NCBI RefSeq assembly: GCF_947492715.1
Contig: NZ_CANLNS010000001.1
Span: 1 to 64,000, forward strand
Source: an uncultured Psychroserpens sp.
GTDB taxonomy: Bacteria > Bacteroidota > Bacteroidia > Flavobacteriales > Flavobacteriaceae
Direction of reading: 5' to 3'
DNA length: 64,000 bases
Of the stretch, positions 1 through 64,000 are shown piece by piece; position 1 is the stretch's first letter; every line of letters begins with the position of its first letter. A program made the position numbers and the translations under genes. Below the pieces are notes generated by a model. It did not search any database, had not been told where the DNA came from, and saw nothing but the letters and a program-made list of their open reading frames with translations.

Positions 1-3000
1 CCTACACTTACAACACCATCTGCTCCTAAATCTAAACTACTGGTCTTATCAATACTTATCATTGGATTCTGTGGAATGACTAAAGTTGTTGGGTCATTTG
101 TTGGATCACCATCATTATTATCACCATTTACAGTATCGAGATCTGGAGTTTCTTCTGTAGCAGGATCTGTAACAGTGCTTCCATCACCAGCGGTTCCAGT
201 ATCAGAATCATCGGTCACGTCATCACTAGGATCAAGAAGATCTCCTCCTGGTGCTTCTGCAGATACATCTGCTGTGTTTTCTACTCCTCCAGCATCCACA
301 TCACTTTGTAATATTGTATATGTTCCACTACATGTAGTACTAGTTCCAGGTGTCAAAGTTGTGGCAACACAAGATATCGTTCCAATTAAAGGATCACTTA
401 CAGAAATATCAGTTAAATCAACATTTCCTGTGTTGGTTACAACAAATTCATAGTTAATAATATCATCAACCAAACCAGGTGCACCAGCTGGTGTCACACT
501 AAGAATACTCTTTAGTAAATTTATACTTGGATCGAAACATTCAGTTGATATTACGGTTTCATCATATGCGCTTACATTATTCTGACCAGTAGAAGCAACA
601 ACATCTGGAACACCATTTCCGTTGTTCACCACGATATCTCCTAAGCTATCATCAGCATCTAAATCGGCCAATGTAAATCCTCCATCTGCCTCAATAGCAT
701 CAGGGCAACCATCATCATCACTATCAGTATCAAGGAAATTTGGAATTCCATCTTCATCATAGTCTAGAACCGTAGTTATTGGGTTACTATAATTAGCAAT
801 ACAATCAAACTCTAGGTTAGAACGTCTTTGTGTAAAGACGAAAGGTGAATCATTAATTTGAGCACCCAATCTAAATGTCAATGACGACTGATTTACAAAC
901 CTTGCCGTAAAATTAATTTGTGGGTTTACATTGGTTGTTCCTGGGAAGTTAACTACTCCAGTTGTAGCGTCTAAAAAGCCATTATCGTCGGAAAACGTCA
1001 ATAGAGTCGGTGTTTCAGCAGTATAACTCGCAGGATATTGCGTCCATACTTTCTCTGATAAGTCGGTGTTACCATCTATATCATTAAAGTTCACAAAAAA
1101 TTCTGCTATTGGGAATGGTGAATCATCTGCCGCTAATACGAAAGCAAAATTGTATTCTACGTAGGCTAAATCACCAACATTTAAGTTCGCTCCTATAAAA
1201 TCTGTAGAAGGTCTAAAATTATTTGGTTCTTCAGAGTTATCATCTAAAGTTCCTATAGTTGCATTTTGAAAATCTACTATTGTTACTAAGGCATCAACTC
1301 CAGGTAATACATTTGCAAACCTAAATACCTCTCCTTCAAGGAAAGTTGCGGCATTTCCATCACCAGAAACTTCGGTTGGAATACTACTAAAGTTTAAAAC
1401 AGATTGTGTTCCACAAGCAGGTTGTGTATTTGATGTTTGTCCTTTTTCAAATGAATCAACGAGTCCATCATTATCATCATCGTCATCACACCCATCAGGA
1501 ACTAAATCGCCATCGGCATCAGCATTATCATCAAATCCATTACAAATATCTGCATTATTCGGCACACCATCTCTATCGTCGTCACATTCTGGTCCTCCAG
1601 CTGTAATATCCTGACTAGAAATGTTATTCTGTTGAGCCGATGAACCGCTTACTTGCGGTATACCATTAGCATCTGACGTGTTGCCCAAACTATTATCGCC
1701 ATCTAAGTCTGAAAATGAGTATCCTCCATCGGCTTCTAAAGCATCTGGACAGCCATCATTGTCGCTATCTGAATCTAAATGATTAGGTATACCATCACCT
1801 TCGAAATCATAGACATCAGGAATACCATTAGTATCAATATCTGTATAATCTGTTGTACTACCATCTCCAGTACCACCATCATCAACCGTATCTTGCCAGT
1901 TAGGAATACCATCTCCATCCTCGTCACCGTCTGGATCATTTCCGTTGGCTTCAACAGTATCTAGCAAACCATCATTATCATCATCATCATCACATCCATC
2001 TGGGACAGTGTCTGCATCGAAATCCTCATTATCATCGAAACCTTCACAAACGTCAGAAGAATTAACAACACCATCACCATCACAATCGTTTGAAGGAAAA
2101 TCTAAACAGTTTCCAACGACAACTGCTACATCAGCAGTATCACAAATGGTATTATCTGGTGCATTCAAGCAAATTTGATATGTAACAGTATAACTCCCTG
2201 GAGTACTTCCACTTGGCACATCAATTGTTCCATCTGTATTTATGGCAACTCCTGTTAAACCTCCATCATTAGTAATGCTGATATTGTCATTTATATTGGC
2301 ATCTGAAGCTAGAGAACCATCTGAATCATCTGTACCATTGCCATTGTCAGCAAAAACACTTGCTGTCGTACCTCCAGAAACTGGATTTATTGGTACACCA
2401 CTAAAATCATCATCTTCTGCTGTGATAGAAATTGCAGCATCTACGTCTATAGTAACATCGGCTGTATCACAAATGGCAGCATCTGGTGCATTCAAGCAAA
2501 TTTGATATGTAACAGTATAACTCCCTGGAGTACTTCCTCCTGGCACGTCAATTGTTCCATCAGTATTTATGGTAACTCCTGTTAAACCTCCATCATTAGT
2601 AATGCTGATATTGTCATTTATATTGGCATCTGAAGCTGGAGAACCATCTGAATCATCTGTACCATTGCCGTTGTCAGCAAAAACACTTGCTGTCGTACCT
2701 CCTGTTGTTTCATCAATTGGAGTGCCATTAAAATCATCATCCTCTGCTGTGATTGTTGGTGTTGCGTCAACATCTATTGTAACATCGGCTATATCACAAA
2801 TGGCAGCATCTGGTGCATTCAAGCAAATTTGATATGTAACAGTATAACTCCCTGGAGTACTTCCTCCTGGCACGTCAATTGTTCCATCAGTATTTATGGT
2901 AACTCCTGTTAAACCTCCATCATTAGTAATGCTGATATTGTCATTTATATTGGCATCTGAAGCTGGAGAACCATCTGAATCATCTGTACCATTGCCATTG

Positions 3001-4346
3001 TCAGCAAAAACGCTTGCTGTCGTTCCTCCTGCTGTCTCATCAATTGGAGTGCCGCTAAAATCATCGTCCTCCGCTGTGATTGTTGGTGTTGCTTCAACAT
3101 CTATTGTAACATCGGCTGTATCACAAATGGCAGCATCTGGTGCATTCAAGCAAATTTGATATGTAACAGTATAACTCCCTGGAGTACTCCCACCTGGTAC
3201 ATCAATTGTTCCATCAGTATTTATGGTAACTCCTGTTAAACCACCATCATTAGTAATGCTGATATTGTCATTTATATTGGCATCTGAAGCTGGAGAACCA
3301 TCAGAATCATCTGTACCATTGCCGTTGTCAGCAAAAACACTTGCTGTCGTACCTCCCGCTGTTTCATCAATTGGAGTGCCACTAAAATCATCATCCTCTG
3401 CTGTGATTGTTGGTGGTGGCACGCTACAAGACGCAGGTGCCGTTGCCACATTTGTATTAGTCAAAGTACACGCTGCATCATCAGAAAATGCTGCCGTTAA
3501 ATTTATGGCACCTCCATCAGCCGGTAATTGCACTCCAATAAAAGTATGAAACGTTGGATCATCTAAACTACCAACTGCCACAGAAGCTGTTCCATCACCT
3601 GTTAAATCTAATGTTCCCGTTGTTGGAGCATTAGCAAAAATAACAGACACATCAGCTGTATAAAAATCATCTGTACTATTTAGAGGTGTTCCATTGTCAT
3701 TACAAATAGACTCATTCGAGGTTGCAATATTGGTAACCTCACATACAAGTGACAAATTTAATGCATCGACAAAATTCCATGTTCTCGCACATGTTCCTCC
3801 CGAAAAGAACTCAAATAAAAATGTCCCACTAGAAGGAGCAACAAAAGTTGCTGTAGGTCTCGTCCAAACATTTTCGGTTGGAGGTGCAGCAAATGTTAAA
3901 AGCGTAACGCCGTCCAATCTAATTTGTAATTCAGGAGTACAAGGTGTGCTTCCAGGTCTTGTTTCAATCAAATAATCAAAAGAAAAACTATATGTTTCAC
4001 CTCCTATTAAAGTTACATTTTGACCAATTCCTTCTTCGCCTCCACCTAAGGCTCTAAACCCAAAATAGCAGCCACCACTAGGAGACGCTGTTCTAGGAAA
4101 ATAAGTACCATCCCAAGAACGTTCCCCTTCTGTAGATCTGTCTGGTGTATTTGTTTTAATCCAACCATCAGGTTGCTCATCTCTATCTGCATCAATGCCA
4201 GTACAGTCTGCTGCAGCTTGATCGAGACCAGGGTTTGTTAAAATATTTTGTGAATTACCGTTCCAAGAAAATAAAATGGCCGCAAAAACTAAAGTTTTTG
4301 ACACCAATGAAACGTTTGTAAACGAGAATCGAGTAAAGATTTTCAT
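1..4346 (-). CDS. Giant secreted repeat protein (T9SS-type adhesin-like), 3' end outside window
   Basis: The reading frame is open for 1448 codons from the ATG at 4346 to the window edge, so the C-terminus is missing. The N-terminus has a signal peptide (MKIFTRFSFTNVSLV, then a hydrophobic stretch ending near NSQ). Next come a carbohydrate-binding-like beta region (residues about 35-200), four tandem 109-residue repeats (residues 313-748, each opening near TAEDDDFSG), thrombospondin-type-3-like calcium motifs (DCDGDGVVNSSD, CDDDDDNDGL, DEDGDGIPNW), a domain of unknown type, a second Asp-rich stretch, then DUF11-like repeats (DITVSDP-like, ADVSAEAPGG). Family knowledge: such proteins are exported by T9SS and act at the surface in adhesion or binding; the sorting domain is expected off the left edge. 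The precise ligand cannot be told. Plus-strand frames here are shadows of this gene. Confidence 0.88.
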   Translation of the reverse strand, partial: MKIFTRFSFTNVSLVSKTLVFAAILFSWNGNSQNILTNPGLDQAAADCTGIDADRDEQPDGWIKTNTPDRSTEGERSWDGTYFPRTASPSGGCYFGFRALGGGEEGIGQNVTLIGGETYSFSFDYLIETRPGSTPCTPELQIRLDGVTLLTFAAPPTENVWTRPTATFVAPSSGTFLFEFFSGGTCARTWNFVDALNLSLVCEVTNIATSNESICNDNGTPLNSTDDFYTADVSVIFANAPTTGTLDLTGDGTASVAVGSLDDPTFHTFIGVQLPADGGAINLTAAFSDDAACTLTNTNVATAPASCSVPPPTITAEDDDFSGTPIDETAGGTTASVFADNGNGTDDSDGSPASDANINDNISITNDGGLTGVTINTDGTIDVPGGSTPGSYTVTYQICLNAPDAAICDTADVTIDVEATPTITAEDDDFSGTPIDETAGGTTASVFADNGNGTDDSDGSPASDANINDNISITNDGGLTGVTINTDGTIDVPGGSTPGSYTVTYQICLNAPDAAICDIADVTIDVDATPTITAEDDDFNGTPIDETTGGTTASVFADNGNGTDDSDGSPASDANINDNISITNDGGLTGVTINTDGTIDVPGGSTPGSYTVTYQICLNAPDAAICDTADVTIDVDAAISITAEDDDFSGVPINPVSGGTTASVFADNGNGTDDSDGSLASDANINDNISITNDGGLTGVAINTDGTIDVPSGSTPGSYTVTYQICLNAPDNTICDTADVAVVVGNCLDFPSNDCDGDGVVNSSDVCEGFDDNEDFDADTVPDGCDDDDDNDGLLDTVEANGNDPDGDEDGDGIPNWQDTVDDGGTGDGSTTDYTDIDTNGIPDVYDFEGDGIPNHLDSDSDNDGCPDALEADGGYSFSDLDGDNSLGNTSDANGIPQVSGSSAQQNNISSQDITAGGPECDDDRDGVPNNADICNGFDDNADADGDLVPDGCDDDDDNDGLVDSFEKGQTSNTQPACGTQSVLNFSSIPTEVSGDGNAATFLEGEVFRFANVLPGVDALVTIVDFQNATIGTLDDNSEEPNNFRPSTDFIGANLNVGDLAYVEYNFAFVLAADDSPFPIAEFFVNFNDIDGNTDLSEKVWTQYPASYTAETPTLLTFSDDNGFLDATTGVVNFPGTTNVNPQINFTARFVNQSSLTFRLGAQINDSPFVFTQRRSNLEFDCIANYSNPITTVLDYDEDGIPNFLDTDSDDDGCPDAIEADGGFTLADLDADDSLGDIVVNNGNGVPDVVASTGQNNVSAYDETVISTECFDPSINLLKSILSVTPAGAPGLVDDIINYEFVVTNTGNVDLTDISVSDPLIGTISCVATTLTPGTSTTCSGTYTILQSDVDAGGVENTADVSAEAPGGDLLDPSDDVTDDSDTGTAGDGSTVTDPATEETPDLDTVNGDNNDGDPTNDPTTLVIPQNPMISIDKTSSLDLGADGVVSV
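2103..3410 (-). repeat. Four tandem 327-bp (109-residue) coding repeats
   Basis: Units run 3410-3084, 3083-2757, 2756-2430 and 2429-2103, all exactly 327 bp and in frame. The first three are nearly identical in DNA as well as protein; the fourth diverges at its start (PINPVSGG in place of PIDETAGG) and passes into the Asp-rich region at its end. Each unit contains TASVFADNGNGTDDSDGS, a GLTGVTINTDGTIDVPGG strand pair and a YQICLNAPD..ICDTADV end, so it probably folds as one Ig/cadherin-like beta domain with one cysteine pair. Confidence 0.95.
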
Positions 4347-4776
4347 ATTATCTTAAGGTAAAATTATTTATATCTATAATACTTATTAGTCTAAATCTAG
4401 ATTAACAACATCACCTTAAAACTATAAACAAAAAAAACCCACTCACATACAACGCTTGCGTATGCAAAATAGGCGATTATTATTTTTTTGTAGGTTCAAA
4501 AATAGTGCTATTAATCTATATTATTTATTGGAAAACCAAATAGAGGGACTTGGTAATTTCAAAAATAATCATTCTTATTAAGAATATTTTAACAAGTAAT
4601 TTCTTTTCGTTCATGTTTTTAAAATCTTCGATGAAATACCAATATTTAAAAATTTATGAGATAAAATATTATAATTTCACTCGTGTTCTAGAGTCTCATC
4701 ATCCACTGATAATAAATTATCTGCGTCGTTTTTAATTTTAAATAATTTATTAAAATTATATTTGCACCTACTAAAA
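4347..4776. promoter_or_regulatory. 430-bp divergent intergenic region between the giant protein and prfC
   Basis: No gene is supported here. For the leftward gene the best -7 box is TATTTTTG read on the minus strand at 4504-4497, about 150 bp upstream of its ATG; no well-placed -33 TTG is seen, so it is weak. For prfC a good -7 box lies at 4757-4764. The rest is AT-rich with no clear hairpin or small ORF. Confidence 0.4.
4757..4764 (+). promoter_or_regulatory. prfC -7 box (TATATTTG)
   Basis: The sequence matches the Bacteroidota -7 consensus TAnnTTTG exactly and ends 12 bp before the ATG at 4777, giving a very short leader. No clear -33 TTG is visible. The box includes the TTG triplet at 4762, which therefore is promoter rather than a start codon. 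Confidence 0.5.
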
Positions 4777-6372
4777 ATGACAATGACTTTTAAAGAAGAA
4801 ATCAATAGACGACGTACATTTGGAATCATATCCCATCCAGATGCAGGTAAAACGACATTAACCGAAAAACTTTTACTTTTTGGTGGTGCCATACAAGAAG
4901 CTGGAGCCGTAAAAAGTAATAAAATAAAAAAAGGTGCAACTAGCGATTTTATGGAAATAGAACGCCAGCGTGGTATCTCTGTAGCTACTTCGGTATTAGC
5001 TTTTGAATATGATGGAATAAAAATCAATATTCTTGATACGCCTGGGCATAAAGATTTTGCTGAAGATACATTTAGAACCCTAACGGCTGTTGATAGTGTT
5101 ATCGTTGTTATTGATGTCGCTAAAGGTGTAGAGGAGCAGACTGAAAAACTAGTTGAGGTTTGCCGAATGCGTAATATCCCAATGATTGTCTTTATTAATA
5201 AAATGGACCGAGAAGGTAAAGATGCTTTTGATCTATTAGACGAAATAGAACAAAAACTGGGCTTAACCGTTGTTCCTTTAAGTTATCCTATAGGTATGGG
5301 TTATGACTTTAAAGGTATTTATAATATTTGGGAAAAGAACATTAATTTGTTTAGCGGTGATAGTCGCAAGGACATTGAAGAAACTATAGAGGTTAATGAT
5401 TTAGAGTCTTCAGAACTAGATAAATTAGTTGGGGAAAAGGCAGCTCAAACATTACGTGAAGAAATAGAACTCGTTGAAGGTATTTACCCAAAATTTGACA
5501 AAGAAGCCTATTTAAATGGGCAACAACAACCTGTTTTCTTTGGTTCGGCTTTAAATAATTTTGGAGTTAGAGAACTCCTAGATTGCTTTGTTGATATTGC
5601 TCCTAAGCCTAGACCTAAAAACAGTGAAGAACGTTTGGTAGAACCCGATGAGGACAATTTTACTGGTTTTGTGTTTAAAATTCATGCGAATATGGACCCA
5701 AATCACAGAAATCGACTGGCCTTTATAAAAATCGTTTCAGGAGAATTTAAGCGTAATACGCCTTATCTTCACGTAAGGCATAATAAAAAGTTGAAGTTTT
5801 CTAGCCCTAATGCATTCTTCGCTGAAAAAAAGGAGATTGTTGATATTTCATACCCTGGCGATATTGTAGGATTACAAGATACAGGAAACTTTAAAATTGG
5901 AGATACTTTAACTCAAGGTGAGATACTTCACTATAAAGGTATACCAAGTTTTTCCCCTGAACACTTTAGATATATAAATAACGCCGATCCTCTAAAATCC
6001 AAGCAACTATATAAAGGTATAGACCAGCTTATGGATGAAGGTGTGGCCCAATTATTTACCCTAGAATTAAACGGAAGGAAAGTGATTGGAACCGTTGGAG
6101 CATTACAATATGAAGTTATTCAATATAGACTGGAACATGAGTATGGAGCTAAATGTACCTATGAGAACTTAAATGTACATAAAGCATGTTGGGTAGAGAC
6201 TGATGATGTAAAAAGTGAAGAATTTAAAGAGTTTTTAAGAGTAAAGCAACGTTTTTTAGCCAAAGATAAGCGCGAACAGCTAGTGTTTTTGGCAGATTCG
6301 GCATTTTCATTGCAAATGACTCAGCAAAAGTATCCAAGTATTACATTTCATCTAACATCGGAGTTTGATTAA
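4777..6372 (+). CDS. prfC: Peptide chain release factor 3 (RF3)
   Basis: RF3 is the translational GTPase that recycles RF1/RF2 from terminating ribosomes in the cytoplasm. The 531-residue product shows the P-loop HPDAGKTT (residues 20-27), the switch segment RQRGISVATSVL, DTPGH (87-91) and NKMD (141-144), followed by the beta-barrel and C-terminal domains; the length is normal. The frame extends upstream to a TTG at 4762, but that lies in the -7 box, so I start at the ATG at 4777; the ATG at 4783 is also possible. It stands alone, divergent from the giant surface gene. RF3 is distinguished from EF-G by its length and by the RRRTFGIISHPDAGKTTLTEK opening region. Confidence 0.96.
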   Translation: MTMTFKEEINRRRTFGIISHPDAGKTTLTEKLLLFGGAIQEAGAVKSNKIKKGATSDFMEIERQRGISVATSVLAFEYDGIKINILDTPGHKDFAEDTFRTLTAVDSVIVVIDVAKGVEEQTEKLVEVCRMRNIPMIVFINKMDREGKDAFDLLDEIEQKLGLTVVPLSYPIGMGYDFKGIYNIWEKNINLFSGDSRKDIEETIEVNDLESSELDKLVGEKAAQTLREEIELVEGIYPKFDKEAYLNGQQQPVFFGSALNNFGVRELLDCFVDIAPKPRPKNSEERLVEPDEDNFTGFVFKIHANMDPNHRNRLAFIKIVSGEFKRNTPYLHVRHNKKLKFSSPNAFFAEKKEIVDISYPGDIVGLQDTGNFKIGDTLTQGEILHYKGIPSFSPEHFRYINNADPLKSKQLYKGIDQLMDEGVAQLFTLELNGRKVIGTVGALQYEVIQYRLEHEYGAKCTYENLNVHKACWVETDDVKSEEFKEFLRVKQRFLAKDKREQLVFLADSAFSLQMTQQKYPSITFHLTSEFD

Positions 6373-6517
6373 GTTAAAAAAAGTGTCATTCGTCTAAAAT
6401 TTCGGAATAAATTTGTTTTTTAACGATGATTTTATACTTTTAATCGATGATTAGGTTGCGATAACGTTTTAGTTATCTAAATTTAATATAGATTAAAACC
6501 CCAAAATTGATCTACTC

Positions 6518-6745
6518 ATGAAAACAAATCCCAATGTTTTCAGTAATAGCGATATTACTGTAACTTACAACCCGTGCAAGTGCATAAACGCTGAGCGTTG
6601 TGCCAAAGAACTTTCTAATGTATTCCGTCAATCTGTGATACCATGGATCGATTTAGATGGAGCATCTACAAAAAAAATTATTGAACAAGTTAAGAAGTGT
6701 CCATCTGGTGCTTTACAGTTTCATGTAAATCAGGAAGTGGCTTAA
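6518..6745 (+). CDS. YjdI-type [4Fe-4S] mono-cluster protein
   Basis: This 75-residue cytoplasmic protein resembles the YjdI/Fer4_19 family, a divergent single-cluster Fe-S fold. Four cysteines are spaced as ligands: C20 and C22 (NPCKC), C28 (ERC) and C61 (KKCPSGAL). The CPSGAL end motif is typical of the family. Homologues are sometimes fused or adjacent to GCN5 acetyltransferase or CDGSH-type proteins; here it stands alone, 145 bp after prfC and followed by a terminator palindrome. No redox partner is evident nearby and its physiological role is unknown. Confidence 0.85.
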   Translation: MKTNPNVFSNSDITVTYNPCKCINAERCAKELSNVFRQSVIPWIDLDGASTKKIIEQVKKCPSGALQFHVNQEVA

Positions 6746-6898
6746 ATGATTTTTGTCTTGTTAAAATTGCTATACAATTTTCTCAGAAATAAGTATATGC
6801 GAAGAGTAAAGCTCTCTAAAGTAGCTTAATGAACTTATATTCGGATGAAGCATTTCGAACTAAAGAAAACCATGCTTAACTACCTACATTATTTCAAT

Positions 6899-6936
6899 AA
6901 AAAAGCCTTTGAAATTTAAATTTCAAAGGCTTTTTT
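6899..6936. terminator. Bidirectional terminator palindrome
   Basis: A perfect palindrome with arms GCCTTTGAAATTT (6905-6917) and its complement (6918-6930), flanked by an A-run on the left and a T-run on the right. It can serve both the Fe-S gene on its left and the DUF3467 gene on its right, which converge on it. Confidence 0.9.
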
Positions 6937-6940
6937 AATA

Positions 6941-7255
6941 TTATGCCTGTCCTGTCGGACCAAAATTCAGTGGAATTGGAGGCTGCTCGTAATCTTTAAT
7001 CTCGCCATGTGCTTTTTCAAATCGGTTCACATTATCACCAAGAGCTTTTAATAAGCGCTTAGCATGCTGTGGTGTTAATATAATTCTAGATTTTACTTTA
7101 CTCTTAGGCGTTCCGGGCATAATGCTCACGAAATCAATTACAAATTCTGAAACCGAATGATTTATAATTGCTAGGTTAGAATATGTTCCTTCTGCAATTT
7201 TTTCATCCAGTTCTATATTTATCCCTGGTTTTTTGTTTTTATTCTCTTCTGCCAT
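6941..7255 (-). CDS. DUF3467 family protein
   Basis: A 104-residue cytoplasmic protein of unknown function. It contains the family core NLAIINHSVSEFVIDF, SRIILTPQHAKRLLKAL and the C-terminal PIPLNFGPTGQA, all strongly conserved in Bacteroidota as I recall them. I start at the ATG at 7255 (MAEENKNKKPG), because family members begin there; an ATG at 7294 would add 13 unlike residues. It follows rpoC in the same direction, separated by a terminator, and this position downstream of rpoC is usual in the phylum. The name is a family assignment only; no catalytic motif is visible. Confidence 0.88.
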   Translation of the reverse strand: MAEENKNKKPGINIELDEKIAEGTYSNLAIINHSVSEFVIDFVSIMPGTPKSKVKSRIILTPQHAKRLLKALGDNVNRFEKAHGEIKDYEQPPIPLNFGPTGQA

Positions 7256-7314
7256 CTCAAACGTTGTTATATTTCCGTGAAAACGAAAACTCATTAATTA
7301 TATATTCTTATTAA

Positions 7315-7350
7315 AAAAGCCTTCAAACAAATTAATGCGTGAAGGCTTTT
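7315..7350 (-). terminator. Rho-independent terminator after rpoC
   Basis: Arms AAAAGCCTTCA (7315-7325) and TGAAGGCTTTT (7340-7350) around a 14-nt loop, with the T-run on the minus strand at 7318-7313. It ends the tuf-to-rpoC transcription block before the DUF3467 gene. Confidence 0.85.
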
Positions 7351-7360
7351 ATGTTATAAA

Positions 7361-7379
7361 ATCCTGGCTCCGCAGGAAT
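7361..7379. repeat. Imperfect TCCTG/CAGGA hairpin just after the rpoC stop
   Basis: Read on the minus strand it contains ATTCCTGCGGAGCCAGGAT, seven bases past the rpoC stop codon. It resembles the hairpin at 20152-20171 (ATTCCTGCGAAGGCAGGAAT), which suggests a dispersed short palindromic repeat family. Confidence 0.45.
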
Positions 7380-7386
7380 GAGATTA

Positions 7387-10300
7387 CTAGTTATAGTTCA
7401 TCTCTTCTTTTGCTTTCATCATTTCATTGAACTCTTCTTTAGAACCTACGATGATGCTATCAAATTTTCTAACACCTGTTCCTGCTGGAATTCTATGACC
7501 AACAATAACATTTTCTTTGAGTCCTTCAAGATCGTCAACTTTAGCATTTACAGCCGCTTCATTCAGAACCTTAGTTGTTTCCTGGAACGATGCTGCAGAT
7601 ATAAATGATTTGGTCTGTAACGATGCTCTTGTAATACCTTGTAAGATAGGTGTTGCAGTAGCTGGCTGTGCATCTCGAGCCGAAACTAATGTTTTGTCCT
7701 CTCTTCTTAGTATTGAGTTCTCGTCTCTTAACTCTCTTGATGATAAAATTTGACCAGCTTTTAAATTCTCTGAATCTCCAGGTTCTTCAACCACTTTCAT
7801 TCCAAAAATCTTATCGTTTTCTTCGATGAAATCTGATTTATGAACTAATTGATCTTCTAAGAAAATAGTATCACCAGAATCAATGATTTTTACTTTACGC
7901 ATCATCTGTCTCACAACAACCTCGAAGTGCTTATCATTAATCTTCACACCTTGTAGACGATATACTTCTTGTACTTCGTTAACTAGATATTGTTGAACAG
8001 CAGCAGGTCCTTTAATATTCAAGATATCGTTTGGTGTAATAGACCCATCAGATAAAGGCATACCTGCTTTCACATAATCATTTTCTTGAACAAGAATCTG
8101 ATTAGATAATTTCACCAAGTATTTCTTAATCTCTCCAAGTTTTGACTCAATGATAATCTCACGGTTACCTCTTTTAATTTTTCCGAAAGACACAACACCA
8201 TCAATCTCACTTACTACAGCAGGATTAGAAGGGTTACGAGCTTCGAATAATTCTGTTACACGAGGTAAACCTCCAGTAATATCACCTGCCTTAGCAGATT
8301 TACGAGGAATCTTAACTAAGATTTTACCAACCTTAATCTTCTCTCCATCATCAATCATAAGGTGAGCTCCTACTGGTAAGTTATAAGAACGTATTGTTTC
8401 TCCTTTTGAGTCTTCAATATGAAGTGTAGGAATTAGTTTCTTATTTCTAGATTCTGAAATTACCTTTTCTTGGAATCCTGTTTGTTCATCAATTTCAACT
8501 TGATATGTTACACCTTGTTCGATGTTTTCATACTTCACTTTACCAGCAAATTCTGAAATAATTACACCGTTATAAGGATCCCATTGACAGATTGTATCAC
8601 CATTCTTAACTTTATCACCTGGCTTCACGTAGATAAACGATCCGTAAGGAATATTGTTTGTACTTAAAGTAATACCTGTTTTAGCATCAACTAATTTTAA
8701 TTCTGATGTACGAGAAATAACAACATCAACTTCTTTACCGTCGTTATCAGTACTCTTAACTGTTTTTAGGTCTTCTATTTCGGCAACACCATCAAACTTA
8801 ACTACTAATTTATTCTCTTCTGAAATGTTACCTGCAATACCACCTACGTGGAATGTACGTAACGTTAACTGTGTACCTGGTTCTCCAATTGATTGAGCAG
8901 CAACTACACCTACAGCTTCACCTCTTTGTACCATTTTACCAGTAGCTAGGTTACGTCCGTAACATTTAGAACAAATACCTTTTTTAGCTTCACAAGTTAA
9001 TGCAGAGCGCACTTCGATAGAATCTAATGGAGAGTCACCAATTCGTTTAGCAATAGCGTCATCAATATGACCACCAGCTTCAACCAATAGTTCTTCAGTA
9101 AGTGGGTCATATACATCATTTAATGAAGTACGTCCAACGATTCTCTTCTCAAGAGTTTCAATTATCTCTTCATTTTTCTTCAACGGATTAACTTCAATAC
9201 CTCTTAATGTTCCACAATCTTCAGTGTAGATAATTACATCTTGAGACACATCAACTAAACGACGTGTTAAGTAACCTGCATCGGCCGTTTTAAGTGCTGT
9301 ATCGGCAAGACCTTTACGAGCACCATGCGTTGAGATAAAGTATTCTAAAATTGAAAGTCCTTCTTTAAAGTTAGAAAGAATCGGATTTTCAATAATTTCT
9401 CCACCACCTGCATTAGATTTTTTAGGTTTTGCCATTAATCCACGCATACCTGTTAACTGACGAATCTGTTCTTTAGATCCACGAGCTCCAGAATCAAGCA
9501 TCATAAATACCGAGTTAAATCCTTGTTGATCTTCTCGAATACGCTTCATTGACAGCTCTGTTAATTCGGCATTGGTAGATGTCCAAATATCAATAACTTG
9601 GTTATAACGTTCGTTATTTGTAATTAATCCCATATTATAGTTACCCATAATACCGTCAACCAAACCATTAGCTTTATCAATCATACCTTGCTTTTCAGCA
9701 GGAATAATAATATCACCTAAACTAAATGACAAACCTCCTTGGAAGGCAAATTTATATCCTAAAGTTTTAATTTCATCTAAGAAAGCTGCCGTTTCTGGCA
9801 CACTAGTCACTTTTAAGATACCATGTATAATATCTCTCAAGGACTTCTTAGTTAATACTTCATTAATATATCCAGCTGCTGCAGGTACTTTTTCATTAAA
9901 AAGCACACGACCAACAGTTGTTTCTATAATTTGAGTAGTTAACTCACCTTCTGCGTTGAAATCTTGAGTTCTTACTTTAATACCAGCATTTAAATCAACT
10001 TTCTTCTCATTGTAAGCGATAGTTACTTCATCAGGAGAGTAGAATGTTAAACCTTCGCCTTTTACTGTATAATCTTTATCTGTTTTACGGTGCTTAGTCA
10101 TATAATAAAGACCAAGTACCATATCTTGAGAAGGTACAGTGACTGGCGAACCATTTGCTGGGTTCAAAATATTGTGTGAAGCCAACATTAAAAGTTGTGC
10201 TTCTAATATCGCCTCAGGACCTAATGGTAAATGAACCGCCATTTGGTCACCATCAAAATCGGCATTAAATGCAGTACACACTAGAGGGTGTAACTGAATT

Positions 10301-11688
10301 GCTTTCCCTTCAATTAATTTTGGTTGGAATGCTTGAATACCAAGTCTGTGTAATGTAGGAGCACGGTTTAATAACACTGGATGTCCTTTAAGAACATTCT
10401 CTAAGATATCCCAAACTACAGGCTCTTTTCTATCTATAATTTTCTTTGCAGATTTTACAGTTTTTACAATTCCTCTTTCGATTAATTTTCTAATGATAAA
10501 AGGCTTATAAAGTTCAGCTGCCATGTTCTTAGGCAATCCACATTCGAATAATTTTAATTCTGGTCCAACAACAATAACCGAACGCGCAGAGTAATCAACA
10601 CGTTTACCAAGTAAGTTTTGACGGAAACGTCCTTGCTTACCTTTTAATGAATCGGATAATGATTTTAATGGTCTATTAGAATCAGTCTTTACAGCAGATG
10701 CTTTACGTGTGTTATCAAACAATGAATCTACAGATTCTTGTAGCATACGCTTCTCATTACGTAAGATAACTTCTGGTGCTTTGATTTCAACTAAACGCTT
10801 TAAACGGTTATTACGAATAATAACACGACGATAAAGATCATTTAAATCAGATGTTGCAAAACGTCCACCATCTAAAGGCACTAAAGGTCTTAATTCTGGT
10901 GGAATAATTGGAATAGCCTTCATGATCATCCATTCTGGCTTATTCTCTCTATTAGCATTAGAATCTCTAAATGCTTCAACAACTTGTAAGCGTTTTAATG
11001 CTTCTGTTTTACGTTGCTTCGATGTTTCAGTATTGGCCTTGTGACGTAACTGAAATGACAATTCGTTTAAATCGATTCTTGATAACAATTCGATTAAACA
11101 TTCAGCACCCATTTTAGCGATAAACTTGTTAGGGTCTGTATCATCTAAATGTCTATTCTCCTGAGGAAGAGCTTCCATGATATTTAGATATTCCTCTTCA
11201 GTTAAGAAATCCATTTTTTGTAATGGTTCTCCTTCGGCATTTTTAGCCTCACCAGGTTGAATAACAACATAACGTTCGTAATAGATAATCATATCCAAAC
11301 GTTTTGATGGTAAACCTAATAAGTATCCAATTTTATTTGGTAATGAACGGAAATACCAAATGTGTGCAACAGGCACAACAAGGTTGATATGACCAACACG
11401 ATCACGTCTTACTTTCTTTTCAGTTACTTCAACACCACAACGGTCACAAACAATACCTTTGTAACGTATTCTTTTATATTTACCACAAGCACATTCAAAA
11501 TCCTTCACAGGACCAAAAATACGCTCACAGAATAAACCATCTCTTTCTGGTTTATGTGTTCGATAATTAATAGTTTCTGGTTTTAAAACTTCACCACGAG
11601 ATGCTGCTAAAACAGATTCTGGAGATGCTAAACCAATGGAGATTTTATTAAATCTCTGTACTGTATTCTTATCTTGTCTTCTTGCCAT
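7387..11688 (-). CDS. rpoC: DNA-directed RNA polymerase subunit beta'
   Basis: Catalytic beta' subunit of RNA polymerase, 1433 residues, normal for Bacteroidota. Visible motifs: N-terminal zinc site C66, C68, C81, C84; the bridge and clamp regions; the Mg-binding NADFDGDQM at about residue 475; a second zinc site in [15 protein letters not shown]; and the trigger-loop region near [16 protein letters not shown]. The start [13 protein letters not shown] is the family start. It lies 62 bp downstream of rpoB, with a perfect 8-bp hairpin in the spacer, and a terminator follows. Confidence 0.98.
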
Positions 11689-11709
11689 AATATTATGTGG
11701 TTACCGTAT

Positions 11710-11729
11710 GGACAGCTCGAAAGCTGTCC
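11710..11729 (-). other. rpoB-rpoC spacer hairpin
   Basis: Perfect stem GGACAGCT/AGCTGTCC with a four-base TTCG loop on the transcribed strand. There is no U-run after it, so it is more likely an RNA processing or stability element than a terminator. Confidence 0.65.
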
Positions 11730-11750
11730 TTACTAGCAAAATTTTTCAAA

Positions 11751-14700
11751 TTATTCTTCTAATCTAATATCTAATCCTAATCCTTTCAATTCGTGCATAA
11801 GTACGTTGAAAGATTCAGGTAGTCCTGGTTCTGGCATTGGCTCTCCTTTTACGATTGCTTCGTAAGTTTTAGCTCTACCTATAACATCATCAGATTTTAC
11901 TGTTAAGATTTCACGTAATGTACTTGACGCTCCATAAGCCTCAAGTGCCCAAACCTCCATCTCACCAAAACGCTGACCACCAAATTGTGCTTTACCACCT
12001 AAAGGTTGTTGCGTAATTAATGAGTATGGTCCAATTGAACGTGCGTGCATCTTATCGTCAATCATATGACCTAGTTTAATCATATAAATCACACCTACTG
12101 TTGCTGGTTGATCAAAACGATCTCCTGTTCCACCGTCATATAAGTATGTATGACCAAATCTTGGCACATCTGCTTCATCTGTAAACGCATTAATTTGATC
12201 TAAGGTAGCACCATCAAAAATTGGAGTCGCGTATGTACGACCTAATTTTTGTCCGGCCCATCCTAAAACAGTTTCGTATATCTGTCCGATGTTCATACGA
12301 GATGGTACACCTAATGGATTTAATACGATATCAACTGGCGTTCCATCTTCTAAGAATGGCATATCTTCTTGACGAACAATACGTGCAACAATACCTTTGT
12401 TACCGTGACGTCCTGCCATTTTATCACCTACTTTTAGTTTACGTTTTTTAGCAACATAAACCTTAGCTAGTTTGATAATACCTGCTGGTAATTCATCACC
12501 TACAGAAATTGTAAACTTCTCACGACGTAATGATCCTTGAAGGTCATTTTCTTTAATTTTATAGTTGTGAATTAAATCTGCAACTAAAGAATTTAAGTGA
12601 TCGTCTGTTGTCCAAGTTCCTGAAGTTAAATGTGTATAATCATCGACAGCGTTTAACATCTTAAGTGTATATTTCTTTCCTTTTGGAATGATTTCTTCAC
12701 CTAAGTCATTATAGATACCTTGTGCCGTTTTACCATTAACAAGAGCAAATAATTTATCGACTAAAACAGCCTGTAAATCATCAAACTTCTTGTAATAGAT
12801 ATTTTCTAATGCTTCAATATCTTCTTTATCTTTTGCTCTCTTGCGCTTGTCTTTTATTGCTCTCGAGAATAATTTTTTCTCAATAACAACACCATGTAAT
12901 GAAGGAGAAGCTTTTAACGACGCATCTTTTACGTCTCCTGCTTTATCTCCAAAGATAGCACGTAGTAACTTTTCTTCTGGTGTAGGGTCAGATTCTCCTT
13001 TAGGTGTAATCTTACCAATAAGAATATCACCAGGCTTAATCTCAGCACCAATTCTAATCATACCATTTTCATCAAGGTCTTTTGTAGCCTCTTCTGAAAC
13101 ATTAGGAATATCATTAGTTAGTTCTTCATTACCTAATTTAGTATCTCTAACTTCTAATGAATATTCATCGATATGAATAGAAGTAAATATATCGTCACGA
13201 ACTACTTTTTCAGAAATTACAATCGCATCCTCAAAGTTGTAACCTTTCCAAGGCATGAATGCCACTTTCATGTTACGACCTAATGCCAATTCTCCATTTT
13301 CAGTAGCATAACCTTGACAAAGTACTTGTCCTTTTTTAACCTTATCACCTTTCTCAACGATTGGTTTTAGGTTGATAGATGTACCTTGATTCGTTTTTCT
13401 AAATTTCACTAGTGGATACGTTTTAGTATCACTATCAAAACTTACCATCGCTTCCTCATCTGTACGTTCGTACCTTATTGTGATTTCGTTTGCATCTACA
13501 TACTCTACAACTCCATTTCCTTCAGCATTGATTAATACTCTAGAATCTGAAGCCACTTGACGCTCAAGACCAGTTCCAACGATTGGTGCTTGTGGGCGTA
13601 ATAGTGGTACAGCTTGACGCATCATGTTAGATCCCATCAATGCACGGTTGGCATCATCATGTTCTAAGAACGGAATCAATGATGCAGAAATTGATGCAAT
13701 CTGATTAGGCGCAACATCTGTATAATGTACATTAGCTGGATCAATTACAGGGAAATCACCTTCTTGACGTGCAATAATTTTGTCTTCAAGGATTTTTCCA
13801 TTGTCATCAACACGAATATTCGCCTGAGCGATTAACATGTCTTCCTCTTCTTCTGCACTTAAATATGTAGGTGCATTTTTAATATCTACAACACCATCAT
13901 CTGCTTTTCTATAAGGTGTTTCAATGAATCCCATTGAATTCACTTTAGCATATACCGATAAAGATGAAATTAATCCAATGTTTGGCCCTTCAGGAGTTTC
14001 AATTGGACATAATCTTCCGTAGTGCGTATAGTGAACATCACGAACCTCAAAACCTGCTCTTTCTCTAGATAAACCTCCTGGTCCTAAAGCTGATAAACGA
14101 CGTTTATGCGTAATCTCTGCCAATGGATTGGTTTGATCCATAAACTGAGATAATTGGTTTGTTCCAAAGAATGAATTAATAACAGACGATAATGTCTTTG
14201 CATTAATTAAATCAATTGGAGTAAATACTTCGTTATCACGAACATTCATACGTTCACGAATAGTACGAGCCATACGTGCTAAACCAACACCAAATTGAGA
14301 TGATAATTGTTCTCCTACTGTACGTACACGACGGTTAGATAAGTGATCAATATCATCAATCTCTGCTTTAGAATTGATAAGTTCGATTAAGTATTTTATA
14401 ATAGTAATGATATCCTCTTTGGTAAGCACTTGCTTATCCATTCCAATATCCAGTCCTAATTTTTTATTCATTCTATAACGACCTACTTCACCCAAAGAGT
14501 AACGTTGGTCTGAAAAGAATAACTTGTCAATTATACCACGTGCTGTTTCCTCATCTGGCGGCTCAGCATTACGTAATTGACGATAGATATGTTCAACAGC
14601 TTCTTTTTCAGAATTTGTTGGATCTTTTTGTAATGTATTATGAATAATTGCGTAATCTCCTTGTTGTGATGTTTCTTTATGTAAAAGAATAGTTTTCACA

Positions 14701-15563
14701 CCTGCTTCAAGAATTTCTTCAATATTGTCTTTATCTATAACAGTATCACGATCTAATACAATTTCGTTACGCTCGATAGATACAACCTCTCCAGTATCTT
14801 CATCTACGAAATCTTCATGCCATGTATTTAACACACGTGCAGCTAGCTTACGATCGATTACTTTTTTAAGTCCAGATTTTGATACTTTAACCTCTTCGGC
14901 AAGATCAAAAATCTCAAGAATATCTTTATCGCGTTCAAAACCGATAGCTCTAAAAAGTGTTGTTACAGGTAACTTTTTCTTTCTATCGATATAAGCATAC
15001 ATTACTTGATTGATATCTGTAGCGAATTCAATCCAAGATCCTTTAAATGGGATAACTCTTGCAGAATATAATTTAGTACCATTAGCATGGAACGACTGGC
15101 TAAAGAATACACCAGGTGATCTATGTAATTGTGATACTACAACGCGCTCTGCACCATTGATACAGAAAGTTCCGCTAGGAGTCATGTAAGGAATAGTTCC
15201 TAAATATACGTCTTGAACAATCGTTTCAAAGTCTTCATGTTCTGGATCTGTACAATACAGTTTTAGACGTGCTTTAAGTGGCACACTGTATGTAAGTCCT
15301 CTTTCGATACATTCTTCAATTGTATATCTAGGTGGATCAATAAAATAATCCAAGAATTCTAATACAAATTGGTTACGAGTATCTGTAATTGGAAAGTTTT
15401 CCATGAAGGTATTGTATAGTCCTTCATTTCCTCTTTCTTCTGATTTTGTCTCTAACTGGAAAAAATCCTGGAAGGATTTGATTTGAATATCCAAGAAATC
15501 TGGATATTCAGTTCTGTTTACTATGGAAGAGAAATTTAATCTTTCAGCTGTATTTGCTAACAT
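11751..15563 (-). CDS. rpoB: DNA-directed RNA polymerase subunit beta
   Basis: Second catalytic subunit of RNA polymerase, 1270 residues. The rifampicin-binding region reads [20 protein letters not shown] then [16 protein letters not shown], with the residues matching E. coli D516, H526 and S531 all unmodified, so no classic rifampicin-resistance change is present. Other conserved segments are [14 protein letters not shown], the [12 protein letters not shown] motif and the C-terminal [14 protein letters not shown]. It follows rplL after 124 bp that hold an attenuator-like hairpin, and is co-directional with rpoC. Confidence 0.98.
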
Positions 15564-15627
15564 CGATGAACGAGATTTTGATTAAAAAATTTACTAGTTT
15601 ATTTGTGCACCTTTTTATACACAAAAG

Positions 15628-15665
15628 GGTTTAGGTCATTCCGAGTGTTTCGGAAGACCTAAACC
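15628..15665 (-). other. rplL-rpoB intergenic hairpin (attenuator-like)
   Basis: Arms GGTTTAGGTC (15628-15637) and GACCTAAACC (15656-15665) extend inward through TTCCGA/TCGGAA with a single bulged base, about 16 bp in all. On the transcript it is followed by CUUUUG, a weak U-run. E. coli has an attenuator and an RNase III site in the same intergenic position, so an analogous role is inferred. Confidence 0.7.
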
Positions 15666-15687
15666 ATAATTTGTAGGTTTGTTAAGC

Positions 15688-16065
15688 TTACTTAAGCTCA
15701 ACCTCCGCTCCTGCTTCTTCTAATTGAGATTTTAGAGCTTCAGCTTCGTCTTTAGCAACACCTTCTTTGATAGCACTTGGTGCTTCGTCTACTAAACCTT
15801 TAGCTTCTTTTAATCCTAAACCAGTTAATTCTTTAACTAATTTTACAACAGCTAATTTAGAACCACCTGCTGCTTTAAGGATTACGTCGAATTCTGTTTT
15901 TTCTTCAGCTGCGTCTCCACCTGCTGCTCCGCCACCTGCTGCTACTGCTACTGCTGCTGCTGCTGGTTCGATACCATATTCGTCTTTTAATATTGTAGCT
16001 AATTCATTAACTTCTTTTACTGTTAAATTAACTAATTGTTCTGCGAAATCTTTTAAATCTGCCAT
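15688..16065 (-). CDS. rplL: 50S ribosomal protein L7/L12 (bL12)
   Basis: Stalk protein that recruits translation factors to the ribosome; 125 residues. It has the N-terminal dimerisation helices ([20 protein letters not shown]), an Ala/Gly-rich hinge (about residues 36-55) and the C-terminal factor-binding domain ([27 protein letters not shown]). It lies 60 bp after rplJ in the same direction, the standard L10-L12 gene pair. A strong frame on the other strand is a shadow caused by the Ala-rich hinge. Confidence 0.98.
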
Positions 16066-16125
16066 TTTCTATCGTTTTAATAATTTTAATAAAATATAAT
16101 TTGTTTTAAGTGCGTACTTATTTGA

Positions 16126-16647
16126 TTATCCTTCTTTTTCGGATAATGTTTTGATAATACCTGCAATTGTTCCACCACCTGATTTAAGTGCTGAAATAAC
16201 ATTCTTAGCTGGCGATTGTAATAATCCAACAATCTCTCCTATCAACTCTTCTTTAGACTTGATATCAACTAACATGTCTAATTGATCATCGCCAATGTAA
16301 ACTGCCTCTTCAATAAAAGCTCCTTTAAGCAACGGCTTTTCAGATTTTTTACGGAAGTTCTTAATTACTTTAGCTGGAGCGTTACCAGTTTCAGAATACA
16401 TTACAGAAGTATTACCTTTTAAAACTGTAGGAAGTTCTCCGAAATCTCTATCAGAGGCCTCCATAGCTTTAGTTAATAATGTATTTTTTACTACGTTTAA
16501 TTGTACGTTTGCTTTGTAACAAGCACGACGTAAATCTGAAGTGCTACCTGCGTTTAATCCAGATATATCTGTTAAATAGATATTTGTATTATCTGCTAAC
16601 TGTGCAGTTAACTCTTCAATTACTTGTGATTTTTCTTCTCTTGTCAT
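16126..16647 (-). CDS. rplJ: 50S ribosomal protein L10 (uL10)
   Basis: Base of the ribosomal stalk, 173 residues, binding 23S rRNA and L12 dimers. The opening MTREEKSQVIEELTAQL, the core LRRACYKANVQLNVVKNTLL and the L12-binding C-terminal helix are clear. Only 20 bp separate it from rplA, leaving no room for the longer L10-binding leader known from other phyla, so autoregulation by that route is unlikely unless the site lies inside rplA. Confidence 0.97.
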   Translation of the reverse strand: MTREEKSQVIEELTAQLADNTNIYLTDISGLNAGSTSDLRRACYKANVQLNVVKNTLLTKAMEASDRDFGELPTVLKGNTSVMYSETGNAPAKVIKNFRKKSEKPLLKGAFIEEAVYIGDDQLDMLVDIKSKEELIGEIVGLLQSPAKNVISALKSGGGTIAGIIKTLSEKEG

Positions 16648-16667
16648 AATATTAAAGATTTAACTAC

Positions 16668-17354
16668 TTAACTAAATTTAGGATCAATTGCTATACTAGG
16701 ACTCATTGTGCTTGACATGAAAATACTTTTCATATAAACACCTTTAGACGCAGTTGGTTTTAATTTATTTAACGTTGATAATAACTCATTTGCGTTACCA
16801 ACTAATTTTTCAGCACTAAAAGATGCTTTTCCAATTGGAGCGTGAACGATTCCTGTTTTATCTACTTTAAAATCAATTTTACCAGCTTTCACCTCAGATA
16901 CTGCTTTAGCAACATCCATAGTAACAGTTCCTGTTTTTGGGTTTGGCATAAGACCTCTTGGTCCTAATACTCTACCTAACGGTCCTAGTTTCCCCATGAT
17001 AGCGGGCATGGTAACGATAACGTCAACATCTGTCCAGCCACCTTTGATTTTCTCTAGGTACTCATCTAATCCTACGTAATCTGCTCCTGCCGCTTTAGCT
17101 TCCTCTTCTTTATCTGGAGTAACTAATGCAAGAACTTTCATGTCTTTACCTGTTCCGTGAGGAAGAGATACTACACCTCTTACCATTTGATTTGCTTTAC
17201 GAGGATCTACTCCAAGTCTTACAGCTAAATCTACAGAGGCATCAAACTTTGTATACGTAATTTCCTTTAATAATGCCGAAGCTTCTTCTAGAGAGTATAA
17301 TTTATTCTTCTCTACTTTAGCTCTTGCTTCTTTTTGTTTTTTTGTTATTGCCAT
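16668..17354 (-). CDS. rplA: 50S ribosomal protein L1 (uL1)
   Basis: L1 stalk protein near the ribosomal E site, 228 residues, also a translational repressor of its own operon in many bacteria. Signature stretches include [40 protein letters not shown] and [14 protein letters not shown]. It lies 12 bp after rplK, consistent with translational coupling. I did not find an unmistakable L1-binding mRNA site upstream of rplK. Confidence 0.98.
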
Positions 17355-17366
17355 TTCAAATCGTTT

Positions 17367-17807
17367 TTAGTTAGGAGCTTCTCCGCCTCTAACAGTGATA
17401 CCCATTGATCTTGCAGTTCCTGCAACCATCTTCATTGCAGAGTTTATGCTAAATGCATTTAAATCTTGCATTTTGTCTTCTGCGATAGCTTTCACTTGAT
17501 CCCAAGTTACTTTTGCTACTTTCTTTCTGTTCGGTTCACCAGATCCTTTTTTTACTTTGGCCGCTTCCAATAATTGTACCGCAGCTGGAGGAGTCTTGAT
17601 AACAAAGTCGAACGACTTGTCTTTGTAAACTGAAATTACAACTGGAAGAACTTTACCAGGTTTATCCTGAGTTCTAGCGTTGAATTGCTTACAAAATTCC
17701 ATAATATTAACTCCAGCAGCTCCTAAAGCGGGTCCAACCGGTGGCGACGGATTCGCAGCACCTCCCCGAACTTGTAATTTAACTACTTTACCTAATTCTT
17801 TTGCCAT
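17367..17807 (-). CDS. rplK: 50S ribosomal protein L11 (uL11)
   Basis: Forms the GTPase-associated centre with 23S rRNA; 146 residues. The N-terminal domain ([20 protein letters not shown]) and the RNA-binding C-terminal domain ending in [10 protein letters not shown] are intact, including the proline pair targeted by thiopeptide antibiotics. It follows nusG after 74 bp and is the first ribosomal protein gene of the rplKAJL-rpoBC group. Confidence 0.98.
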
Positions 17808-17881
17808 TTTAAAAATTTTAGTTTTGTATATCCTTTATTGTGGAAGCAAAAAAGACATACTATCTATATTTGTAACAATTA

Positions 17882-18439
17882 TTATACTTTTTCAACTTGC
17901 ATATAACTTAATTCTAACGGTGTCTTTCTTCCGAAGATCTTAACCATTACTTCAAGTTTACGCTTTTCTTCATTTATCTTTTCAATAGTACCATCAAATC
18001 CGTTAAAAGGACCGTCGATAACTTTCACTGTTTCTCCTAGCGTGTAAGGTATTGCTACATTTGCATCTGCATCAACAGCTAATTCATCAACCTTACCTAG
18101 CATTCTATTTACTTCAGCTTGTCTTAATGGCACAGGATCACCTCCTTTTGTTTCACCTAAAAAACCTATAACATTAGTAATAGATTTAATAATATGAGGA
18201 ATCTCACCACTTAAGTTAGCCTGAATCATAATATATCCAGGAAAATAAACACGTTCTTTATTTATCTTCTTTCCATTACGAATCTGGATTACTTTTTCCG
18301 TTGGAACTAATACTTGGTCAACATAATCCTCTAACCCTAATCTCGAAATTTCATTTTCGATATAGGCTTTGATTTTATTTTCTTGACCACTTACAGCTCT
18401 AACAACGTACCATTTTTTATTTACATTAGTTTCAGACAT
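17882..18439 (-). CDS. nusG: Transcription termination/antitermination factor NusG
   Basis: NusG binds RNA polymerase and links it to Rho or ribosomes; 185 residues. The NGN domain opens with NKKWYVVRAVSGQENKIK and the C-terminal KOW domain contains VKVIDGPFNGFDGTIEKINEEK. Length and position 15 bp after secE are normal. The ATG at 18439 is chosen because the Trp-Tyr-Val-Val core falls at the usual distance. Confidence 0.97.
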   Translation of the reverse strand: MSETNVNKKWYVVRAVSGQENKIKAYIENEISRLGLEDYVDQVLVPTEKVIQIRNGKKINKERVYFPGYIMIQANLSGEIPHIIKSITNVIGFLGETKGGDPVPLRQAEVNRMLGKVDELAVDADANVAIPYTLGETVKVIDGPFNGFDGTIEKINEEKRKLEVMVKIFGRKTPLELSYMQVEKV

Positions 18440-18454
18440 CCTCTTCTGTGTTGT

Positions 18455-18649
18455 TTAGTTCATTAAAGTAAAGTAAGCCTCAATGACTTTACTAAAAACA
18501 GTATCAACTCCCCAAATAGCCAATGAGAATATGATTGAAAATACAGCGACTAATACGGTTAAGCTTTGCCCCTCTGCCAATGTTGGCCAAGACACATTAT
18601 TCTTTAACTCGTCAAAAGATTCTTTTATATAATTTACAATTCCTGCCAT
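18455..18649 (-). CDS. secE: Preprotein translocase subunit SecE
   Basis: Small membrane subunit of the SecYEG channel, 64 residues with one transmembrane helix (SLTVLVAVFSIIFSLAIWGV). The amphipathic part reads YIKESFDELKNNVSWPTLAE, with the conserved V-x-WP motif. The start is the ATG at 18649; the frame runs further upstream only because it passes through the tRNA-Trp gene. The order tRNA-Trp, secE, nusG is common in bacteria. Confidence 0.95.
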   Translation of the reverse strand: MAGIVNYIKESFDELKNNVSWPTLAEGQSLTVLVAVFSIIFSLAIWGVDTVFSKVIEAYFTLMN

Positions 18650-18664
18650 TTGATTTTTAATTTG

Positions 18665-18737
18665 CACGGGTTGAGAGACTCGAACTCCCGACACCTGGTT
18701 TTGGAGACCAGTGCTCTACCAACTGAGCTAAACCCGT
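18665..18737 (-). tRNA. tRNA-Trp (CCA)
   Basis: On the minus strand a complete cloverleaf begins ACGGGTTTAGCTCAG and ends in CAACCCGTG. The anticodon loop CTCCAAA carries CCA. The acceptor stem ACGGGTT/AACCCGT pairs perfectly; 3' CCA is not encoded. It sits between tuf and secE. Confidence 0.96.
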
Positions 18738-18748
18738 AAATATAAATC

Positions 18749-18776
18749 AAGGCGTTCCGACAAATCGGAACACCTT
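18749..18776 (-). other. tuf to tRNA-Trp spacer hairpin
   Basis: Arms AAGGCGTTCCGA and TCGGAACACCTT form a 12-position stem with one C-A mismatch around a CAAA loop. It is followed on the transcript by an AU-rich but not pure U stretch, so it may be a leaky terminator or a processing site between tuf and the downstream tRNA. Confidence 0.6.
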
Positions 18777-18800
18777 AATTAATATTTATTTGATAAATAT

Positions 18801-19988
18801 TTAGTCTAAAATTTCAGTAACCTGACCTGCACCTACTGTTCTACCACCTTCACGGATTGCGAAACGTAAACCAACGTTCATTGCAATTGGTTGAATTAAT
18901 TCAACAGTGATAGTAAGGTTATCTCCAGGCATTACCATTTCAACTCCATCAGGAAGCGCAATGTTTCCAGTTACGTCAGTTGTACGTACGTAGAACTGTG
19001 GACGGTAGTTGTTATGGAATGGAGTGTGACGTCCACCTTCTTCTTTCTTAAGGATATAAACCTCAGCTTTAAATTTAGCGTGTGGTGTTACAGATCCTGG
19101 CTTAGTAATAACCATACCTCTAGAGATTTGAGTTTTCTCAATACCTCTTAATAAGATACCAGCATTATCTCCAGCTTCTCCTCTATCAAGGATTTGACGG
19201 AACATTTCAATACCAGTAATAGTAGATGTTAATTTCTCAGCACCCATACCAATGATCTCAACTGGATCACCTGTATTTGCAACACCTGTTTCGATACGAC
19301 CTGTAGCAACAGTTCCACGACCAGTAATTGAGAATACATCTTCAATTGGCATTAAGAATGGCTTATCCATATCACGTACTGGCTCTTCGATCCAGCTATC
19401 AACAGCTTCCATTAATTCCATTACTGTATCTACCCACTTTTGCTCACCATTAAGTGCACCTAAAGCAGAACCAGCGATTACAGGACCATTATCTCCATCA
19501 TACTCATAGAATGATAATAAATCTCTGATTTCCATCTCTACTAATTCTAATAACTCTTCATCATCAACCATATCCACTTTATTCATGAATACAACTATAC
19601 GTGGAATACCTACCTGACGTCCTAAAAGGATGTGCTCACGAGTTTGTGGCATTGGACCATCTGTAGCAGCTACAACTAAAATAGCACCATCCATTTGAGC
19701 AGCACCAGTTACCATGTTCTTTACGTAATCGGCGTGACCTGGACAGTCAACGTGAGCGTAATGACGATTTGATGTTTGATACTCTACGTGAGATGTGTTA
19801 ATTGTTATACCTCTCTCTTTTTCTTCAGGAGCGTTATCGATAGTATCGAAATCTCTTGCTTCAGATAAACCTGCATCAGCTAATACTTTAGTAATAGCAG
19901 CAGTTAAAGTTGTTTTACCGTGATCTACGTGTCCAATAGTACCAATGTTTAAGTGTGGTTTTGAACGATCGAAAGTTGCCTTTGCCAT
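18801..19988 (-). CDS. tuf: Elongation factor Tu
   Basis: EF-Tu delivers aminoacyl-tRNA to the ribosome; 395 residues, full length. G1 is GHVDHGKTT (residues 19-27), followed by [21 protein letters not shown] and NKVD. Domains 2 and 3 are intact up to [10 protein letters not shown]. It is directly downstream of four tRNA genes and upstream of tRNA-Trp, so its messenger is probably made from the promoter before tRNA-Thr(UGU) and cut free by tRNA processing enzymes. Confidence 0.98.
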
Positions 19989-20046
19989 TGTTTAATTTAT
20001 TTAATCTTATTTATATTAGTGTTCAATTTAATTTTAATTCGAAAAG

Positions 20047-20118
20047 AGCCAATGACGAGATTTGAACTCGTGACCTCTTCCTTACCAAGGAAACGCTCTA
20101 CCCCTGAGCTACACCGGC
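20047..20118 (-). tRNA. tRNA-Thr (GGU)
   Basis: Minus-strand cloverleaf starting GCCGGTGTAGCTCAG; the anticodon loop TTGGTAA carries GGT. The acceptor stem GCCGGTG/CATTGGC contains two G-U pairs. 3' CCA is not encoded. It is the tRNA nearest to tuf. Confidence 0.95.
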
Positions 20119-20134
20119 GTAAAGTGTTTACTTC

Positions 20135-20171
20135 CTCATTTATTAAATGAGATTCCTGCCTTCGCAGGAAT
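20135..20171 (-). other. Twin hairpins between tRNA-Gly and tRNA-Thr(GGU)
   Basis: Two adjacent perfect hairpins: 20135-20151 (CTCATTT/AAATGAG) and 20152-20171 (ATTCCTGC/GCAGGAAT). The second matches the imperfect palindrome found after rpoC, so this may be a dispersed palindromic repeat inserted in the tRNA spacer. Confidence 0.6.
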
Positions 20172-20176
20172 TTTTG

Positions 20177-20249
20177 AGCGGGAGACCGGGTTCGAACCGG
20201 CGACATTCAGCTTGGAAGGCTGACGCTCTACCAACTGAGCTACTCCCGC
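20177..20249 (-). tRNA. tRNA-Gly (UCC)
   Basis: Minus-strand cloverleaf starting GCGGGAGTAGCTCAG; the anticodon loop CTTCCAA carries TCC. The acceptor stem GCGGGAG/CTCCCGC is perfect. 3' CCA is not encoded. Confidence 0.96.
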
Positions 20250-20294
20250 TTTTATAATCTTTTTACTGATTATAGGTTTTCAATATTTCAAATT

Positions 20295-20321
20295 GGATCA
20301 CCTCGCGTTGTTCGGTGATCC
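20295..20321 (-). other. Hairpin between tRNA-Tyr and tRNA-Gly
   Basis: Perfect 8-bp stem GGATCACC/GGTGATCC with an 11-base loop and no following U-run; probably a spacer or processing structure in the polycistronic tRNA precursor. Confidence 0.5.
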
Positions 20322-20407
20322 TAGATTGAGTTAACAATCCAAGCAATTTTTTAATTCTGTTTTATCAAAAGCTAACTTTTGACAACTTCCTTATTAAAAA
20401 TTGTTTG

Positions 20408-20489
<82 letters not shown>

Positions 20490-20543
20490 AATTTTAAAGA
20501 ACTTTTGCTAAATCTAACACTTGTTATTTCTAGACTTTTTTAG

Positions 20544-20617
20544 AGCCGATGGAGGGACTCGAACCCACGACCTGCTGATTACAAATCAGCTGCTCTAGCC
20601 AGCTGAGCTACATCGGC
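20544..20617 (-). tRNA. tRNA-Thr (UGU)
   Basis: Minus-strand cloverleaf starting GCCGATGTAGCTCAG; the anticodon loop TTTGTAA carries TGT. Acceptor stem GCCGATG/CATCGGC is perfect. It is the first gene of the tRNA-tuf transcription unit, about 45 nt after the predicted start site. Confidence 0.96.
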
Positions 20618-20639
20618 TTTTCTATAACTTTTTCGCTAT

Positions 20640-20666
20640 AAAAAAAGCCCGCTATTTCTAACGGAC
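20640..20666 (-). terminator. hpf terminator
   Basis: On the minus strand an 8-bp stem (GTCCGTTA/TAGCGGGC, with G-U pairs) closes a GAAA tetraloop and is followed by seven Us. It ends the xerC-hpf unit. The predicted start of the next transcript falls in its 5' arm. Confidence 0.8.
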
Positions 20667-20668
20667 TG

Positions 20669-20697
20669 CAAATGTAAAGATTTATTTATTTATTCAA
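20669..20697 (-). promoter_or_regulatory. Promoter of the tRNA-tuf operon
   Basis: On the minus strand a TTG (20697-20695) is followed after 18 bp by TACATTTG (20676-20669), an exact match to the Bacteroidota TTG/TAnnTTTG promoter pattern. The predicted start lies near 20664-20661. Confidence 0.75.
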
Positions 20698-20718
20698 AAC
20701 ATTTTTTGAAAAATTTTA

Positions 20719-21021
20719 TCAGATATGTGCTCTTAATTTTTCTTTTCGCTTTTTTAGCTGTCTTTCTAGAGACGAAACTGCCATATCTGTTCCTTCTTCA
20801 AATGTTTTACATTGTTTTTTCACAATAAAACTATCTCCTGGAACTTTAACGCGTGCTTCAAAAATTTTATTCTCTTTGTCACTTGTGTTTTCAACTTTCA
20901 AATACACGTCAGATTGAATGACCTTATCATAAAACATATCTAGTTTATCCATTCGTTTTTGAATAAAGTCAATGAGCTTTCTGTCTGCGCTGAAATTTAC
21001 AGATTGTGTGTTTACCTTCAT
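20719..21021 (-). CDS. hpf: Ribosome hibernation promoting factor, short form
   Basis: HPF/RaiA-family protein of 100 residues that binds the 30S decoding region in stationary phase to idle ribosomes. The conserved beta-alpha-beta core is visible: VNTQSVNFSADRKLIDFIQKR, then DVYLKVEN and EARVKVPG, ending with ERQLKKRKEKLRAH. It lacks the extra C-terminal domain of long HPF. It lies 27 bp after xerC and is followed by its own terminator. Confidence 0.93.
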   Translation of the reverse strand: MKVNTQSVNFSADRKLIDFIQKRMDKLDMFYDKVIQSDVYLKVENTSDKENKIFEARVKVPGDSFIVKKQCKTFEEGTDMAVSSLERQLKKRKEKLRAHI

Positions 21022-21048
21022 AATCGTTCTTTTATTGGTTAGACAATA

Positions 21049-21939
21049 TTATTTTTTACTTCTTGGGTGTGTATTAGAATACACTTTTTTTAATTCTGCT
21101 ATACTGTTATGAGTATAGACTTGTGTTGCTGCTAAACTTGAATGACCAAGGAGTTCTTTCACAGCATTTAGGTTTGCACCTTGATTAAGCAAATGAGTCG
21201 CAAATGAGTGCCTCAATATATGCGGACTTCTTTTCACTTTGGTAGATACCTTACTAAAGTAGTCATTTATAATTCTGTAAACAAGAGTTTCATAAATTTT
21301 AACCCCTTTTTTAGTTAAAAATAAATAGGAATGATCTACTATAGTTTCTAAACTCTTTCTCTGATCTAAATAGTCTTTGATTGTATCTATCACAGAATCA
21401 ATTAACGGAATGATTCGTTCCTTATTTCTTTTCCCTAATACTTTTAACGATTTATTAGACATATCAACATCTGATAATTTCAGTTGAACCAATTCTATTC
21501 TTCGAATTCCTGTAGCATAAAACAACTCTATTATTAATCTATTCCTTAAACCTTCATAATCTTTTGCAGATTGCAACTCTTCGATAACCTCTTTCATTTC
21601 AGTTTCTGAGAATGGCACCTGAACTTTTTTACTCACCTTTAATGCTTTGTGTTTGGCTAATGGATTTATAGTAATTTGTTTCGTTTTAAGCAGAAACTTA
21701 TAATAGGTGTTTAAGGAAGATATTTTTCTATTGATGCTTCTATTGGTGATTTGACTTTCGACAAGATGAACAATCCAATTTCTAATTTGTTGATAATTTA
21801 CCGTATCTATATTATCTGTATCAAACTGAGACCATATAAACCCTTGAAATTCTTTTAGGTCATTGATATAGGCTTTCAATGTTAATTTTGAATAATTTCT
21901 TTCCAGTAATAAATAGTCTGAAAATGCTTTGAAAGTCAT
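21049..21939 (-). CDS. xerC: Tyrosine recombinase XerC-like
   Basis: Site-specific recombinase of 296 residues, most likely acting at dif to resolve chromosome dimers. The N-terminal SAM-like core-binding domain (residues 1-90) is followed by the catalytic domain with R146 (TGIRRIEL), K170, H240-xx-R243 (PHILRHSFATHLL), H266 (LLGHSSL) and the nucleophile Y275 (ATQVYTH). All catalytic residues are present. Its place among housekeeping genes, between rpsU and hpf, with no integrase att sites or cargo, argues for the chromosomal Xer rather than a mobile-element integrase. Confidence 0.93.
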   Translation of the reverse strand: MTFKAFSDYLLLERNYSKLTLKAYINDLKEFQGFIWSQFDTDNIDTVNYQQIRNWIVHLVESQITNRSINRKISSLNTYYKFLLKTKQITINPLAKHKALKVSKKVQVPFSETEMKEVIEELQSAKDYEGLRNRLIIELFYATGIRRIELVQLKLSDVDMSNKSLKVLGKRNKERIIPLIDSVIDTIKDYLDQRKSLETIVDHSYLFLTKKGVKIYETLVYRIINDYFSKVSTKVKRSPHILRHSFATHLLNQGANLNAVKELLGHSSLAATQVYTHNSIAELKKVYSNTHPRSKK

Positions 21940-22012
21940 AGTAATGGTATTAACTCTTGAAGTGTATCTTAAATGTACAACCTTTTATTTGAACTTCACT
22001 AATGCTCAAAAA

Positions 22013-22039
22013 AAATCCTGCTAAAATTTAGCAGGATTT
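22013..22039 (-). terminator. rpsU terminator
   Basis: Arms AAATCCTGCTAAA and TTTAGCAGGATTT form a perfect 13-bp stem, followed on the minus strand by a run of eight Ts. It separates rpsU from xerC. Confidence 0.9.
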
Positions 22040-22058
22040 ATATGATAAAAAACACGTG

Positions 22059-22253
22059 TTATACAGCTTCTTGATCTCTAAGACCTTGAACATACTGTGC
22101 TTTTTGTATTTGTGCTCTACGTGCAATTGAAGGTTTTGTAAATTGCTTGCGCTCTTGCAACTGGTTTTTAACCGTTGTCTTCACAAACTTACGCTTGTAA
22201 CGTTTTAACGCTCTATCTATATTTTCTCCTTCTTTAACTGGAATTATTAACAT
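22059..22253 (-). CDS. rpsU: 30S ribosomal protein S21 (bS21)
   Basis: Small basic ribosomal protein of 64 residues (MLIIPVKEGENIDRALKRYK, then KRKFVKTT). I start at the ATG at 22253 because bS21 begins there; the longer frame runs through the promoter. In Flavobacterium, bS21 with bS18 and bS6 covers the anti-Shine-Dalgarno tail of 16S rRNA, so most messages do not use SD pairing. This gene has a strong SD (AGGAGG at 22268-22263), fitting autoregulation by ribosomes lacking bS21. It has its own promoter and terminator, so it is monocistronic. Confidence 0.97.
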   Translation of the reverse strand: MLIIPVKEGENIDRALKRYKRKFVKTTVKNQLQERKQFTKPSIARRAQIQKAQYVQGLRDQEAV

Positions 22254-22262
22254 AGTTCTTAA

Positions 22263-22268
22263 CCTCCT
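22263..22268 (-). promoter_or_regulatory. Strong Shine-Dalgarno sequence of rpsU
   Basis: Minus strand reads GAGAGGAGGTTAAGAACT then ATG: AGGAGG with a 9-nt spacer. Extended complementarity (AGGAGGT) to the 16S tail is visible. None of the neighbouring ribosomal protein genes I checked (for example rplK) has anything similar. Confidence 0.85.
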
Positions 22269-22291
22269 CTCTTTTAGATTTTTTAAGGCTG

Positions 22292-22321
22292 CAAATATAG
22301 GAACAAATTTAATATGCACAA
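22292..22321 (-). promoter_or_regulatory. rpsU promoter
   Basis: On the minus strand TTG (22321-22319), 19 bp, then TATATTTG (22299-22292). This matches both Bacteroidota promoter elements and gives a leader of roughly 30-35 nt containing the SD. Confidence 0.8.
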
Positions 22322-22348
22322 CTAAAAAAAATAAATTTTAACTCAGCA

Positions 22349-23725
22349 CTATTTCACAGACCAAACGGAATAACTTTTAGGAGGTGCTTGTATCTTAACC
22401 CATTTACCATATTGAGTTGTTGGCTCCCAGTTAGAATGACCTGTAAAATCTTTAATAACAGTATTTGACCAATTCGTTTCTACCCAGCGTTCTTGCCAGT
22501 TGTCTGAGTTATTAATATATACAACCAAACCTGGGCCATTATAGCCATTTCTCCTTGCAACATATTCATCATTATCTGTATGCAAGATCGTAGTATTACC
22601 GCTGGCCAAATTATTATGTATCCAAATGAGATTGTTTAGACGTTCCTTATTTAACCATTCTTCATAATCTCTATAGAAAATGGTAGGATACCCTTCGTGA
22701 GTCAAAATATAGGCATAAGCTAAGATCTTATTATTAATGATTTCATCGGTATCGTGGTTAGTAACAAAAGTGACAGCTCTTGATGCATTTTGTTTCCAAA
22801 GCATATTATCGTTTAAAGCATTTAAGTTATTACCCATAAATGCATCTCTCATTTTATAGTAGCAAGCAAAATCAAAAGCACTTACCTCTGCTGCGTTCGT
22901 CCACCAATCTAGAGTTGATACATTACTATCCCAATATTCGCCAACCGAAAAACCACCTACTTCGTTTTTCCAATCTTTTACTACCCAAGGTTCAAAGCCT
23001 TTTACGTAATCAAAACGCCATCCGTCAAAACCAATGACATCTCTATAATACTTTGCGACGCTATTAGAATTTTTCCAGAGCCAATCTTGAACATAAGTTT
23101 GATGATGACACAAATCTGGAAAACCACCAAAGACTCCTGTATCATTTGAATGTATATTATTAGGGTGAAAATCTGATGACGATCTATAGAAGTTACCCGA
23201 AAGCGGGTTAAAATCGGTATAGGTATTACCTCCTGTATAAGGGTTAACTTCTGTATCTCCTCCACTGTTATGATTAATAACAATATCTGCAATAACACTA
23301 AGCCCGTTTTGATGAGCGGTACTTATCATCGTTGTGAGTTCGGTTCTGGATCCGAAACGTGTTTCGATGCTTCCCATTTGATTGTACTCTCCAAAATCGT
23401 AATAATCAAAAGGATCATATCCCATTGAAAATGGTCCATTTTGAGCTTTAGTGGCAGGCGGAAGCCAAATAGCATCTATTCCTGCATTACTCCAATCTGC
23501 GACTTTAGAGTTTATTGTATTCCACCAAGTTCCACCTGATGGGACATCCCAATAGAAGGCTTGCATCATAACGCCCTCACCAATAGGCTTTAATCCTGCA
23601 CGTTGAACTATTTCACTATTCTCTTTTTGCTGAATCGGTTCGTCTGAACTAGAAAGGTTTTCTTTTTCGCAATTAAAAAGGCACAACATTACTAATGCCA
23701 TACCATAACGTTTAAGGTTTTTCAT
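22349..23725 (-). CDS. GH13 alpha-amylase lipoprotein
   Basis: Surface-exposed or periplasmic endo-acting alpha-amylase, 458 residues. The signal peptide ends in lipobox LFNC with C19, followed by an acidic linker (ENLSSSDEP) of the kind linked to surface export. The (beta/alpha)8 GH13 domain has region I DIVINH (147-152), nucleophile D239 in GFDGWRFDY, acid/base E263 in VGEYWD and D325 in TNHDTD. A C-terminal beta domain ends in PPKSYSVWSVK. The gene is solitary, with no susC/susD nearby in the window, and carries a palindromic operator upstream, so maltose or starch control by a LacI-type regulator is inferred. Confidence 0.93.
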   Translation of the reverse strand: MKNLKRYGMALVMLCLFNCEKENLSSSDEPIQQKENSEIVQRAGLKPIGEGVMMQAFYWDVPSGGTWWNTINSKVADWSNAGIDAIWLPPATKAQNGPFSMGYDPFDYYDFGEYNQMGSIETRFGSRTELTTMISTAHQNGLSVIADIVINHNSGGDTEVNPYTGGNTYTDFNPLSGNFYRSSSDFHPNNIHSNDTGVFGGFPDLCHHQTYVQDWLWKNSNSVAKYYRDVIGFDGWRFDYVKGFEPWVVKDWKNEVGGFSVGEYWDSNVSTLDWWTNAAEVSAFDFACYYKMRDAFMGNNLNALNDNMLWKQNASRAVTFVTNHDTDEIINNKILAYAYILTHEGYPTIFYRDYEEWLNKERLNNLIWIHNNLASGNTTILHTDNDEYVARRNGYNGPGLVVYINNSDNWQERWVETNWSNTVIKDFTGHSNWEPTTQYGKWVKIQAPPKSYSVWSVK

Positions 23726-23792
23726 AAGATATAAGATTTGGTTACGTAAAAAAGTTACATAATTCTGTAACTAAACCAAAATCAAAAGGTTT

Positions 23793-23808
23793 ACGAAAAC
23801 GTTTTCGT
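23793..23808. promoter_or_regulatory. LacI-type palindromic operator upstream of the amylase
   Basis: Perfect 16-bp palindrome ACGAAAACGTTTTCGT centred on CG, 68 bp upstream of the amylase ATG. The form is typical of operators bound by LacI/GalR-family repressors. No such regulator gene is in the window, so it would act from elsewhere. Confidence 0.7.
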
Positions 23809-23844
23809 GTTAATAACTAAGTGCTTTTAAGCCTGAAAATGTGA

Positions 23845-25281
23845 TTAATCTTTAAAAAGTGATGCTCTCTGACTTAAATCTTCAATCATTTTTTCATCCT
23901 CTTCGCTCTCAAGAAGGATATTATAATTTTTCCAAAAGGCTTTGTTATAAGGTTTTGGCGAAAAAATATCCATATCCCATTCGCCATCCAAAGTTGTCTT
24001 TATAACCTCTTTATCTAAGATGATTTCAGAAAAGAGAATTTCTTGAACTGTGTAATAATAACGTTCCTCTTTATTGTAGCGTTCTTTTTCTTCGTCACTT
24101 ACTTTTTCATCGGCTTTAAAGCCAACGTTAACTAATTTAGGAGTTTCATAATAAATGTAATTAGGATACATTTTATCTTCGTATTCTATATACGTGATAA
24201 TTAATTTATGATTCGTTTGCGTGTCAAACAAGCGTTTACTTCTTACTTTTTGAGCATCTGAGGCAGCTACAAGTTCGTACTCTATCTTTTTTATAGCATA
24301 ATTATCATAATAGATATACAACCAACCATTGGCAACGTAGCCTTCATTAAAAATACCTTTAGTACCAAGTCCAACAAAATCTGTACTTTCTGAAATTTTA
24401 ATTTTATAGATTTTTCGATCATTATCCACCAAAATTGTATCCAATTCAAATTGATGTTTATCTAGGATATTCTCTCCAAATAAGGCTTTTGCATCATTTG
24501 AATTACGAAGCAAATTCAATTTGCCTTGAAAGATATTCTGAAGCCCGTTCACTCTATTGTCATTCCATTTTATGGCGTCTACTAATTGAGATGTACGCAA
24601 CTGACTCCGTCTTACGTCTTTAGGTTTTAAACGTCTACTTCTTGTATTTTGATTTTTATAAGACACGTATGAAAATATACTATCCACATCCCTAAGGTCG
24701 TAGCTCTTTCTCATTTGATCTACATTAATTTTTAAGTAATCTGAACTTTTAGAACCATAACCAGAATCATAGACCGTTATCGCACTTTCAATAAGCCATT
24801 TAAACTCAATTTTATTTCGTTCTTTATGTCTTAAGAATCCTTTTTGTATGTATGCAGAGTCTGGCAAATTATTAGAGAGCTTTTCCATGGCTCTTAGTAC
24901 AATCTCATTCCCTGTTTTTGGGCGCGTTTCTGCTATAAGAACAATCTCATCCAATGACGCCACATCTTCTTCTAAATAAACATCAACTGTATTATCAAAT
25001 TCGTTTACAGGTATCTTGTAACTTTTGTATCCAATTGAAGAAATAATTAAGGTGTCTTTTGCAAATTCTTGTGGGACTTGAAGTAGAAACTTTCCGTCAG
25101 AATTACTCACGGTACCAATAGTTGTATTCTTTACATAAATACTAGCACTTTCAATAGGTAAGAGCGTTCCGAAGTCAACAATTTTATTTTTGACTTCTGT
25201 TTGTGAGAATACTGTGGTTGTTATTAGCAATATTCCTAGTGCTAAACAATGTTTTAAAAATTTAATTCCCATTCTAAGCAT
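23845..25281 (-). CDS. Carboxypeptidase-like regulatory domain protein, secreted
   Basis: A 478-residue envelope protein. The signal peptide ends at VFSQ; residues about 27-110 form a CarboxypepD_reg-like beta-sandwich (IVDFGTLLPIESASIYVKN, TIGTVSNSDGKFLLQVP, IGYKSYKIPV), as in the N-terminal part of many TonB-dependent transporters, but no plug or beta-barrel follows. The rest (SDYLKINVDQMRKSYDLRDV, RLFDTQTNHKLIITYIEYED) resembles Bacteroidota DUF5686-like outer-membrane proteins only loosely. Function unknown. It follows the acyl-CoA dehydrogenase by 41 bp. An ATG at 25272 is an alternative start. Confidence 0.7.
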   Translation of the reverse strand: MLRMGIKFLKHCLALGILLITTTVFSQTEVKNKIVDFGTLLPIESASIYVKNTTIGTVSNSDGKFLLQVPQEFAKDTLIISSIGYKSYKIPVNEFDNTVDVYLEEDVASLDEIVLIAETRPKTGNEIVLRAMEKLSNNLPDSAYIQKGFLRHKERNKIEFKWLIESAITVYDSGYGSKSSDYLKINVDQMRKSYDLRDVDSIFSYVSYKNQNTRSRRLKPKDVRRSQLRTSQLVDAIKWNDNRVNGLQNIFQGKLNLLRNSNDAKALFGENILDKHQFELDTILVDNDRKIYKIKISESTDFVGLGTKGIFNEGYVANGWLYIYYDNYAIKKIEYELVAASDAQKVRSKRLFDTQTNHKLIITYIEYEDKMYPNYIYYETPKLVNVGFKADEKVSDEEKERYNKEERYYYTVQEILFSEIILDKEVIKTTLDGEWDMDIFSPKPYNKAFWKNYNILLESEEDEKMIEDLSQRASLFKD

Positions 25282-25322
25282 GTTATTTAATTGATGAGCC
25301 AGTATCTATTCCTGAACTTATA

Positions 25323-26489
25323 TCAGGTGGCGGGTTTGTAATCTTTATCATCGATTACCATCTTCGCAATTATTTCTCTAAGGATCTCCGATGTTCCACC
25401 TCCTATTGGTCCTAATCTACTATCACGTAACAATCTTGCCATTGGATACTCTTCCATATATCCATAACCTCCTAAAAATTGGAGACATTGATAAATGACT
25501 TCATCAGCCATTTTAGTAGAGCGCAATTTAGAAATTGTTGCTTCCTTTACTACATATTCTCCTTTATCTAATCTGCTAGCAACAGTATAGTTAAATTCCT
25601 TACACATCGTCATGTCGGCATAACAATCTGCAAACGCATGACGTAAGGCTTGAAATTTATTAATAGACTTTCCAAAGGCTTGTCTTTCGCCCATATAAGT
25701 TTTAGCATAATCTAGAGCAAATTCTGCTCTTGCATGTGCATTAATTCCCATGATGAGGCGTTCTAAAGCAAAGTGCTGCATAATGTAAGGAAACCCTTTG
25801 TTTTCTTCACCCATTAAATTAGATGCTGGAATTTTTACATTATCAAAAGCAATCTCTCCTGTATCTGAAGCTCTCCATCCTAGCTTATCTAGTTTTGTTG
25901 CAGAAACTCCAGGCAAATCGCGATCCATTATAAATATACTAATACCTTTATTCCCAAGTTCAGGGTTTGTTTTTGCAGCTACAACGAGATAATCACTATA
26001 TACGCCATTTGTAATAAACGTTTTTGAACCGTTAATCACGTAACTATCACCTTCTTTAACGGCAGTAGTTCTCATTCCTGCTACATCACTACCTCCAAAA
26101 GGTTCGGTAATACATAGACACCCTATTTTATCACCTGTAATACTAGGTGCTAAATATTTTTCTTTGATTGCATGATCTCCTTCTTTATTAACATGTGTCA
26201 TTGCCAAATAAGCATGCGCCCAAATTGCAGCCGCGAATCCTCCAGAGTTTATCTTTTGGAGTTCTTCAAGCAAAATCACGGTGTAAAACAAATCGAGATC
26301 CATACCACCATAAGCTTCAGGATATGCCAATCCGAAAAACCCCATTTCACCAAATTTCTTCCAGATGAAACGTTCAATATGTCCAGTTTCTTCCCATTTA
26401 TCTAGATGTGGAACAACTTCTTTTTGTAAAAAATCCTTTAAACTTTGTCGAAATAATTCATGTTCTTCTGTGAAGTACATACTGCTCAT
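25323..26489 (-). CDS. Acyl-CoA dehydrogenase
   Basis: FAD enzyme that oxidises an acyl-CoA to the 2,3-enoyl-CoA, 388 residues. N-terminal helices, the middle beta domain (LCITEPFGGSDVAGMRTTA) and the C-terminal helical domain are complete. The usual catalytic Glu near the C-terminus (medium-chain type, YEGT) is replaced by Gly in PIGGGTSEILRE; the likely base is E243 in ALERLIMG, as in isovaleryl- or long-chain-type enzymes. Substrate chain length cannot be told. It lies 21 bp after the helix-hairpin-helix gene, apparently an accidental operon neighbour. Confidence 0.93.
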   Translation of the reverse strand: MSSMYFTEEHELFRQSLKDFLQKEVVPHLDKWEETGHIERFIWKKFGEMGFFGLAYPEAYGGMDLDLFYTVILLEELQKINSGGFAAAIWAHAYLAMTHVNKEGDHAIKEKYLAPSITGDKIGCLCITEPFGGSDVAGMRTTAVKEGDSYVINGSKTFITNGVYSDYLVVAAKTNPELGNKGISIFIMDRDLPGVSATKLDKLGWRASDTGEIAFDNVKIPASNLMGEENKGFPYIMQHFALERLIMGINAHARAEFALDYAKTYMGERQAFGKSINKFQALRHAFADCYADMTMCKEFNYTVASRLDKGEYVVKEATISKLRSTKMADEVIYQCLQFLGGYGYMEEYPMARLLRDSRLGPIGGGTSEILREIIAKMVIDDKDYKPAT

Positions 26490-26510
26490 GGTCTGCTTTT
26501 TTAGTGATCA

Positions 26511-27392
26511 TTAATCGAATGTCAAATATAGCTTAATTATCTCACTTTTTTTAACAGGAAAACCTTTAACTTTTGTTAATTCATCGAAAGATTTAAATCC
26601 CTCTCGCAGTGTACGTTGCTCGATGATATGATGAGCAATCTCGTAGTCGATATATTTTATGGTTACCAATTCGTCAATTGTAGCTGTATTTATATTTAAT
26701 TTTGAAATGGGTTTTGCAGACTTTACTGTAAACTCATTGAGCACTCGCTCTATAACCTCTGGAGACAGACCATACACTTCTTGAAGCTGAACGTCTGCAA
26801 TAAAACCACCTGAACGGTCTCTGTATTTAACAATACGCTCAGACAACTTTTCACCAATGCCATTGACCCGTTTTAGCTGAGCTGCCGAAGCTGTATTCAA
26901 ATCTATCTTCTGTTCATAATCTTTGGGCTTCGAATCGTATGTATATGAGTTTTGATACTTTATTTTTGACTTCGGATTTGTAACCCAATCTGGAAACTTA
27001 AAGTAAGGAGATATTTTAGCTAATAAGGTATCAGATATCTTTGTTATTTTCTGAAATTCTTTAGCAGAATTCACCCACTTATTAGCATTTCTGAAAGTAT
27101 GCAACCTGTCAATCTCTTCATTAGACATGCCAAGTGTATAGCCTTTATAGTCGGTAATAAAATTAGGGTTGAACGGATATATTTTAGGTTTAGTTTCTTC
27201 AAGTTTTACTAAGTTTAAAGAATCTACTTCAGCTCTAAATTGTGCTACAATTTCTGTGTTGTCATCATACTTTTCCGAAGAAAAATCAACTGTAAAGTAA
27301 ATAACTTGGAGCACCAATATGAGTACTACCAACAAAAAAATCCCACTCCGTTGTTGTTTAGTAAACGTGAAGTGGGATTTTATATTTTTCAT
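26511..27392 (-). CDS. ComEA-like helix-hairpin-helix membrane-anchored protein
   Basis: A 293-residue protein with an N-terminal transmembrane anchor (GIFLLVVLILVLQVIYFTV) and several helix-hairpin-helix motifs: KIDLNTASAAQLKRVNGIG (about 165-185), KLNINTATIDELVTIKYID near the C-terminus, and two less exact copies. The motif binds DNA non-specifically in ComEA competence proteins, so DNA uptake or envelope DNA binding is possible, but other competence genes are not nearby. It lies 6 bp after the symporter gene and is probably co-transcribed. Confidence 0.83.
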   Translation of the reverse strand: MKNIKSHFTFTKQQRSGIFLLVVLILVLQVIYFTVDFSSEKYDDNTEIVAQFRAEVDSLNLVKLEETKPKIYPFNPNFITDYKGYTLGMSNEEIDRLHTFRNANKWVNSAKEFQKITKISDTLLAKISPYFKFPDWVTNPKSKIKYQNSYTYDSKPKDYEQKIDLNTASAAQLKRVNGIGEKLSERIVKYRDRSGGFIADVQLQEVYGLSPEVIERVLNEFTVKSAKPISKLNINTATIDELVTIKYIDYEIAHHIIEQRTLREGFKSFDELTKVKGFPVKKSEIIKLYLTFD

Positions 27393-27398
27393 TTTATA

Positions 27399-28994
27399 CT
27401 ATGCTTTTCGACCGTCTTTAATCGCTTTCATATATTTAGACAATTCATCTCGTACTTTAGGTGCCAGAATAACTAAACCGACCATGTTTGGTACCATCAT
27501 TGCAAAAATCATGGCATCGGAGAATCCAATAACAGAGCCTAAACTTGCTGCCGCTCCAACAACTACAAACATGCAGAAAATAACTTTATAAGTATATTCC
27601 ATTTTTTTAGTTCTACCAAATAGGTATGCCCAACCTTGGAAGCCATAGTAAGACCAAGAGATCATTGTACTAAAAGCAAATAGAACAACTGCTACAGTTA
27701 ATACATATGGGAACCATGAAATAGCAGATTCAAATGCTCCAGACGTTAATAATATAGCTTGCGCATCATTTAATCCTGCATTTGCAGCCGTTACATTTCC
27801 TGTTATAATTAAAACTAAAGCTGTCATTGTACAAACCACAACAGTGTCAATAAATGGTTCTAATAATGCTACCATTCCTTCACTTGCTGCATACTTTGTT
27901 TTTACAGCTGAATGGGCAATAGAAGCCGATCCAACCCCTGCTTCATTAGAAAATGCCGCTCGTCTAAATCCTTGAACCAATACACCAATTGCTCCACCAG
28001 CAACTCCTTCTGGGCTAAATGCTCCATTAAATATTTGAGCAAAAGCATCTCCAATCATATTATAATTAGCAAAAATCACAAAGAGTGAAGCCGCAACATA
28101 AATAACAACCATAAATGGTACAATCTTATCTGTTACCTTGGCAATCTTCTTAATACCACCAATAATTACAATACCTACAAATACAGCCATTACGAGTCCA
28201 AACAACCATCCTTTACCATGTAAAAATGATTCACTTCCACCAGTAATACTTTCAACTAATTGAAAAGCCTGATTAACTTGGAACATATTTCCTCCACCAA
28301 AAGATCCGCCAATAACAAAAATGGCAAACAGCACAGCTAAAACCTTTCCTAAGCCCGCAAAACCTTTAGACTTAAGTCCTTTAGTTAAGTAATACATAGG
28401 ACCTCCATAAACAGTACCATCTTCTGCAATATCTCTATACTTTACACCTAATGTACATTCTACAAATTTTGAAGCCATACCTAATAAACCTGCAACAATC
28501 ATCCAGAATGTTGCTCCTGCTCCACCAATCGATACTGCAATAGCTACACCTGCTATATTTCCTAAACCTACTGTTGCAGATAAGGCTGCAGTTAATGCTT
28601 GGAAGTGTGATACCTCTCCTTCGTGTCCTTCAACAGCTATTGTTTCTATAGCATCTCCTCCAGGTGTAGAATCACCTGCTCCTACAAGAGATTCATGGTG
28701 ATCTATATCATCATATTTTCCTCTTACAATATTAATTGAAGTAAAAAATCCTCTAAGGTTGATTCCTTTAAAATAGAATGTAAAATAAAGTGCTCCCAGA
28801 ATTAATGGGAATAGCACCCAAAACACCTTAACGCCTCCACCAAAATCAATTTGATAGAATATGAAATTTACAAACCAGCCTGTTGCATCACCAAATTTTT
28901 CATCAATAATTTGGTCTATTCCTTTTTCAGGCTCTTGAGCAAAAGTTAATAATGGTAAAATAACTGTGAAAATGGAAAGAAGATACTTCTTCAT
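27399..28994 (-). CDS. Alanine/glycine:cation symporter (AGCS) family protein
   Basis: Inner-membrane Na+- or H+-coupled amino-acid carrier, 531 residues, with about 10-12 hydrophobic segments. Family stretches include AALSATVGLGNIAGVAIAVS, KYRDIAEDGTVYGGPMYYL and the FRRAAFSNEAGVGSASIAHS signature. The N-terminus has an extra signal-like hydrophobic segment (LLSIFTVILPLLTFAQ) and a 30-residue loop before the transport core, which is frequent in Bacteroidota members. Substrate (alanine, glycine or another small amino acid) is inferred from family only. No riboswitch is visible upstream. Confidence 0.93.
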   Translation of the reverse strand: MKKYLLSIFTVILPLLTFAQEPEKGIDQIIDEKFGDATGWFVNFIFYQIDFGGGVKVFWVLFPLILGALYFTFYFKGINLRGFFTSINIVRGKYDDIDHHESLVGAGDSTPGGDAIETIAVEGHEGEVSHFQALTAALSATVGLGNIAGVAIAVSIGGAGATFWMIVAGLLGMASKFVECTLGVKYRDIAEDGTVYGGPMYYLTKGLKSKGFAGLGKVLAVLFAIFVIGGSFGGGNMFQVNQAFQLVESITGGSESFLHGKGWLFGLVMAVFVGIVIIGGIKKIAKVTDKIVPFMVVIYVAASLFVIFANYNMIGDAFAQIFNGAFSPEGVAGGAIGVLVQGFRRAAFSNEAGVGSASIAHSAVKTKYAASEGMVALLEPFIDTVVVCTMTALVLIITGNVTAANAGLNDAQAILLTSGAFESAISWFPYVLTVAVVLFAFSTMISWSYYGFQGWAYLFGRTKKMEYTYKVIFCMFVVVGAAASLGSVIGFSDAMIFAMMVPNMVGLVILAPKVRDELSKYMKAIKDGRKA

Positions 28995-29091
28995 ACTTGA
29001 TATATTTAAATTAGTTAGTTTTTAATAAAGGTCACAAGATGCTAAAAAAAATCGACTTTTTAAAGAACACCTTGTTAAAATGAAATCGAGA

Positions 29092-30123
29092 TTAGTCTAT
29101 ATTGTAAATGGAATTAAGCTTTTGGATTTGCTCTGGTCTTCCTAAAACAATAATTTTTGATTTTGGCACTAACTTCATATCTGCCTCTGGGTTTACAATA
29201 TAATCTCCAGCCTCGTCCTTATAACCAATTACCGTACAGCCCGTTTTTTTTCTGAGGTCTAAATCTCGGATGGTTTTAGTTTTGGTAGCATCGTATAACT
29301 TTTCTATGGATATTTCCTCTATATTAATATTTGCTTTACCAACTATCGACAGGTTATCAATAAATTCTATTAAATCTGGGACAACAACCAAAGACGCCAT
29401 ATGATCTCCACCTATTCTATCTGGCAAAATCACATTATTCGCTCCTGCTAGTTTTAATTTTTGATAGGACGTTTCCTGAGATGCTCGGCTTATAATGTTC
29501 ATATTCGTATTAATTTGCCTAGCAGATAGTACGACAAACAAATTATCAGCATCATTTGGTAATGCCGATATTAAGGTATCTGCTCTATCTATTCCTGCTT
29601 GCAAAAGTATTTCATCTTCATTGGCATTTCCTAAAACAAATGGTACCATTTCACTTTGAAACTTATCCATAATATCTTTGTCCTTTTCAATGACCACAAA
29701 CGGTTTCTTATAAGCTAGAAGTTTTTTGGCTGCCTGTTTGCCATTTCTTCCATAACCACAAATAATGATATGGTTAGCTAAGCTGTCTATTTTCTTTTGC
29801 ATCTTTTTTTGTTTTAGTTCTTCAAAATTGTTCTTGCTTAATATATACTCTGTAATTACCGTAATGGCATAACCAAGAATAACAACGCTTGCCAAGATTA
29901 AAAAAATAGTGAAAATTTTACCTGTATCATCTAGCGGATGCACTTCTTGAAATCCTACCGTAGTAATCGTAATTACGGTCATATATAAAGCATCAACCCA
30001 TGAATAATTAGACATGATTTTAAATCCGATAACCCCAATAAAAAGCAGTATCAACAACAAAAAAACTGCTGTGTAGATTTTAACTCTAAATAGTTTTATC
30101 AAAGGATTTATAGGTTTTATCAC
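29092..30123 (-). CDS. Two-TM potassium channel with RCK (TrkA-N) domain
   Basis: A 343-residue inner-membrane channel of the MthK/Kch plan: TM1 (about 15-35), pore helix and filter (TITTVGFQEV, 53-61), TM2 (about 70-90), then a cytoplasmic Rossmann RCK domain starting HIIICGYGRNGKQAAKKLL and a TrkA-C-like C-terminus. The filter reads TVGFQE in place of the usual TVGYGD, with the second glycine replaced, so K+ selectivity is open to question. The start is GTG at 30123, 11 bp after the PspC-like gene, pointing to an operon with it and DUF2851. Confidence 0.88.
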   Translation of the reverse strand: MIKPINPLIKLFRVKIYTAVFLLLILLFIGVIGFKIMSNYSWVDALYMTVITITTVGFQEVHPLDDTGKIFTIFLILASVVILGYAITVITEYILSKNNFEELKQKKMQKKIDSLANHIIICGYGRNGKQAAKKLLAYKKPFVVIEKDKDIMDKFQSEMVPFVLGNANEDEILLQAGIDRADTLISALPNDADNLFVVLSARQINTNMNIISRASQETSYQKLKLAGANNVILPDRIGGDHMASLVVVPDLIEFIDNLSIVGKANINIEEISIEKLYDATKTKTIRDLDLRKKTGCTVIGYKDEAGDYIVNPEADMKLVPKSKIIVLGRPEQIQKLNSIYNID

Positions 30124-30134
30124 GTGCTAAAAGG

Positions 30135-30362
30135 TTAAAGGTCAAATACTGAAGATCGTTTGGTATAAATAATGTCTTTGATTTTTATCCAAAATGCAAA
30201 AAACAAATACAATGCGAAACCAAAACCAAGTGTAGCAAACGTCAAGTACATAAAAGACGTTCGTACAACCTTTGCTCTTATTCCTAAACGATCTGCTATA
30301 CGTTGGCAAACATAATACCCTCGTTTTTGAAAATAATATAGTATTTGATAAAACTGTTTCAC
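30135..30362 (-). CDS. PspC domain membrane protein
   Basis: A 75-residue protein with the PspC pattern: a short amphipathic part (VCQRIADRLGIRAKVVR) followed by one transmembrane segment (FMYLTFATLGFGFALYLFFAFWI). PspC-like proteins sense envelope stress in enteric bacteria; here no other phage-shock genes are near, so the role is open. The start is GTG at 30362. A second overlapping frame at 30142-30369 is rejected because it lacks any family match. Confidence 0.8.
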   Translation of the reverse strand: MKQFYQILYYFQKRGYYVCQRIADRLGIRAKVVRTSFMYLTFATLGFGFALYLFFAFWIKIKDIIYTKRSSVFDL

Positions 30363-30377
30363 ACCGCAATTTAAACT

Positions 30378-31649
30378 TTATTTACTTAAAAGTGAATTCC
30401 CAATCGCACATTTTAAACACTTGTTTTTATCACAATATTCTGTTTTTAGCTGAATTAATGCTTGAGAAGTCATTGCAGAATTCGAAACGAGCTTCAACTT
30501 GCCAAAACCTTCAACTATCGTATTTTTTTCTGAGGCAATTTCTTTTATAATATTAAAGATGTTTTCGTGATCTGAATGTCCTTTTTGATTTGTGTAATAA
30601 AACTTCAAGGGCAATACTGTATTTATTATAAGTAAATCCATAAAGGTTTTAGTTGTTTGTTTTTTTGATTGCTTAGAACTTTTACTAAATGTAAAATGAG
30701 ACTCCCAAAATAATGATGCCTCAGTGCCAAACAACTTATAAAAGTCTGAAAGTTTATCAAGTGACATTGCCTTAGAAAAAACTGCATGCTCTCTATGATA
30801 TAAATTGGCTAATTGTGATAATCTTATCGTTGGAAAATTTGAAGGCCGTAATCGAAAAAATTGAAATGGGATTACTCCATAATTATTTAATCCAAATTTT
30901 TGCTTAAGAAACTGGTATTCTTTTTGAAGATTATTATAATAAACAGCGCTACTTTTATCATCTAATAATCCAGCTTGTCCAAATAGCAGTGCTTCTAATG
31001 TTAATAATTGCGTGTGCGATTTTCTTATAATTACATATGGAATAGAATGGGCCAAACTAAAAAAAGATTCACCATTGACTTTAAGCCCGAAATTCCTAGC
31101 TAGTAGTTTAAATAATACAGCTTCCCAGTCATTTTTTGAAGATTTAAGTAGATCTTCAATCATTTTGGATTTTCGTTCTAGACGCTCTATGTAAAGGCGT
31201 TCAAACCAATTATTCAAAACAAATGTAGACACATTTGAACAGTCCTTTTCACAATTAATCCAAGCATTCTTTGAACTCAAAAGACGTTGATAGTTTTTAA
31301 ATACGCTAGGTTTGATAAGAGGCTTGAGTACCAAGGTTGGAATGATTGAGTTGTCTTTTCTGAAAATTTCTGTATCATGATCATAGACCACGTGCAAAAT
31401 CACATTATCATAAGTACAATCTTTTTCATGCCCATGAACATACCAATCACTAGATTTCACATGAATCTCTATGTTTCCAACCCAAAGTTGCTGATTAATA
31501 CGCAACTGACCGTTGAAAAAATCTGGACCGCTATTGGAATTCAATCTTCCACCCGAAATTATTTGCAACGGTTCTTGTTGCGTAGTTTGTAAATTGAGAA
31601 CATCGAATTTCTTGTACATCCATACATAATGAAGAAACTCTTCTTTCAT
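30378..31649 (-). CDS. DUF2851 family protein
   Basis: A 423-residue protein of unknown function, conserved in Bacteroidota. Family stretches are MKEEFLHYVWMYKKFD, GRLNSNSGPDFFNGQLRI, GNIEIHVKSSDWYVHGHEKD and LHVVYDHD; the N-terminal half has the look of a nuclease-like fold with invariant Asn, Asp, Glu and His, but I cannot prove activity. The C-terminal four cysteines (YCDKNKCLKCAIG) may bind zinc. It heads an operon with the PspC and K+ channel genes. Its promoter lies so close that the mRNA may be leaderless. Confidence 0.85.
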   Translation of the reverse strand: MKEEFLHYVWMYKKFDVLNLQTTQQEPLQIISGGRLNSNSGPDFFNGQLRINQQLWVGNIEIHVKSSDWYVHGHEKDCTYDNVILHVVYDHDTEIFRKDNSIIPTLVLKPLIKPSVFKNYQRLLSSKNAWINCEKDCSNVSTFVLNNWFERLYIERLERKSKMIEDLLKSSKNDWEAVLFKLLARNFGLKVNGESFFSLAHSIPYVIIRKSHTQLLTLEALLFGQAGLLDDKSSAVYYNNLQKEYQFLKQKFGLNNYGVIPFQFFRLRPSNFPTIRLSQLANLYHREHAVFSKAMSLDKLSDFYKLFGTEASLFWESHFTFSKSSKQSKKQTTKTFMDLLIINTVLPLKFYYTNQKGHSDHENIFNIIKEIASEKNTIVEGFGKLKLVSNSAMTSQALIQLKTEYCDKNKCLKCAIGNSLLSK

Positions 31650-31653
31650 AAAA

Positions 31654-31683
31654 CAAATATATAGAAAATTTTCTATATATCAA
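31654..31683 (-). promoter_or_regulatory. DUF2851 operon promoter with overlapping palindrome
   Basis: Minus strand: TTG (31683-31681), 19 bp, TATATTTG (31661-31654), ending five bases before the ATG at 31649. A perfect 24-nt palindrome at 31657-31680 (arms ATATATAGAAAA and complement) fills the spacer and overlaps the -7 box, an arrangement that would suit a repressor. Confidence 0.65.
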
Positions 31684-31764
31684 TATAATCTCATTTATAA
31701 ATTACTAACATTTCTGGTTGGCATGAAAAGTGTAGCTAAAATATAACTAACCAATTATAAAATA

Positions 31765-32283
31765 ATGATTTGTTCAAAACACCAAATTCTTTGCATCTTT
31801 ATTAGTGTTTTTATTCTGTCTTCTTGTGCTAATGAAAAGAAAGCACCTTTCAAAATGCCTAAAAATGCTATCCGTTTAATTGCTGGAGATTCTGCTAAAG
31901 TTTGGAAACTCGCAAAACGCACAAACAATAATGTACGAATGAACATGGGAGATTGCTTTTTATCTTATAGAGTGACTTATAAAACCGACAGTACGATGCA
32001 CGACAATAACGGCCATTTTAGTGATTGCGGTGAGACCCTTACAACGAATTGGACACTATACTCCTCAGATGATGGTTATCCATACATAAAGCTTAAAGGA
32101 GGGCAACTTCAAAAGTTATTACATTTAGATGTGAACTATAAATTCTTTAAAATTTTAGACCTTAGTGAAGCACAATTGGTTTTAGAATTTAGACATAAAC
32201 AGTTTTCTTCGAAAGAAAGCACTATTGTTGATGTGTTAGTTCCAGATAGTGTATCGATAAAAAACAGAAATTTTCATTGGTAA
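31765..32283 (+). CDS. Hypothetical lipocalin-like lipoprotein
   Basis: A 172-residue lipoprotein: signal peptide with lipobox LSSC (C21) and a predicted mature beta-rich domain. The pattern KVWKLAKRTNN, GDCFLSYRVTYKTDSTM, TTNWTLYSSDDGYPYIKLKGG and LDLSEAQLVLEFRH resembles the Bacteroidota lipocalin-like families, which bind unknown hydrophobic ligands, but there is no decisive motif. It lies 39 bp upstream of the M23 peptidase gene and diverges from the DUF2851 operon. Confidence 0.7.
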   Translation: MICSKHQILCIFISVFILSSCANEKKAPFKMPKNAIRLIAGDSAKVWKLAKRTNNNVRMNMGDCFLSYRVTYKTDSTMHDNNGHFSDCGETLTTNWTLYSSDDGYPYIKLKGGQLQKLLHLDVNYKFFKILDLSEAQLVLEFRHKQFSSKESTIVDVLVPDSVSIKNRNFHW

Positions 32284-32322
32284 CCGCCTGTAACAAAATC
32301 GATATCAGTACATCTATGTAGT

Positions 32323-33150
32323 ATGAAATTACTTTATTACGTTATCATTTTTACATTAATATCTAAGTTTAGTTTCGGGCAAAAAGCAAAAAACCAACCT
32401 TTTTCTTATGACGATGAAATAGAATTTTATTGGAAGACTGAAGGGGATAGCTTAAAACTTAAAGCTAAAAACAAACTGTTAATCGCCACTGAAATTATCA
32501 TAAGAGATAGAAAAACAAATAACGAATTGTTTTCTAAATTACTAAAAGCGCAGGATAGTATCGTTGTTATTTCCTACGAGCTTAACACATCGGATACAGT
32601 CATCGCAAAACGCTTTAATGACAGTCTTAAAGTTGGTTATTATTATGGACATAAATCGCTTATAAATCCTGATACAAGCTATCAGTATCGACTACCCTTT
32701 CAAGAGGGCAAAAAATATAGTGTAAGTCAAAGTTTTGGAGGAAAATCGTCGCACAGCAAACCAACGTCATTGTTCGCTATTGATTTTCAAATGGATATAG
32801 GTGAACCAGTCTATGCCGCTAGAGAGGGACTTGTTGTACAGGTTATTGATTGGTTTAATCTACATGGCGACAAATCATTTGTTAAGAAAGCAAACAGAAT
32901 AGTAGTTTTGCATGATGATGGTACAATGGCATCATATGTTCATCTCGACTACAAAGGTAGTTTTGTAAAGATTGGAGATCGTATCGTAAAAGGTCAAAAA
33001 ATTGGAGTTTCAGGTTTAACTGGTTTCACTAGTGGGCCTCATTTGCATTTTGTAGTTAGAAAAGAAAGAGACCTTGCTATTCCAATATACTTTGAAGGTT
33101 ATCCAAATAAAGAATTAAAGAAAAGAAAACGCTATAAAGTTAAAAATTAA
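32323..33150 (+). CDS. M23 family metallopeptidase
   Basis: A 275-residue secreted peptidase-like protein with a signal peptide (LLYYVIIFTLISKFSFGQ). The LytM/M23 domain is in the C-terminal half: SHSKPTSLFAIDFQMD, with His and Asp as first zinc ligands, GEPVYAAREGLVVQV, and the GPHLHFVV motif (HxH). Family members cut peptidoglycan cross-bridges or act as activators. The N-terminal 110 residues (DDEIEFYWKTEGDSLKLKAKN) form a beta-rich domain of unknown role. It ends exactly where the convergent lipB ends, with no spacer. Confidence 0.85.
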   Translation: MKLLYYVIIFTLISKFSFGQKAKNQPFSYDDEIEFYWKTEGDSLKLKAKNKLLIATEIIIRDRKTNNELFSKLLKAQDSIVVISYELNTSDTVIAKRFNDSLKVGYYYGHKSLINPDTSYQYRLPFQEGKKYSVSQSFGGKSSHSKPTSLFAIDFQMDIGEPVYAAREGLVVQVIDWFNLHGDKSFVKKANRIVVLHDDGTMASYVHLDYKGSFVKIGDRIVKGQKIGVSGLTGFTSGPHLHFVVRKERDLAIPIYFEGYPNKELKKRKRYKVKN

Positions 33151-33849
33151 CTAGACAAATGTGGCTTCAAAAAGTGCTTTAAAATGTTTGAGCAGTTTCT
33201 CTTTTACCTCATCCTCATTAACCCTATCAACACCTAATTCTACATTTAAGGATGTGACAGCTTTCCCTCTAATTCCACAAGGGATAATATTATCAAAATA
33301 CCCCAAATTAGCATTAACATTAAGAGCAAAACCATGCATGGTCACCCAGCGACTAGCACGTACTCCCATGGCACAAATTTTCCGTGCAAATGGTGTTCCA
33401 ACATCAAGCCAAACTCCTGTTTCGCCAGGACTTCGTTTGGTTTCTAACCCATATTCTGCTAGGGTAAGAATGATAACTTCTTCCAGAAATCTAAGATATT
33501 TATGAATGTCTGTAAAGAAATTATCTAAATCTAAAATAGGGTAACCCACAATTTGCCCAGGGCCATGATAGGTAATATCTCCTCCTCTATTTATTTTATA
33601 GAATGTAGCTCCTTTTTGAGTAAGCTGTTCTTCAGATAAAAGCATATTAGAAACATCTCCGCTTTTGCCTAAAGTATAAACATGAGGATGCTCTACAAAC
33701 AGAAAGTAATTATCTGTTTCCAATCCAGCATCCTCACGTCTATTTTTAATTTTAGTATCTAAAATCCCTTTAAAAAGTTGTTCTTGGTAATCCCAAGTTT
33801 CTTTAAAGTCTTTAGTTCCTAAATCTTCAAGTTTTATGTTTTTATTCAA
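33151..33849 (-). CDS. lipB: Lipoyl(octanoyl) transferase
   Basis: LipB moves the octanoyl group from ACP to the lipoyl domains of 2-oxoacid dehydrogenases and GcvH; 232 residues. Motifs: EHPHVYTLGKSGD, INRGGDITYHGPGQ, KICAMGVRASRWVTMHGFALN and the catalytic Cys in IIPCGIRGKAVT. The frame opens with TTG at 33849 (MNKNIKLEDLG), four bases after the upstream lipoprotein stop; the sequence from there resembles family N-termini, so TTG is accepted. lipA is not in the window. Confidence 0.94.
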   Translation of the reverse strand: MNKNIKLEDLGTKDFKETWDYQEQLFKGILDTKIKNRREDAGLETDNYFLFVEHPHVYTLGKSGDVSNMLLSEEQLTQKGATFYKINRGGDITYHGPGQIVGYPILDLDNFFTDIHKYLRFLEEVIILTLAEYGLETKRSPGETGVWLDVGTPFARKICAMGVRASRWVTMHGFALNVNANLGYFDNIIPCGIRGKAVTSLNVELGVDRVNEDEVKEKLLKHFKALFEATFV

Positions 33850-33853
33850 TAGT

Positions 33854-34642
33854 CTAATCTTCTAGTACCACGTCTAAAACCATCTTTTCAGGTGATTTTA
33901 TCATTTCGATAAAGTTCATTTTTAGCCGTACTGTTTTCCTATCCTTGCTAATTTCGGCATTTTTATTAGTCACAGATTTAATAGGCTTCGGAAAGTTATA
34001 AATTACAGTATAACTCATAGCTTCAAACATTTCTTTAGCTTCTCCCATTTCAGAAATCTCTGTGTTCAAAGCTTCAAAATCTTGATCGGACTTTTTATAT
34101 CCTTCTTTTAAACTTCTTGAGAATGTTTTTCCATCATAGGAAAAATCGATATACTCAAACATACCTTCAGATGCCTTTGCCACTTGACTTTCTCCCATTT
34201 TTGAAAATGATGGGTCTCCCTTAGAGTTTAGAGATTTAGCATTCTCTATATTTTCTAAGGTTTCAGGAAGTTCTGCTAAACTCTTAAAAGATGATCCTAT
34301 GCCAATATTAAACAGACCTTCTTCCTGATCCATTTTCATACGCATTACAATATTTTCTAATGCTTTGAGTTTATCTTGTTCTTCTTGAGGTAATTTCGAA
34401 ATACTATCTGCCTTTTCTGTCAACATATCTTTAAAATAGATAATACTATCCATCTTTACATTTTCCTTTCCTTCGTCACTTTGGCCTCCGCCCATTTTCT
34501 CTTCTACGGTTTTCATGACTTCCCCCATATCATAACTCATGATAAACTCACCAGAGCCATCTTCGTTAAATGTAATTTCTTCAGTAAAGTTGCAACTTGT
34601 TAATAATAAAAGACTTGCTACTACAAATAAATATCGTTTCAT
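33854..34642 (-). CDS. Hypothetical lipoprotein
   Basis: A 262-residue lipoprotein with lipobox LTSC (C17). The mature part starts FTEEITFNEDGSGEFIMSYD, a beta-hairpin opening seen in several Bacteroidota lipoproteins (sometimes annotated as DUF-type or LppM-like), followed by a charged helical region rich in Glu and Lys. No catalytic motif is seen. It is four bases upstream of lipB, likely co-transcribed; no functional link is evident. Confidence 0.72.
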   Translation of the reverse strand: MKRYLFVVASLLLLTSCNFTEEITFNEDGSGEFIMSYDMGEVMKTVEEKMGGGQSDEGKENVKMDSIIYFKDMLTEKADSISKLPQEEQDKLKALENIVMRMKMDQEEGLFNIGIGSSFKSLAELPETLENIENAKSLNSKGDPSFSKMGESQVAKASEGMFEYIDFSYDGKTFSRSLKEGYKKSDQDFEALNTEISEMGEAKEMFEAMSYTVIYNFPKPIKSVTNKNAEISKDRKTVRLKMNFIEMIKSPEKMVLDVVLED

Positions 34643-34680
34643 TTTAAAATATAATTGATTAAGAAACGCAAAGATACAAT

Positions 34681-34839
34681 TTATCTTTCAGGATTGTTAA
34701 GAATAACTAAAGCTGCTATTACTCCAGGAACCCAGCCACAAATCCACAGTAGAAAAACAATGAAAATTGACCCACATCCTTTTCCAATAACCGATAAAGG
34801 CGGAAAAATGATTGCGAGTATTACTCTCCAAAAACTCAT
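34681..34839 (-). CDS. YqaE/Pmp3-family small membrane protein
   Basis: A 52-residue gene found by reading the minus strand. The product begins MSFWRVILAIIFPPLSVIGK, contains GCGSIFIVFLLWICGWVPG and ends VILNNPER. The IFPPLSV motif, the glycine-rich turn and the second helix with GWVPG are diagnostic of the UPF0057/YqaE/Pmp3 family of two-TM proteins, associated with membrane potential and salt or cold stress in yeast and plants. It lies 38 bp upstream of the lipoprotein-lipB pair and diverges from the LuxR-type gene. Confidence 0.92.
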   Translation of the reverse strand: MSFWRVILAIIFPPLSVIGKGCGSIFIVFLLWICGWVPGVIAALVILNNPER

Positions 34840-34960
34840 AATTTAATTTTTTTGATGATTGATGATGTAACTATAGGACGTTATCTTTAAACAATTGTTA
34901 CATTTCAATTTATTTGAACTTCACATTTCCTATTAATTAAAAAAATACTAGTTTAGTGCT

Positions 34961-36019
34961 GTGAGACACCTACTCTATATACTTATATTTATTTGCTTTG
35001 GAACGGCTGCTACAGCTCAACATAATTTTAAAGGTTATATTGACAACAACCGCTGGCAAAACGAGGTTTACCTCTCTGTGATTGAAGATTATCGTACACT
35101 TGATGGCATTAATGACGAGCAAATTATAACTAAAACATCAACAAACGCCGATGGCTTTTTTCAATTTACTGGTAATCAACTAGATCCTAATCAAAAAATA
35201 TACAAGTTACATGTAGATAACTGTACATCTTTTAATCAAGGCAGTAATCACTTTGAAGGGCATTGCACAGATAGTAAAGACATTCTCTTTATTGCAAAAC
35301 GTACAGACACTATTACATTTCCTCTTTCGTTTGATGCTCAAATGTTTTGCGACATTATTTCTAATAATCCTAGAACTGCTGCATTTATTAAGGTAGACTC
35401 TCTAAAAGAAGAAATGAAGTTTGCTTATTCAGAGTTTCGAAGTAAAGCCAATAGAGATCTCAATAACAAAAAATGGTTTAAAACCCTCCAAGATTTTGGA
35501 GAAACACTTGATGAACCTTTGGCCGAACTATACATTTATGCTTTTTTATCTGATCGCGGCAATCAATTTCACAACTATTATCTTGAGGATTTAAAATCTA
35601 ATAACTACTATGACGAATTACTTGGTCGTCTACAAGATGATTATCCTAATTCGTCATATGCGAAACAGTATGAAGCCGAATTAACCTCCGATAAATTTAT
35701 TGTATCACCCTCTGATTACAAATCTGATTTTAACTGGACTTATCTCTTAATAGGATTATTAATACTATCACTTTTAGCTAACGTTTGGTTTATTACTTCG
35801 GTAAAAAAAAGAAAAGCAAAACAACAAAGCCAAGCCAAAGAGCAACTTACAAAACAAGAACAAAATGTGTTAGACCTTTTACTAGACAATAAAACGAATA
35901 AAGACATTGCCGACGCCCTTTTTGTTAGTGTAAGTACTGTAAAAACACACGTAAACAACGTTTATAAGAAATTAAACGTCAACTCAAGAGACGAACTAAA
36001 ATCACTGTTTAACAGTTAG
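34961..36019 (+). CDS. Membrane-anchored LuxR-type transcriptional regulator
   Basis: A 352-residue one-component regulator candidate: signal peptide (residues 1-20, ending TAQ), a periplasmic domain (21-258) that begins like a carboxypeptidase-regulatory or thioredoxin-N domain (HNFKGYIDNNRWQNEVYLSVI), one transmembrane helix (259-281) and a cytoplasmic LuxR/GerE helix-turn-helix (295-350; LTKQEQNVLDLLLDNKTNKD, ADALFVSVSTVKTHVNNVY). There is no receiver domain. The start is GTG at 34961, placed directly before the signal peptide. Targets are unknown; the divergent YqaE gene and downstream DUF1573 gene are candidates. Confidence 0.85.
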   Translation: MRHLLYILIFICFGTAATAQHNFKGYIDNNRWQNEVYLSVIEDYRTLDGINDEQIITKTSTNADGFFQFTGNQLDPNQKIYKLHVDNCTSFNQGSNHFEGHCTDSKDILFIAKRTDTITFPLSFDAQMFCDIISNNPRTAAFIKVDSLKEEMKFAYSEFRSKANRDLNNKKWFKTLQDFGETLDEPLAELYIYAFLSDRGNQFHNYYLEDLKSNNYYDELLGRLQDDYPNSSYAKQYEAELTSDKFIVSPSDYKSDFNWTYLLIGLLILSLLANVWFITSVKKRKAKQQSQAKEQLTKQEQNVLDLLLDNKTNKDIADALFVSVSTVKTHVNNVYKKLNVNSRDELKSLFNS

Positions 36020-36128
36020 TTACAAATTTCAACCCAGGTACTAGTACTCATTTCAACCTTAACTTTCACAAATTTCACATCAATAATCTAGATGTTTGTT
36101 TTCATATTAATCATTTAAAATTTCAATT

Positions 36129-36536
36129 ATGAAACGAACATTAAACATTGCAATCTTACTAGTACTAACACTAGGTTTATTTAATGCTGCTCCAGCAGAA
36201 TTTTACAACTATGACACAAAAGTTGCCGTAATCAAATTTAAAACCGAAACGGTTGATTATGGAACCATAACTCAAAATTCTGATGGCACAAGACTTTTTA
36301 GTTTTACAAATACGGGAGATGCACCTTTATTAATTACTAAGGTAAAAACGAGTTGTGGGTGTACTGTACCAAGCTATTCTAAAACTCCTATCATGCCAGG
36401 TGAATCTGGGGAGTTAAGTATTAAGTATGACACTAAGAGACTTGGTGCTTTTACCAAGACCATTACTGTAACATCTAATGCTGAAGGTGGTAACAAAATT
36501 CTTAAAATCAAAGGAAACATCGTCGCATCGAAGTAA
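36129..36536 (+). CDS. DUF1573 domain secreted protein
   Basis: A 135-residue secreted protein. The signal peptide (MKRTLNIAILLVLTLGLFNAAP) is followed by one Ig-like DUF1573 domain: DYGTITQNSDGTRLFSFTNTG, KTSCGCTVPSYSKTPIMPGESG and GAFTKTITVTSNAEGG. The CGCT cysteine pair is typical. These domains are abundant in Bacteroidota and thought to be structural or adhesive modules; the function is not known. It stands between the LuxR-type regulator and the thioredoxin-TPR gene. Confidence 0.87.
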   Translation: MKRTLNIAILLVLTLGLFNAAPAEFYNYDTKVAVIKFKTETVDYGTITQNSDGTRLFSFTNTGDAPLLITKVKTSCGCTVPSYSKTPIMPGESGELSIKYDTKRLGAFTKTITVTSNAEGGNKILKIKGNIVASK

Positions 36537-36561
36537 TTCGTTTTAGTTTTTACATCTACGC

Positions 36562-36619
36562 TTTGAGCAGCGTCAAAACACGTCAGGATTTGATTATAAT
36601 TTTTTTGACGATGCTCAAA
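36562..36619. repeat. Long imperfect inverted repeat
   Basis: Arms TTTGAGCAGCGTCAAAA (36562-36578) and TTTTGACGATGCTCAAA (36603-36619) pair over 17 positions with one mismatch around a 24-nt loop. There is no T-run after either end, so a simple terminator is not clear; it could be an RNA structure at the end of the DUF1573 message or a small dispersed palindrome. Confidence 0.65.
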
Positions 36620-36659
36620 AAGGGTAGGTTACTTTTCCTTATTAATATAAACCATCATC

Positions 36660-37550
36660 ATGATAAAAAACATTACCACACTTATAATTACACTAGCTAT
36701 CTCCTTTCATATACATGCTCAATCCATAAATAATGAAGTTACAATTGAAGGAGAAACACCTTTTTTGCTCGGAAAAATTGACAAAACTGGATTAACATCT
36801 GGTCATTACAATTCTTGGTTTTCAAAAAACTATGATGACTATAAAATCGATCAAGCCACAATTTCAGAATTAAAATCTAAACTAAGTGATTTCAACATTA
36901 CTTTGTTTATGGGAACTTGGTGTGGCGATAGTAAAAAAGAAGTACCCCATTTCTATAAAATTTTAGAGGCCTGCAATTTCCCCAAAGAGCAACTTACTGT
37001 AATTGCTGTAAGTAGAAAACCATACATGTACAAACAAAGCCCCAACCATGATGAAGCAGGTTTAAACATTCATCGCGTGCCAACAATTATTTTCTATAAA
37101 AATCGCACTGAAGTAAATCGTATTGTAGAACATCCAGTAGAGACTTTAGAAAAGGACATGTTAAATATTGTCACTAAAAATAACTACACTTCAAACTACC
37201 ATATCGTATCAAAAGTTCATAATATCTTAAAAGATGATGGGTTAAATGGCTTAAAGAAACGAGCTAAAAAATTGGTTAAGTCTTTTGAAGGAAAAGTATC
37301 TAGTATGTTTGAACTCAATACCTATGGAAGAATCCTATATGCTAATAATGAAATAGAGGAAGCTCTTGAGGTATTTAAATTAAACACAAAACTGTTCCCA
37401 GACAACCCAAGAACTTACATGAGTTTGGCCAACACTTTAGGTGCTAATGGCCACTCAAAAAAAGCAGTAGACGTTATAGAAAAGGCAATTAAATTATTTC
37501 CAGACAACAAAGACCTCGTTGAAAATCTAGAGGCTTTAAAATCAAAATAA
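36660..37550 (+). CDS. Thioredoxin-like protein with C-terminal TPR
   Basis: A 296-residue secreted protein: signal peptide (ending IHAQ), a thioredoxin-fold domain (about 65-175) and a TPR-like helical part (about 200-296; MFELNTYGRILYANNEIEEA, DNPRTYMSLANTLGANGHSKKA). The active site reads W87-C88-G-D-S91 instead of CxxC, so only one redox cysteine remains; the cis-proline segment HRVPTIIFY is present. Such single-Cys members cannot do classic dithiol exchange. A terminator follows at 37571. Confidence 0.83.
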   Translation: MIKNITTLIITLAISFHIHAQSINNEVTIEGETPFLLGKIDKTGLTSGHYNSWFSKNYDDYKIDQATISELKSKLSDFNITLFMGTWCGDSKKEVPHFYKILEACNFPKEQLTVIAVSRKPYMYKQSPNHDEAGLNIHRVPTIIFYKNRTEVNRIVEHPVETLEKDMLNIVTKNNYTSNYHIVSKVHNILKDDGLNGLKKRAKKLVKSFEGKVSSMFELNTYGRILYANNEIEEALEVFKLNTKLFPDNPRTYMSLANTLGANGHSKKAVDVIEKAIKLFPDNKDLVENLEALKSK

Positions 37551-37570
37551 AACAAACATCACTTATAAAG

Positions 37571-37603
37571 ACCACTAGGAACATAAAACCCAGTGGTTTT
37601 TTT
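37571..37603 (+). terminator. Terminator after the thioredoxin-TPR gene
   Basis: Stem ACCACT/AGTGGT (37571-37576 and 37592-37597) extended by partial pairing, followed by six to seven Ts. Confidence 0.75.
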
Positions 37604-37625
37604 ACGTTAATTCTTGTAAATAATG

Positions 37626-37633
37626 TAATTTTG
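37626..37633 (+). promoter_or_regulatory. lysS -7 box (TAATTTTG)
   Basis: Exact TAnnTTTG match 20 bp before the lysS ATG. No well-spaced -33 TTG is visible. Confidence 0.5.
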
Positions 37634-37653
37634 CTGCCTAAAATAAATATAGA

Positions 37654-39345
37654 ATGCAACTTTCAGAACAAGAATTGGTAAGACGCGATAAACTCGCAAA
37701 ATTAAGAGACTTAGGTATTAACCCTTATCCTGCAGATTTATATCCTGTAAATCATACTTCCAAACAGATAAAAGATATGTTTGAGGAAAGCAAAAAAGTG
37801 GTTATTGCTGGTCGATTAATGTCTCGTCGTATTCAAGGAAGCGCCAGTTTTGCTGAGCTACAGGATAGTGCGGGTAGAATTCAGGTGTATTTTAACAGGG
37901 ATGAAATTTGTACAGGAGATGATAAAAGCAAATACAATGATGTTTATAAAAAACTCCTAGATATTGGCGACTTTATTGGTATTGAAGGCGAACTATTTAC
38001 TACCAAAGTTGGAGAAAAAACGGTTATGGTAAAAGACTTCACATTGTTAAGTAAAGCGCTTAAGCCACTACCTCAACCACGTGTTGACAGTGAAGGAAAA
38101 GTACATGATGCTTTTACTGATGCTGAACAACGTTACAGACAACGCTATGCTGATCTTGTTGTAAATCCTCATGTTAAAGAGGTATTCGTTAAGAGAACAA
38201 AATTATTCAATGCTATGCGTGAGTTTTTTAATAACTCTGGATACTTTGAAGTAGAGACTCCTATTTTACAACCTATTCCTGGAGGGGCTGCTGCACGACC
38301 GTTTGTGACACATCACAATAGTTTGGATATTCCGTTGTATATGAGAATTGCAAATGAACTGTACTTAAAACGTCTTATTGTAGGCGGTTTTGATGGTGTC
38401 TATGAGTTCTCTAAGAATTTCAGAAATGAAGGTATGGATAGAACTCACAACCCTGAATTTACAGCCATGGAAATCTATGTATCTTATAAAGATTACAACT
38501 GGATGATGGATTTTTGTGAGCGTTTATTAGAGCACTGTGCAATGGCTGTTAATGGAACAACTGAAGCTACTTTTGGTGAACACCACATTAACTTCAAAGC
38601 ACCCTATGCTCGTGTTACAATGGCAGATTCTATAAAACATTTTACAGGTTTTGACATTACTGGTAAATCGGAAGACGACATTCGTCAAGCTGCAAAAGAT
38701 ATGGGCATTGAGGTTGATGACACCATGGGTAAAGGTAAATTGATAGATGAAATTTTTGGTGAGAAATGTGAGGGTAATTACATTCAACCAACATTTATTA
38801 CAGACTACCCTAAGGAAATGAGCCCATTATGTAAAGAGCATCGAGAAAACCCAGATTTAACAGAGCGTTTTGAATTAATGGTTTGTGGTAAGGAAATTGC
38901 TAATGCATACTCAGAATTAAATGATCCAATTGATCAACGTGAACGCTTTGAACACCAACTGAAATTGGCTGCAAAAGGTGATGACGAAGCTACCGAATTT
39001 ATTGATCATGATTTTCTTCGAGCCCTAGAATATGGTATGCCTCCTACATCTGGAATGGGAATTGGAATGGATAGATTAATCATGTTTTTAACGAACAATC
39101 AATCAATTCAAGAAGTGCTATTCTTTCCGCAAATGCGACCAGAGAAAAAGCAAGTAGAGATGACCGAAGAAGAAAAAGCTGTTTTTGAATTACTTAAATC
39201 TAACTCTCCAGTTGATTTAAACAGCTTAAAGTCTCAATCTGGATTGAGTAATAAAAAATGGGACAAAACCATCAAGGGTTTAACTAGTAAGAAGGTTGCT
39301 AAAGTTGAAAAAACCGATGAAGGTCTATTTGTTTCAATGCTATAA
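37654..39345 (+). CDS. lysS: Lysyl-tRNA synthetase, class II
   Basis: Charges tRNA-Lys in the cytoplasm; 563 residues. An N-terminal OB-fold anticodon-binding domain (VVIAGRLMSRRIQGSASFAE) is followed by the class II catalytic core: motif 2 FRNEGMDRTHNPEFT and motif 3 SGMGIGMDRLIMFL. About 65 extra residues after motif 3 (EEKAVFELLKSNSPVDLNSL and on) form a C-terminal extension common in Bacteroidota LysRS and resembling a small helical, winged-helix-like domain. A single-gene unit with its own -7 box and terminator. Confidence 0.97.
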   Translation: MQLSEQELVRRDKLAKLRDLGINPYPADLYPVNHTSKQIKDMFEESKKVVIAGRLMSRRIQGSASFAELQDSAGRIQVYFNRDEICTGDDKSKYNDVYKKLLDIGDFIGIEGELFTTKVGEKTVMVKDFTLLSKALKPLPQPRVDSEGKVHDAFTDAEQRYRQRYADLVVNPHVKEVFVKRTKLFNAMREFFNNSGYFEVETPILQPIPGGAAARPFVTHHNSLDIPLYMRIANELYLKRLIVGGFDGVYEFSKNFRNEGMDRTHNPEFTAMEIYVSYKDYNWMMDFCERLLEHCAMAVNGTTEATFGEHHINFKAPYARVTMADSIKHFTGFDITGKSEDDIRQAAKDMGIEVDDTMGKGKLIDEIFGEKCEGNYIQPTFITDYPKEMSPLCKEHRENPDLTERFELMVCGKEIANAYSELNDPIDQRERFEHQLKLAAKGDDEATEFIDHDFLRALEYGMPPTSGMGIGMDRLIMFLTNNQSIQEVLFFPQMRPEKKQVEMTEEEKAVFELLKSNSPVDLNSLKSQSGLSNKKWDKTIKGLTSKKVAKVEKTDEGLFVSML

Positions 39346-39370
39346 CTATATACATTTTATAGATTAATAA

Positions 39371-39397
39371 AAAAGGTTGCCCGTTGGCAATCTTTTT
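39371..39397 (+). terminator. lysS terminator
   Basis: Arms AAAAGGTTGCC and GGCAATCTTTT (one G-U pair) around a CGTT loop, followed by a T-run. Confidence 0.8.
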
Positions 39398-39599
39398 TTA
39401 TTGTAACTCGTGATAGGTCAGCACTCCATTTTGAACATCTAAGTAATAGCCATAACATTGTACAGGTTCCCTTTGTGCTTTAATACAACTCCTAATTGCT
39501 TATCATTCGTGAAGACAAAAAAAAAGGTAGAAAAGAATGTCCTCCCTGAAATGATCTCATACAATAATTCTAAAGACTTTTTGTTTTAGAACCTGTATT

Positions 39600-40517
39600 A
39601 TGGTCTTGACTCTAAAACTTAAAAAAAACTACAAAGCATTTTTCCTCATTGGATATGCTTTTTTGTTGCTGACACATTTCATTTTGAAAGATTATCTCTT
39701 TCCATTGAGTATTGTATTTTATGCTTCCCCTCTACCTCTTTTAATACTTTCTGGATTGCTATTACTAGGTTTATATTTCCGAAGAAAAACATATAGAATT
39801 GCCTTATTAATAGTGGTGTGCTTACTCAGTCTCCATTGGCTCGGGAATTACTATTTATCTTCTAAACCACTAGCAAATAAAGGGAATTCTAAAATTTTAT
39901 TTTGGAATCTCGCAAAGCGAGAACAATTATCTATTTCTAGTATTACAAACCAAGTTAATGTTTACCAACCCGAAATTTTAGCATTTGTTGAAGCCCCTCA
40001 TACAACATTAAAAAATTTGGATGCCCTAAAAACAGCATTATCAAATTATAACTTTATAACTTTAAAAGGAGCCATGTTGGTTGCTGCTAAAGGAGATATT
40101 ACATTACTTGATTTTAACCTAAAAGAAGATGCTTATAAAGTCAATTTATTAGACATTAGTACTAAAACATCTCATATTAAGTTGATGATTACAGATCTAA
40201 CAGCAAATGTTTTTGTTAACAAAAAAGCACCTTTAGAGTTTGTAGTTAACTATGCTCAAAATAATGATGTAGACCTTATTGTTGGCGATTTTAATGCGCC
40301 ATATGAGAGCACGTTTTTTAAACCATACGAATCTAATTTTACCAGTTTTCATCATTTCAGCAATGGATTTACCGCAACTTGGCCGCTTGGTATTCCCTTA
40401 TTAGAACTAGATCATATTTGGTTATCTAAGCGACACGAGCCAATTAAGTTGACTAAACATTATCATAATGCCTCTGATCATGCCATGCTCATTTCTGACT
40501 TTAGACTAAGGAACTGA
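39600..40517 (+). CDS. Membrane-anchored endonuclease/exonuclease/phosphatase family protein
   Basis: A 305-residue protein with three N-terminal hydrophobic segments (residues about 12-85) and a C-terminal EEP domain facing the periplasm or exterior. Catalytic motifs: NSKILFWNLAKRE, FVEAPH, the metal-binding VGDFNAP, ELDHIWLS and the final SDHAML. The family cuts nucleic acids, phospholipids or phosphoinositides; substrate unknown. The spacer before it (39398-39599) holds no convincing gene, only a roughly 30-codon minus-strand remnant. Confidence 0.86.
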   Translation: MVLTLKLKKNYKAFFLIGYAFLLLTHFILKDYLFPLSIVFYASPLPLLILSGLLLLGLYFRRKTYRIALLIVVCLLSLHWLGNYYLSSKPLANKGNSKILFWNLAKREQLSISSITNQVNVYQPEILAFVEAPHTTLKNLDALKTALSNYNFITLKGAMLVAAKGDITLLDFNLKEDAYKVNLLDISTKTSHIKLMITDLTANVFVNKKAPLEFVVNYAQNNDVDLIVGDFNAPYESTFFKPYESNFTSFHHFSNGFTATWPLGIPLLELDHIWLSKRHEPIKLTKHYHNASDHAMLISDFRLRN

Positions 40518-40776
40518 CACTTTTAAATAATATGTGTAGTTGCGCAAGGAAATCTCATGGCAATAAGCCTATAGTATTCAGCATAGTGCATTTATTTTAT
40601 CTCCAAATCGAAGTAAAATAATCCAATGAATCGCATTTGAAAAATTCAATATTAATTCTATATAGATTCCGTTTCTTTTCCTACTTTAGTGTTGACCAAT
40701 TTCGACCAGAATTATACAAAAATTTAATTCTTCATCTAATATAGCGTCTAAAATCTTAAACAGTTAAAACTAAAGA

Positions 40777-42213
40777 ATGCTATTTAACTCTATTGACTTT
40801 GCCGTATTTTTACCCATTGTTTTTATACTATATTGGTTTGTCACAAACAAAAACTTAAAATCACAAAACCTGCTAATTGTTTTGGCCAGCTACCTCTTCT
40901 ATGGATGGTGGGATTGGAGATTTTTATCATTAATATTAACCAGCACACTAGTTGATTATTTCATAGGAATTAGCCTATCAAAACAAGAGAACGCTACTAA
41001 AAGAAAGCTGCTTCTATGGACAAGCATTTTCGTTAATATTGGCTTTCTTGGTTTCTTTAAATATTATAACTTCTTTGTAGATAACTTTATAACTGCTTTT
41101 TCCTTCTTTGGGGCAGATATCAGCGTAGGTTCTCTCAACATTATTTTACCCGTTGGTATCAGTTTTTACACATTTCAGACACTAAGTTATTCTATAGATG
41201 TTTACAAAAGAAAACTTGAACCAACTAAAGATTTGATTGCATTCTCGGCATTTGTAAGTTTCTTTCCTCAATTAGTAGCTGGCCCTATTGAGCGTGCAAC
41301 CAACCTACTGCCTCAGTTTTATATTAAACGGAAATTTGATTACTCAAAAGCCGTTGATGGTATGCGACAAATACTTTGGGGCTTATTTAAAAAAATCGTT
41401 ATTGCAGATAATTGTGCCCAATACGCCAATGCCATTTTTAACAACTCATCTGAATACTCTGGAAGTACTTTAGCTATAGGTGCCTTGTTTTTTACATTTC
41501 AAATCTATGGCGATTTTTCAGGCTATTCTGATATTGCCATAGGGACATCTCGTTTGTTTGGTTTCAATCTAAAACAAAACTTTGCTTTTCCATATTTTTC
41601 TCGAGACATTGCAGAGTTTTGGAGACGCTGGCACATCTCACTTTCAACTTGGTTTAGAGACTATCTTTATATTCCATTGGGAGGAAGTCGCGGTCCTGTA
41701 CAAATTAAAATACGAAATGTCTTTATTATTTTCATTGTTAGTGGCTTTTGGCATGGTGCCAATTGGACTTTTATAGCTTGGGGTGCCTTAAATGCCTTAT
41801 TCTTTTTACCTCTATTTCTTACAAAAAACAATAGAAACAATTTAGACGTTGTTGCACAAGGAAGTTACTTCCCCTCCTTCAAAGCGTCAGTTCAAATACT
41901 GCTAACTTTTTCACTTACTGTCTTTGCTTGGATATTTTTTAGAGCTGAAAGTATTCAGCATGCTTGGAGCTACATTTCTTTGATGTTTTCAAAATCTCTT
42001 TTTACAATTCCAGAAATTAGACCTACAGATATAATTATACTTATTATAACTTTTAGTATTGTAGAGTGGCTCGGAAGAGAAAACAAATATGGTATAGAAT
42101 GTCTTCCTGCAAACAAATTCTTACGTTGGTTAATTTATATTATACTTATAATCGTAATTTATTTTTTCGGTAACTTTTCTGAAGAAATTGAATTTATATA
42201 TTTTCAATTCTAA
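40777..42213 (+). CDS. MBOAT family O-acyltransferase (AlgI/DltB-like)
   Basis: A 478-residue multi-pass membrane protein that is likely to pass an acetyl or other acyl group across the membrane onto a polysaccharide. AlgI-type motifs: the N-terminal MLFNSIDFAVFLPIVF, LPVGISFYTFQTLSYSIDVY, the conserved His region FWRRWHISLSTWFRDYLYIP (H286) and the catalytic SGFWHGANWTF (H326). The next gene, 11 bp downstream, encodes an SGNH-like partner, as is usual for such systems. The polysaccharide acceptor is not evident in the window. Confidence 0.92.
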   Translation: MLFNSIDFAVFLPIVFILYWFVTNKNLKSQNLLIVLASYLFYGWWDWRFLSLILTSTLVDYFIGISLSKQENATKRKLLLWTSIFVNIGFLGFFKYYNFFVDNFITAFSFFGADISVGSLNIILPVGISFYTFQTLSYSIDVYKRKLEPTKDLIAFSAFVSFFPQLVAGPIERATNLLPQFYIKRKFDYSKAVDGMRQILWGLFKKIVIADNCAQYANAIFNNSSEYSGSTLAIGALFFTFQIYGDFSGYSDIAIGTSRLFGFNLKQNFAFPYFSRDIAEFWRRWHISLSTWFRDYLYIPLGGSRGPVQIKIRNVFIIFIVSGFWHGANWTFIAWGALNALFFLPLFLTKNNRNNLDVVAQGSYFPSFKASVQILLTFSLTVFAWIFFRAESIQHAWSYISLMFSKSLFTIPEIRPTDIIILIITFSIVEWLGRENKYGIECLPANKFLRWLIYIILIIVIYFFGNFSEEIEFIYFQF

Positions 42214-42224
42214 CGGTGATCTAT

Positions 42225-43097
42225 ATGAAAAAATTCATTATCAATATTTTTTATTTTTTATCCATTCTAGTGGTTTTAAACACAATACTTAACCACTACG
42301 GAAATGAATTATACTTGGGCTCTTACAAAGAACATGCATTAGACTTTCATTCCTATTTACTATCTGACTCTCGTGGTTTACCATTAAAAACACACACAGA
42401 AACATATGGGATTTATAATTTTTCGGCAGAGAGTGATTCCTATATGGATATGAAAAGAAAACTTAATTATCTTATAAAGTATACCAAGGTAGATACCATT
42501 TATCTTACTGTAGACGATCACACTTTAAGTCCTTATAGAGAAGGTTCTAATAATTTAGATCGTTCGATTTACTATGCTACACAAGAAGATTATCCAAATT
42601 CATTTCAATATTTTAAAGACAAATTACTGTTTAACATTGCTCTTTTACAACCTAAGAAACGTACAATTTTAAAAAACCACATCACTTCCTACTTTAAAAG
42701 TGATAGCAATCAAATTAATAATAGAGCTATAAAATCATGGGAGCAATTAAGTGAAGTAGAGCGCTTGGCTGATGCTAATATTAGGTTTGAATATCAACAC
42801 CCCGATTCTTATAATTCGGAACAACTTATTTCTCATCTCGAAGCTATTATAAAATTATGTAATGATCATAATATTACGCTTATTGGTATACAATATCCTT
42901 TAACCAGGGATTATTTAGAATTGACAAGAAATGTGTCTCATGGTGCTTCCGAATTATTTACAAAAAAAGGACTTAAGGTTCTGGATTACAGAACTATTTT
43001 CATTAACAATAATGATTACTTTTCTAATCAAGATCATTTAAACGACAAAGGAGGAAAGGAATTAATTCCATTACTATTTGATCAACAATCAGATTAA
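42225..43097 (+). CDS. SGNH-hydrolase-like partner of the MBOAT acyltransferase
   Basis: A 290-residue protein with one N-terminal membrane anchor (IINIFYFLSILVVLNTIL) and an extracytoplasmic domain. The GDSL-type motif appears as YLLSDSRGLPL (S49 as nucleophile candidate) and the Asp-His pair as NQDHLNDKGGKEL at the C-terminus. By analogy with AlgJ/AlgX and PatB, it would complete transfer of the acyl group. I prefer the ATG at 42225; a GTG at 42216 is possible. Sequence similarity to named families is low, so the role rests on motifs and gene pairing. Confidence 0.75.
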   Translation: MKKFIINIFYFLSILVVLNTILNHYGNELYLGSYKEHALDFHSYLLSDSRGLPLKTHTETYGIYNFSAESDSYMDMKRKLNYLIKYTKVDTIYLTVDDHTLSPYREGSNNLDRSIYYATQEDYPNSFQYFKDKLLFNIALLQPKKRTILKNHITSYFKSDSNQINNRAIKSWEQLSEVERLADANIRFEYQHPDSYNSEQLISHLEAIIKLCNDHNITLIGIQYPLTRDYLELTRNVSHGASELFTKKGLKVLDYRTIFINNNDYFSNQDHLNDKGGKELIPLLFDQQSD

Positions 43098-43151
43098 TAA
43101 TGAAAACCTTAAAGCGTTAATTAATACCTCAAAATATGCTTCACAACGATT

Positions 43152-43178
43152 AAATCTTTTTGGTCAAAAAGATTTTTA
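43152..43178 (+). terminator. Terminator after the MBOAT-SGNH pair
   Basis: Perfect 11-bp stem AAATCTTTTTG/CAAAAAGATTT with a two-base centre, followed by a T-run. Confidence 0.75.
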
Positions 43179-43187
43179 TTACATTCG
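43160..43187 (+). promoter_or_regulatory. Candidate promoter of the FN3-diheme gene
   Basis: TTG (43160-43162), 17 bp, then TACATTCG (43180-43187), one base off TAnnTTTG. It overlaps the preceding terminator stem, like the tRNA-tuf promoter. Confidence 0.4.
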
Positions 43188-43219
43188 CAATCAGCTATTA
43201 ATAAGAAAAAACAACCCAA

Positions 43220-44479
43220 ATGTTAAAAAAAGCCTATCTAATCGTTCTATTCGCTAGTTTGTTATTCGCGTGTGATAATGATGATGATTTTGTAGTGGCC
43301 TGTGAAACAGTCAATAATGTAACATCTACTGTCGTTACCAATAACTCAGCAATCATTACTTGGGATCCTGCTAATATTTCAGCATTGTATACCTTAGAAT
43401 ATGGTGTCTCTGGATTTGCAATAGGTACTGGTACAACAATTTCAGAAACCGATACTGATGCTGTTTTAATTAATCTAGACGCAGCTACCACTTACGATGT
43501 ATATATTCAAACTGTTTGTACTGCTACTAATGTAAGCATGTACTCTGAAGTCTATAGTTTTACAACATCAGCTCCTTTTGTGGTTCCTGAATTTCTACCT
43601 ACGCTTTCAGAATTAAACCTTTATGGAGGAGAAAGTTTAGACGTGCTGCGACCAACAACATACGGATTTCAGTATGAGCTAAGTACAGCATTATTTTCAG
43701 ACTATGCCCACAAACAGCGTTTCATGGTCTTACCTCAAGGTCAAAAATTAACCTATGATGGTGACGGCTTGCCTCTATTTCCAGATAATACAGTTATAGC
43801 AAAAACTTTTTTCTACAACAATGATGAACGTGATTTATCATTGGGACGTAAAATTATAGAAACGAGAGTCCTTATTAAAATTAATGGTGCTTGGGAAACT
43901 GGTGATTACAAATGGAATGACGAACAAACAGAAGCCTTTTTAGACCCTAATGGGAGTATGGTTCCTGTAACATGGATTGATGCAGATGGCGATACTAACA
44001 ATGTTAATTATCAAATTCCATCAGATACAGATTGTTTTACCTGCCATCGTATAGGTAATGACAAGTCTCCGATAGGGCCAAAAATGAGAACACTCAACTT
44101 TAATGTGAGTGGGTTAAATCAACTTCAGAGCTTGATAAACAGCGACTTGATAGATGGGCTTTCAGATCCTTCTTCGGTTAGTGTATTGCCAAAATGGGAT
44201 GATGATGTTAATTACACTTTAGAAGAGCGTGCTCGAGCATACTTCGACATCAATTGTGCACACTGTCATATTGAAGGTGGTTTTTGCGAATTACAATCTT
44301 CATTGCGTTTAGATTACGAAAGACCATTTGGCGATTCTAATATTGAAAGTAGAAGAAATAGCATTATTAGTAGAATTTCAACTTATAATCAAGGATTTAG
44401 TATGCCGCTAAATGGAACAACAATAATTCATGATGAAGGTGTTGCCTTAATATTGGAATACCTAGATACTATAGAATAA
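43220..44479 (+). CDS. FN3 and diheme cytochrome c-type lipoprotein
   Basis: A 419-residue lipoprotein (lipobox LFAC, C18) with an unusual layout: a fibronectin type III domain (about 28-117; SAIITWDPANISALYTLEYG, TTYDVYIQTVCT), then a domain of about 300 residues with two heme c motifs, CFTCH (272-276) and CAHCH (346-350). The latter part resembles the SO2930-type diheme proteins of Bacteroidota and Shewanella. An outer-membrane electron-transfer or sugar-oxidation partner role is plausible but not shown. It sits 134 bp upstream of a large metalloprotease gene, with a terminator between. Confidence 0.85.
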   Translation: MLKKAYLIVLFASLLFACDNDDDFVVACETVNNVTSTVVTNNSAIITWDPANISALYTLEYGVSGFAIGTGTTISETDTDAVLINLDAATTYDVYIQTVCTATNVSMYSEVYSFTTSAPFVVPEFLPTLSELNLYGGESLDVLRPTTYGFQYELSTALFSDYAHKQRFMVLPQGQKLTYDGDGLPLFPDNTVIAKTFFYNNDERDLSLGRKIIETRVLIKINGAWETGDYKWNDEQTEAFLDPNGSMVPVTWIDADGDTNNVNYQIPSDTDCFTCHRIGNDKSPIGPKMRTLNFNVSGLNQLQSLINSDLIDGLSDPSSVSVLPKWDDDVNYTLEERARAYFDINCAHCHIEGGFCELQSSLRLDYERPFGDSNIESRRNSIISRISTYNQGFSMPLNGTTIIHDEGVALILEYLDTIE

Positions 44480-44502
44480 TCTCTAACGCATAAAATATAA
44501 TC

Positions 44503-44534
44503 AAAGAGCTACTTGTAAGTAGCTCTTTTTGTTT
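44503..44534 (+). terminator. Terminator after the diheme gene
   Basis: Perfect stem AAAGAGCTACTT/AAGTAGCTCTTT with a GT centre and a T-run. Confidence 0.85.
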
Positions 44535-44613
44535 TTATTACTAGCCTTTATAGTTAAAATAGTATTAAAACCATTGGAACCTTTTTATGCTTATGGGAGA
44601 TTTATTACTTTAG

Positions 44614-47127
44614 GTGACTAATTTTAAAAAATCAACCACATTGAAACACTTTTCTATTAAACTACTTTTGGTAGTTTCCGTATTCTTTGTTGCGGTTTCG
44701 TGTTCAACAGCGAAAAAAGCAAGCAAAGCAAAACCAGCAACTACTGCCGCTAAACCTCCTGGCAAAAAACCTGGAAAAAATGACCCAAAACCTTACAATA
44801 AAGTCATCACTAAAGATGCCAAAACTGATAAAGGATTATTTACGGTTCATACCTTAGATGACAAATACTATTACGAAATACCAGATTCTCTTTTTGACAG
44901 AGAAATGTTAATGGTTACACGTATTTCTAAAACTGCAAGCGGATTAGGTTTCGGTGGAGGAAAACAAAACGAACAAGTGCTACGTTGGCAGAAAAAAGGA
45001 AAGAAAGTTATTTTACGCGTTGTGTCATACAACGTAACAGCTGCGGATTCTCTTCCTGTTAATGAAGCTGTAGTCAATTCAAATTTCGAACCTGTTTTAT
45101 TTACGTTTCCTATTAAAGCATACAGCAAAGACTCAACAAGTACAGTTATTGATGCAACGCCTTTATTTCAAAAAGATGTAAAGTCATTAGGTTTACCTCA
45201 GTTTAGAAGAACACCTTATCGTGTAACACGTTTAGAAAGTGACAAATCTTTTATTGAAGACATAAAAAGTTATCCTAGAAATATTGAAGCACGACATGTA
45301 AAAACATATGCGGCAGGAAGGCCTCCTTCTAACTTTAGTACAGGAAGCATTTCAATTGAAATAAATAACTCAATGATTTTGTTACCTGACAATCCTATGA
45401 AGCGTCGTTATTTTGATGAGCGTGTAGGATGGTTTACAAGTAATACTACAGATTATGGTTTAGAAGATCAAAAGAGTAAATCACTTACGTACTTAGACCG
45501 TTGGAGATTAGAAGTTAGAGATGAGGATATTGCGAAATTTAAGCGTGGTGAATTGGTTGTTCCAAAAAAACAAATAGTATACTATATAGATAGAGCAACA
45601 CCAGTAAAATGGAGAAAGTACATCAAACAAGGTATTGAAGATTGGCAAGTTGCTTTTGAAGCGGCAGGCTTCAAAGATGCTATTATAGCAAAAGACGCTC
45701 CTTCAATTGAAGAAGACCCAGAGTGGAGTCCTGAAGATGCGAGATATTCTGTTGTGCGTTACTTAGCTTCTCCTATTCCTAATGCCAATGGACCACACGT
45801 AAGTGACCCTAGAACTGGAGAAATTCTTGAAAGTGATATCAATTGGTATCATAATGTGATGTCATTATTACGTGGATGGTTCTTCGTACAAACCGCAGCT
45901 ATTAACCCAGAAGCTCAAAGTCCGCAATTTAAGGATGAAGTTATGGGACGTTTGATTCGCTTTGTTTCTGCTCATGAGGTAGGACATACTTTAGGGTTAC
46001 CACATAACATGGGAAGTAGTGTGGCTTATCCAGTTGAAAAATTGCGTGATGCTGAGTTTACTCAAAAATACGGAACAGCTCCTTCAATTATGGATTATGC
46101 ACGTTTTAACTACGTCGCTCAACCTGGTGATGAAGGTGTAGCACTAATGCCAAATATTGGTATTTATGACAAGTATGCTATTGCTTGGGGTTACACGCCT
46201 ATTTTAGGAAAAACAGCCGAAGAAGAAAAAGTGATTTTAAATCAGTGGATTAGAAACCACGAAGGCGATCCAATGTATCGTTTTGGCCATCAACAAGCGG
46301 GTGATGTCGTAGACCCTAGTTCTCAAACTGAAGACTTAGGTGATGATGCCATGTTAGCCAGTGATTATGGTATTAAAAACCTAAAACGTATTGTTCCAAA
46401 TTTAATTAACTGGACAACCGAAGCAGGAGAAGATTATGGTGACTTACAAGAAATGTATGGCCATGTGATTTCTCAGTTTAACCGTTATATGGGACACGTA
46501 TCTAATAATATTGGAGGTGTTTATGAGCATTATAAAGCTGCAGATCAACCAGGTGCTGTTTATACAGCTGTTCCAAAAGAGCACCAAAAGAAAGCAATGA
46601 AATTTATTCAGGATAACTTATTTACAACACCAAGTTGGTTATTAGATAAGAACATTTTTGACCGTATTGAATACACAGGATCAGTAGAACGTGTAAGAGG
46701 TTTACAAGCTAGAACGCTAAATAACATTATGAGTCTTGGTAAAATGCAACGTTTAATTGAAGCAAACACTTACGACAGTAATGCTTATTCATTAACTGAA
46801 ATGATGAGAGATTTACGTAATGGTGTATGGAGTGAATTACGTACAGGTAGAAAAATTGATACTTACAGACGTAATCTACAACGTGCTTATATAGACAGAT
46901 TAGCATTTTTAATGACAGCTCCTAACCAGAGCGGTAGAACCTTCAGTCCTTATGTAAAAACAACTGGAGTCAATACAAGTCAATCTGACATTAGAGCTGT
47001 TGTTAGAGCCGAATTAAAATCTCTACGCAGTCAGCTACGTAGCGCGCGAGGAGGTGATGCTATAAGTAGAATTCATATAGCAGATGCTTTAGAGCGTATT
47101 GATGCAATATTAAATCCGAACGGATAA
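44614..47127 (+). CDS. Zinc-dependent metalloprotease (DUF5117/DUF5118 type)
   Basis: An 837-residue lipoprotein (lipobox VAVSC, C30) with a metzincin-style zinc site H454-E455-VG-H458-TLGLP-H464, then a Met-turn candidate in SIMDYARF. The N-terminal region (PYNKVITKDAKTDKGLFTVH, then FDREMLMVTRISKTA) matches the DUF5118/DUF5117 part found in large Bacteroidota metalloproteases. Probably outer-membrane attached and active on proteins outside the cell. The start is GTG at 44614; the TTG at 44641 would leave a shorter but still workable signal peptide. A terminator follows. Confidence 0.9.
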   Translation: MTNFKKSTTLKHFSIKLLLVVSVFFVAVSCSTAKKASKAKPATTAAKPPGKKPGKNDPKPYNKVITKDAKTDKGLFTVHTLDDKYYYEIPDSLFDREMLMVTRISKTASGLGFGGGKQNEQVLRWQKKGKKVILRVVSYNVTAADSLPVNEAVVNSNFEPVLFTFPIKAYSKDSTSTVIDATPLFQKDVKSLGLPQFRRTPYRVTRLESDKSFIEDIKSYPRNIEARHVKTYAAGRPPSNFSTGSISIEINNSMILLPDNPMKRRYFDERVGWFTSNTTDYGLEDQKSKSLTYLDRWRLEVRDEDIAKFKRGELVVPKKQIVYYIDRATPVKWRKYIKQGIEDWQVAFEAAGFKDAIIAKDAPSIEEDPEWSPEDARYSVVRYLASPIPNANGPHVSDPRTGEILESDINWYHNVMSLLRGWFFVQTAAINPEAQSPQFKDEVMGRLIRFVSAHEVGHTLGLPHNMGSSVAYPVEKLRDAEFTQKYGTAPSIMDYARFNYVAQPGDEGVALMPNIGIYDKYAIAWGYTPILGKTAEEEKVILNQWIRNHEGDPMYRFGHQQAGDVVDPSSQTEDLGDDAMLASDYGIKNLKRIVPNLINWTTEAGEDYGDLQEMYGHVISQFNRYMGHVSNNIGGVYEHYKAADQPGAVYTAVPKEHQKKAMKFIQDNLFTTPSWLLDKNIFDRIEYTGSVERVRGLQARTLNNIMSLGKMQRLIEANTYDSNAYSLTEMMRDLRNGVWSELRTGRKIDTYRRNLQRAYIDRLAFLMTAPNQSGRTFSPYVKTTGVNTSQSDIRAVVRAELKSLRSQLRSARGGDAISRIHIADALERIDAILNPNG

Positions 47128-47154
47128 AATATGTAGTTATAAAACTATATAATG

Positions 47155-47187
47155 AAAAAGCTTCAGGTAATTCTGGAGCTTTTTTTA
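47155..47187 (+). terminator. Metalloprotease gene terminator
   Basis: Arms AAAAAGCTTCAG and CTGGAGCTTTTT (one G-U) with a six-base loop and a T-run. Confidence 0.8.
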
Positions 47188-47216
47188 TATTATTACATAT
47201 CATAACAAACAAATAC

Positions 47217-47711
47217 TTGAACGAACACAACACTAAAGCTCAATTTTTTTGCCACACACACCCAAACTTATTTCTTCAAAAGCGTTGTAAAGGCTGTAGA
47301 AGAGGCATGTGTCACACCTGTATTAATCAACACAACGATTATTGCTCAAGTTGCCTAAGACAATCTTTTAAATTAAGTAGTGCTTACGAAAATCAACGAC
47401 AGATTATAAGAATGGTATGCTCGGGTATTATTGTTGGCTTAATCTTTCTGGCATACCAATTGTTTGTTTCTAAAATTATTAATTATCCTTATCTTTTACT
47501 TGGATTTGGAATAGGCATTTCTATTATGTCTATGTATTATATAATGGGCAGGACTGATGTGTTTTCAGAGATAAGTAAGATCCCATTTATTGGCGGAAAA
47601 CTTGCTATGGCTACGTTAGTTTTAACCGCCATTTCTGGAGGCCCAATTCTATACTTTCTTTATAAAATAGGCATGCAATTAAAATCTAATTATTTAAAAT
47701 CTCGTCAATAA
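47217..47711 (+). CDS. B-box-like zinc-finger membrane protein
   Basis: A 164-residue protein. The N-terminal 50 residues hold a Cys/His cluster of B-box type (CHTHPNLFLQKRCKGCRRGM, CHTCINQHNDYCSSCL), the rest three hydrophobic segments. Bacterial B-box-zinc-finger plus membrane proteins are known in Bacteroidota without a defined role. No ATG precedes the zinc cluster, so TTG at 47217 is taken as the start. Its 3' end overlaps the convergent hydrolase gene by 26 bp, so no terminator fits between them. Confidence 0.8.
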   Translation: MNEHNTKAQFFCHTHPNLFLQKRCKGCRRGMCHTCINQHNDYCSSCLRQSFKLSSAYENQRQIIRMVCSGIIVGLIFLAYQLFVSKIINYPYLLLGFGIGISIMSMYYIMGRTDVFSEISKIPFIGGKLAMATLVLTAISGGPILYFLYKIGMQLKSNYLKSRQ

Positions 47712-48510
47712 CAATTTGGTACTTATCAAAGTCTTCTAAATTATTATGACCTCCACCTTTAATAGTTATAAAATTTGTTTGACTAGGAGCCACTGTATTC
47801 AATTTTTCAGCAGAAGAATAAGGCACTACAGCATCGTCTGTACCATGAAATATGGTTATAGGACAACTCACATCAACAATAAATTCATTTGAAGGGAATT
47901 TATATTTCAGCAAAGTAGATACTGGAAAAATAGGGAAGCGGTGTTTTGCCACATCCAAAATACTATAATATGGCGTTTCTAAAATCAATTGTTTGGGTTT
48001 ATTTTTTGAAGCTAAATATGTCGCCACTCCTGTTCCTAAAGAACGTCCATAGATAACGATATCATCTTCAGAATAATCATTTAAAAGATAATCATAGCAG
48101 TATTGAGCATCTCTGTAAAATGCCTCTTCACTGAGTTTACCTTTACTTTTTCCATAAGTACGATAATCTATAATTAGCACATCATAATGTTTGGCCACAA
48201 AGTATTCAGCTATAGCACCCCATCTACTAAGGTCACCAGCGTTTCCATGGAAATACAAAATAACGCCTTTGGGGTTTTCAACTTTAAAATGAATGGCATT
48301 AAGACTAACACCTTCCTCTGGTTTTAAAAACAATTCCTCAAAAGGATAATCAAATTCATATTGATAATCCTGTTCTAAAACCGTTGGCAAAAACAGTATT
48401 TTTTCCTGCAAAAAATGAAGTGATGCGCCTATCATAACATAAATTAATACAACTACCGTTATAGCGGTTTTAAGCCTTTTTTTTAGTCGGTTTTGAGGAG
48501 TGAATGACAT
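47686..48510 (-). CDS. Alpha/beta hydrolase, membrane-anchored (paralogue 2)
   Basis: A 274-residue protein with an N-terminal transmembrane segment (TAITVVVLIYVMIGASLHFL) and an alpha/beta hydrolase domain: oxyanion HGNAGD, nucleophile in IYGRSLGTGVAT (GxSxG), acid in FHGTDDAVVPY and His in GGGHNNLED. It resembles the ABHD12/13 or YfhR group. It overlaps the upstream paralogue by 41 bp and is about as long. Substrate unknown; an esterase or lipase facing the periplasm is plausible. It is last in the ten-gene run that starts at 53846. Confidence 0.88.
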   Translation of the reverse strand: MSFTPQNRLKKRLKTAITVVVLIYVMIGASLHFLQEKILFLPTVLEQDYQYEFDYPFEELFLKPEEGVSLNAIHFKVENPKGVILYFHGNAGDLSRWGAIAEYFVAKHYDVLIIDYRTYGKSKGKLSEEAFYRDAQYCYDYLLNDYSEDDIVIYGRSLGTGVATYLASKNKPKQLILETPYYSILDVAKHRFPIFPVSTLLKYKFPSNEFIVDVSCPITIFHGTDDAVVPYSSAEKLNTVAPSQTNFITIKGGGHNNLEDFDKYQIVIDEILNN

Positions 48511-49348
48511 TAATACTAGTGGTTTCTAAATCGATGGTTTTGGGTGCTTTATTTAAAATATCGTCTAACATACGATGGTATGATTCAAAGTTATTAAGAT
48601 TTTTATGTCCGCCACCAATTACGGTATGTAGCTTGGTTAATTTCGGGTTTACCTGAGATAGCTTGACGCTCGTTTTGTACGGAATCAATTTATCATGCGT
48701 ACCATGAATAATATGAATAGGACATTGCACATACTTTAGCCATTTATAAGTTGGCAAAGGATATTTCATTAATAAAGACAAAGGCATAAATGGTGCATAC
48801 CTAGCCGTGACTTTGGTTAAACTATAATATGGTGCGTCTAGCACAAGCATTTTAGGATGATTCATCGATGCCAATTTCGCGGCAAAACCAGAGCCTAATG
48901 ATCTACCATAAAGAATAATTCGATCTTCGGTCGTTTGTTCTTTGAGCTTATTATATACCAATTGTAAATCACGTTTAATCGCTTTTTGTGATCGTCTTCC
49001 AGTACTTTTTCCAAAACCACGATAATCTACCATTAACACATTATAACCATGTCTTGTAAAATCTACGGCAAATTTCCCCCATCCTTTAATACTCTTAGAA
49101 TTTCCTTTTAAATACAACACAACACCCTTACTCTCTCCTTTTGGAAAAAAACGCAACCCATTAATAATGGCACCATCTCGTGTTTCTAAGTTATATTCTT
49201 TGGTCTCTTGATTTTCATAATCAAATTGAAAATCGGCGGGCAACTTTTCGGGTTTAAACAACATATAATCCTGCAAATAGTATAGGGCTATACTAATAGC
49301 AATATAAATAGCAAGAACTGTTATTACAATAGACAACCAATAAGGCAT
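48470..49348 (-). CDS. Alpha/beta hydrolase, membrane-anchored (paralogue 1)
   Basis: A 292-residue protein built like its neighbour: N-terminal TM (MPYWLSIVITVLAIYIAISI), LYLKGNSKSIKG in the oxyanion region, nucleophile motif LYGRSLGSGFAA, acid HGTHDKLIPY and His GGGHKNLNN. The start is the ATG at 49348; the TTG at 49378 would add ten residues before the membrane segment and is less likely. The two copies look like a tandem duplication that has diverged, kept translationally coupled by the overlap. Confidence 0.88.
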   Translation of the reverse strand: MPYWLSIVITVLAIYIAISIALYYLQDYMLFKPEKLPADFQFDYENQETKEYNLETRDGAIINGLRFFPKGESKGVVLYLKGNSKSIKGWGKFAVDFTRHGYNVLMVDYRGFGKSTGRRSQKAIKRDLQLVYNKLKEQTTEDRIILYGRSLGSGFAAKLASMNHPKMLVLDAPYYSLTKVTARYAPFMPLSLLMKYPLPTYKWLKYVQCPIHIIHGTHDKLIPYKTSVKLSQVNPKLTKLHTVIGGGHKNLNNFESYHRMLDDILNKAPKTIDLETTSINVIHSSKPTKKKA

Positions 49349-49399
49349 AGAAAAGGTTTTGTTGTAACAAGATAGCAAAAAATTACTACCAATTCTTCA

Positions 49400-49957
49400 T
49401 TATTGCATCTCCACGACTTTTGCTATAGGGATATCATTAATGAAAACATTATCTAAAACGGCTTCTCCATTTTTTACATAAACCAAAGCATACGTATTGT
49501 TAGGAATCGAATCACGCTGAGCATTTCTATGTGCTACTTCTGCATCATAGGCTTTACTTTCTTCCATATAAAATTCATTAAACGGAAGGCTAAACTCCAA
49601 AACACTATTTGAATCACTAAACCATCTTACTTTTGCCTTTACAAAATCTCCCGACTCTGGTGTATATGCATGAACTGAAAGGGCTTTCACAAACCCCAAG
49701 CTGTCATTAGCAATAGATACATAAACATCTTGATGTCTTTGCCAGTTTTCATCATTAGCCATAGCGCTGTCCAAATCATAATTAAGAAAAATATATTTTC
49801 CTTTAAACGGATCGGAAGGATCAATAGGTTGGGTTTTAAACTTATAGGCCGTCCCTGTTTTTAAAACGGACTCACGTTTAAAAATCATTTGTCCAGGAAT
49901 ACCAATTTGTACAATGGCTAATGCAATGAACATTATAAATATATATTTAGTTTTCAT
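49400..49957 (-). CDS. GDYXXLXY domain protein
   Basis: A 185-residue protein with one N-terminal TM segment (YIFIMFIALAIVQIGIPG) and an extracytoplasmic domain containing the family signature in a variant form, GKYIFLNYDLD (GDYxxLxY with Lys in place of Asp). Proteins with this domain are regularly encoded next to DUF2157/DUF4401 membrane proteins; that is also the case here, with the DUF2157 gene 3 bp upstream. The pair likely forms one membrane complex of unknown function. Confidence 0.86.
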   Translation of the reverse strand: MKTKYIFIMFIALAIVQIGIPGQMIFKRESVLKTGTAYKFKTQPIDPSDPFKGKYIFLNYDLDSAMANDENWQRHQDVYVSIANDSLGFVKALSVHAYTPESGDFVKAKVRWFSDSNSVLEFSLPFNEFYMEESKAYDAEVAHRNAQRDSIPNNTYALVYVKNGEAVLDNVFINDIPIAKVVEMQ

Positions 49958-49960
49958 GAT

Positions 49961-51250
49961 TTATTGATTTTGAGATTCTACTCTAGATTTTTGTTTTTTA
50001 AGCATAACATAATTGGTAAAAAAGAAGCCTAGGCCAACAGACACAAATAACAACCCTCTAATAACAAAGCTCATATTAGTATCAAAAAACCTACACGTAA
50101 CTAAGGCTGCAATAATTAATAACCCATAGTTAAGTATTCCGAAATGAAATTTATCGGCTCCTATTTTAATAGTTGTAATTCCAAGGGCTAAAACACTAAA
50201 ATTAATTGCTATTGTGCCTAACACAGGAATATTTAATCCAAACACATACAGCAGAGCACAAAAAATGAATACGTATTGAAATGCGTTAAATTCTTTTAGC
50301 CATTTTTTAAAATAAGAATACAAGAGCACATATATATTTGCCACCAAAAGAACCACTGAAACAACACTTTCTTGAGCTCCAAAAAAGAAATGCTCAATAT
50401 GCCAAAAACTATCAAAACTCATGATTAGCAACATCATAACAATACCCAAAGATCCAAAGATAAGATAACCATTACGTCTTAACTTTTGCGACTCAAGCAA
50501 TGGTATTTTCCCTATGTTATAAAACAAACTAAAGAGTAATACATACATTAAAAAACCAAGTTCAGACACATCTTTAACGAACGCACCAATCACAATGGTT
50601 AAACTCAAAGGCAACAACCAACTAAAAATTGATGTTATGTTAGGGGCTTCTTGCTTTTTAAGCAACACTAAATAATGAGGCATAATTGCTGCTATAACCA
50701 CCAAGTACATCCATGGCGTTTGAGGCATCGAAAAATAGCTAGTATAACCAATTTCAATGGCATAAAACGTAATAAATATTATGTTTAAAAAAGCAATTGT
50801 ATTAGATTTAAGTAAATAGATTAATGGCAAACTTAATGCTATCCAAGTAAGCACGTACGTACTTAAATTACCAGGAATATTATAAATCTGACTCACAAGG
50901 GCTATACTAGATCCGATAGCAAAAAACAAGAAGGTTCCAGAAGATTCTTTCCATGCAACACTTTTCTTTTTTAAAATTGAAAATGCTACGAAAACCTGAC
51001 CAATTACTAATGGTAAAAATGCAAAAGTTGTCTTTGTCATTCTATTAAAATGATCCCAATTGTGTGCGAGAATTAGAATGATACCCAAACCAACCAATAA
51101 GGAACCTAACACCCCAAAAACTGTAAACAATTTATTGGATGAAGGTGATGCTTTAGATTGATAATAAGCCTCAATTTTTGAAGCAACTTCAGACGAAATC
51201 ACATTCTCGCTTACTAAATGGGGCAATTCTTTTATAAATTTTGAATTCAT
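49961..51250 (-). CDS. DUF2157 membrane protein
   Basis: A 429-residue integral membrane protein with about 12 hydrophobic segments. The cytoplasmic N-terminus (SKFIKELPHLVSENVISSEV, ASKIEAYYQ) is followed by FGVLGSLLVGLGIILILAHNWDHF, the characteristic DUF2157 opening. Function is unknown; the constant partner is the GDYXXLXY protein encoded just downstream. It lies 5 bp from the CPBP-family gene. Confidence 0.87.
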   Translation of the reverse strand: MNSKFIKELPHLVSENVISSEVASKIEAYYQSKASPSSNKLFTVFGVLGSLLVGLGIILILAHNWDHFNRMTKTTFAFLPLVIGQVFVAFSILKKKSVAWKESSGTFLFFAIGSSIALVSQIYNIPGNLSTYVLTWIALSLPLIYLLKSNTIAFLNIIFITFYAIEIGYTSYFSMPQTPWMYLVVIAAIMPHYLVLLKKQEAPNITSIFSWLLPLSLTIVIGAFVKDVSELGFLMYVLLFSLFYNIGKIPLLESQKLRRNGYLIFGSLGIVMMLLIMSFDSFWHIEHFFFGAQESVVSVVLLVANIYVLLYSYFKKWLKEFNAFQYVFIFCALLYVFGLNIPVLGTIAINFSVLALGITTIKIGADKFHFGILNYGLLIIAALVTCRFFDTNMSFVIRGLLFVSVGLGFFFTNYVMLKKQKSRVESQNQ

Positions 51251-51255
51251 TTTTT

Positions 51256-51951
51256 TTAATTTAAAAATTTTAAAAATATATCAGCAAATGGATCTTGATT
51301 CAAGACTGTATAGTAAAACAACGCACCAAGCCAGCCATGAAAAAGGCCCAGTACATATAAGTTTTTAACTTTCAGATAAACATAACCGTAGAACAAAGCC
51401 AAAATAAATGTGGCTATCATAAGCCAAACTGAAGGGTAATGCACAACAGAAAACAGTATCGCTGTTAAAAGTACAACAAGACCATTCTTAAGTTTAATAG
51501 ACTTTAATGTACTTAAATTTCCGGCCACCAAACCTATAGTAAGAAACTGTTGTACAGTACCCCAAATAGGATATGTGATTAGCAACGGCAACACATGCCA
51601 TGTTAAGTTTAACGTACCCTGAACTAATCCAATAACAATAAAACTAATGACCGAAATCACGCCAAAAGGCAGTACTAGTTTTAGCGCTTTTTTGAAATTA
51701 TCGCATCTAAATCCCCAATCTTTTAAAACATGCTTATCTTTTTTATAGCGATAATACACATAAATAGACCATGCCAAAATTGCACTAACTACAAAAGGCA
51801 ATCTCCAATTAAGGTAATCCATAAATATAAACTTACCAGCTCCTGTTAAGGCAACGGCAATGATCTCTAATAATCTTACTTTATCAGAAATAGGTCTCGT
51901 CAATCTATAGTTTGAAAAATCTATCAAATATTTCGTGAGCTTCACTTTCAT
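51256..51951 (-). CDS. CPBP-family membrane protein with altered active site
   Basis: A 231-residue integral membrane protein of the CPBP/Abi type. The usual EExxxR motif is replaced by TVQQFLTIG (Q134-Q135), while the two histidine motifs remain as FSVVHYPS (H171) and GLFHGWLG (H205). The Glu pair is thought to be needed for proteolysis, so this copy may be inactive, or a non-proteolytic scaffold. I take the ATG at 51951, which overlaps the upstream stop as ATGA; the TTG at 51957 is less likely. Confidence 0.83.
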   Translation of the reverse strand: MKVKLTKYLIDFSNYRLTRPISDKVRLLEIIAVALTGAGKFIFMDYLNWRLPFVVSAILAWSIYVYYRYKKDKHVLKDWGFRCDNFKKALKLVLPFGVISVISFIVIGLVQGTLNLTWHVLPLLITYPIWGTVQQFLTIGLVAGNLSTLKSIKLKNGLVVLLTAILFSVVHYPSVWLMIATFILALFYGYVYLKVKNLYVLGLFHGWLGALFYYTVLNQDPFADIFLKFLN

Positions 51952-52238
51952 ATCCAACTGTGATTTTTAAACGGAAATGCTAATACACTGAAAACGATTA
52001 TAAAAAACATCAATATCATAAACGTGATTTCTTTTACATCTCGATCTCGGATTTTTCGTGATAAGCGCTTATATAAGAATGCTAATACAAAGCCTATCAC
52101 AATAAAAAAAGGTCCCGTAATAATAAATAACATGGATGTTCCTGTTTCCGTAGGAACAACTGCGGCCATAATCACTGTTAAAAATCCAGCAACAATTAAT
52201 GATATAATTTTATGTGTGTCTTTCATATTAATTAGCAT
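51948..52238 (-). CDS. Small membrane protein of unknown function
   Basis: A 96-residue protein with three predicted TM segments (KIISLIVAGFLTVIMAAVVP, MLFIITGPFFIVIGFVLAFL and FMILMFFIIVFSVLAF). I do not recognise it. A charged cytoplasmic loop (KRLSRKIRDRDVKEI) separates segments two and three. It overlaps the CPBP gene by 4 bp and is part of the membrane-protein run. An ATG at 52226 is an equally good start. Confidence 0.65.
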   Translation of the reverse strand: MLINMKDTHKIISLIVAGFLTVIMAAVVPTETGTSMLFIITGPFFIVIGFVLAFLYKRLSRKIRDRDVKEITFMILMFFIIVFSVLAFPFKNHSWI

Positions 52239-52256
52239 AAGGATAACGAATGAGAT

Positions 52257-52616
52257 CTAAATAACAACCAAAAAATAAAGCAATGTCCATACATACAGTA
52301 TTGATATAATAATTCCCAAAACGAAATACGATTTACATCTACGTATTTTACTTTTCAATCGAGCTCCACAGTAAAATCCATAGAGAATCAATTCTAAGAC
52401 TATGAAATCTATAGTGAACATCATAAAAAGCGTCCAATCTGAAAACATGTGTTCACTTGCTGCAGGTTCCATGCAGCACAGCCAGCTTAAAATAATGCCT
52501 AACAAGAAAACCATATAAGCAAGACCTGATAAAACAACTGCAACTAAAATAAAGTGACCATAGTGAAGTTGTTGTTTCATTATAAAACCGAATTGTCTCT
52601 TGAGCTTTAAAAACAT
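52257..52616 (-). CDS. Small membrane protein of unknown function
   Basis: A 119-residue protein with three hydrophobic segments (HFILVAVVLSGLAYMVFLLG, TLFMMFTIDFIVLELILYGF and YFVLGIIISILYVWTLLYFL). A cysteine pair (WLCCMEP) follows the first segment. I do not recognise the family. It lies 18 bp upstream of the next gene; an ATG at 52580 (MKQQLHYGHF) would give 107 residues and is as plausible. Confidence 0.62.
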   Translation of the reverse strand: MFLKLKRQFGFIMKQQLHYGHFILVAVVLSGLAYMVFLLGIILSWLCCMEPAASEHMFSDWTLFMMFTIDFIVLELILYGFYCGARLKSKIRRCKSYFVLGIIISILYVWTLLYFLVVI

Positions 52617-52643
52617 TTTTCTATATTAAATTTGCTTTATTTA

Positions 52644-52674
52644 AAACCTTTCAGGCATGACGCCCGAAAGGTTT
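52644..52674 (-). other. Hairpin between two membrane-protein genes
   Basis: Arms AAACCTTTC and GAAAGGTTT with an inner GGC/GCC stem. On the minus strand only a short T-rich tract follows, so it may be a partial terminator or an mRNA stability element inside the run. Confidence 0.5.
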
Positions 52675-52696
52675 AGGGTAACTAACCAACCCATCA

Positions 52697-53179
52697 TCAA
52701 AACAAAAAAATCATATATACGATAATCCCTTCTGCGATTCCTGTGATGATGCTCATTCCTAAAATATCTTTGATTTTACTTCTTAAAAAGAACACGACAC
52801 TTAAAATGGCCATTATAGCAGCTAATAAAATTTCTAATGCCCCTATTTTTGAAAGCAAGAATGTTATTCCTGTAAACGTGGCTGTAATTCCTGCAGTAAT
52901 AAGACAAAATTTGACAATCTCATCTTTAGTGTAGTTGCCTTCCTTAAAGCCTCGTCTCAAATCTCTAAGAATAGATAAAATAAAAAGTAATGGAACTACA
53001 GATAAAAATGGAGCAAAAATAACTTTGATCCCCTTAATAATGCGAGGGTCATTATAGATAAAAAACGCTATAGCGGTAAATGCTAATAAAGCTGTAACTA
53101 TAATCGCTTGGAATGTAAATAACAATTCCCTTTTGTTTGCATTGGTTCTCGGTTTCGGAGGTTGCATAATTGGATTCAT
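52697..53179 (-). CDS. Membrane protein of unknown function
   Basis: A 160-residue protein with a proline-rich cytoplasmic N-terminus (MNPIMQPPKPRTNANKRE) and four hydrophobic segments (FQAIIVTALLAFTAIAFFIY, VIFAPFLSVVPLLFILSIL, FCLITAGITATFTGITFLL and IITGIAEGIIVYMIFLF). A charged loop (RDLRRGFKEGNYTKDE) lies between segments two and three. I do not recognise it. It shares direction and spacing with its neighbours. Confidence 0.63.
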   Translation of the reverse strand: MNPIMQPPKPRTNANKRELLFTFQAIIVTALLAFTAIAFFIYNDPRIIKGIKVIFAPFLSVVPLLFILSILRDLRRGFKEGNYTKDEIVKFCLITAGITATFTGITFLLSKIGALEILLAAIMAILSVVFFLRSKIKDILGMSIITGIAEGIIVYMIFLF

Positions 53180-53218
53180 AATTTTAAGTTTTTGATGATT
53201 TTACTTTATTTAAATTAA

Positions 53219-53686
53219 TTAAGCGGTTAGAAAAAAGATATGAATGGCTAATGAGAGTAGGACACCGCTTAAAATACCGTTGACTCTCAAATTATTGTAC
53301 AAGATGTAATTGAGCACATAACTGCTAATGGTCGTGGAGTTAATGAGATGTGCAAAAATGAGATGGTTTTCTAATTTCTGACCTGTCATCCATTCTATAA
53401 ACTGCATGCTCAACACACCTATTAGCATACTCACTACAAGAAGTATGGTAGCTGGTTTTTGGTTTTTTAGTTTGTATTCATCTGTATTTTCTGGTATAAA
53501 ATGTTCAATCAATAGAAAACGGACAAAAAATAACATTGGTAATGGGAACAAAATAGATGCAATAATTTTAATAACATCCTTTAAAGTTTTGATCTCATCA
53601 TAGCCCAAAAACACTAAATAGACAAACACAACTACCGATACTCCAGTAGTGACAATAAATGCTGTATTGACTTGCTTGAGTTTCAT
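53219..53686 (-). CDS. Membrane protein of unknown function
   Basis: A 155-residue protein with about four hydrophobic segments (TAFIVTTGVSVVVFVYLVFL, IIASILFPLPMLFFVRFLL, TILLVVSMLIGVLSMQFIEW and SGVLLSLAIHIFFLTA). I start at the ATG at 53686 (MKLKQVN), one base after the stop of the upstream 52-residue gene, rather than at the ATG at 53710, because the tight junction suggests translational coupling. No known family is recognised. Confidence 0.65.
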   Translation of the reverse strand: MKLKQVNTAFIVTTGVSVVVFVYLVFLGYDEIKTLKDVIKIIASILFPLPMLFFVRFLLIEHFIPENTDEYKLKNQKPATILLVVSMLIGVLSMQFIEWMTGQKLENHLIFAHLINSTTISSYVLNYILYNNLRVNGILSGVLLSLAIHIFFLTA

Positions 53687-53687
53687 T

Positions 53688-53846
53688 TTAGAAACGTGTA
53701 AGATTCGCATTGGTTATAGTACGACTTGCGAGTTGCTCTACGCAATGGTTATAACCTTCTATAATTTCATTTTGAATCTCTTTTGAAAAGATAATCACTG
53801 TACTAATCGCTATTAAAAAAGCTGTAGTTTGAATAAATCGTTTCAT
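53688..53846 (-). CDS. Short peptide of unknown function (52 aa), first gene of the membrane operon
   Basis: ATG at 53846, stop at 53690-53688, one base before the next ATG. The product has an N-terminal hydrophobic segment (FIQTTAFLIAISTVIIF), then SKEIQNEIIEGYNHCVEQLA with a single cysteine, and a short tail ANLTRF. It could be a single-pass or cleaved secreted peptide. The start-stop junction with the next gene supports it being translated. The family is unknown to me; homologue conservation is needed for certainty. Confidence 0.55.
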   Translation of the reverse strand: MKRFIQTTAFLIAISTVIIFSKEIQNEIIEGYNHCVEQLASRTITNANLTRF

Positions 53847-53997
53847 AATATTTTGTTTTGTTGATTACACTACAAATGTGCGACAGTTAGCTCAATACAG
53901 AAACACAGTTTTTACAAAAAACTGACGATATATTATATTTTATTACACATATAAATACTATATTTACATATATTTATTAATAATAACTGACGATTTA
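53847..53997. promoter_or_regulatory. Divergent spacer with two ACTGACGAT copies
   Basis: The 151-bp region separates the leftward membrane operon from the rightward orphan gene. It holds direct repeats ACTGACGAT at 53921-53929 and 53986-53994 (the second just before the ATG at 53998) and near-matches to the -7 box in both directions (TATATTTA on the plus strand, CACATTTG on the minus strand). Confidence 0.4.
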
Positions 53998-55509
53998 ATG
54001 ACAGATTTAAATGCGATAGTTTCAACCTTTTCTTCGGAAGATGAGCAGCGTTTCATCAACTATTTAGAAAAGAAAAACAAAAGAAACGACACCAAAAACA
54101 TCGCACTATTCAAACTATTGGCTCAAAATGAACTAACGTCCAAAGAAATTTGTGTTAGCATTTACAAAAGCTATAGGAAAGATGCCTATCACGCCTTGCG
54201 AAAACGCCTTTATCAATCGCTTATCGATTTTATAGCCAACACCAATTTAGAAGAGGAAAATTCGGTGGATATGCAGATCATCAAATACATTTTGGCATCT
54301 AGAACCTTTCTAATTCACAAAAAACCTAAGATTGGTTATCACATTTTAGATAAAGCAGAAACACTAGCGAAAGAGCACCACTTATTCCCAATTCTCAATG
54401 AAATTTATCACACGAAGATTCAGTACGCTTATTTAAACCCATCAATTGACATTAACGACCTTATTATAAAGTTTAGATATAATCAAAAGCAACATTTTAT
54501 TGAAGAGGAACTTAATTTGGTTTACGCCAAAATAAGACAAACCTTAAGCGATATGACCTACAAAGGCAAGGTTTTAGATTTTGAAACAATCCTAAAAAAC
54601 ACTCTAGAAGAACACAATATTGATGTTTCAGAATCACTATCATTTAAATCTTTATACCAACTCATTACAATTGTAAGTCTTTCTGCTTTTGTAACCAATG
54701 ACTACCTCAAGATTGAATCCTTTTTAGTCGACACCTACCAAAGCATCAAAGACCATAAAACCAAAGACAAGCAATTGGTTTATCATATCCAAGTGGTCTA
54801 CATGATTGCCAACACCTTGTTTAGGAATAAAAAATTTGATCATTCCTTAAACTATCTAAATGAGATGCAATTATTAATGACTCAACAACGAAGAAAATAT
54901 TATGCCACATTTAAATTAAAACATAGCCTCCTTACAGCATTAAATTACAACTACAGCAATAAGCAAGAAGATGCTGTTAAACTTTTAGAATCTGTGAAAC
55001 AAACAAAACACACCGATATAGAATCGCTTTTAGATATTCATTTAGGTTTAGTCATGTTTTACATCCAAAAATCCGATTTTAAAAATGCCAAAACTATCTT
55101 CTCAAAATTTTACCACACCGACAAATATTACATAGAAAAAGCGGGTAAAGAATGGGTTATAAAAAAGAACCTAGCCGAAATAATTCTCTTCATTGAATTG
55201 GGTGAAATTGATCTTGTTGAATCTAGATTATTAAGTTTCAAACGTTCCTATTTTGATTATTTACAGCAGATTAACCAAGAAAGAGCAATTATTTTTATAA
55301 ATTTAGTCACATTTTATTTTAAAAATCCTGAGACAATTAGATCTAAAGATTTCAAAAATAAAGTTGAAAATGCGTTTATCTGGATTGATGAAAAACAAGA
55401 AGACATTTTTGTAATGAGTTTTTATGCATGGCTCAAAAGTAAAATGGAATCAAAACCCTTATACGAAACAACATTAGAACTTGTAAAAAAAGCACAAATT
55501 GTTAATTAG
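53998..55509 (+). CDS. Helical-repeat protein of unknown function
   Basis: A 503-residue, Lys/Glu-rich cytoplasmic protein. No signal peptide is seen; almost all of the length looks alpha-helical, with TPR-like stretches in the middle and C-terminal thirds (FDHSLNYLNEMQLLMTQQRR, SLLDIHLGLVMFYIQKSDFK). The opening FSSEDEQRFINYLEKKNKRN, then LFKLLAQNELTSKEICVSIY, resembles a helical, DNA-binding-like module but has no clear helix-turn-helix. I know similar proteins only as Flavobacteriaceae hypotheticals. It diverges from the membrane operon and may act with it. Confidence 0.75.
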   Translation: MTDLNAIVSTFSSEDEQRFINYLEKKNKRNDTKNIALFKLLAQNELTSKEICVSIYKSYRKDAYHALRKRLYQSLIDFIANTNLEEENSVDMQIIKYILASRTFLIHKKPKIGYHILDKAETLAKEHHLFPILNEIYHTKIQYAYLNPSIDINDLIIKFRYNQKQHFIEEELNLVYAKIRQTLSDMTYKGKVLDFETILKNTLEEHNIDVSESLSFKSLYQLITIVSLSAFVTNDYLKIESFLVDTYQSIKDHKTKDKQLVYHIQVVYMIANTLFRNKKFDHSLNYLNEMQLLMTQQRRKYYATFKLKHSLLTALNYNYSNKQEDAVKLLESVKQTKHTDIESLLDIHLGLVMFYIQKSDFKNAKTIFSKFYHTDKYYIEKAGKEWVIKKNLAEIILFIELGEIDLVESRLLSFKRSYFDYLQQINQERAIIFINLVTFYFKNPETIRSKDFKNKVENAFIWIDEKQEDIFVMSFYAWLKSKMESKPLYETTLELVKKAQIVN

Positions 55510-55609
55510 AGGTTAAAATTACAAGCCTAATTAAACTATTTCTGCCAAATGAGGTCAAAGATACATCGATTAAAAAAACGTATAATATTAAATTAAAACA
55601 AAACAGATT

Positions 55610-56071
55610 ATGAAAAAATTAATTTTAATTGCTCTAGCATTTGTATCGGTCCAAGCCTTTGCTCAAAACAAAGAAAAAAAGGAGCTTAAAGAAGCTAAAA
55701 AAGCTAAAATAGATATGAGACATGACATGTCTGCTGAAGACATGGCCACTATCAGCACAAAAAAAATGACCCTCGCTTTAGATTTATCGGACCAACAGCA
55801 AGTGCAAGTAAAAAAACTAATGTTGGAGCAGGCAGAGACCTTGAAAGCAAAAAGGGATAAACGTGAGAAAATGGGAAAAGAAAAAGGGGATAAAAAGATC
55901 GCAAAAGAACAACGCGTTAAAATCCTAAACGAAAAACTCGATCACCAAATTGAGATGAAAAAGAAAATGAAATCTATTTTAACTTCTGAGCAATATGAGA
56001 AATGGGAAAAAATGCAAAGCAGACGTCATCATAAAATGAAAGGAAAAGCCAAGAAGAAGTCTAAACATTAA
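55610..56071 (+). CDS. Secreted Lys/Glu-rich helical protein (Spy/LTXXQ-like)
   Basis: A 153-residue protein with a signal peptide (LILIALAFVSVQAFAQ) and a mature, very charged helical region. The pattern MTLALDLSDQQQVQVKKLML, then MKKKMKSILTSEQYEKWEKM, is like the two LTxxQ-type repeats of Spy/CpxP and of Bacteroidota DUF4890 proteins, which work as periplasmic chaperones or metal and stress sensors. The basic tail RRHHKMKGKAKKKSKH is striking. It is followed by a terminator and a second similar gene. Confidence 0.75.
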   Translation: MKKLILIALAFVSVQAFAQNKEKKELKEAKKAKIDMRHDMSAEDMATISTKKMTLALDLSDQQQVQVKKLMLEQAETLKAKRDKREKMGKEKGDKKIAKEQRVKILNEKLDHQIEMKKKMKSILTSEQYEKWEKMQSRRHHKMKGKAKKKSKH

Positions 56072-56096
56072 ATGTATTTCGCAGATATTTATAAAC

Positions 56097-56130
56097 AAAG
56101 CATCGATTTTAACAGTCGATGCTTTTTTTT
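56097..56130 (+). terminator. Terminator between the two small secreted genes
   Basis: Arms AAAGCATCGA and TCGATGCTTT with a nine-base loop and a run of eight Ts. Confidence 0.85.
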
Positions 56131-56181
56131 ATCATAAAAATCACTAATTTTAAGGCTGTTGAACTATTTACGAAAAAGACA

Positions 56182-56511
56182 ATGAAAAAATTAATTACAC
56201 TTTGCTTATTTGCCTTTGCATTATTATGCAGCACACAAAATGCAACTGCTCAGAACACATTGGAAATCAATGAGACTGCAAATGCAAAAACCAAAGAACT
56301 TAGAAAAAAAATTAAGTTTGAGCAAAATAAAATGGATGATGTATATAGAGCTTATCAAGCCTATGGTATAGCATACAAAAAAATAAGTGGCAATCTAGAA
56401 GGTAATAAAGTTCGTCTAGAAAAAATTGAAAAAGTGTTAGATGAAAAGCTAAAAACGATACTTACTGAAGAACAATTTCACAACTATTTAGAACTCATAA
56501 GAGGTCTATAG
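56182..56511 (+). CDS. Small secreted helical protein
   Basis: A 109-residue protein, signal peptide MKKLITLCLFAFALLCSTQ up to NATAQ, and a mature helical domain (KTKELRKKIKFEQNKMDDVY, then KVLDEKLKTILTEEQFHNYL). The final ILTEEQF motif parallels ILTSEQY of the previous protein, so both belong to a loose LTxxQ-like group. The ATG at 56182 is chosen because the signal peptide starts there; the frame upstream runs through the terminator. It shares a bidirectional terminator with hemL. Confidence 0.72.
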   Translation: MKKLITLCLFAFALLCSTQNATAQNTLEINETANAKTKELRKKIKFEQNKMDDVYRAYQAYGIAYKKISGNLEGNKVRLEKIEKVLDEKLKTILTEEQFHNYLELIRGL

Positions 56512-56531
56512 CAGAGATTAAAGATAACAAT

Positions 56532-56564
56532 AAAAAAAAAGCGACTATAAGTCGCTTTTTTTTT
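56532..56564. terminator. Bidirectional terminator (small secreted gene / hemL)
   Basis: Stem GCGACT/AGTCGC with a three-base loop, flanked by A-run and T-run; it suits both convergent genes. Confidence 0.88.
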
Positions 56565-56568
56565 ATTG

Positions 56569-57855
56569 TTATAATGTTTGAGCCACTGTTTCTACAGCTC
56601 TAATAGTTTCATCCAAATCGGCATAACTCAAGGCGTCTGTGATAAACCAGGTCTCAAATGCACTTGGAGCAATATAAATACCTTCCTTTAGTAAGCCGTG
56701 AAAAAAGCGTTTAAAAGTCTCATTATTCCCTTTTGCGGCAGTGTCAAAATCAACAACTTCATCTTCAGAAAAATGAATTGATATCATCGAACCTCGTCTA
56801 TTAATTGTATGTACAACACCATATTTATCGAGAGCCTTTGCACAACCTTCGTGTAAGTACTCTGTCTTATCTGCCAATCGACTAAACAAGTCTTCATCAG
56901 CGTTTATAGCAGTTAACATTGTAAGTCCAGCTGCCATTGCCAAGGGATTACCACTTAATGTTCCTGCCTGATACACTCTTCCTAACGGAGCCAAATGATT
57001 CATAATCTCATTACGTGCCGCAAATGCTCCCACTGGCAGTCCTCCACCTATTACTTTTCCGAAGCAAACGATATCTGCGTTAACATTGTAAAGCTCCTGA
57101 ACCCCACCTTTAGCTAACCTAAAACCAGTCATCACCTCATCAAAAATAAGCAAGATATCATGCGCATCACAAACAAGTCTTAGTGCTTCTAAAAAGTTTT
57201 CTTTAGGAGGAATACACCCCATATTTCCTGGGACAGGCTCTATAATAATGCAAGCAATATCACCAGCATTCGCAGCAACTAGTGTTTTAACATGCTCAAT
57301 GTCGTTAAAACGTGCCAATAGGGTATCTTTAGCCGTTCCTTGAGTTACCCCTGGACTGTTTGGACTCCCAAAAGTAACAGCTCCACTTCCAGCTTGAATT
57401 AAAAAAGCATCACTATGTCCATGGTAACAACCAGCAAATTTTATTATTTTTTCCTTTCCAGTATAACCACGTGCCAAACGCACAGCGCTCATGCAAGCCT
57501 CAGTTCCTGAATTAACGAAGCGAATTTTATCAATATTAGGCACCATTGATACGGCCAGCTCTGCTATTTTTGTTTCAATTTCAGTAGGCATTCCATAAGA
57601 CGTACCGAGTTTTGCCCTCTCTATCACAGCATCAACAACAGGCGCATAAGCATGTCCTAATACCATTGGTCCCCAAGAGTTGATATAATCGATATAACGA
57701 TTATCATCTTCATCATAAACATAAGCCCCTTTTGCAGATTTAGCAAAAATAGGTGTTCCTCCAACCGCTTTAAACGCTCTAACTGGAGAATTTACGCCGC
57801 CTGGAATAACCTCTTCCGCAGCCTTAAATAACGCACTACTACGTTGATATAACAT
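56569..57855 (-). CDS. hemL: Glutamate-1-semialdehyde 2,1-aminomutase
   Basis: PLP enzyme of the C5 pathway making 5-aminolevulinate for heme; 428 residues. It opens [20 protein letters not shown], typical of HemL, and has [20 protein letters not shown], the PLP-binding region [10 protein letters not shown] and Lys267 in [15 protein letters not shown]. Its presence means that this organism makes heme from glutamyl-tRNA. It lies just after the LysM glucosaminidase gene in an apparent three-gene operon with no clear functional link. Confidence 0.96.
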
Positions 57856-57856
57856 A

Positions 57857-58669
57857 TTAATTTGATTTTATAATAAGAATTTGACCAAGTGAAAGGTCAT
57901 TGTTTTTTAAGTTATTGAGACGCTTTATGTCTTCAACAGACATATGATATCGCTTTGATAATGAATACAAGGTATCCCCTTTTACAACTTTATGATTTAT
58001 TGACACGTCTTTCTTGTCTGCCCTTTTAGGAGTAGAAATATTACCAAGTACCATGTCATCAAATTTATCAAGCTCATAGCGTTCGATTAAACTTATCAGT
58101 TTTTGAGGATAACGTCTATCAGTTGCATAACCCGCAGCACGAAGCCCTTTAGCCCAACCTTTATAATCATTTGGTCGCAACTCAAATAACTTTGAATAAC
58201 GCCCTCTTGTTGTTAAGAACTTAGAATGATCTTCAAATGAGGTGAAGGCGTGATCATATTTCCTGAAACATTCTTGAGATTTATCATCGTCATGATAGAT
58301 TTTTTTTCCAGTCCAACCATGACATTTAATCCCAAAATGATTGTTCGCCTCTACAGACAATCTACCCTTACCTGAACCTGACTCTAATATTCCTTGAGCT
58401 AAAGTAATACTTGCAGGAATCTTAGACACTCGCATTTCATCCATTGCAATAGTGCTGTAGGTCAAAATGTATTTTTCTGTAGCACTTAAATTCGAGTTTT
58501 TAGGAATTTCCGTAGTCTTAGGTACAGACTTGGTTTCTGAAGTTGGTTCAACCTCAACAACACGTTCTGTTTTTTGCTTTGATTTTTTCTTTTTAGTGAC
58601 AATCTTTTTCTTAGATCCACAACTAAAAACTAAAATTCCAGTAAATAAAATAACAAGTAATCTTTTCAT
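57857..58669 (-). CDS. Glucosaminidase (GH73-like) LysM lipoprotein
   Basis: A 270-residue lipoprotein (lipobox VFSC, C17) with a basic Lys/Glu linker, a glucosaminidase domain (about 65-205; [20 protein letters not shown] with the catalytic Glu, [20 protein letters not shown], then [17 protein letters not shown]) and a C-terminal LysM ([19 protein letters not shown]). It cuts peptidoglycan glycan strands during growth or division. The ATG at 58669 is taken, five bases after the upstream stop; the TTG at 58678 would overlap that stop. Confidence 0.92.
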
Positions 58670-58674
58670 AAATA

Positions 58675-59565
58675 TCAAACGATTAAAGGCTTTTTTTGTT
58701 GTTTTAATTTTTGGTTCATCCCGTCAATTCCTTGTAATCCACCAGAATGAATAACCAAAATTTTCGAGTCTTTCGGGAAATAATTCTTTTTTATTAAATC
58801 ATAAATACCATACATCATTTTTCCAGTATAAACTGGATCTAAAGGAATATGATGCAAACGCTTAAATGTATTGATAAAGGCAATCAGTTCATCACTTACT
58901 TTCGCATAACCTCCAAAATGATAATTAGTAATTAATTCCCAATTTGTATGTGTTGCAAATTTAGCAATTTCTTCTTGTAAAAATTCACCTTTTAAAGCAG
59001 GAAAGCCTAGAATTTTTTGATGTGGTAATGCCGAATTTATTAATCCGGAAATAGTCCCTCCTGTTCCTACAGAACAACAGACATAATCATAATGATTGTC
59101 ATACTTTGTTAAAATTTCTTCACACCCTTTTATGGCCAATTCATTCGTCCCACCTTCAGGGATAAGATAAAAATCACCGAATTCTTTATGCAGTTCGAAC
59201 AAAAAATGGTCATCTGTTTTACATTTATAATCTTGACGTGATACAAATTTGAAACGCATTCCGCATGTCTCAGCAAAACTCAAAGTTGGGTTAGAATCAA
59301 TTTTCGATTGTAACTCTTCGCCTCTTATCACACCAATTGTTTCAAAACCAAATTCTTGCCCTGCCGAAGCTACAGCAGCAATATGATTTGAAAATGCCCC
59401 TCCAAAAGTTAGTAAGCACTTTTTTTGCAACCGTTTCGCTTCAATAAGATTATATTTTAGCTTTCGATATTTATTACCAGAAATATGAGGATGAATTAAA
59501 TATTCGGGCTTTATATAAACCTGATTATCAACACTTAAATCCCCTTTATCTTCAAATTTTAACAT
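58675..59565 (-). CDS. PLP-dependent ACC deaminase/D-cysteine desulfhydrase-like protein
   Basis: A 296-residue fold-type II PLP enzyme. The PLP lysine is in HISGNKYRKLKYNL; downstream GGAFSNHIAAVASAGQEFGF and the phosphate-binding SVGTGGTISGL are clear, and the end ILVIHSGGLQGIDGM is typical. The family covers ACC deaminase, D-cysteine desulfhydrase and similar amino-acid lyases; sequence alone does not choose between them. It heads the operon with the glucosaminidase and hemL genes. Confidence 0.88.
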   Translation of the reverse strand: MLKFEDKGDLSVDNQVYIKPEYLIHPHISGNKYRKLKYNLIEAKRLQKKCLLTFGGAFSNHIAAVASAGQEFGFETIGVIRGEELQSKIDSNPTLSFAETCGMRFKFVSRQDYKCKTDDHFLFELHKEFGDFYLIPEGGTNELAIKGCEEILTKYDNHYDYVCCSVGTGGTISGLINSALPHQKILGFPALKGEFLQEEIAKFATHTNWELITNYHFGGYAKVSDELIAFINTFKRLHHIPLDPVYTGKMMYGIYDLIKKNYFPKDSKILVIHSGGLQGIDGMNQKLKQQKKPLIV

Positions 59566-59597
59566 TTAGTCGAATATAATAACTGCATTGATATAAA

Positions 59598-59605
59598 CAA
59601 AGGTA
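59598..59605 (-). promoter_or_regulatory. -7 box (TACCTTTG) of the ACC-deaminase-like/hemL operon
   Basis: Exact TAnnTTTG on the minus strand, 32 bp upstream of the ATG at 59565. No -33 TTG at normal spacing is seen. The rest of the 59566-59763 spacer has a 14-bp palindrome AAATTCATGAATTT (59715-59728) and no gene. Confidence 0.5.
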
Positions 59606-59763
59606 AAAAAGCTATATTTATCATAGAATAATTATGCATGGTAAACAAAAACCGCACAATCATGTTTAGAATTCTAAAGCGAATCCCCCTAATCGTCAGT
59701 TCATAGCCTATGCTAAATTCATGAATTTCATGATTTATTTGTTACGTTTAAAATGGAACATGT

Positions 59764-62700
59764 ATGATTAAAAAATTACTCTTAGCCTCAGTATTTACTA
59801 TATTTTTAAGCTCGGAACTGAGTGCTCAGGTCACTATCTTCTCAGAAGATTTTGAAACTGCGACTGGACAAGAAAATCAAGCCACACCCTATATAGGCTG
59901 GCAAACTGGCGATTTTGCAACCACGCCCCCAACAAATAATAACTACTGGTGGGTTTTAGATAACACGCGATGTAATGTCATTTCTGGCAACTACTCCATG
60001 GCCGTTAGCATAAACAATCCTGTAACGACTGGCACAAGACCAGAGTATCGAGACAATAGAGTAGCCTCAACTCTTGTTTACTACACGACTCCGATTGATG
60101 CTACCAACTATACAAACGTTACATTAGATTTTAATTGGATATGTGAAGGTGAACTATTTTTTGATTTTGGATCTGTCATCTATTCGTTAGATGGAACCAC
60201 ATGGGCTGCGCTTCCTGGAGTTTATCAAGGACAAAGCACAACTCAAAATGTCACAAATTTAGACCTTTCGGTAATTGATGGACAACAGTTTTATCTTGGT
60301 TTTGCTTGGGAAAATGACAATTCTGTTGGAGGTTTTCCAGCATTTACTATCGATGATATTGATGTTAAAGGAATAGCCTTAACTCCGTGTACAACACCCA
60401 ATCAGCCAACGGCTCTTAATTTAACCCCAACTGGAGATACTGTATTTGGTTCATTTACAGATGCTGCTCCTGTCCCAGATAATTATCTCGTTGTTGTAAG
60501 TACCTCTGCAACTGCACCAACGCCCGTGAATACAACAACTTACAATATAGGCGACACTATAGGTGCTGGTTACGTGGTAGTTGATATTGATAACGACACA
60601 AACTTTACAGCAACAGGCCTAAACTCTGCAACCACATACTACTTATACGTGTTTTCATATAATGATGTTTGCTCTAATGGACCTCTATACAACACTATTA
60701 ATCCTCTAAATGGAAGTACGACAACAACGACTTCTACATACTGTACTCCAGCCACTAATAATTCGCCAATTACTAAATACATAGATGATGTTCAATTTAT
60801 TGGAACACTTAATGACGTCTCTAATCTTGGCAGTGGTTTTTCGAACTCACCATCAGGATATCAAGATTGGTCAGGATTAACAAATAGTATTCAGGCGCAA
60901 GGCGAAGGTGTAAACGTTTATGTAGAATCGGCTACAGGACGAGGACGTTATAAAGCATGGGTAGATTGGAATAAAGACGGTGTCTTTAATAATGACGCCT
61001 CGGAAATCGTCTATGACTCTGCAGGAACATTAACAACAACAACGACCTTTAGCTTTGTAATTCCAGCAAATCAAGCCATAGGTGATTATAGAATTCGAAT
61101 AAGATTTCATAATGCCTTTAATGATCGCTTTGGAACCGAATTGGGATCATACAACTTTACGGCCTGTGAACCCTTTATCAATCATGATTTTCCAGGTCAA
61201 AATAATGATTACACTGATTATGGAGAAGCCGAAGACTACTTATTTACAGTAGTGCAAAGTTGTGGTGCAACAATAACGAGCAAAATGGACGGCTCAACTT
61301 GTGGACCAGGTGCCGTAACCCTTCAAGTAACAGGTTCTGCAGGGACAACGCAATTTAAATGGTATGATGCCGAAACAGGAGGCAATTTAGTAGCAACAAC
61401 AACAGGAGACTGGTCTCCAATAATCTCTAATACAACTACCTATTGGGTAACAGCAGACAACGGTAGCTGCGAATCTTTGGTAAGAACCAAAATCACAGGA
61501 ACTGTTAATCCAATAACAACACTTACTATTACACCAGCGATACCAGAAATTTGTGGCGAAAATGACATTATTCAAATAGCCGCAATTGGAAGCACAGAAC
61601 TTGCTTATTTAATTGACGAAGATTTTGAAACTGGCGGACTAGGAGTTTTTACTCAAAACAACATTGAGGTTAATGGAGCTCCCTTTGATGGAATTTCTCA
61701 ATGGCAATCGCAAACTAGTACCTATGAACCATTTCAATTTGTTTGGAATCCAGCAATATCCTCTGGTTTTGGTGCAAATAATTTTGTAATGAGTACTTCA
61801 GATTCAGGAGTAATTCATACCGAAAACGAATTAATTTCCCCCTTATTAGATGCCTCTACTTTTACGGGCCTCACATTAGAATTGGATATGTATTTTTCGC
61901 AATACTTCCCATCAGTTCCGGAATATGTAAATATTGAAGTCTCAACAGATGGTGGAACAACATGGCCAACCATAATTGCGAACATTACTAATGATGTAGG
62001 GTTCGGAACTAATTTTAGTCATTTAACATATGATTTATCCGCTTTTGATGGTGCACCAAGTTTAATGGTAAGAATTTACTATTATGCAGATTGGGGTGAT
62101 GGCGTCGCAGTAGACAACATTCAACTTCATGGAACACGACCACTTAGCCCATCTTTTACTTGGACTGGCACAGTTGACGCTTATACTGACGCTGCAGCTA
62201 CTATACCTTACACTCCTGGAACAGCCACAGGATCCGTCTATGTAAAACCAACTTTTACACAACTGCAACAACCAACTTTTTCTTTTACCGCTAATGCAAC
62301 ACTTTCAAACGGTTGTACCATTAGTAAAGATATTTCAATTACTAATAATACAAAAATCTGGAATGGTACTCAGGGCACAACAACATGGAACGACCCAAAT
62401 AATTGGTATCCTACGGGAGTTCCAACTAGCGATAATTGTGTTATTATTGATGATGTTGGTGTGTTACCAGACCCTACTATTTTAGGACCACCGGTACCTC
62501 CAACTCCTTCATACGCAAGAAATTTAACCATTAAAAGTAATGCCAATTTAGAACTGGAATCGTCAACATCATTAACTGTTACGGATTGGATAAATGTAGA
62601 TGCAAATGGCTCATTAATGGTAAAAAACAGCGCTAATTTAGTACAGGTGACCAATGTAGCTACCAATAACAATACAGGAAATATCACAATGCAGCGAGAG

Positions 62701-64000
62701 GTTACTGGGTTAAGTACTTCAGATTACGTTTATTGGTCTTCTGCCGTTGAAAATTTCGGACTTAGTGGAGTATCTCCTGGTACAAGTGCAGGATACCTCT
62801 TAGACTGGATTCCTACAGTTGGTGGAAATGGTGCTGGTAACTATGGCGAATGGCGTTCCCTTTCAGAAAACATGACTCCAGGAAAAGGTTATGCTATAAG
62901 GGGATTATCTGGAACTTTAACACCAAATACTGCAGAGTTTATTGGCCGTCCAAGTAATGGTATAATTAACAGACAAATCTTAAGAGGCACCTATAACGGA
63001 GTAGACTACCCAGGTGCTGGGGCAACTGTTGCCACAGCCATTGATGATAATTGGAATCTTGTAGGTAATCCTTTTCCCTCGGCAATTTTTGCTGACACTT
63101 TTATTACAATGAATGCTTCTAATATCATTGATGACTCCAATCCGGCAATAGCAGGAACTGTTTATCTTTGGTCACATCAATCAGCTCCAAGCAATGCTGT
63201 TACCGACCCGTTTTATGGCGATTTTGTTTATAATTATAATCCAAATGATTACATCGCTTACAATTTGACAGGTTCTACTCCAGCAGGATTTAATGGATTT
63301 ATTGGTGCAGGTCAAGCATTTTTTGTTCTCATGGATCATACCGCGTCAACACCAGCGAATCTTGTATTTGACAATACAATGAGAAACGGTGTTTATAGTA
63401 ATAATCAATTTTACAGAAATGCTAATCCTTCATCTAATGATAGTGATACTGTAATAGTAAAGCATAGAATATGGCTAGATTTAATTGATAATAACAATAA
63501 CGCGCATTCTATATTAGTGGGTTATATTTCAGGAGCCACCAATGATAAAGACAGACTTTATGATGGTGATCAGTTAAGTGATGGCAACACACTCTTCTAT
63601 TCAATTATTGATGAAAAAAGCATGTCGATTCAAGGGAGATCGCTTCCTTTTAACAATAATGATATTGTTCCTCTTGGATACAGAATCTCTCAAAATGGAG
63701 ATTATTCTATTGCAATCAACACAGTTGACGGCTTATTTGAGGACATCAATCAAAACATCTTTTTAGAAGACACCTATACAAATACAATTCACGATTTACG
63801 TTTAAGTCCGTATAATTTTAACTCAAATGCTGGAACTATTAATGACAGGTTTATTCTGAGATATACAGATAACACATTATCTGTTGATAACCCAGAAGCA
63901 TTAGACGGACTTACTATAATTGCTCCAAACGGAAAATACATTAAAATAGAATCAACGACCAATCCTATTCAAAATGTAAAGGTCTACGATTTATTAGGAA
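59764..64000 (+). CDS. Giant T9SS-secreted multidomain protein, 3' end outside window
   Basis: Open for 1412 codons from the ATG at 59764 to the window edge. Signal peptide MIKKLLLASVFTIFLSSELSAQ; then a MAM/jelly-roll-like domain (FSEDFETATGQENQATPYIGW, about 25-200), an FN3-like domain (about 205-320), a GEVED-type domain (about 330-495; KAWVDWNKDGVFNNDASEIV and YGEAEDYLFTV), an Ig-like domain (about 500-585), a second jelly-roll domain (FETGGLGVFTQNNIEVNGAP, about 615-790), a beta-helical part and, at the end, the start of a T9SS type A sorting domain (LTIIAPNGKYIKI, VKVYDLLG). Role: surface adhesin or degradative scaffold; no catalytic site is recognised. Confidence 0.88.
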   Translation, partial: MIKKLLLASVFTIFLSSELSAQVTIFSEDFETATGQENQATPYIGWQTGDFATTPPTNNNYWWVLDNTRCNVISGNYSMAVSINNPVTTGTRPEYRDNRVASTLVYYTTPIDATNYTNVTLDFNWICEGELFFDFGSVIYSLDGTTWAALPGVYQGQSTTQNVTNLDLSVIDGQQFYLGFAWENDNSVGGFPAFTIDDIDVKGIALTPCTTPNQPTALNLTPTGDTVFGSFTDAAPVPDNYLVVVSTSATAPTPVNTTTYNIGDTIGAGYVVVDIDNDTNFTATGLNSATTYYLYVFSYNDVCSNGPLYNTINPLNGSTTTTTSTYCTPATNNSPITKYIDDVQFIGTLNDVSNLGSGFSNSPSGYQDWSGLTNSIQAQGEGVNVYVESATGRGRYKAWVDWNKDGVFNNDASEIVYDSAGTLTTTTTFSFVIPANQAIGDYRIRIRFHNAFNDRFGTELGSYNFTACEPFINHDFPGQNNDYTDYGEAEDYLFTVVQSCGATITSKMDGSTCGPGAVTLQVTGSAGTTQFKWYDAETGGNLVATTTGDWSPIISNTTTYWVTADNGSCESLVRTKITGTVNPITTLTITPAIPEICGENDIIQIAAIGSTELAYLIDEDFETGGLGVFTQNNIEVNGAPFDGISQWQSQTSTYEPFQFVWNPAISSGFGANNFVMSTSDSGVIHTENELISPLLDASTFTGLTLELDMYFSQYFPSVPEYVNIEVSTDGGTTWPTIIANITNDVGFGTNFSHLTYDLSAFDGAPSLMVRIYYYADWGDGVAVDNIQLHGTRPLSPSFTWTGTVDAYTDAAATIPYTPGTATGSVYVKPTFTQLQQPTFSFTANATLSNGCTISKDISITNNTKIWNGTQGTTTWNDPNNWYPTGVPTSDNCVIIDDVGVLPDPTILGPPVPPTPSYARNLTIKSNANLELESSTSLTVTDWINVDANGSLMVKNSANLVQVTNVATNNNTGNITMQREVTGLSTSDYVYWSSAVENFGLSGVSPGTSAGYLLDWIPTVGGNGAGNYGEWRSLSENMTPGKGYAIRGLSGTLTPNTAEFIGRPSNGIINRQILRGTYNGVDYPGAGATVATAIDDNWNLVGNPFPSAIFADTFITMNASNIIDDSNPAIAGTVYLWSHQSAPSNAVTDPFYGDFVYNYNPNDYIAYNLTGSTPAGFNGFIGAGQAFFVLMDHTASTPANLVFDNTMRNGVYSNNQFYRNANPSSNDSDTVIVKHRIWLDLIDNNNNAHSILVGYISGATNDKDRLYDGDQLSDGNTLFYSIIDEKSMSIQGRSLPFNNNDIVPLGYRISQNGDYSIAINTVDGLFEDINQNIFLEDTYTNTIHDLRLSPYNFNSNAGTINDRFILRYTDNTLSVDNPEALDGLTIIAPNGKYIKIESTTNPIQNVKVYDLLG

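Follow-up and report, generated by a model that had tools for sequence, protein, structure and literature searches.

The window analysed here, a stretch of 64,000 nucleotides, contains a gene for ribosomal protein bS21, rpsU, that is preceded by a strong Shine-Dalgarno sequence (SD). In the order as a whole, SDs are reported to be scarcer than expected by chance (PMC9976891, in excerpts). The question is why this gene has one, and how far an explanation that exists for another member of the order accounts for it. In excerpts of the same paper, autoregulation of rpsU by ribosomes that lack bS21 is tested in Flavobacterium johnsoniae, where such ribosomes show faster initiation on rpsU mRNA, for which the extended SD is required (McNutt 2023, PMC9976891). 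The excerpts also state that bS21, bS18 and bS6 hold the tail of 16S rRNA (Jha 2021, as cited in PMC9976891), and that the two criteria by which the paper recognises autoregulated rpsU apply to about 80% of Flavobacteriales. In Flavobacterium, this SD has been described as an unambiguous bacterial example of specialised ribosomes. The SD in the window is a new instance of this known phenomenon: it is real, conserved and explained in principle. Unlike F. johnsoniae, this genome has a second, SD-less bS21 gene. The two-gene arrangement, together with the absence of the SD-gated copy in relatives, would be a new variant of the known circuit. The gene in the window is termed rpsU1 and the second gene rpsU2. 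The rpsU1 locus has the following features, from its promoter-like element to its downstream neighbours:

22319 to 22321, minus strand: -33 element TTG, 19 nt from the -7 box, by pattern match only
22292 to 22299, minus strand: -7 box TATATTTG, by fit to the Bacteroidota promoter pattern
22262 to 22272, minus strand: extended SD of rpsU1, AGAGAGGAGGU, 11 bp to the genome's own 16S tail, -17.6 kcal/mol
22268 to 22263, minus strand: AGGAGG of rpsU1, within AAAAGAGAGGAGGTTAAGAACT
22254 to 22262, minus strand: 9-nt spacer from AGGAGG to ATG, whose first base (22262) also pairs with the 16S tail
22253 to 22251, minus strand: ATG start codon of rpsU1, from the sequence
22059 to 22253, minus strand: rpsU1 (rpsU), a 64-residue bS21 with Tyr54 present, by protein, profile and structure matches
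22013 to 22039, minus strand: intrinsic terminator 3′ of rpsU1, 12-bp stem and T tract (1 found against 0.4, sd 0.9, in shuffles)
21049 to 21939, minus strand: xerC-like tyrosine recombinase gene, the 3′ neighbour that marks the rpsU1 site, by PF00589, PF02899 and synteny
20719 to 21021, minus strand: hpf-like gene (S30AE family), the next neighbour after xerC, by PF02482 (E 1.4e-17)

The rpsU1 product belongs to Pfam PF01165 (E 5.3e-15, 55.3 bits, cut-off 27) and passes the NCBIfam TIGR00030 cut-off of 28.95 with 49.2 bits, as does the rpsU2 product with 49.4. It also matches chain z of PDB entry 7jil, a 30S ribosomal protein S21 (E 4.2e-22). A first-pass annotation of this DNA had described AGGAGG, a 9-nt spacer and ATG at rpsU, and these are present on the minus strand at 22268-22251. 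Of the clean promoter and terminator that it also described, the terminator is borne out; the promoter, TTG-N19-TATATTTG, is presumably of the Bacteroidota type, and a scan for E. coli-type promoters gave nothing on the rpsU1 strand. The promoter-like element ends 38 nt 5′ of the ATG, and a TA-N2-3-TTTG box is found upstream of 68 of the 77 distinct strong-SD bS21 loci. The description as a single gene needs qualifying, since xerC and hpf follow beyond the terminator on the same strand and another bS21 gene lies elsewhere in the genome. On this strand an alpha-amylase gene precedes rpsU1, and xerC, hpf and tRNA genes follow it; the window also has genes for a carboxypeptidase-regulatory-like protein and an acyl-CoA dehydrogenase upstream of rpsU1, with the amylase gene in between. 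The tRNA genes beside hpf-xerC-rpsU are those for Thr, Gly, Tyr and Thr (20046-20617), then Trp (18664-18737), all on the minus strand.

The 3′ end of 16S rRNA in this genome is GGCTGGAACACCTCCTTTCT (GGAACACCTCCTTTCT in a longer reading), which keeps the CCUCC tail. Against a 13-nt tail, the rpsU1 SD forms 11 bp at -17.6 kcal/mol, as calculated with RNAduplex, where McNutt 2023 used free_scan, and with mRNA structure ignored. The leader and start of rpsU1 fold at -21.5 kcal/mol, leaving the SD partly paired. The pairing energy is beyond the < -13 kcal/mol used for SD-autoregulated rpsU in Bacteroidota. As in F. johnsoniae, it falls between the reported limits of -14 and -21 kcal/mol and far exceeds other sampled genes in strength, and the CCUCC tail and Tyr54 are also shared with that species.

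The comparison with all other genes proposed in the first-pass annotation was run on a sample: 372 other ORFs of at least 100 residues, with uncurated first-ATG guesses as starts, from 474 kb of the genome (the window, 20 further stretches and locus L062). The best of these reaches -13.0 kcal/mol, so rpsU1 is stronger than all. Compared with a mock region, pairing at or below -4 kcal/mol is rarer before the sampled starts (36 vs 71), and pairing at or below -10 is not (4 vs 2). Among mononucleotide shuffles of the rpsU1 region, 4 of 10,000 reach -17.6. Other genes scanned in this genome have weak or no pairing, with energies of -2.9 for rpsR, -0.4 for rpsF, 1.8 for rplI and -0.4 kcal/mol for rpsU2, and xerC and hpf are likewise SD-less.

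A genome-wide scan (4.2 Mb) gave 3 sites for RGRRRGGRGG-N4-13-ATG, rpsU1 included, and 12 for RRRRGGRGGT-N3-12-ATG, with rpsU1 among the matches listed (6 of 12). Seven other extended sites among the matches listed pair at -12.8 to -16.5 kcal/mol, which makes rpsU1 the strongest of the eight examined; none of the seven is a convincing gene start. At five of them the ORF from that ATG has merely 5-39 codons, and at another (L261) the ATG is internal to a longer frame. The remaining site, L318 (G000:C3:108200-111200), has AAAGGGAGGTGCGATG at -12.8 kcal/mol near the start of a frame of 386-398 residues. Its ATG could be the start of a 386-residue ORF, although the frame opens 12 codons earlier, and L318 may hold a second SD-like start. 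By comparison, AGGAGG-N4-14-ATG is found at 316 sites genome-wide, against 206 for the reversed pattern. AGGAGG alone before ATG is therefore common, and it is the pairing length that is special at rpsU1. The strong SD claimed for rpsU is upheld by the energy comparison, while its AGGAGG alone is unremarkable.

A hairpin in the rpsU1 leader was considered as an intramolecular anti-SD, as AGCCUU just 3′ of the promoter pairs with the SD. The fold has a z of -2.2, and 2 of 200 shuffles are as good. Among loci with a TA-N2-3-TTTG box, CC follows the box within 8 nt in 30 of 36 with a weak SD or none and in 65 of 68 with a strong SD. Because CC is nearly as common where there is no strong SD, the hairpin was rejected as an SD arm. 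The CC-containing stretch after the -7 box (22286-22291, minus strand), common to bS21 genes with and without an SD, seems to belong to the start region of bS21 promoters, perhaps one connected with growth rate or the stringent response. It is not general in this genome, in which 3 of 25 promoter-like sites have CC within 7 nt. A search for known RNA leaders over 18000-26000 gave only tRNAs above the gathering score, and no weaker match fell at the rpsU leader.

Absence of the SD from relatives would, by the first-pass annotation, have refuted autoregulation. In all 23 genomes of the genus group, this one included, the rpsU1 SD is kept, at -17.6 kcal/mol (loci L032-L048, L052, L053, L055-L057 and L059, from a search of 57 relatives). 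Psychroserpens accounts for most of the named members of this group, alongside one Subsaximicrobium wynnwilliamsii and one Algicola MAG; the genus, taken to be new in the first-pass annotation, is not evidently so. All 24 two-gene genomes reached via named loci have an rpsU1 SD of -17.2 to -17.7 kcal/mol and xerC downstream. At L204 and L205, the SD is kept at -17.2 and -17.5 although the rpsU1 protein has diverged.

The second bS21 gene is located as follows:

G000:C1:259131-259325, outside the window, 237 kb from rpsU1: rpsU2, an SD-less bS21 gene, by TIGR00030 match

Its product is 55% identical to that of rpsU1, i.e., 45% of residues differ, and the middle of the protein reads KHRNVKTMQN instead of KFVKTTVKNQ. 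Its match to the bS21 of 7jil has an E of 1.1e-14, compared to 4.2e-22 for rpsU1. At -0.4 kcal/mol, rpsU2 of this genome is without an extended SD and well outside the -13 kcal/mol limit. A second bS21 gene is present in 23 of 23 genus-group genomes; the 20 copies fetched have SD energies of +2.8 to -3.1 kcal/mol, and comparison of this rpsU2 with six genus members gave 94-95% identity. In all 20 fetched loci, a sigma-factor gene ends 19-31 nt 5′ of rpsU2 (22-34 nt from its last sense codon). The upstream protein has 287 residues and is RpoD/SigA-like, with matches to RpoD models below their cut-offs; from its size and type, it is probably the main sigma factor. In this genome the pair occupies G000:C1:258238-259325 (L062:4239-5326), and the order is the same in all 20 fetched genus loci. 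Outside the genus this linkage is not general, being seen in 45 of 72 bS21 loci examined, a set that is not deduplicated and includes some with short upstream DNA and a few of other bS21 types. The rpsU-dnaG-rpoD macromolecular synthesis operon of E. coli similarly links a bS21 gene to a sigma-70 type factor (PMC10931766, in excerpts), whereas here the sigma gene comes first, rpsU2 follows after 19-31 nt, and the linked copy is the paralog.

In the family sample, 71 of 249 genomes match the second protein at E <= 1e-23. Named carriers of this KHRN type include Psychroserpens, Winogradskyella, Algibacter, Mangrovimonas, Hyunsoonleella, Tamlana, Flavivirga and Yeosuana. Counting loci distinct by sequence, with L134-L181 left out, none of 57 KHRN-type loci pairs at or below -13 kcal/mol (best -9.8) and all 57 have Tyr54. 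Among 70 non-KHRN loci, four of KYR- or KFR-type apart, 55 have a strong SD (all with Tyr54); the 15 without are mostly from other families or are additional copies. At L092, the rpsU leader has TGAGATGT instead of AGGAGG and position 54 is His, not Tyr; TGAGATGT fits UCUCA, an alternative anti-SD published for relatives of Chryseobacterium. The locus had also been put forward as a compact test case, which it is not: a second, SD-less bS21 gene with Tyr54 means that this is not a one-gene system, and depletion of rpsU1 alone would therefore probably be buffered.

More than one bS21 gene per genome is also found in Francisella tularensis, which has three homologs, one of them supporting growth in macrophages (PMC9578407, in excerpts). 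In contrast to Francisella, the present lineage hides its anti-SD, and of its two copies one is SD-gated and the other SD-less. The list of taxa with extra bS21 copies in McNutt 2023 names no Bacteroidota in the excerpts consulted (PMC9976891). In excerpts of Yutin 2012 (PMC3353972), PMC10783764, PMC8710568 and PMC10931766, a second bS21 gene in Flavobacteriaceae goes unmentioned, as it does in the titles and starts of abstracts listed from the open-licence literature. The two-bS21 arrangement of Flavobacteriaceae may thus be unpublished.

In some relatives only the second type was found. KHRN-type loci led to 31 genomes of unstated completeness (31 of the 32 loci L102-L133, L104 being left out), of which 24 also hold rpsU1. 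The other seven are Winogradskyella psychrotolerans E3R09 and D3R19, W. flava, W. immobilis, Aurantibacter aestuarii and two MAGs. Three more, G201 (one contig), G239 and G135, come from the family sample. G182 and G237 occupy the same contig places as two of the seven and were treated as identical to them, and G110, with a single bS21, was left out as 80% complete. In five genomes listed as 99% complete, the rpsU2-type copy is the only bS21 found. An orthologous xerC is found in nine of the ten rpsU2-only genomes, while G317 gave merely a distant recombinase match. In none of these nine is there a bS21 ORF upstream of xerC. In all nine, xerC and the next gene are 6-195 nt apart, the latter being a homolog of the window's carboxypeptidase-regulatory-like gene in five genomes (64-73% identity) and of its acyl-CoA dehydrogenase gene in four (83-85%). 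The bS21 gene that these rpsU2-only genomes retain is in no case preceded by a strong SD.

That rpsU1 is missing from nine of nine sites fits an rpsU2 able to meet the need for bS21. From this synteny it is argued that rpsU1 was lost rather than gained. On a quick xerC tree the distribution takes 3 changes, 2 of which cannot be avoided given the well-supported branches, and such counts cannot tell loss from gain; the tree has 65 inner branches (13 starred, 22 open), L059 has no xerC ORF, identical xerC sequences were entered once, and the "P1only" labels are partly assumed. Absence in relatives shows that they can do without the loop, and the case for a vital role here is weaker for it. A 16S match was obtained in 14 of 38 and 1 of 17 genomes, with misses even in single-contig ones, and the tail is readable in one rpsU2-only genome, W. 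immobilis (G322), in which CCTCC is intact. With a view to a possible transfer of the SD to another gene in rpsU2-only genomes, RRRRGGRGGT-N3-12-ATG was counted in 10 rpsU2-only and 6 two-gene genomes; among the matches listed, neither set has a consistent excess over a reversed control.

The first-pass annotation proposed that rpsU is autoregulated. Testable sequence signatures of this are present, but the mechanism is already published for F. johnsoniae and is not new. By analogy, autoregulation of rpsU1 in this organism is likely, because of the SD, the 16S tail, Tyr54, the close bS18 and bS6, and the SD-less rpsR, rpsF, rplI, xerC and hpf. The bS18 and bS6 of this genome align with 7jil chains over 98 of 98 and 109 of 112 residues, and the tail-binding pocket was checked by the residue at Tyr54 only. 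The favoured reading, which we hold to be reasonably probable, is that rpsU1 is SD-gated and self-limiting beside an SD-less rpsU2 that provides a base supply. In this reading, 30S subunits without bS21 would expose a free 16S tail, which would pair with the 11-bp rpsU1 SD so that bS21 is made; the new bS21 would close the tail again. In parallel, rpsU2, probably cotranscribed with the sigma-factor gene just upstream, would be read without an SD by ordinary ribosomes, with no need for a free anti-SD. Its product would form the base supply of bS21 and also occlude the tail, holding rpsU1 down, such that rpsU1 would act as an adjustable top-up. The SD half of this reading would carry over by analogy from the F. 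johnsoniae experiments; the rpsU2 product would have to enter ribosomes, repress rpsU1 and divide the work with it. The broader proposition is more tentative, with chances a little under even: in one branch of Flavobacteriaceae, the SD-less copy may cross-repress the gated gene, set the working point of the loop, and have replaced the gated gene in several lineages, with CCUCC intact in W. immobilis.

Counterpoints to a two-gene circuit are that rpsU2 might serve a special condition and that its protein diverges from that of rpsU1 in the middle. It is rather unlikely, though worth serious attention, that rpsU1 is autoregulated as in F. johnsoniae while a minor or condition-specific rpsU2 stays outside the loop. 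The SD signature of rpsU1 alone fits the published circuit, and the weaker match of rpsU2 to the 7jil bS21 (E 1.1e-14 vs 4.2e-22) points the same way; against a minor role stand Tyr54 in 57 of 57 KHRN-type loci, the 94-95% identity of six genus copies to this rpsU2, the adjoining sigma-factor gene, and the five genomes given as 99% complete in which no bS21 but this type was found. We consider it improbable that rpsU2 is specialised, making ribosomes with another mRNA preference, as proposed for Francisella, with the rpsU1 SD setting the ratio. The KHRN-type copy is the sole bS21 found in nine genomes with an empty rpsU1 site and must therefore do the general job there, even though the paralogs differ at 45% of residues, some genomes (G031, G198) have three bS21 genes, and bS21 paralogs elsewhere are hypothesised to regulate translation (McNutt 2023, PMC9976891, in excerpts).

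That the rpsU1 SD has no present function, being either a relic or a run of purines arisen by chance, has very little probability. Most genes of the phylum do not use SDs according to the literature, rpsU1 can be lost, and the region is purine-rich, with 4 of its 10,000 shuffles pairing equally well. Against this stand the constant -17.6 kcal/mol in 23 of 23 genus genomes, the SDs kept beside diverged proteins at L204 (-17.2) and L205 (-17.5), and the lack of another convincing gene start among the extended sites examined from the matches listed.

Genomes with both genes and genomes without the gated copy offer direct tests of the loop's purpose and dispensability, and of the reason for keeping the anti-SD in a phylum that hides it. 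The rpsU2-only relatives, if truly so, would be natural knock-outs of specialised-ribosome autoregulation. If the gated gene was replaced in them, the use of an SD by bS21 would have ended there, and why the anti-SD was retained would become the question. In Psychroserpens, Winogradskyella, Algibacter and their kin, rpsU depletion tests must handle both copies.

Some genomes go beyond two copies. Additional SD-less bS21 genes bring the number to three per genome in G031 (L085, L086) and G198 (L229), and the extra G031 copies are without Tyr at position 54 (KAQHKAAY). In a MAG named Phaeodactylibacter (L158), three SD-less KHRN-type bS21 ORFs lie within 6 kb.
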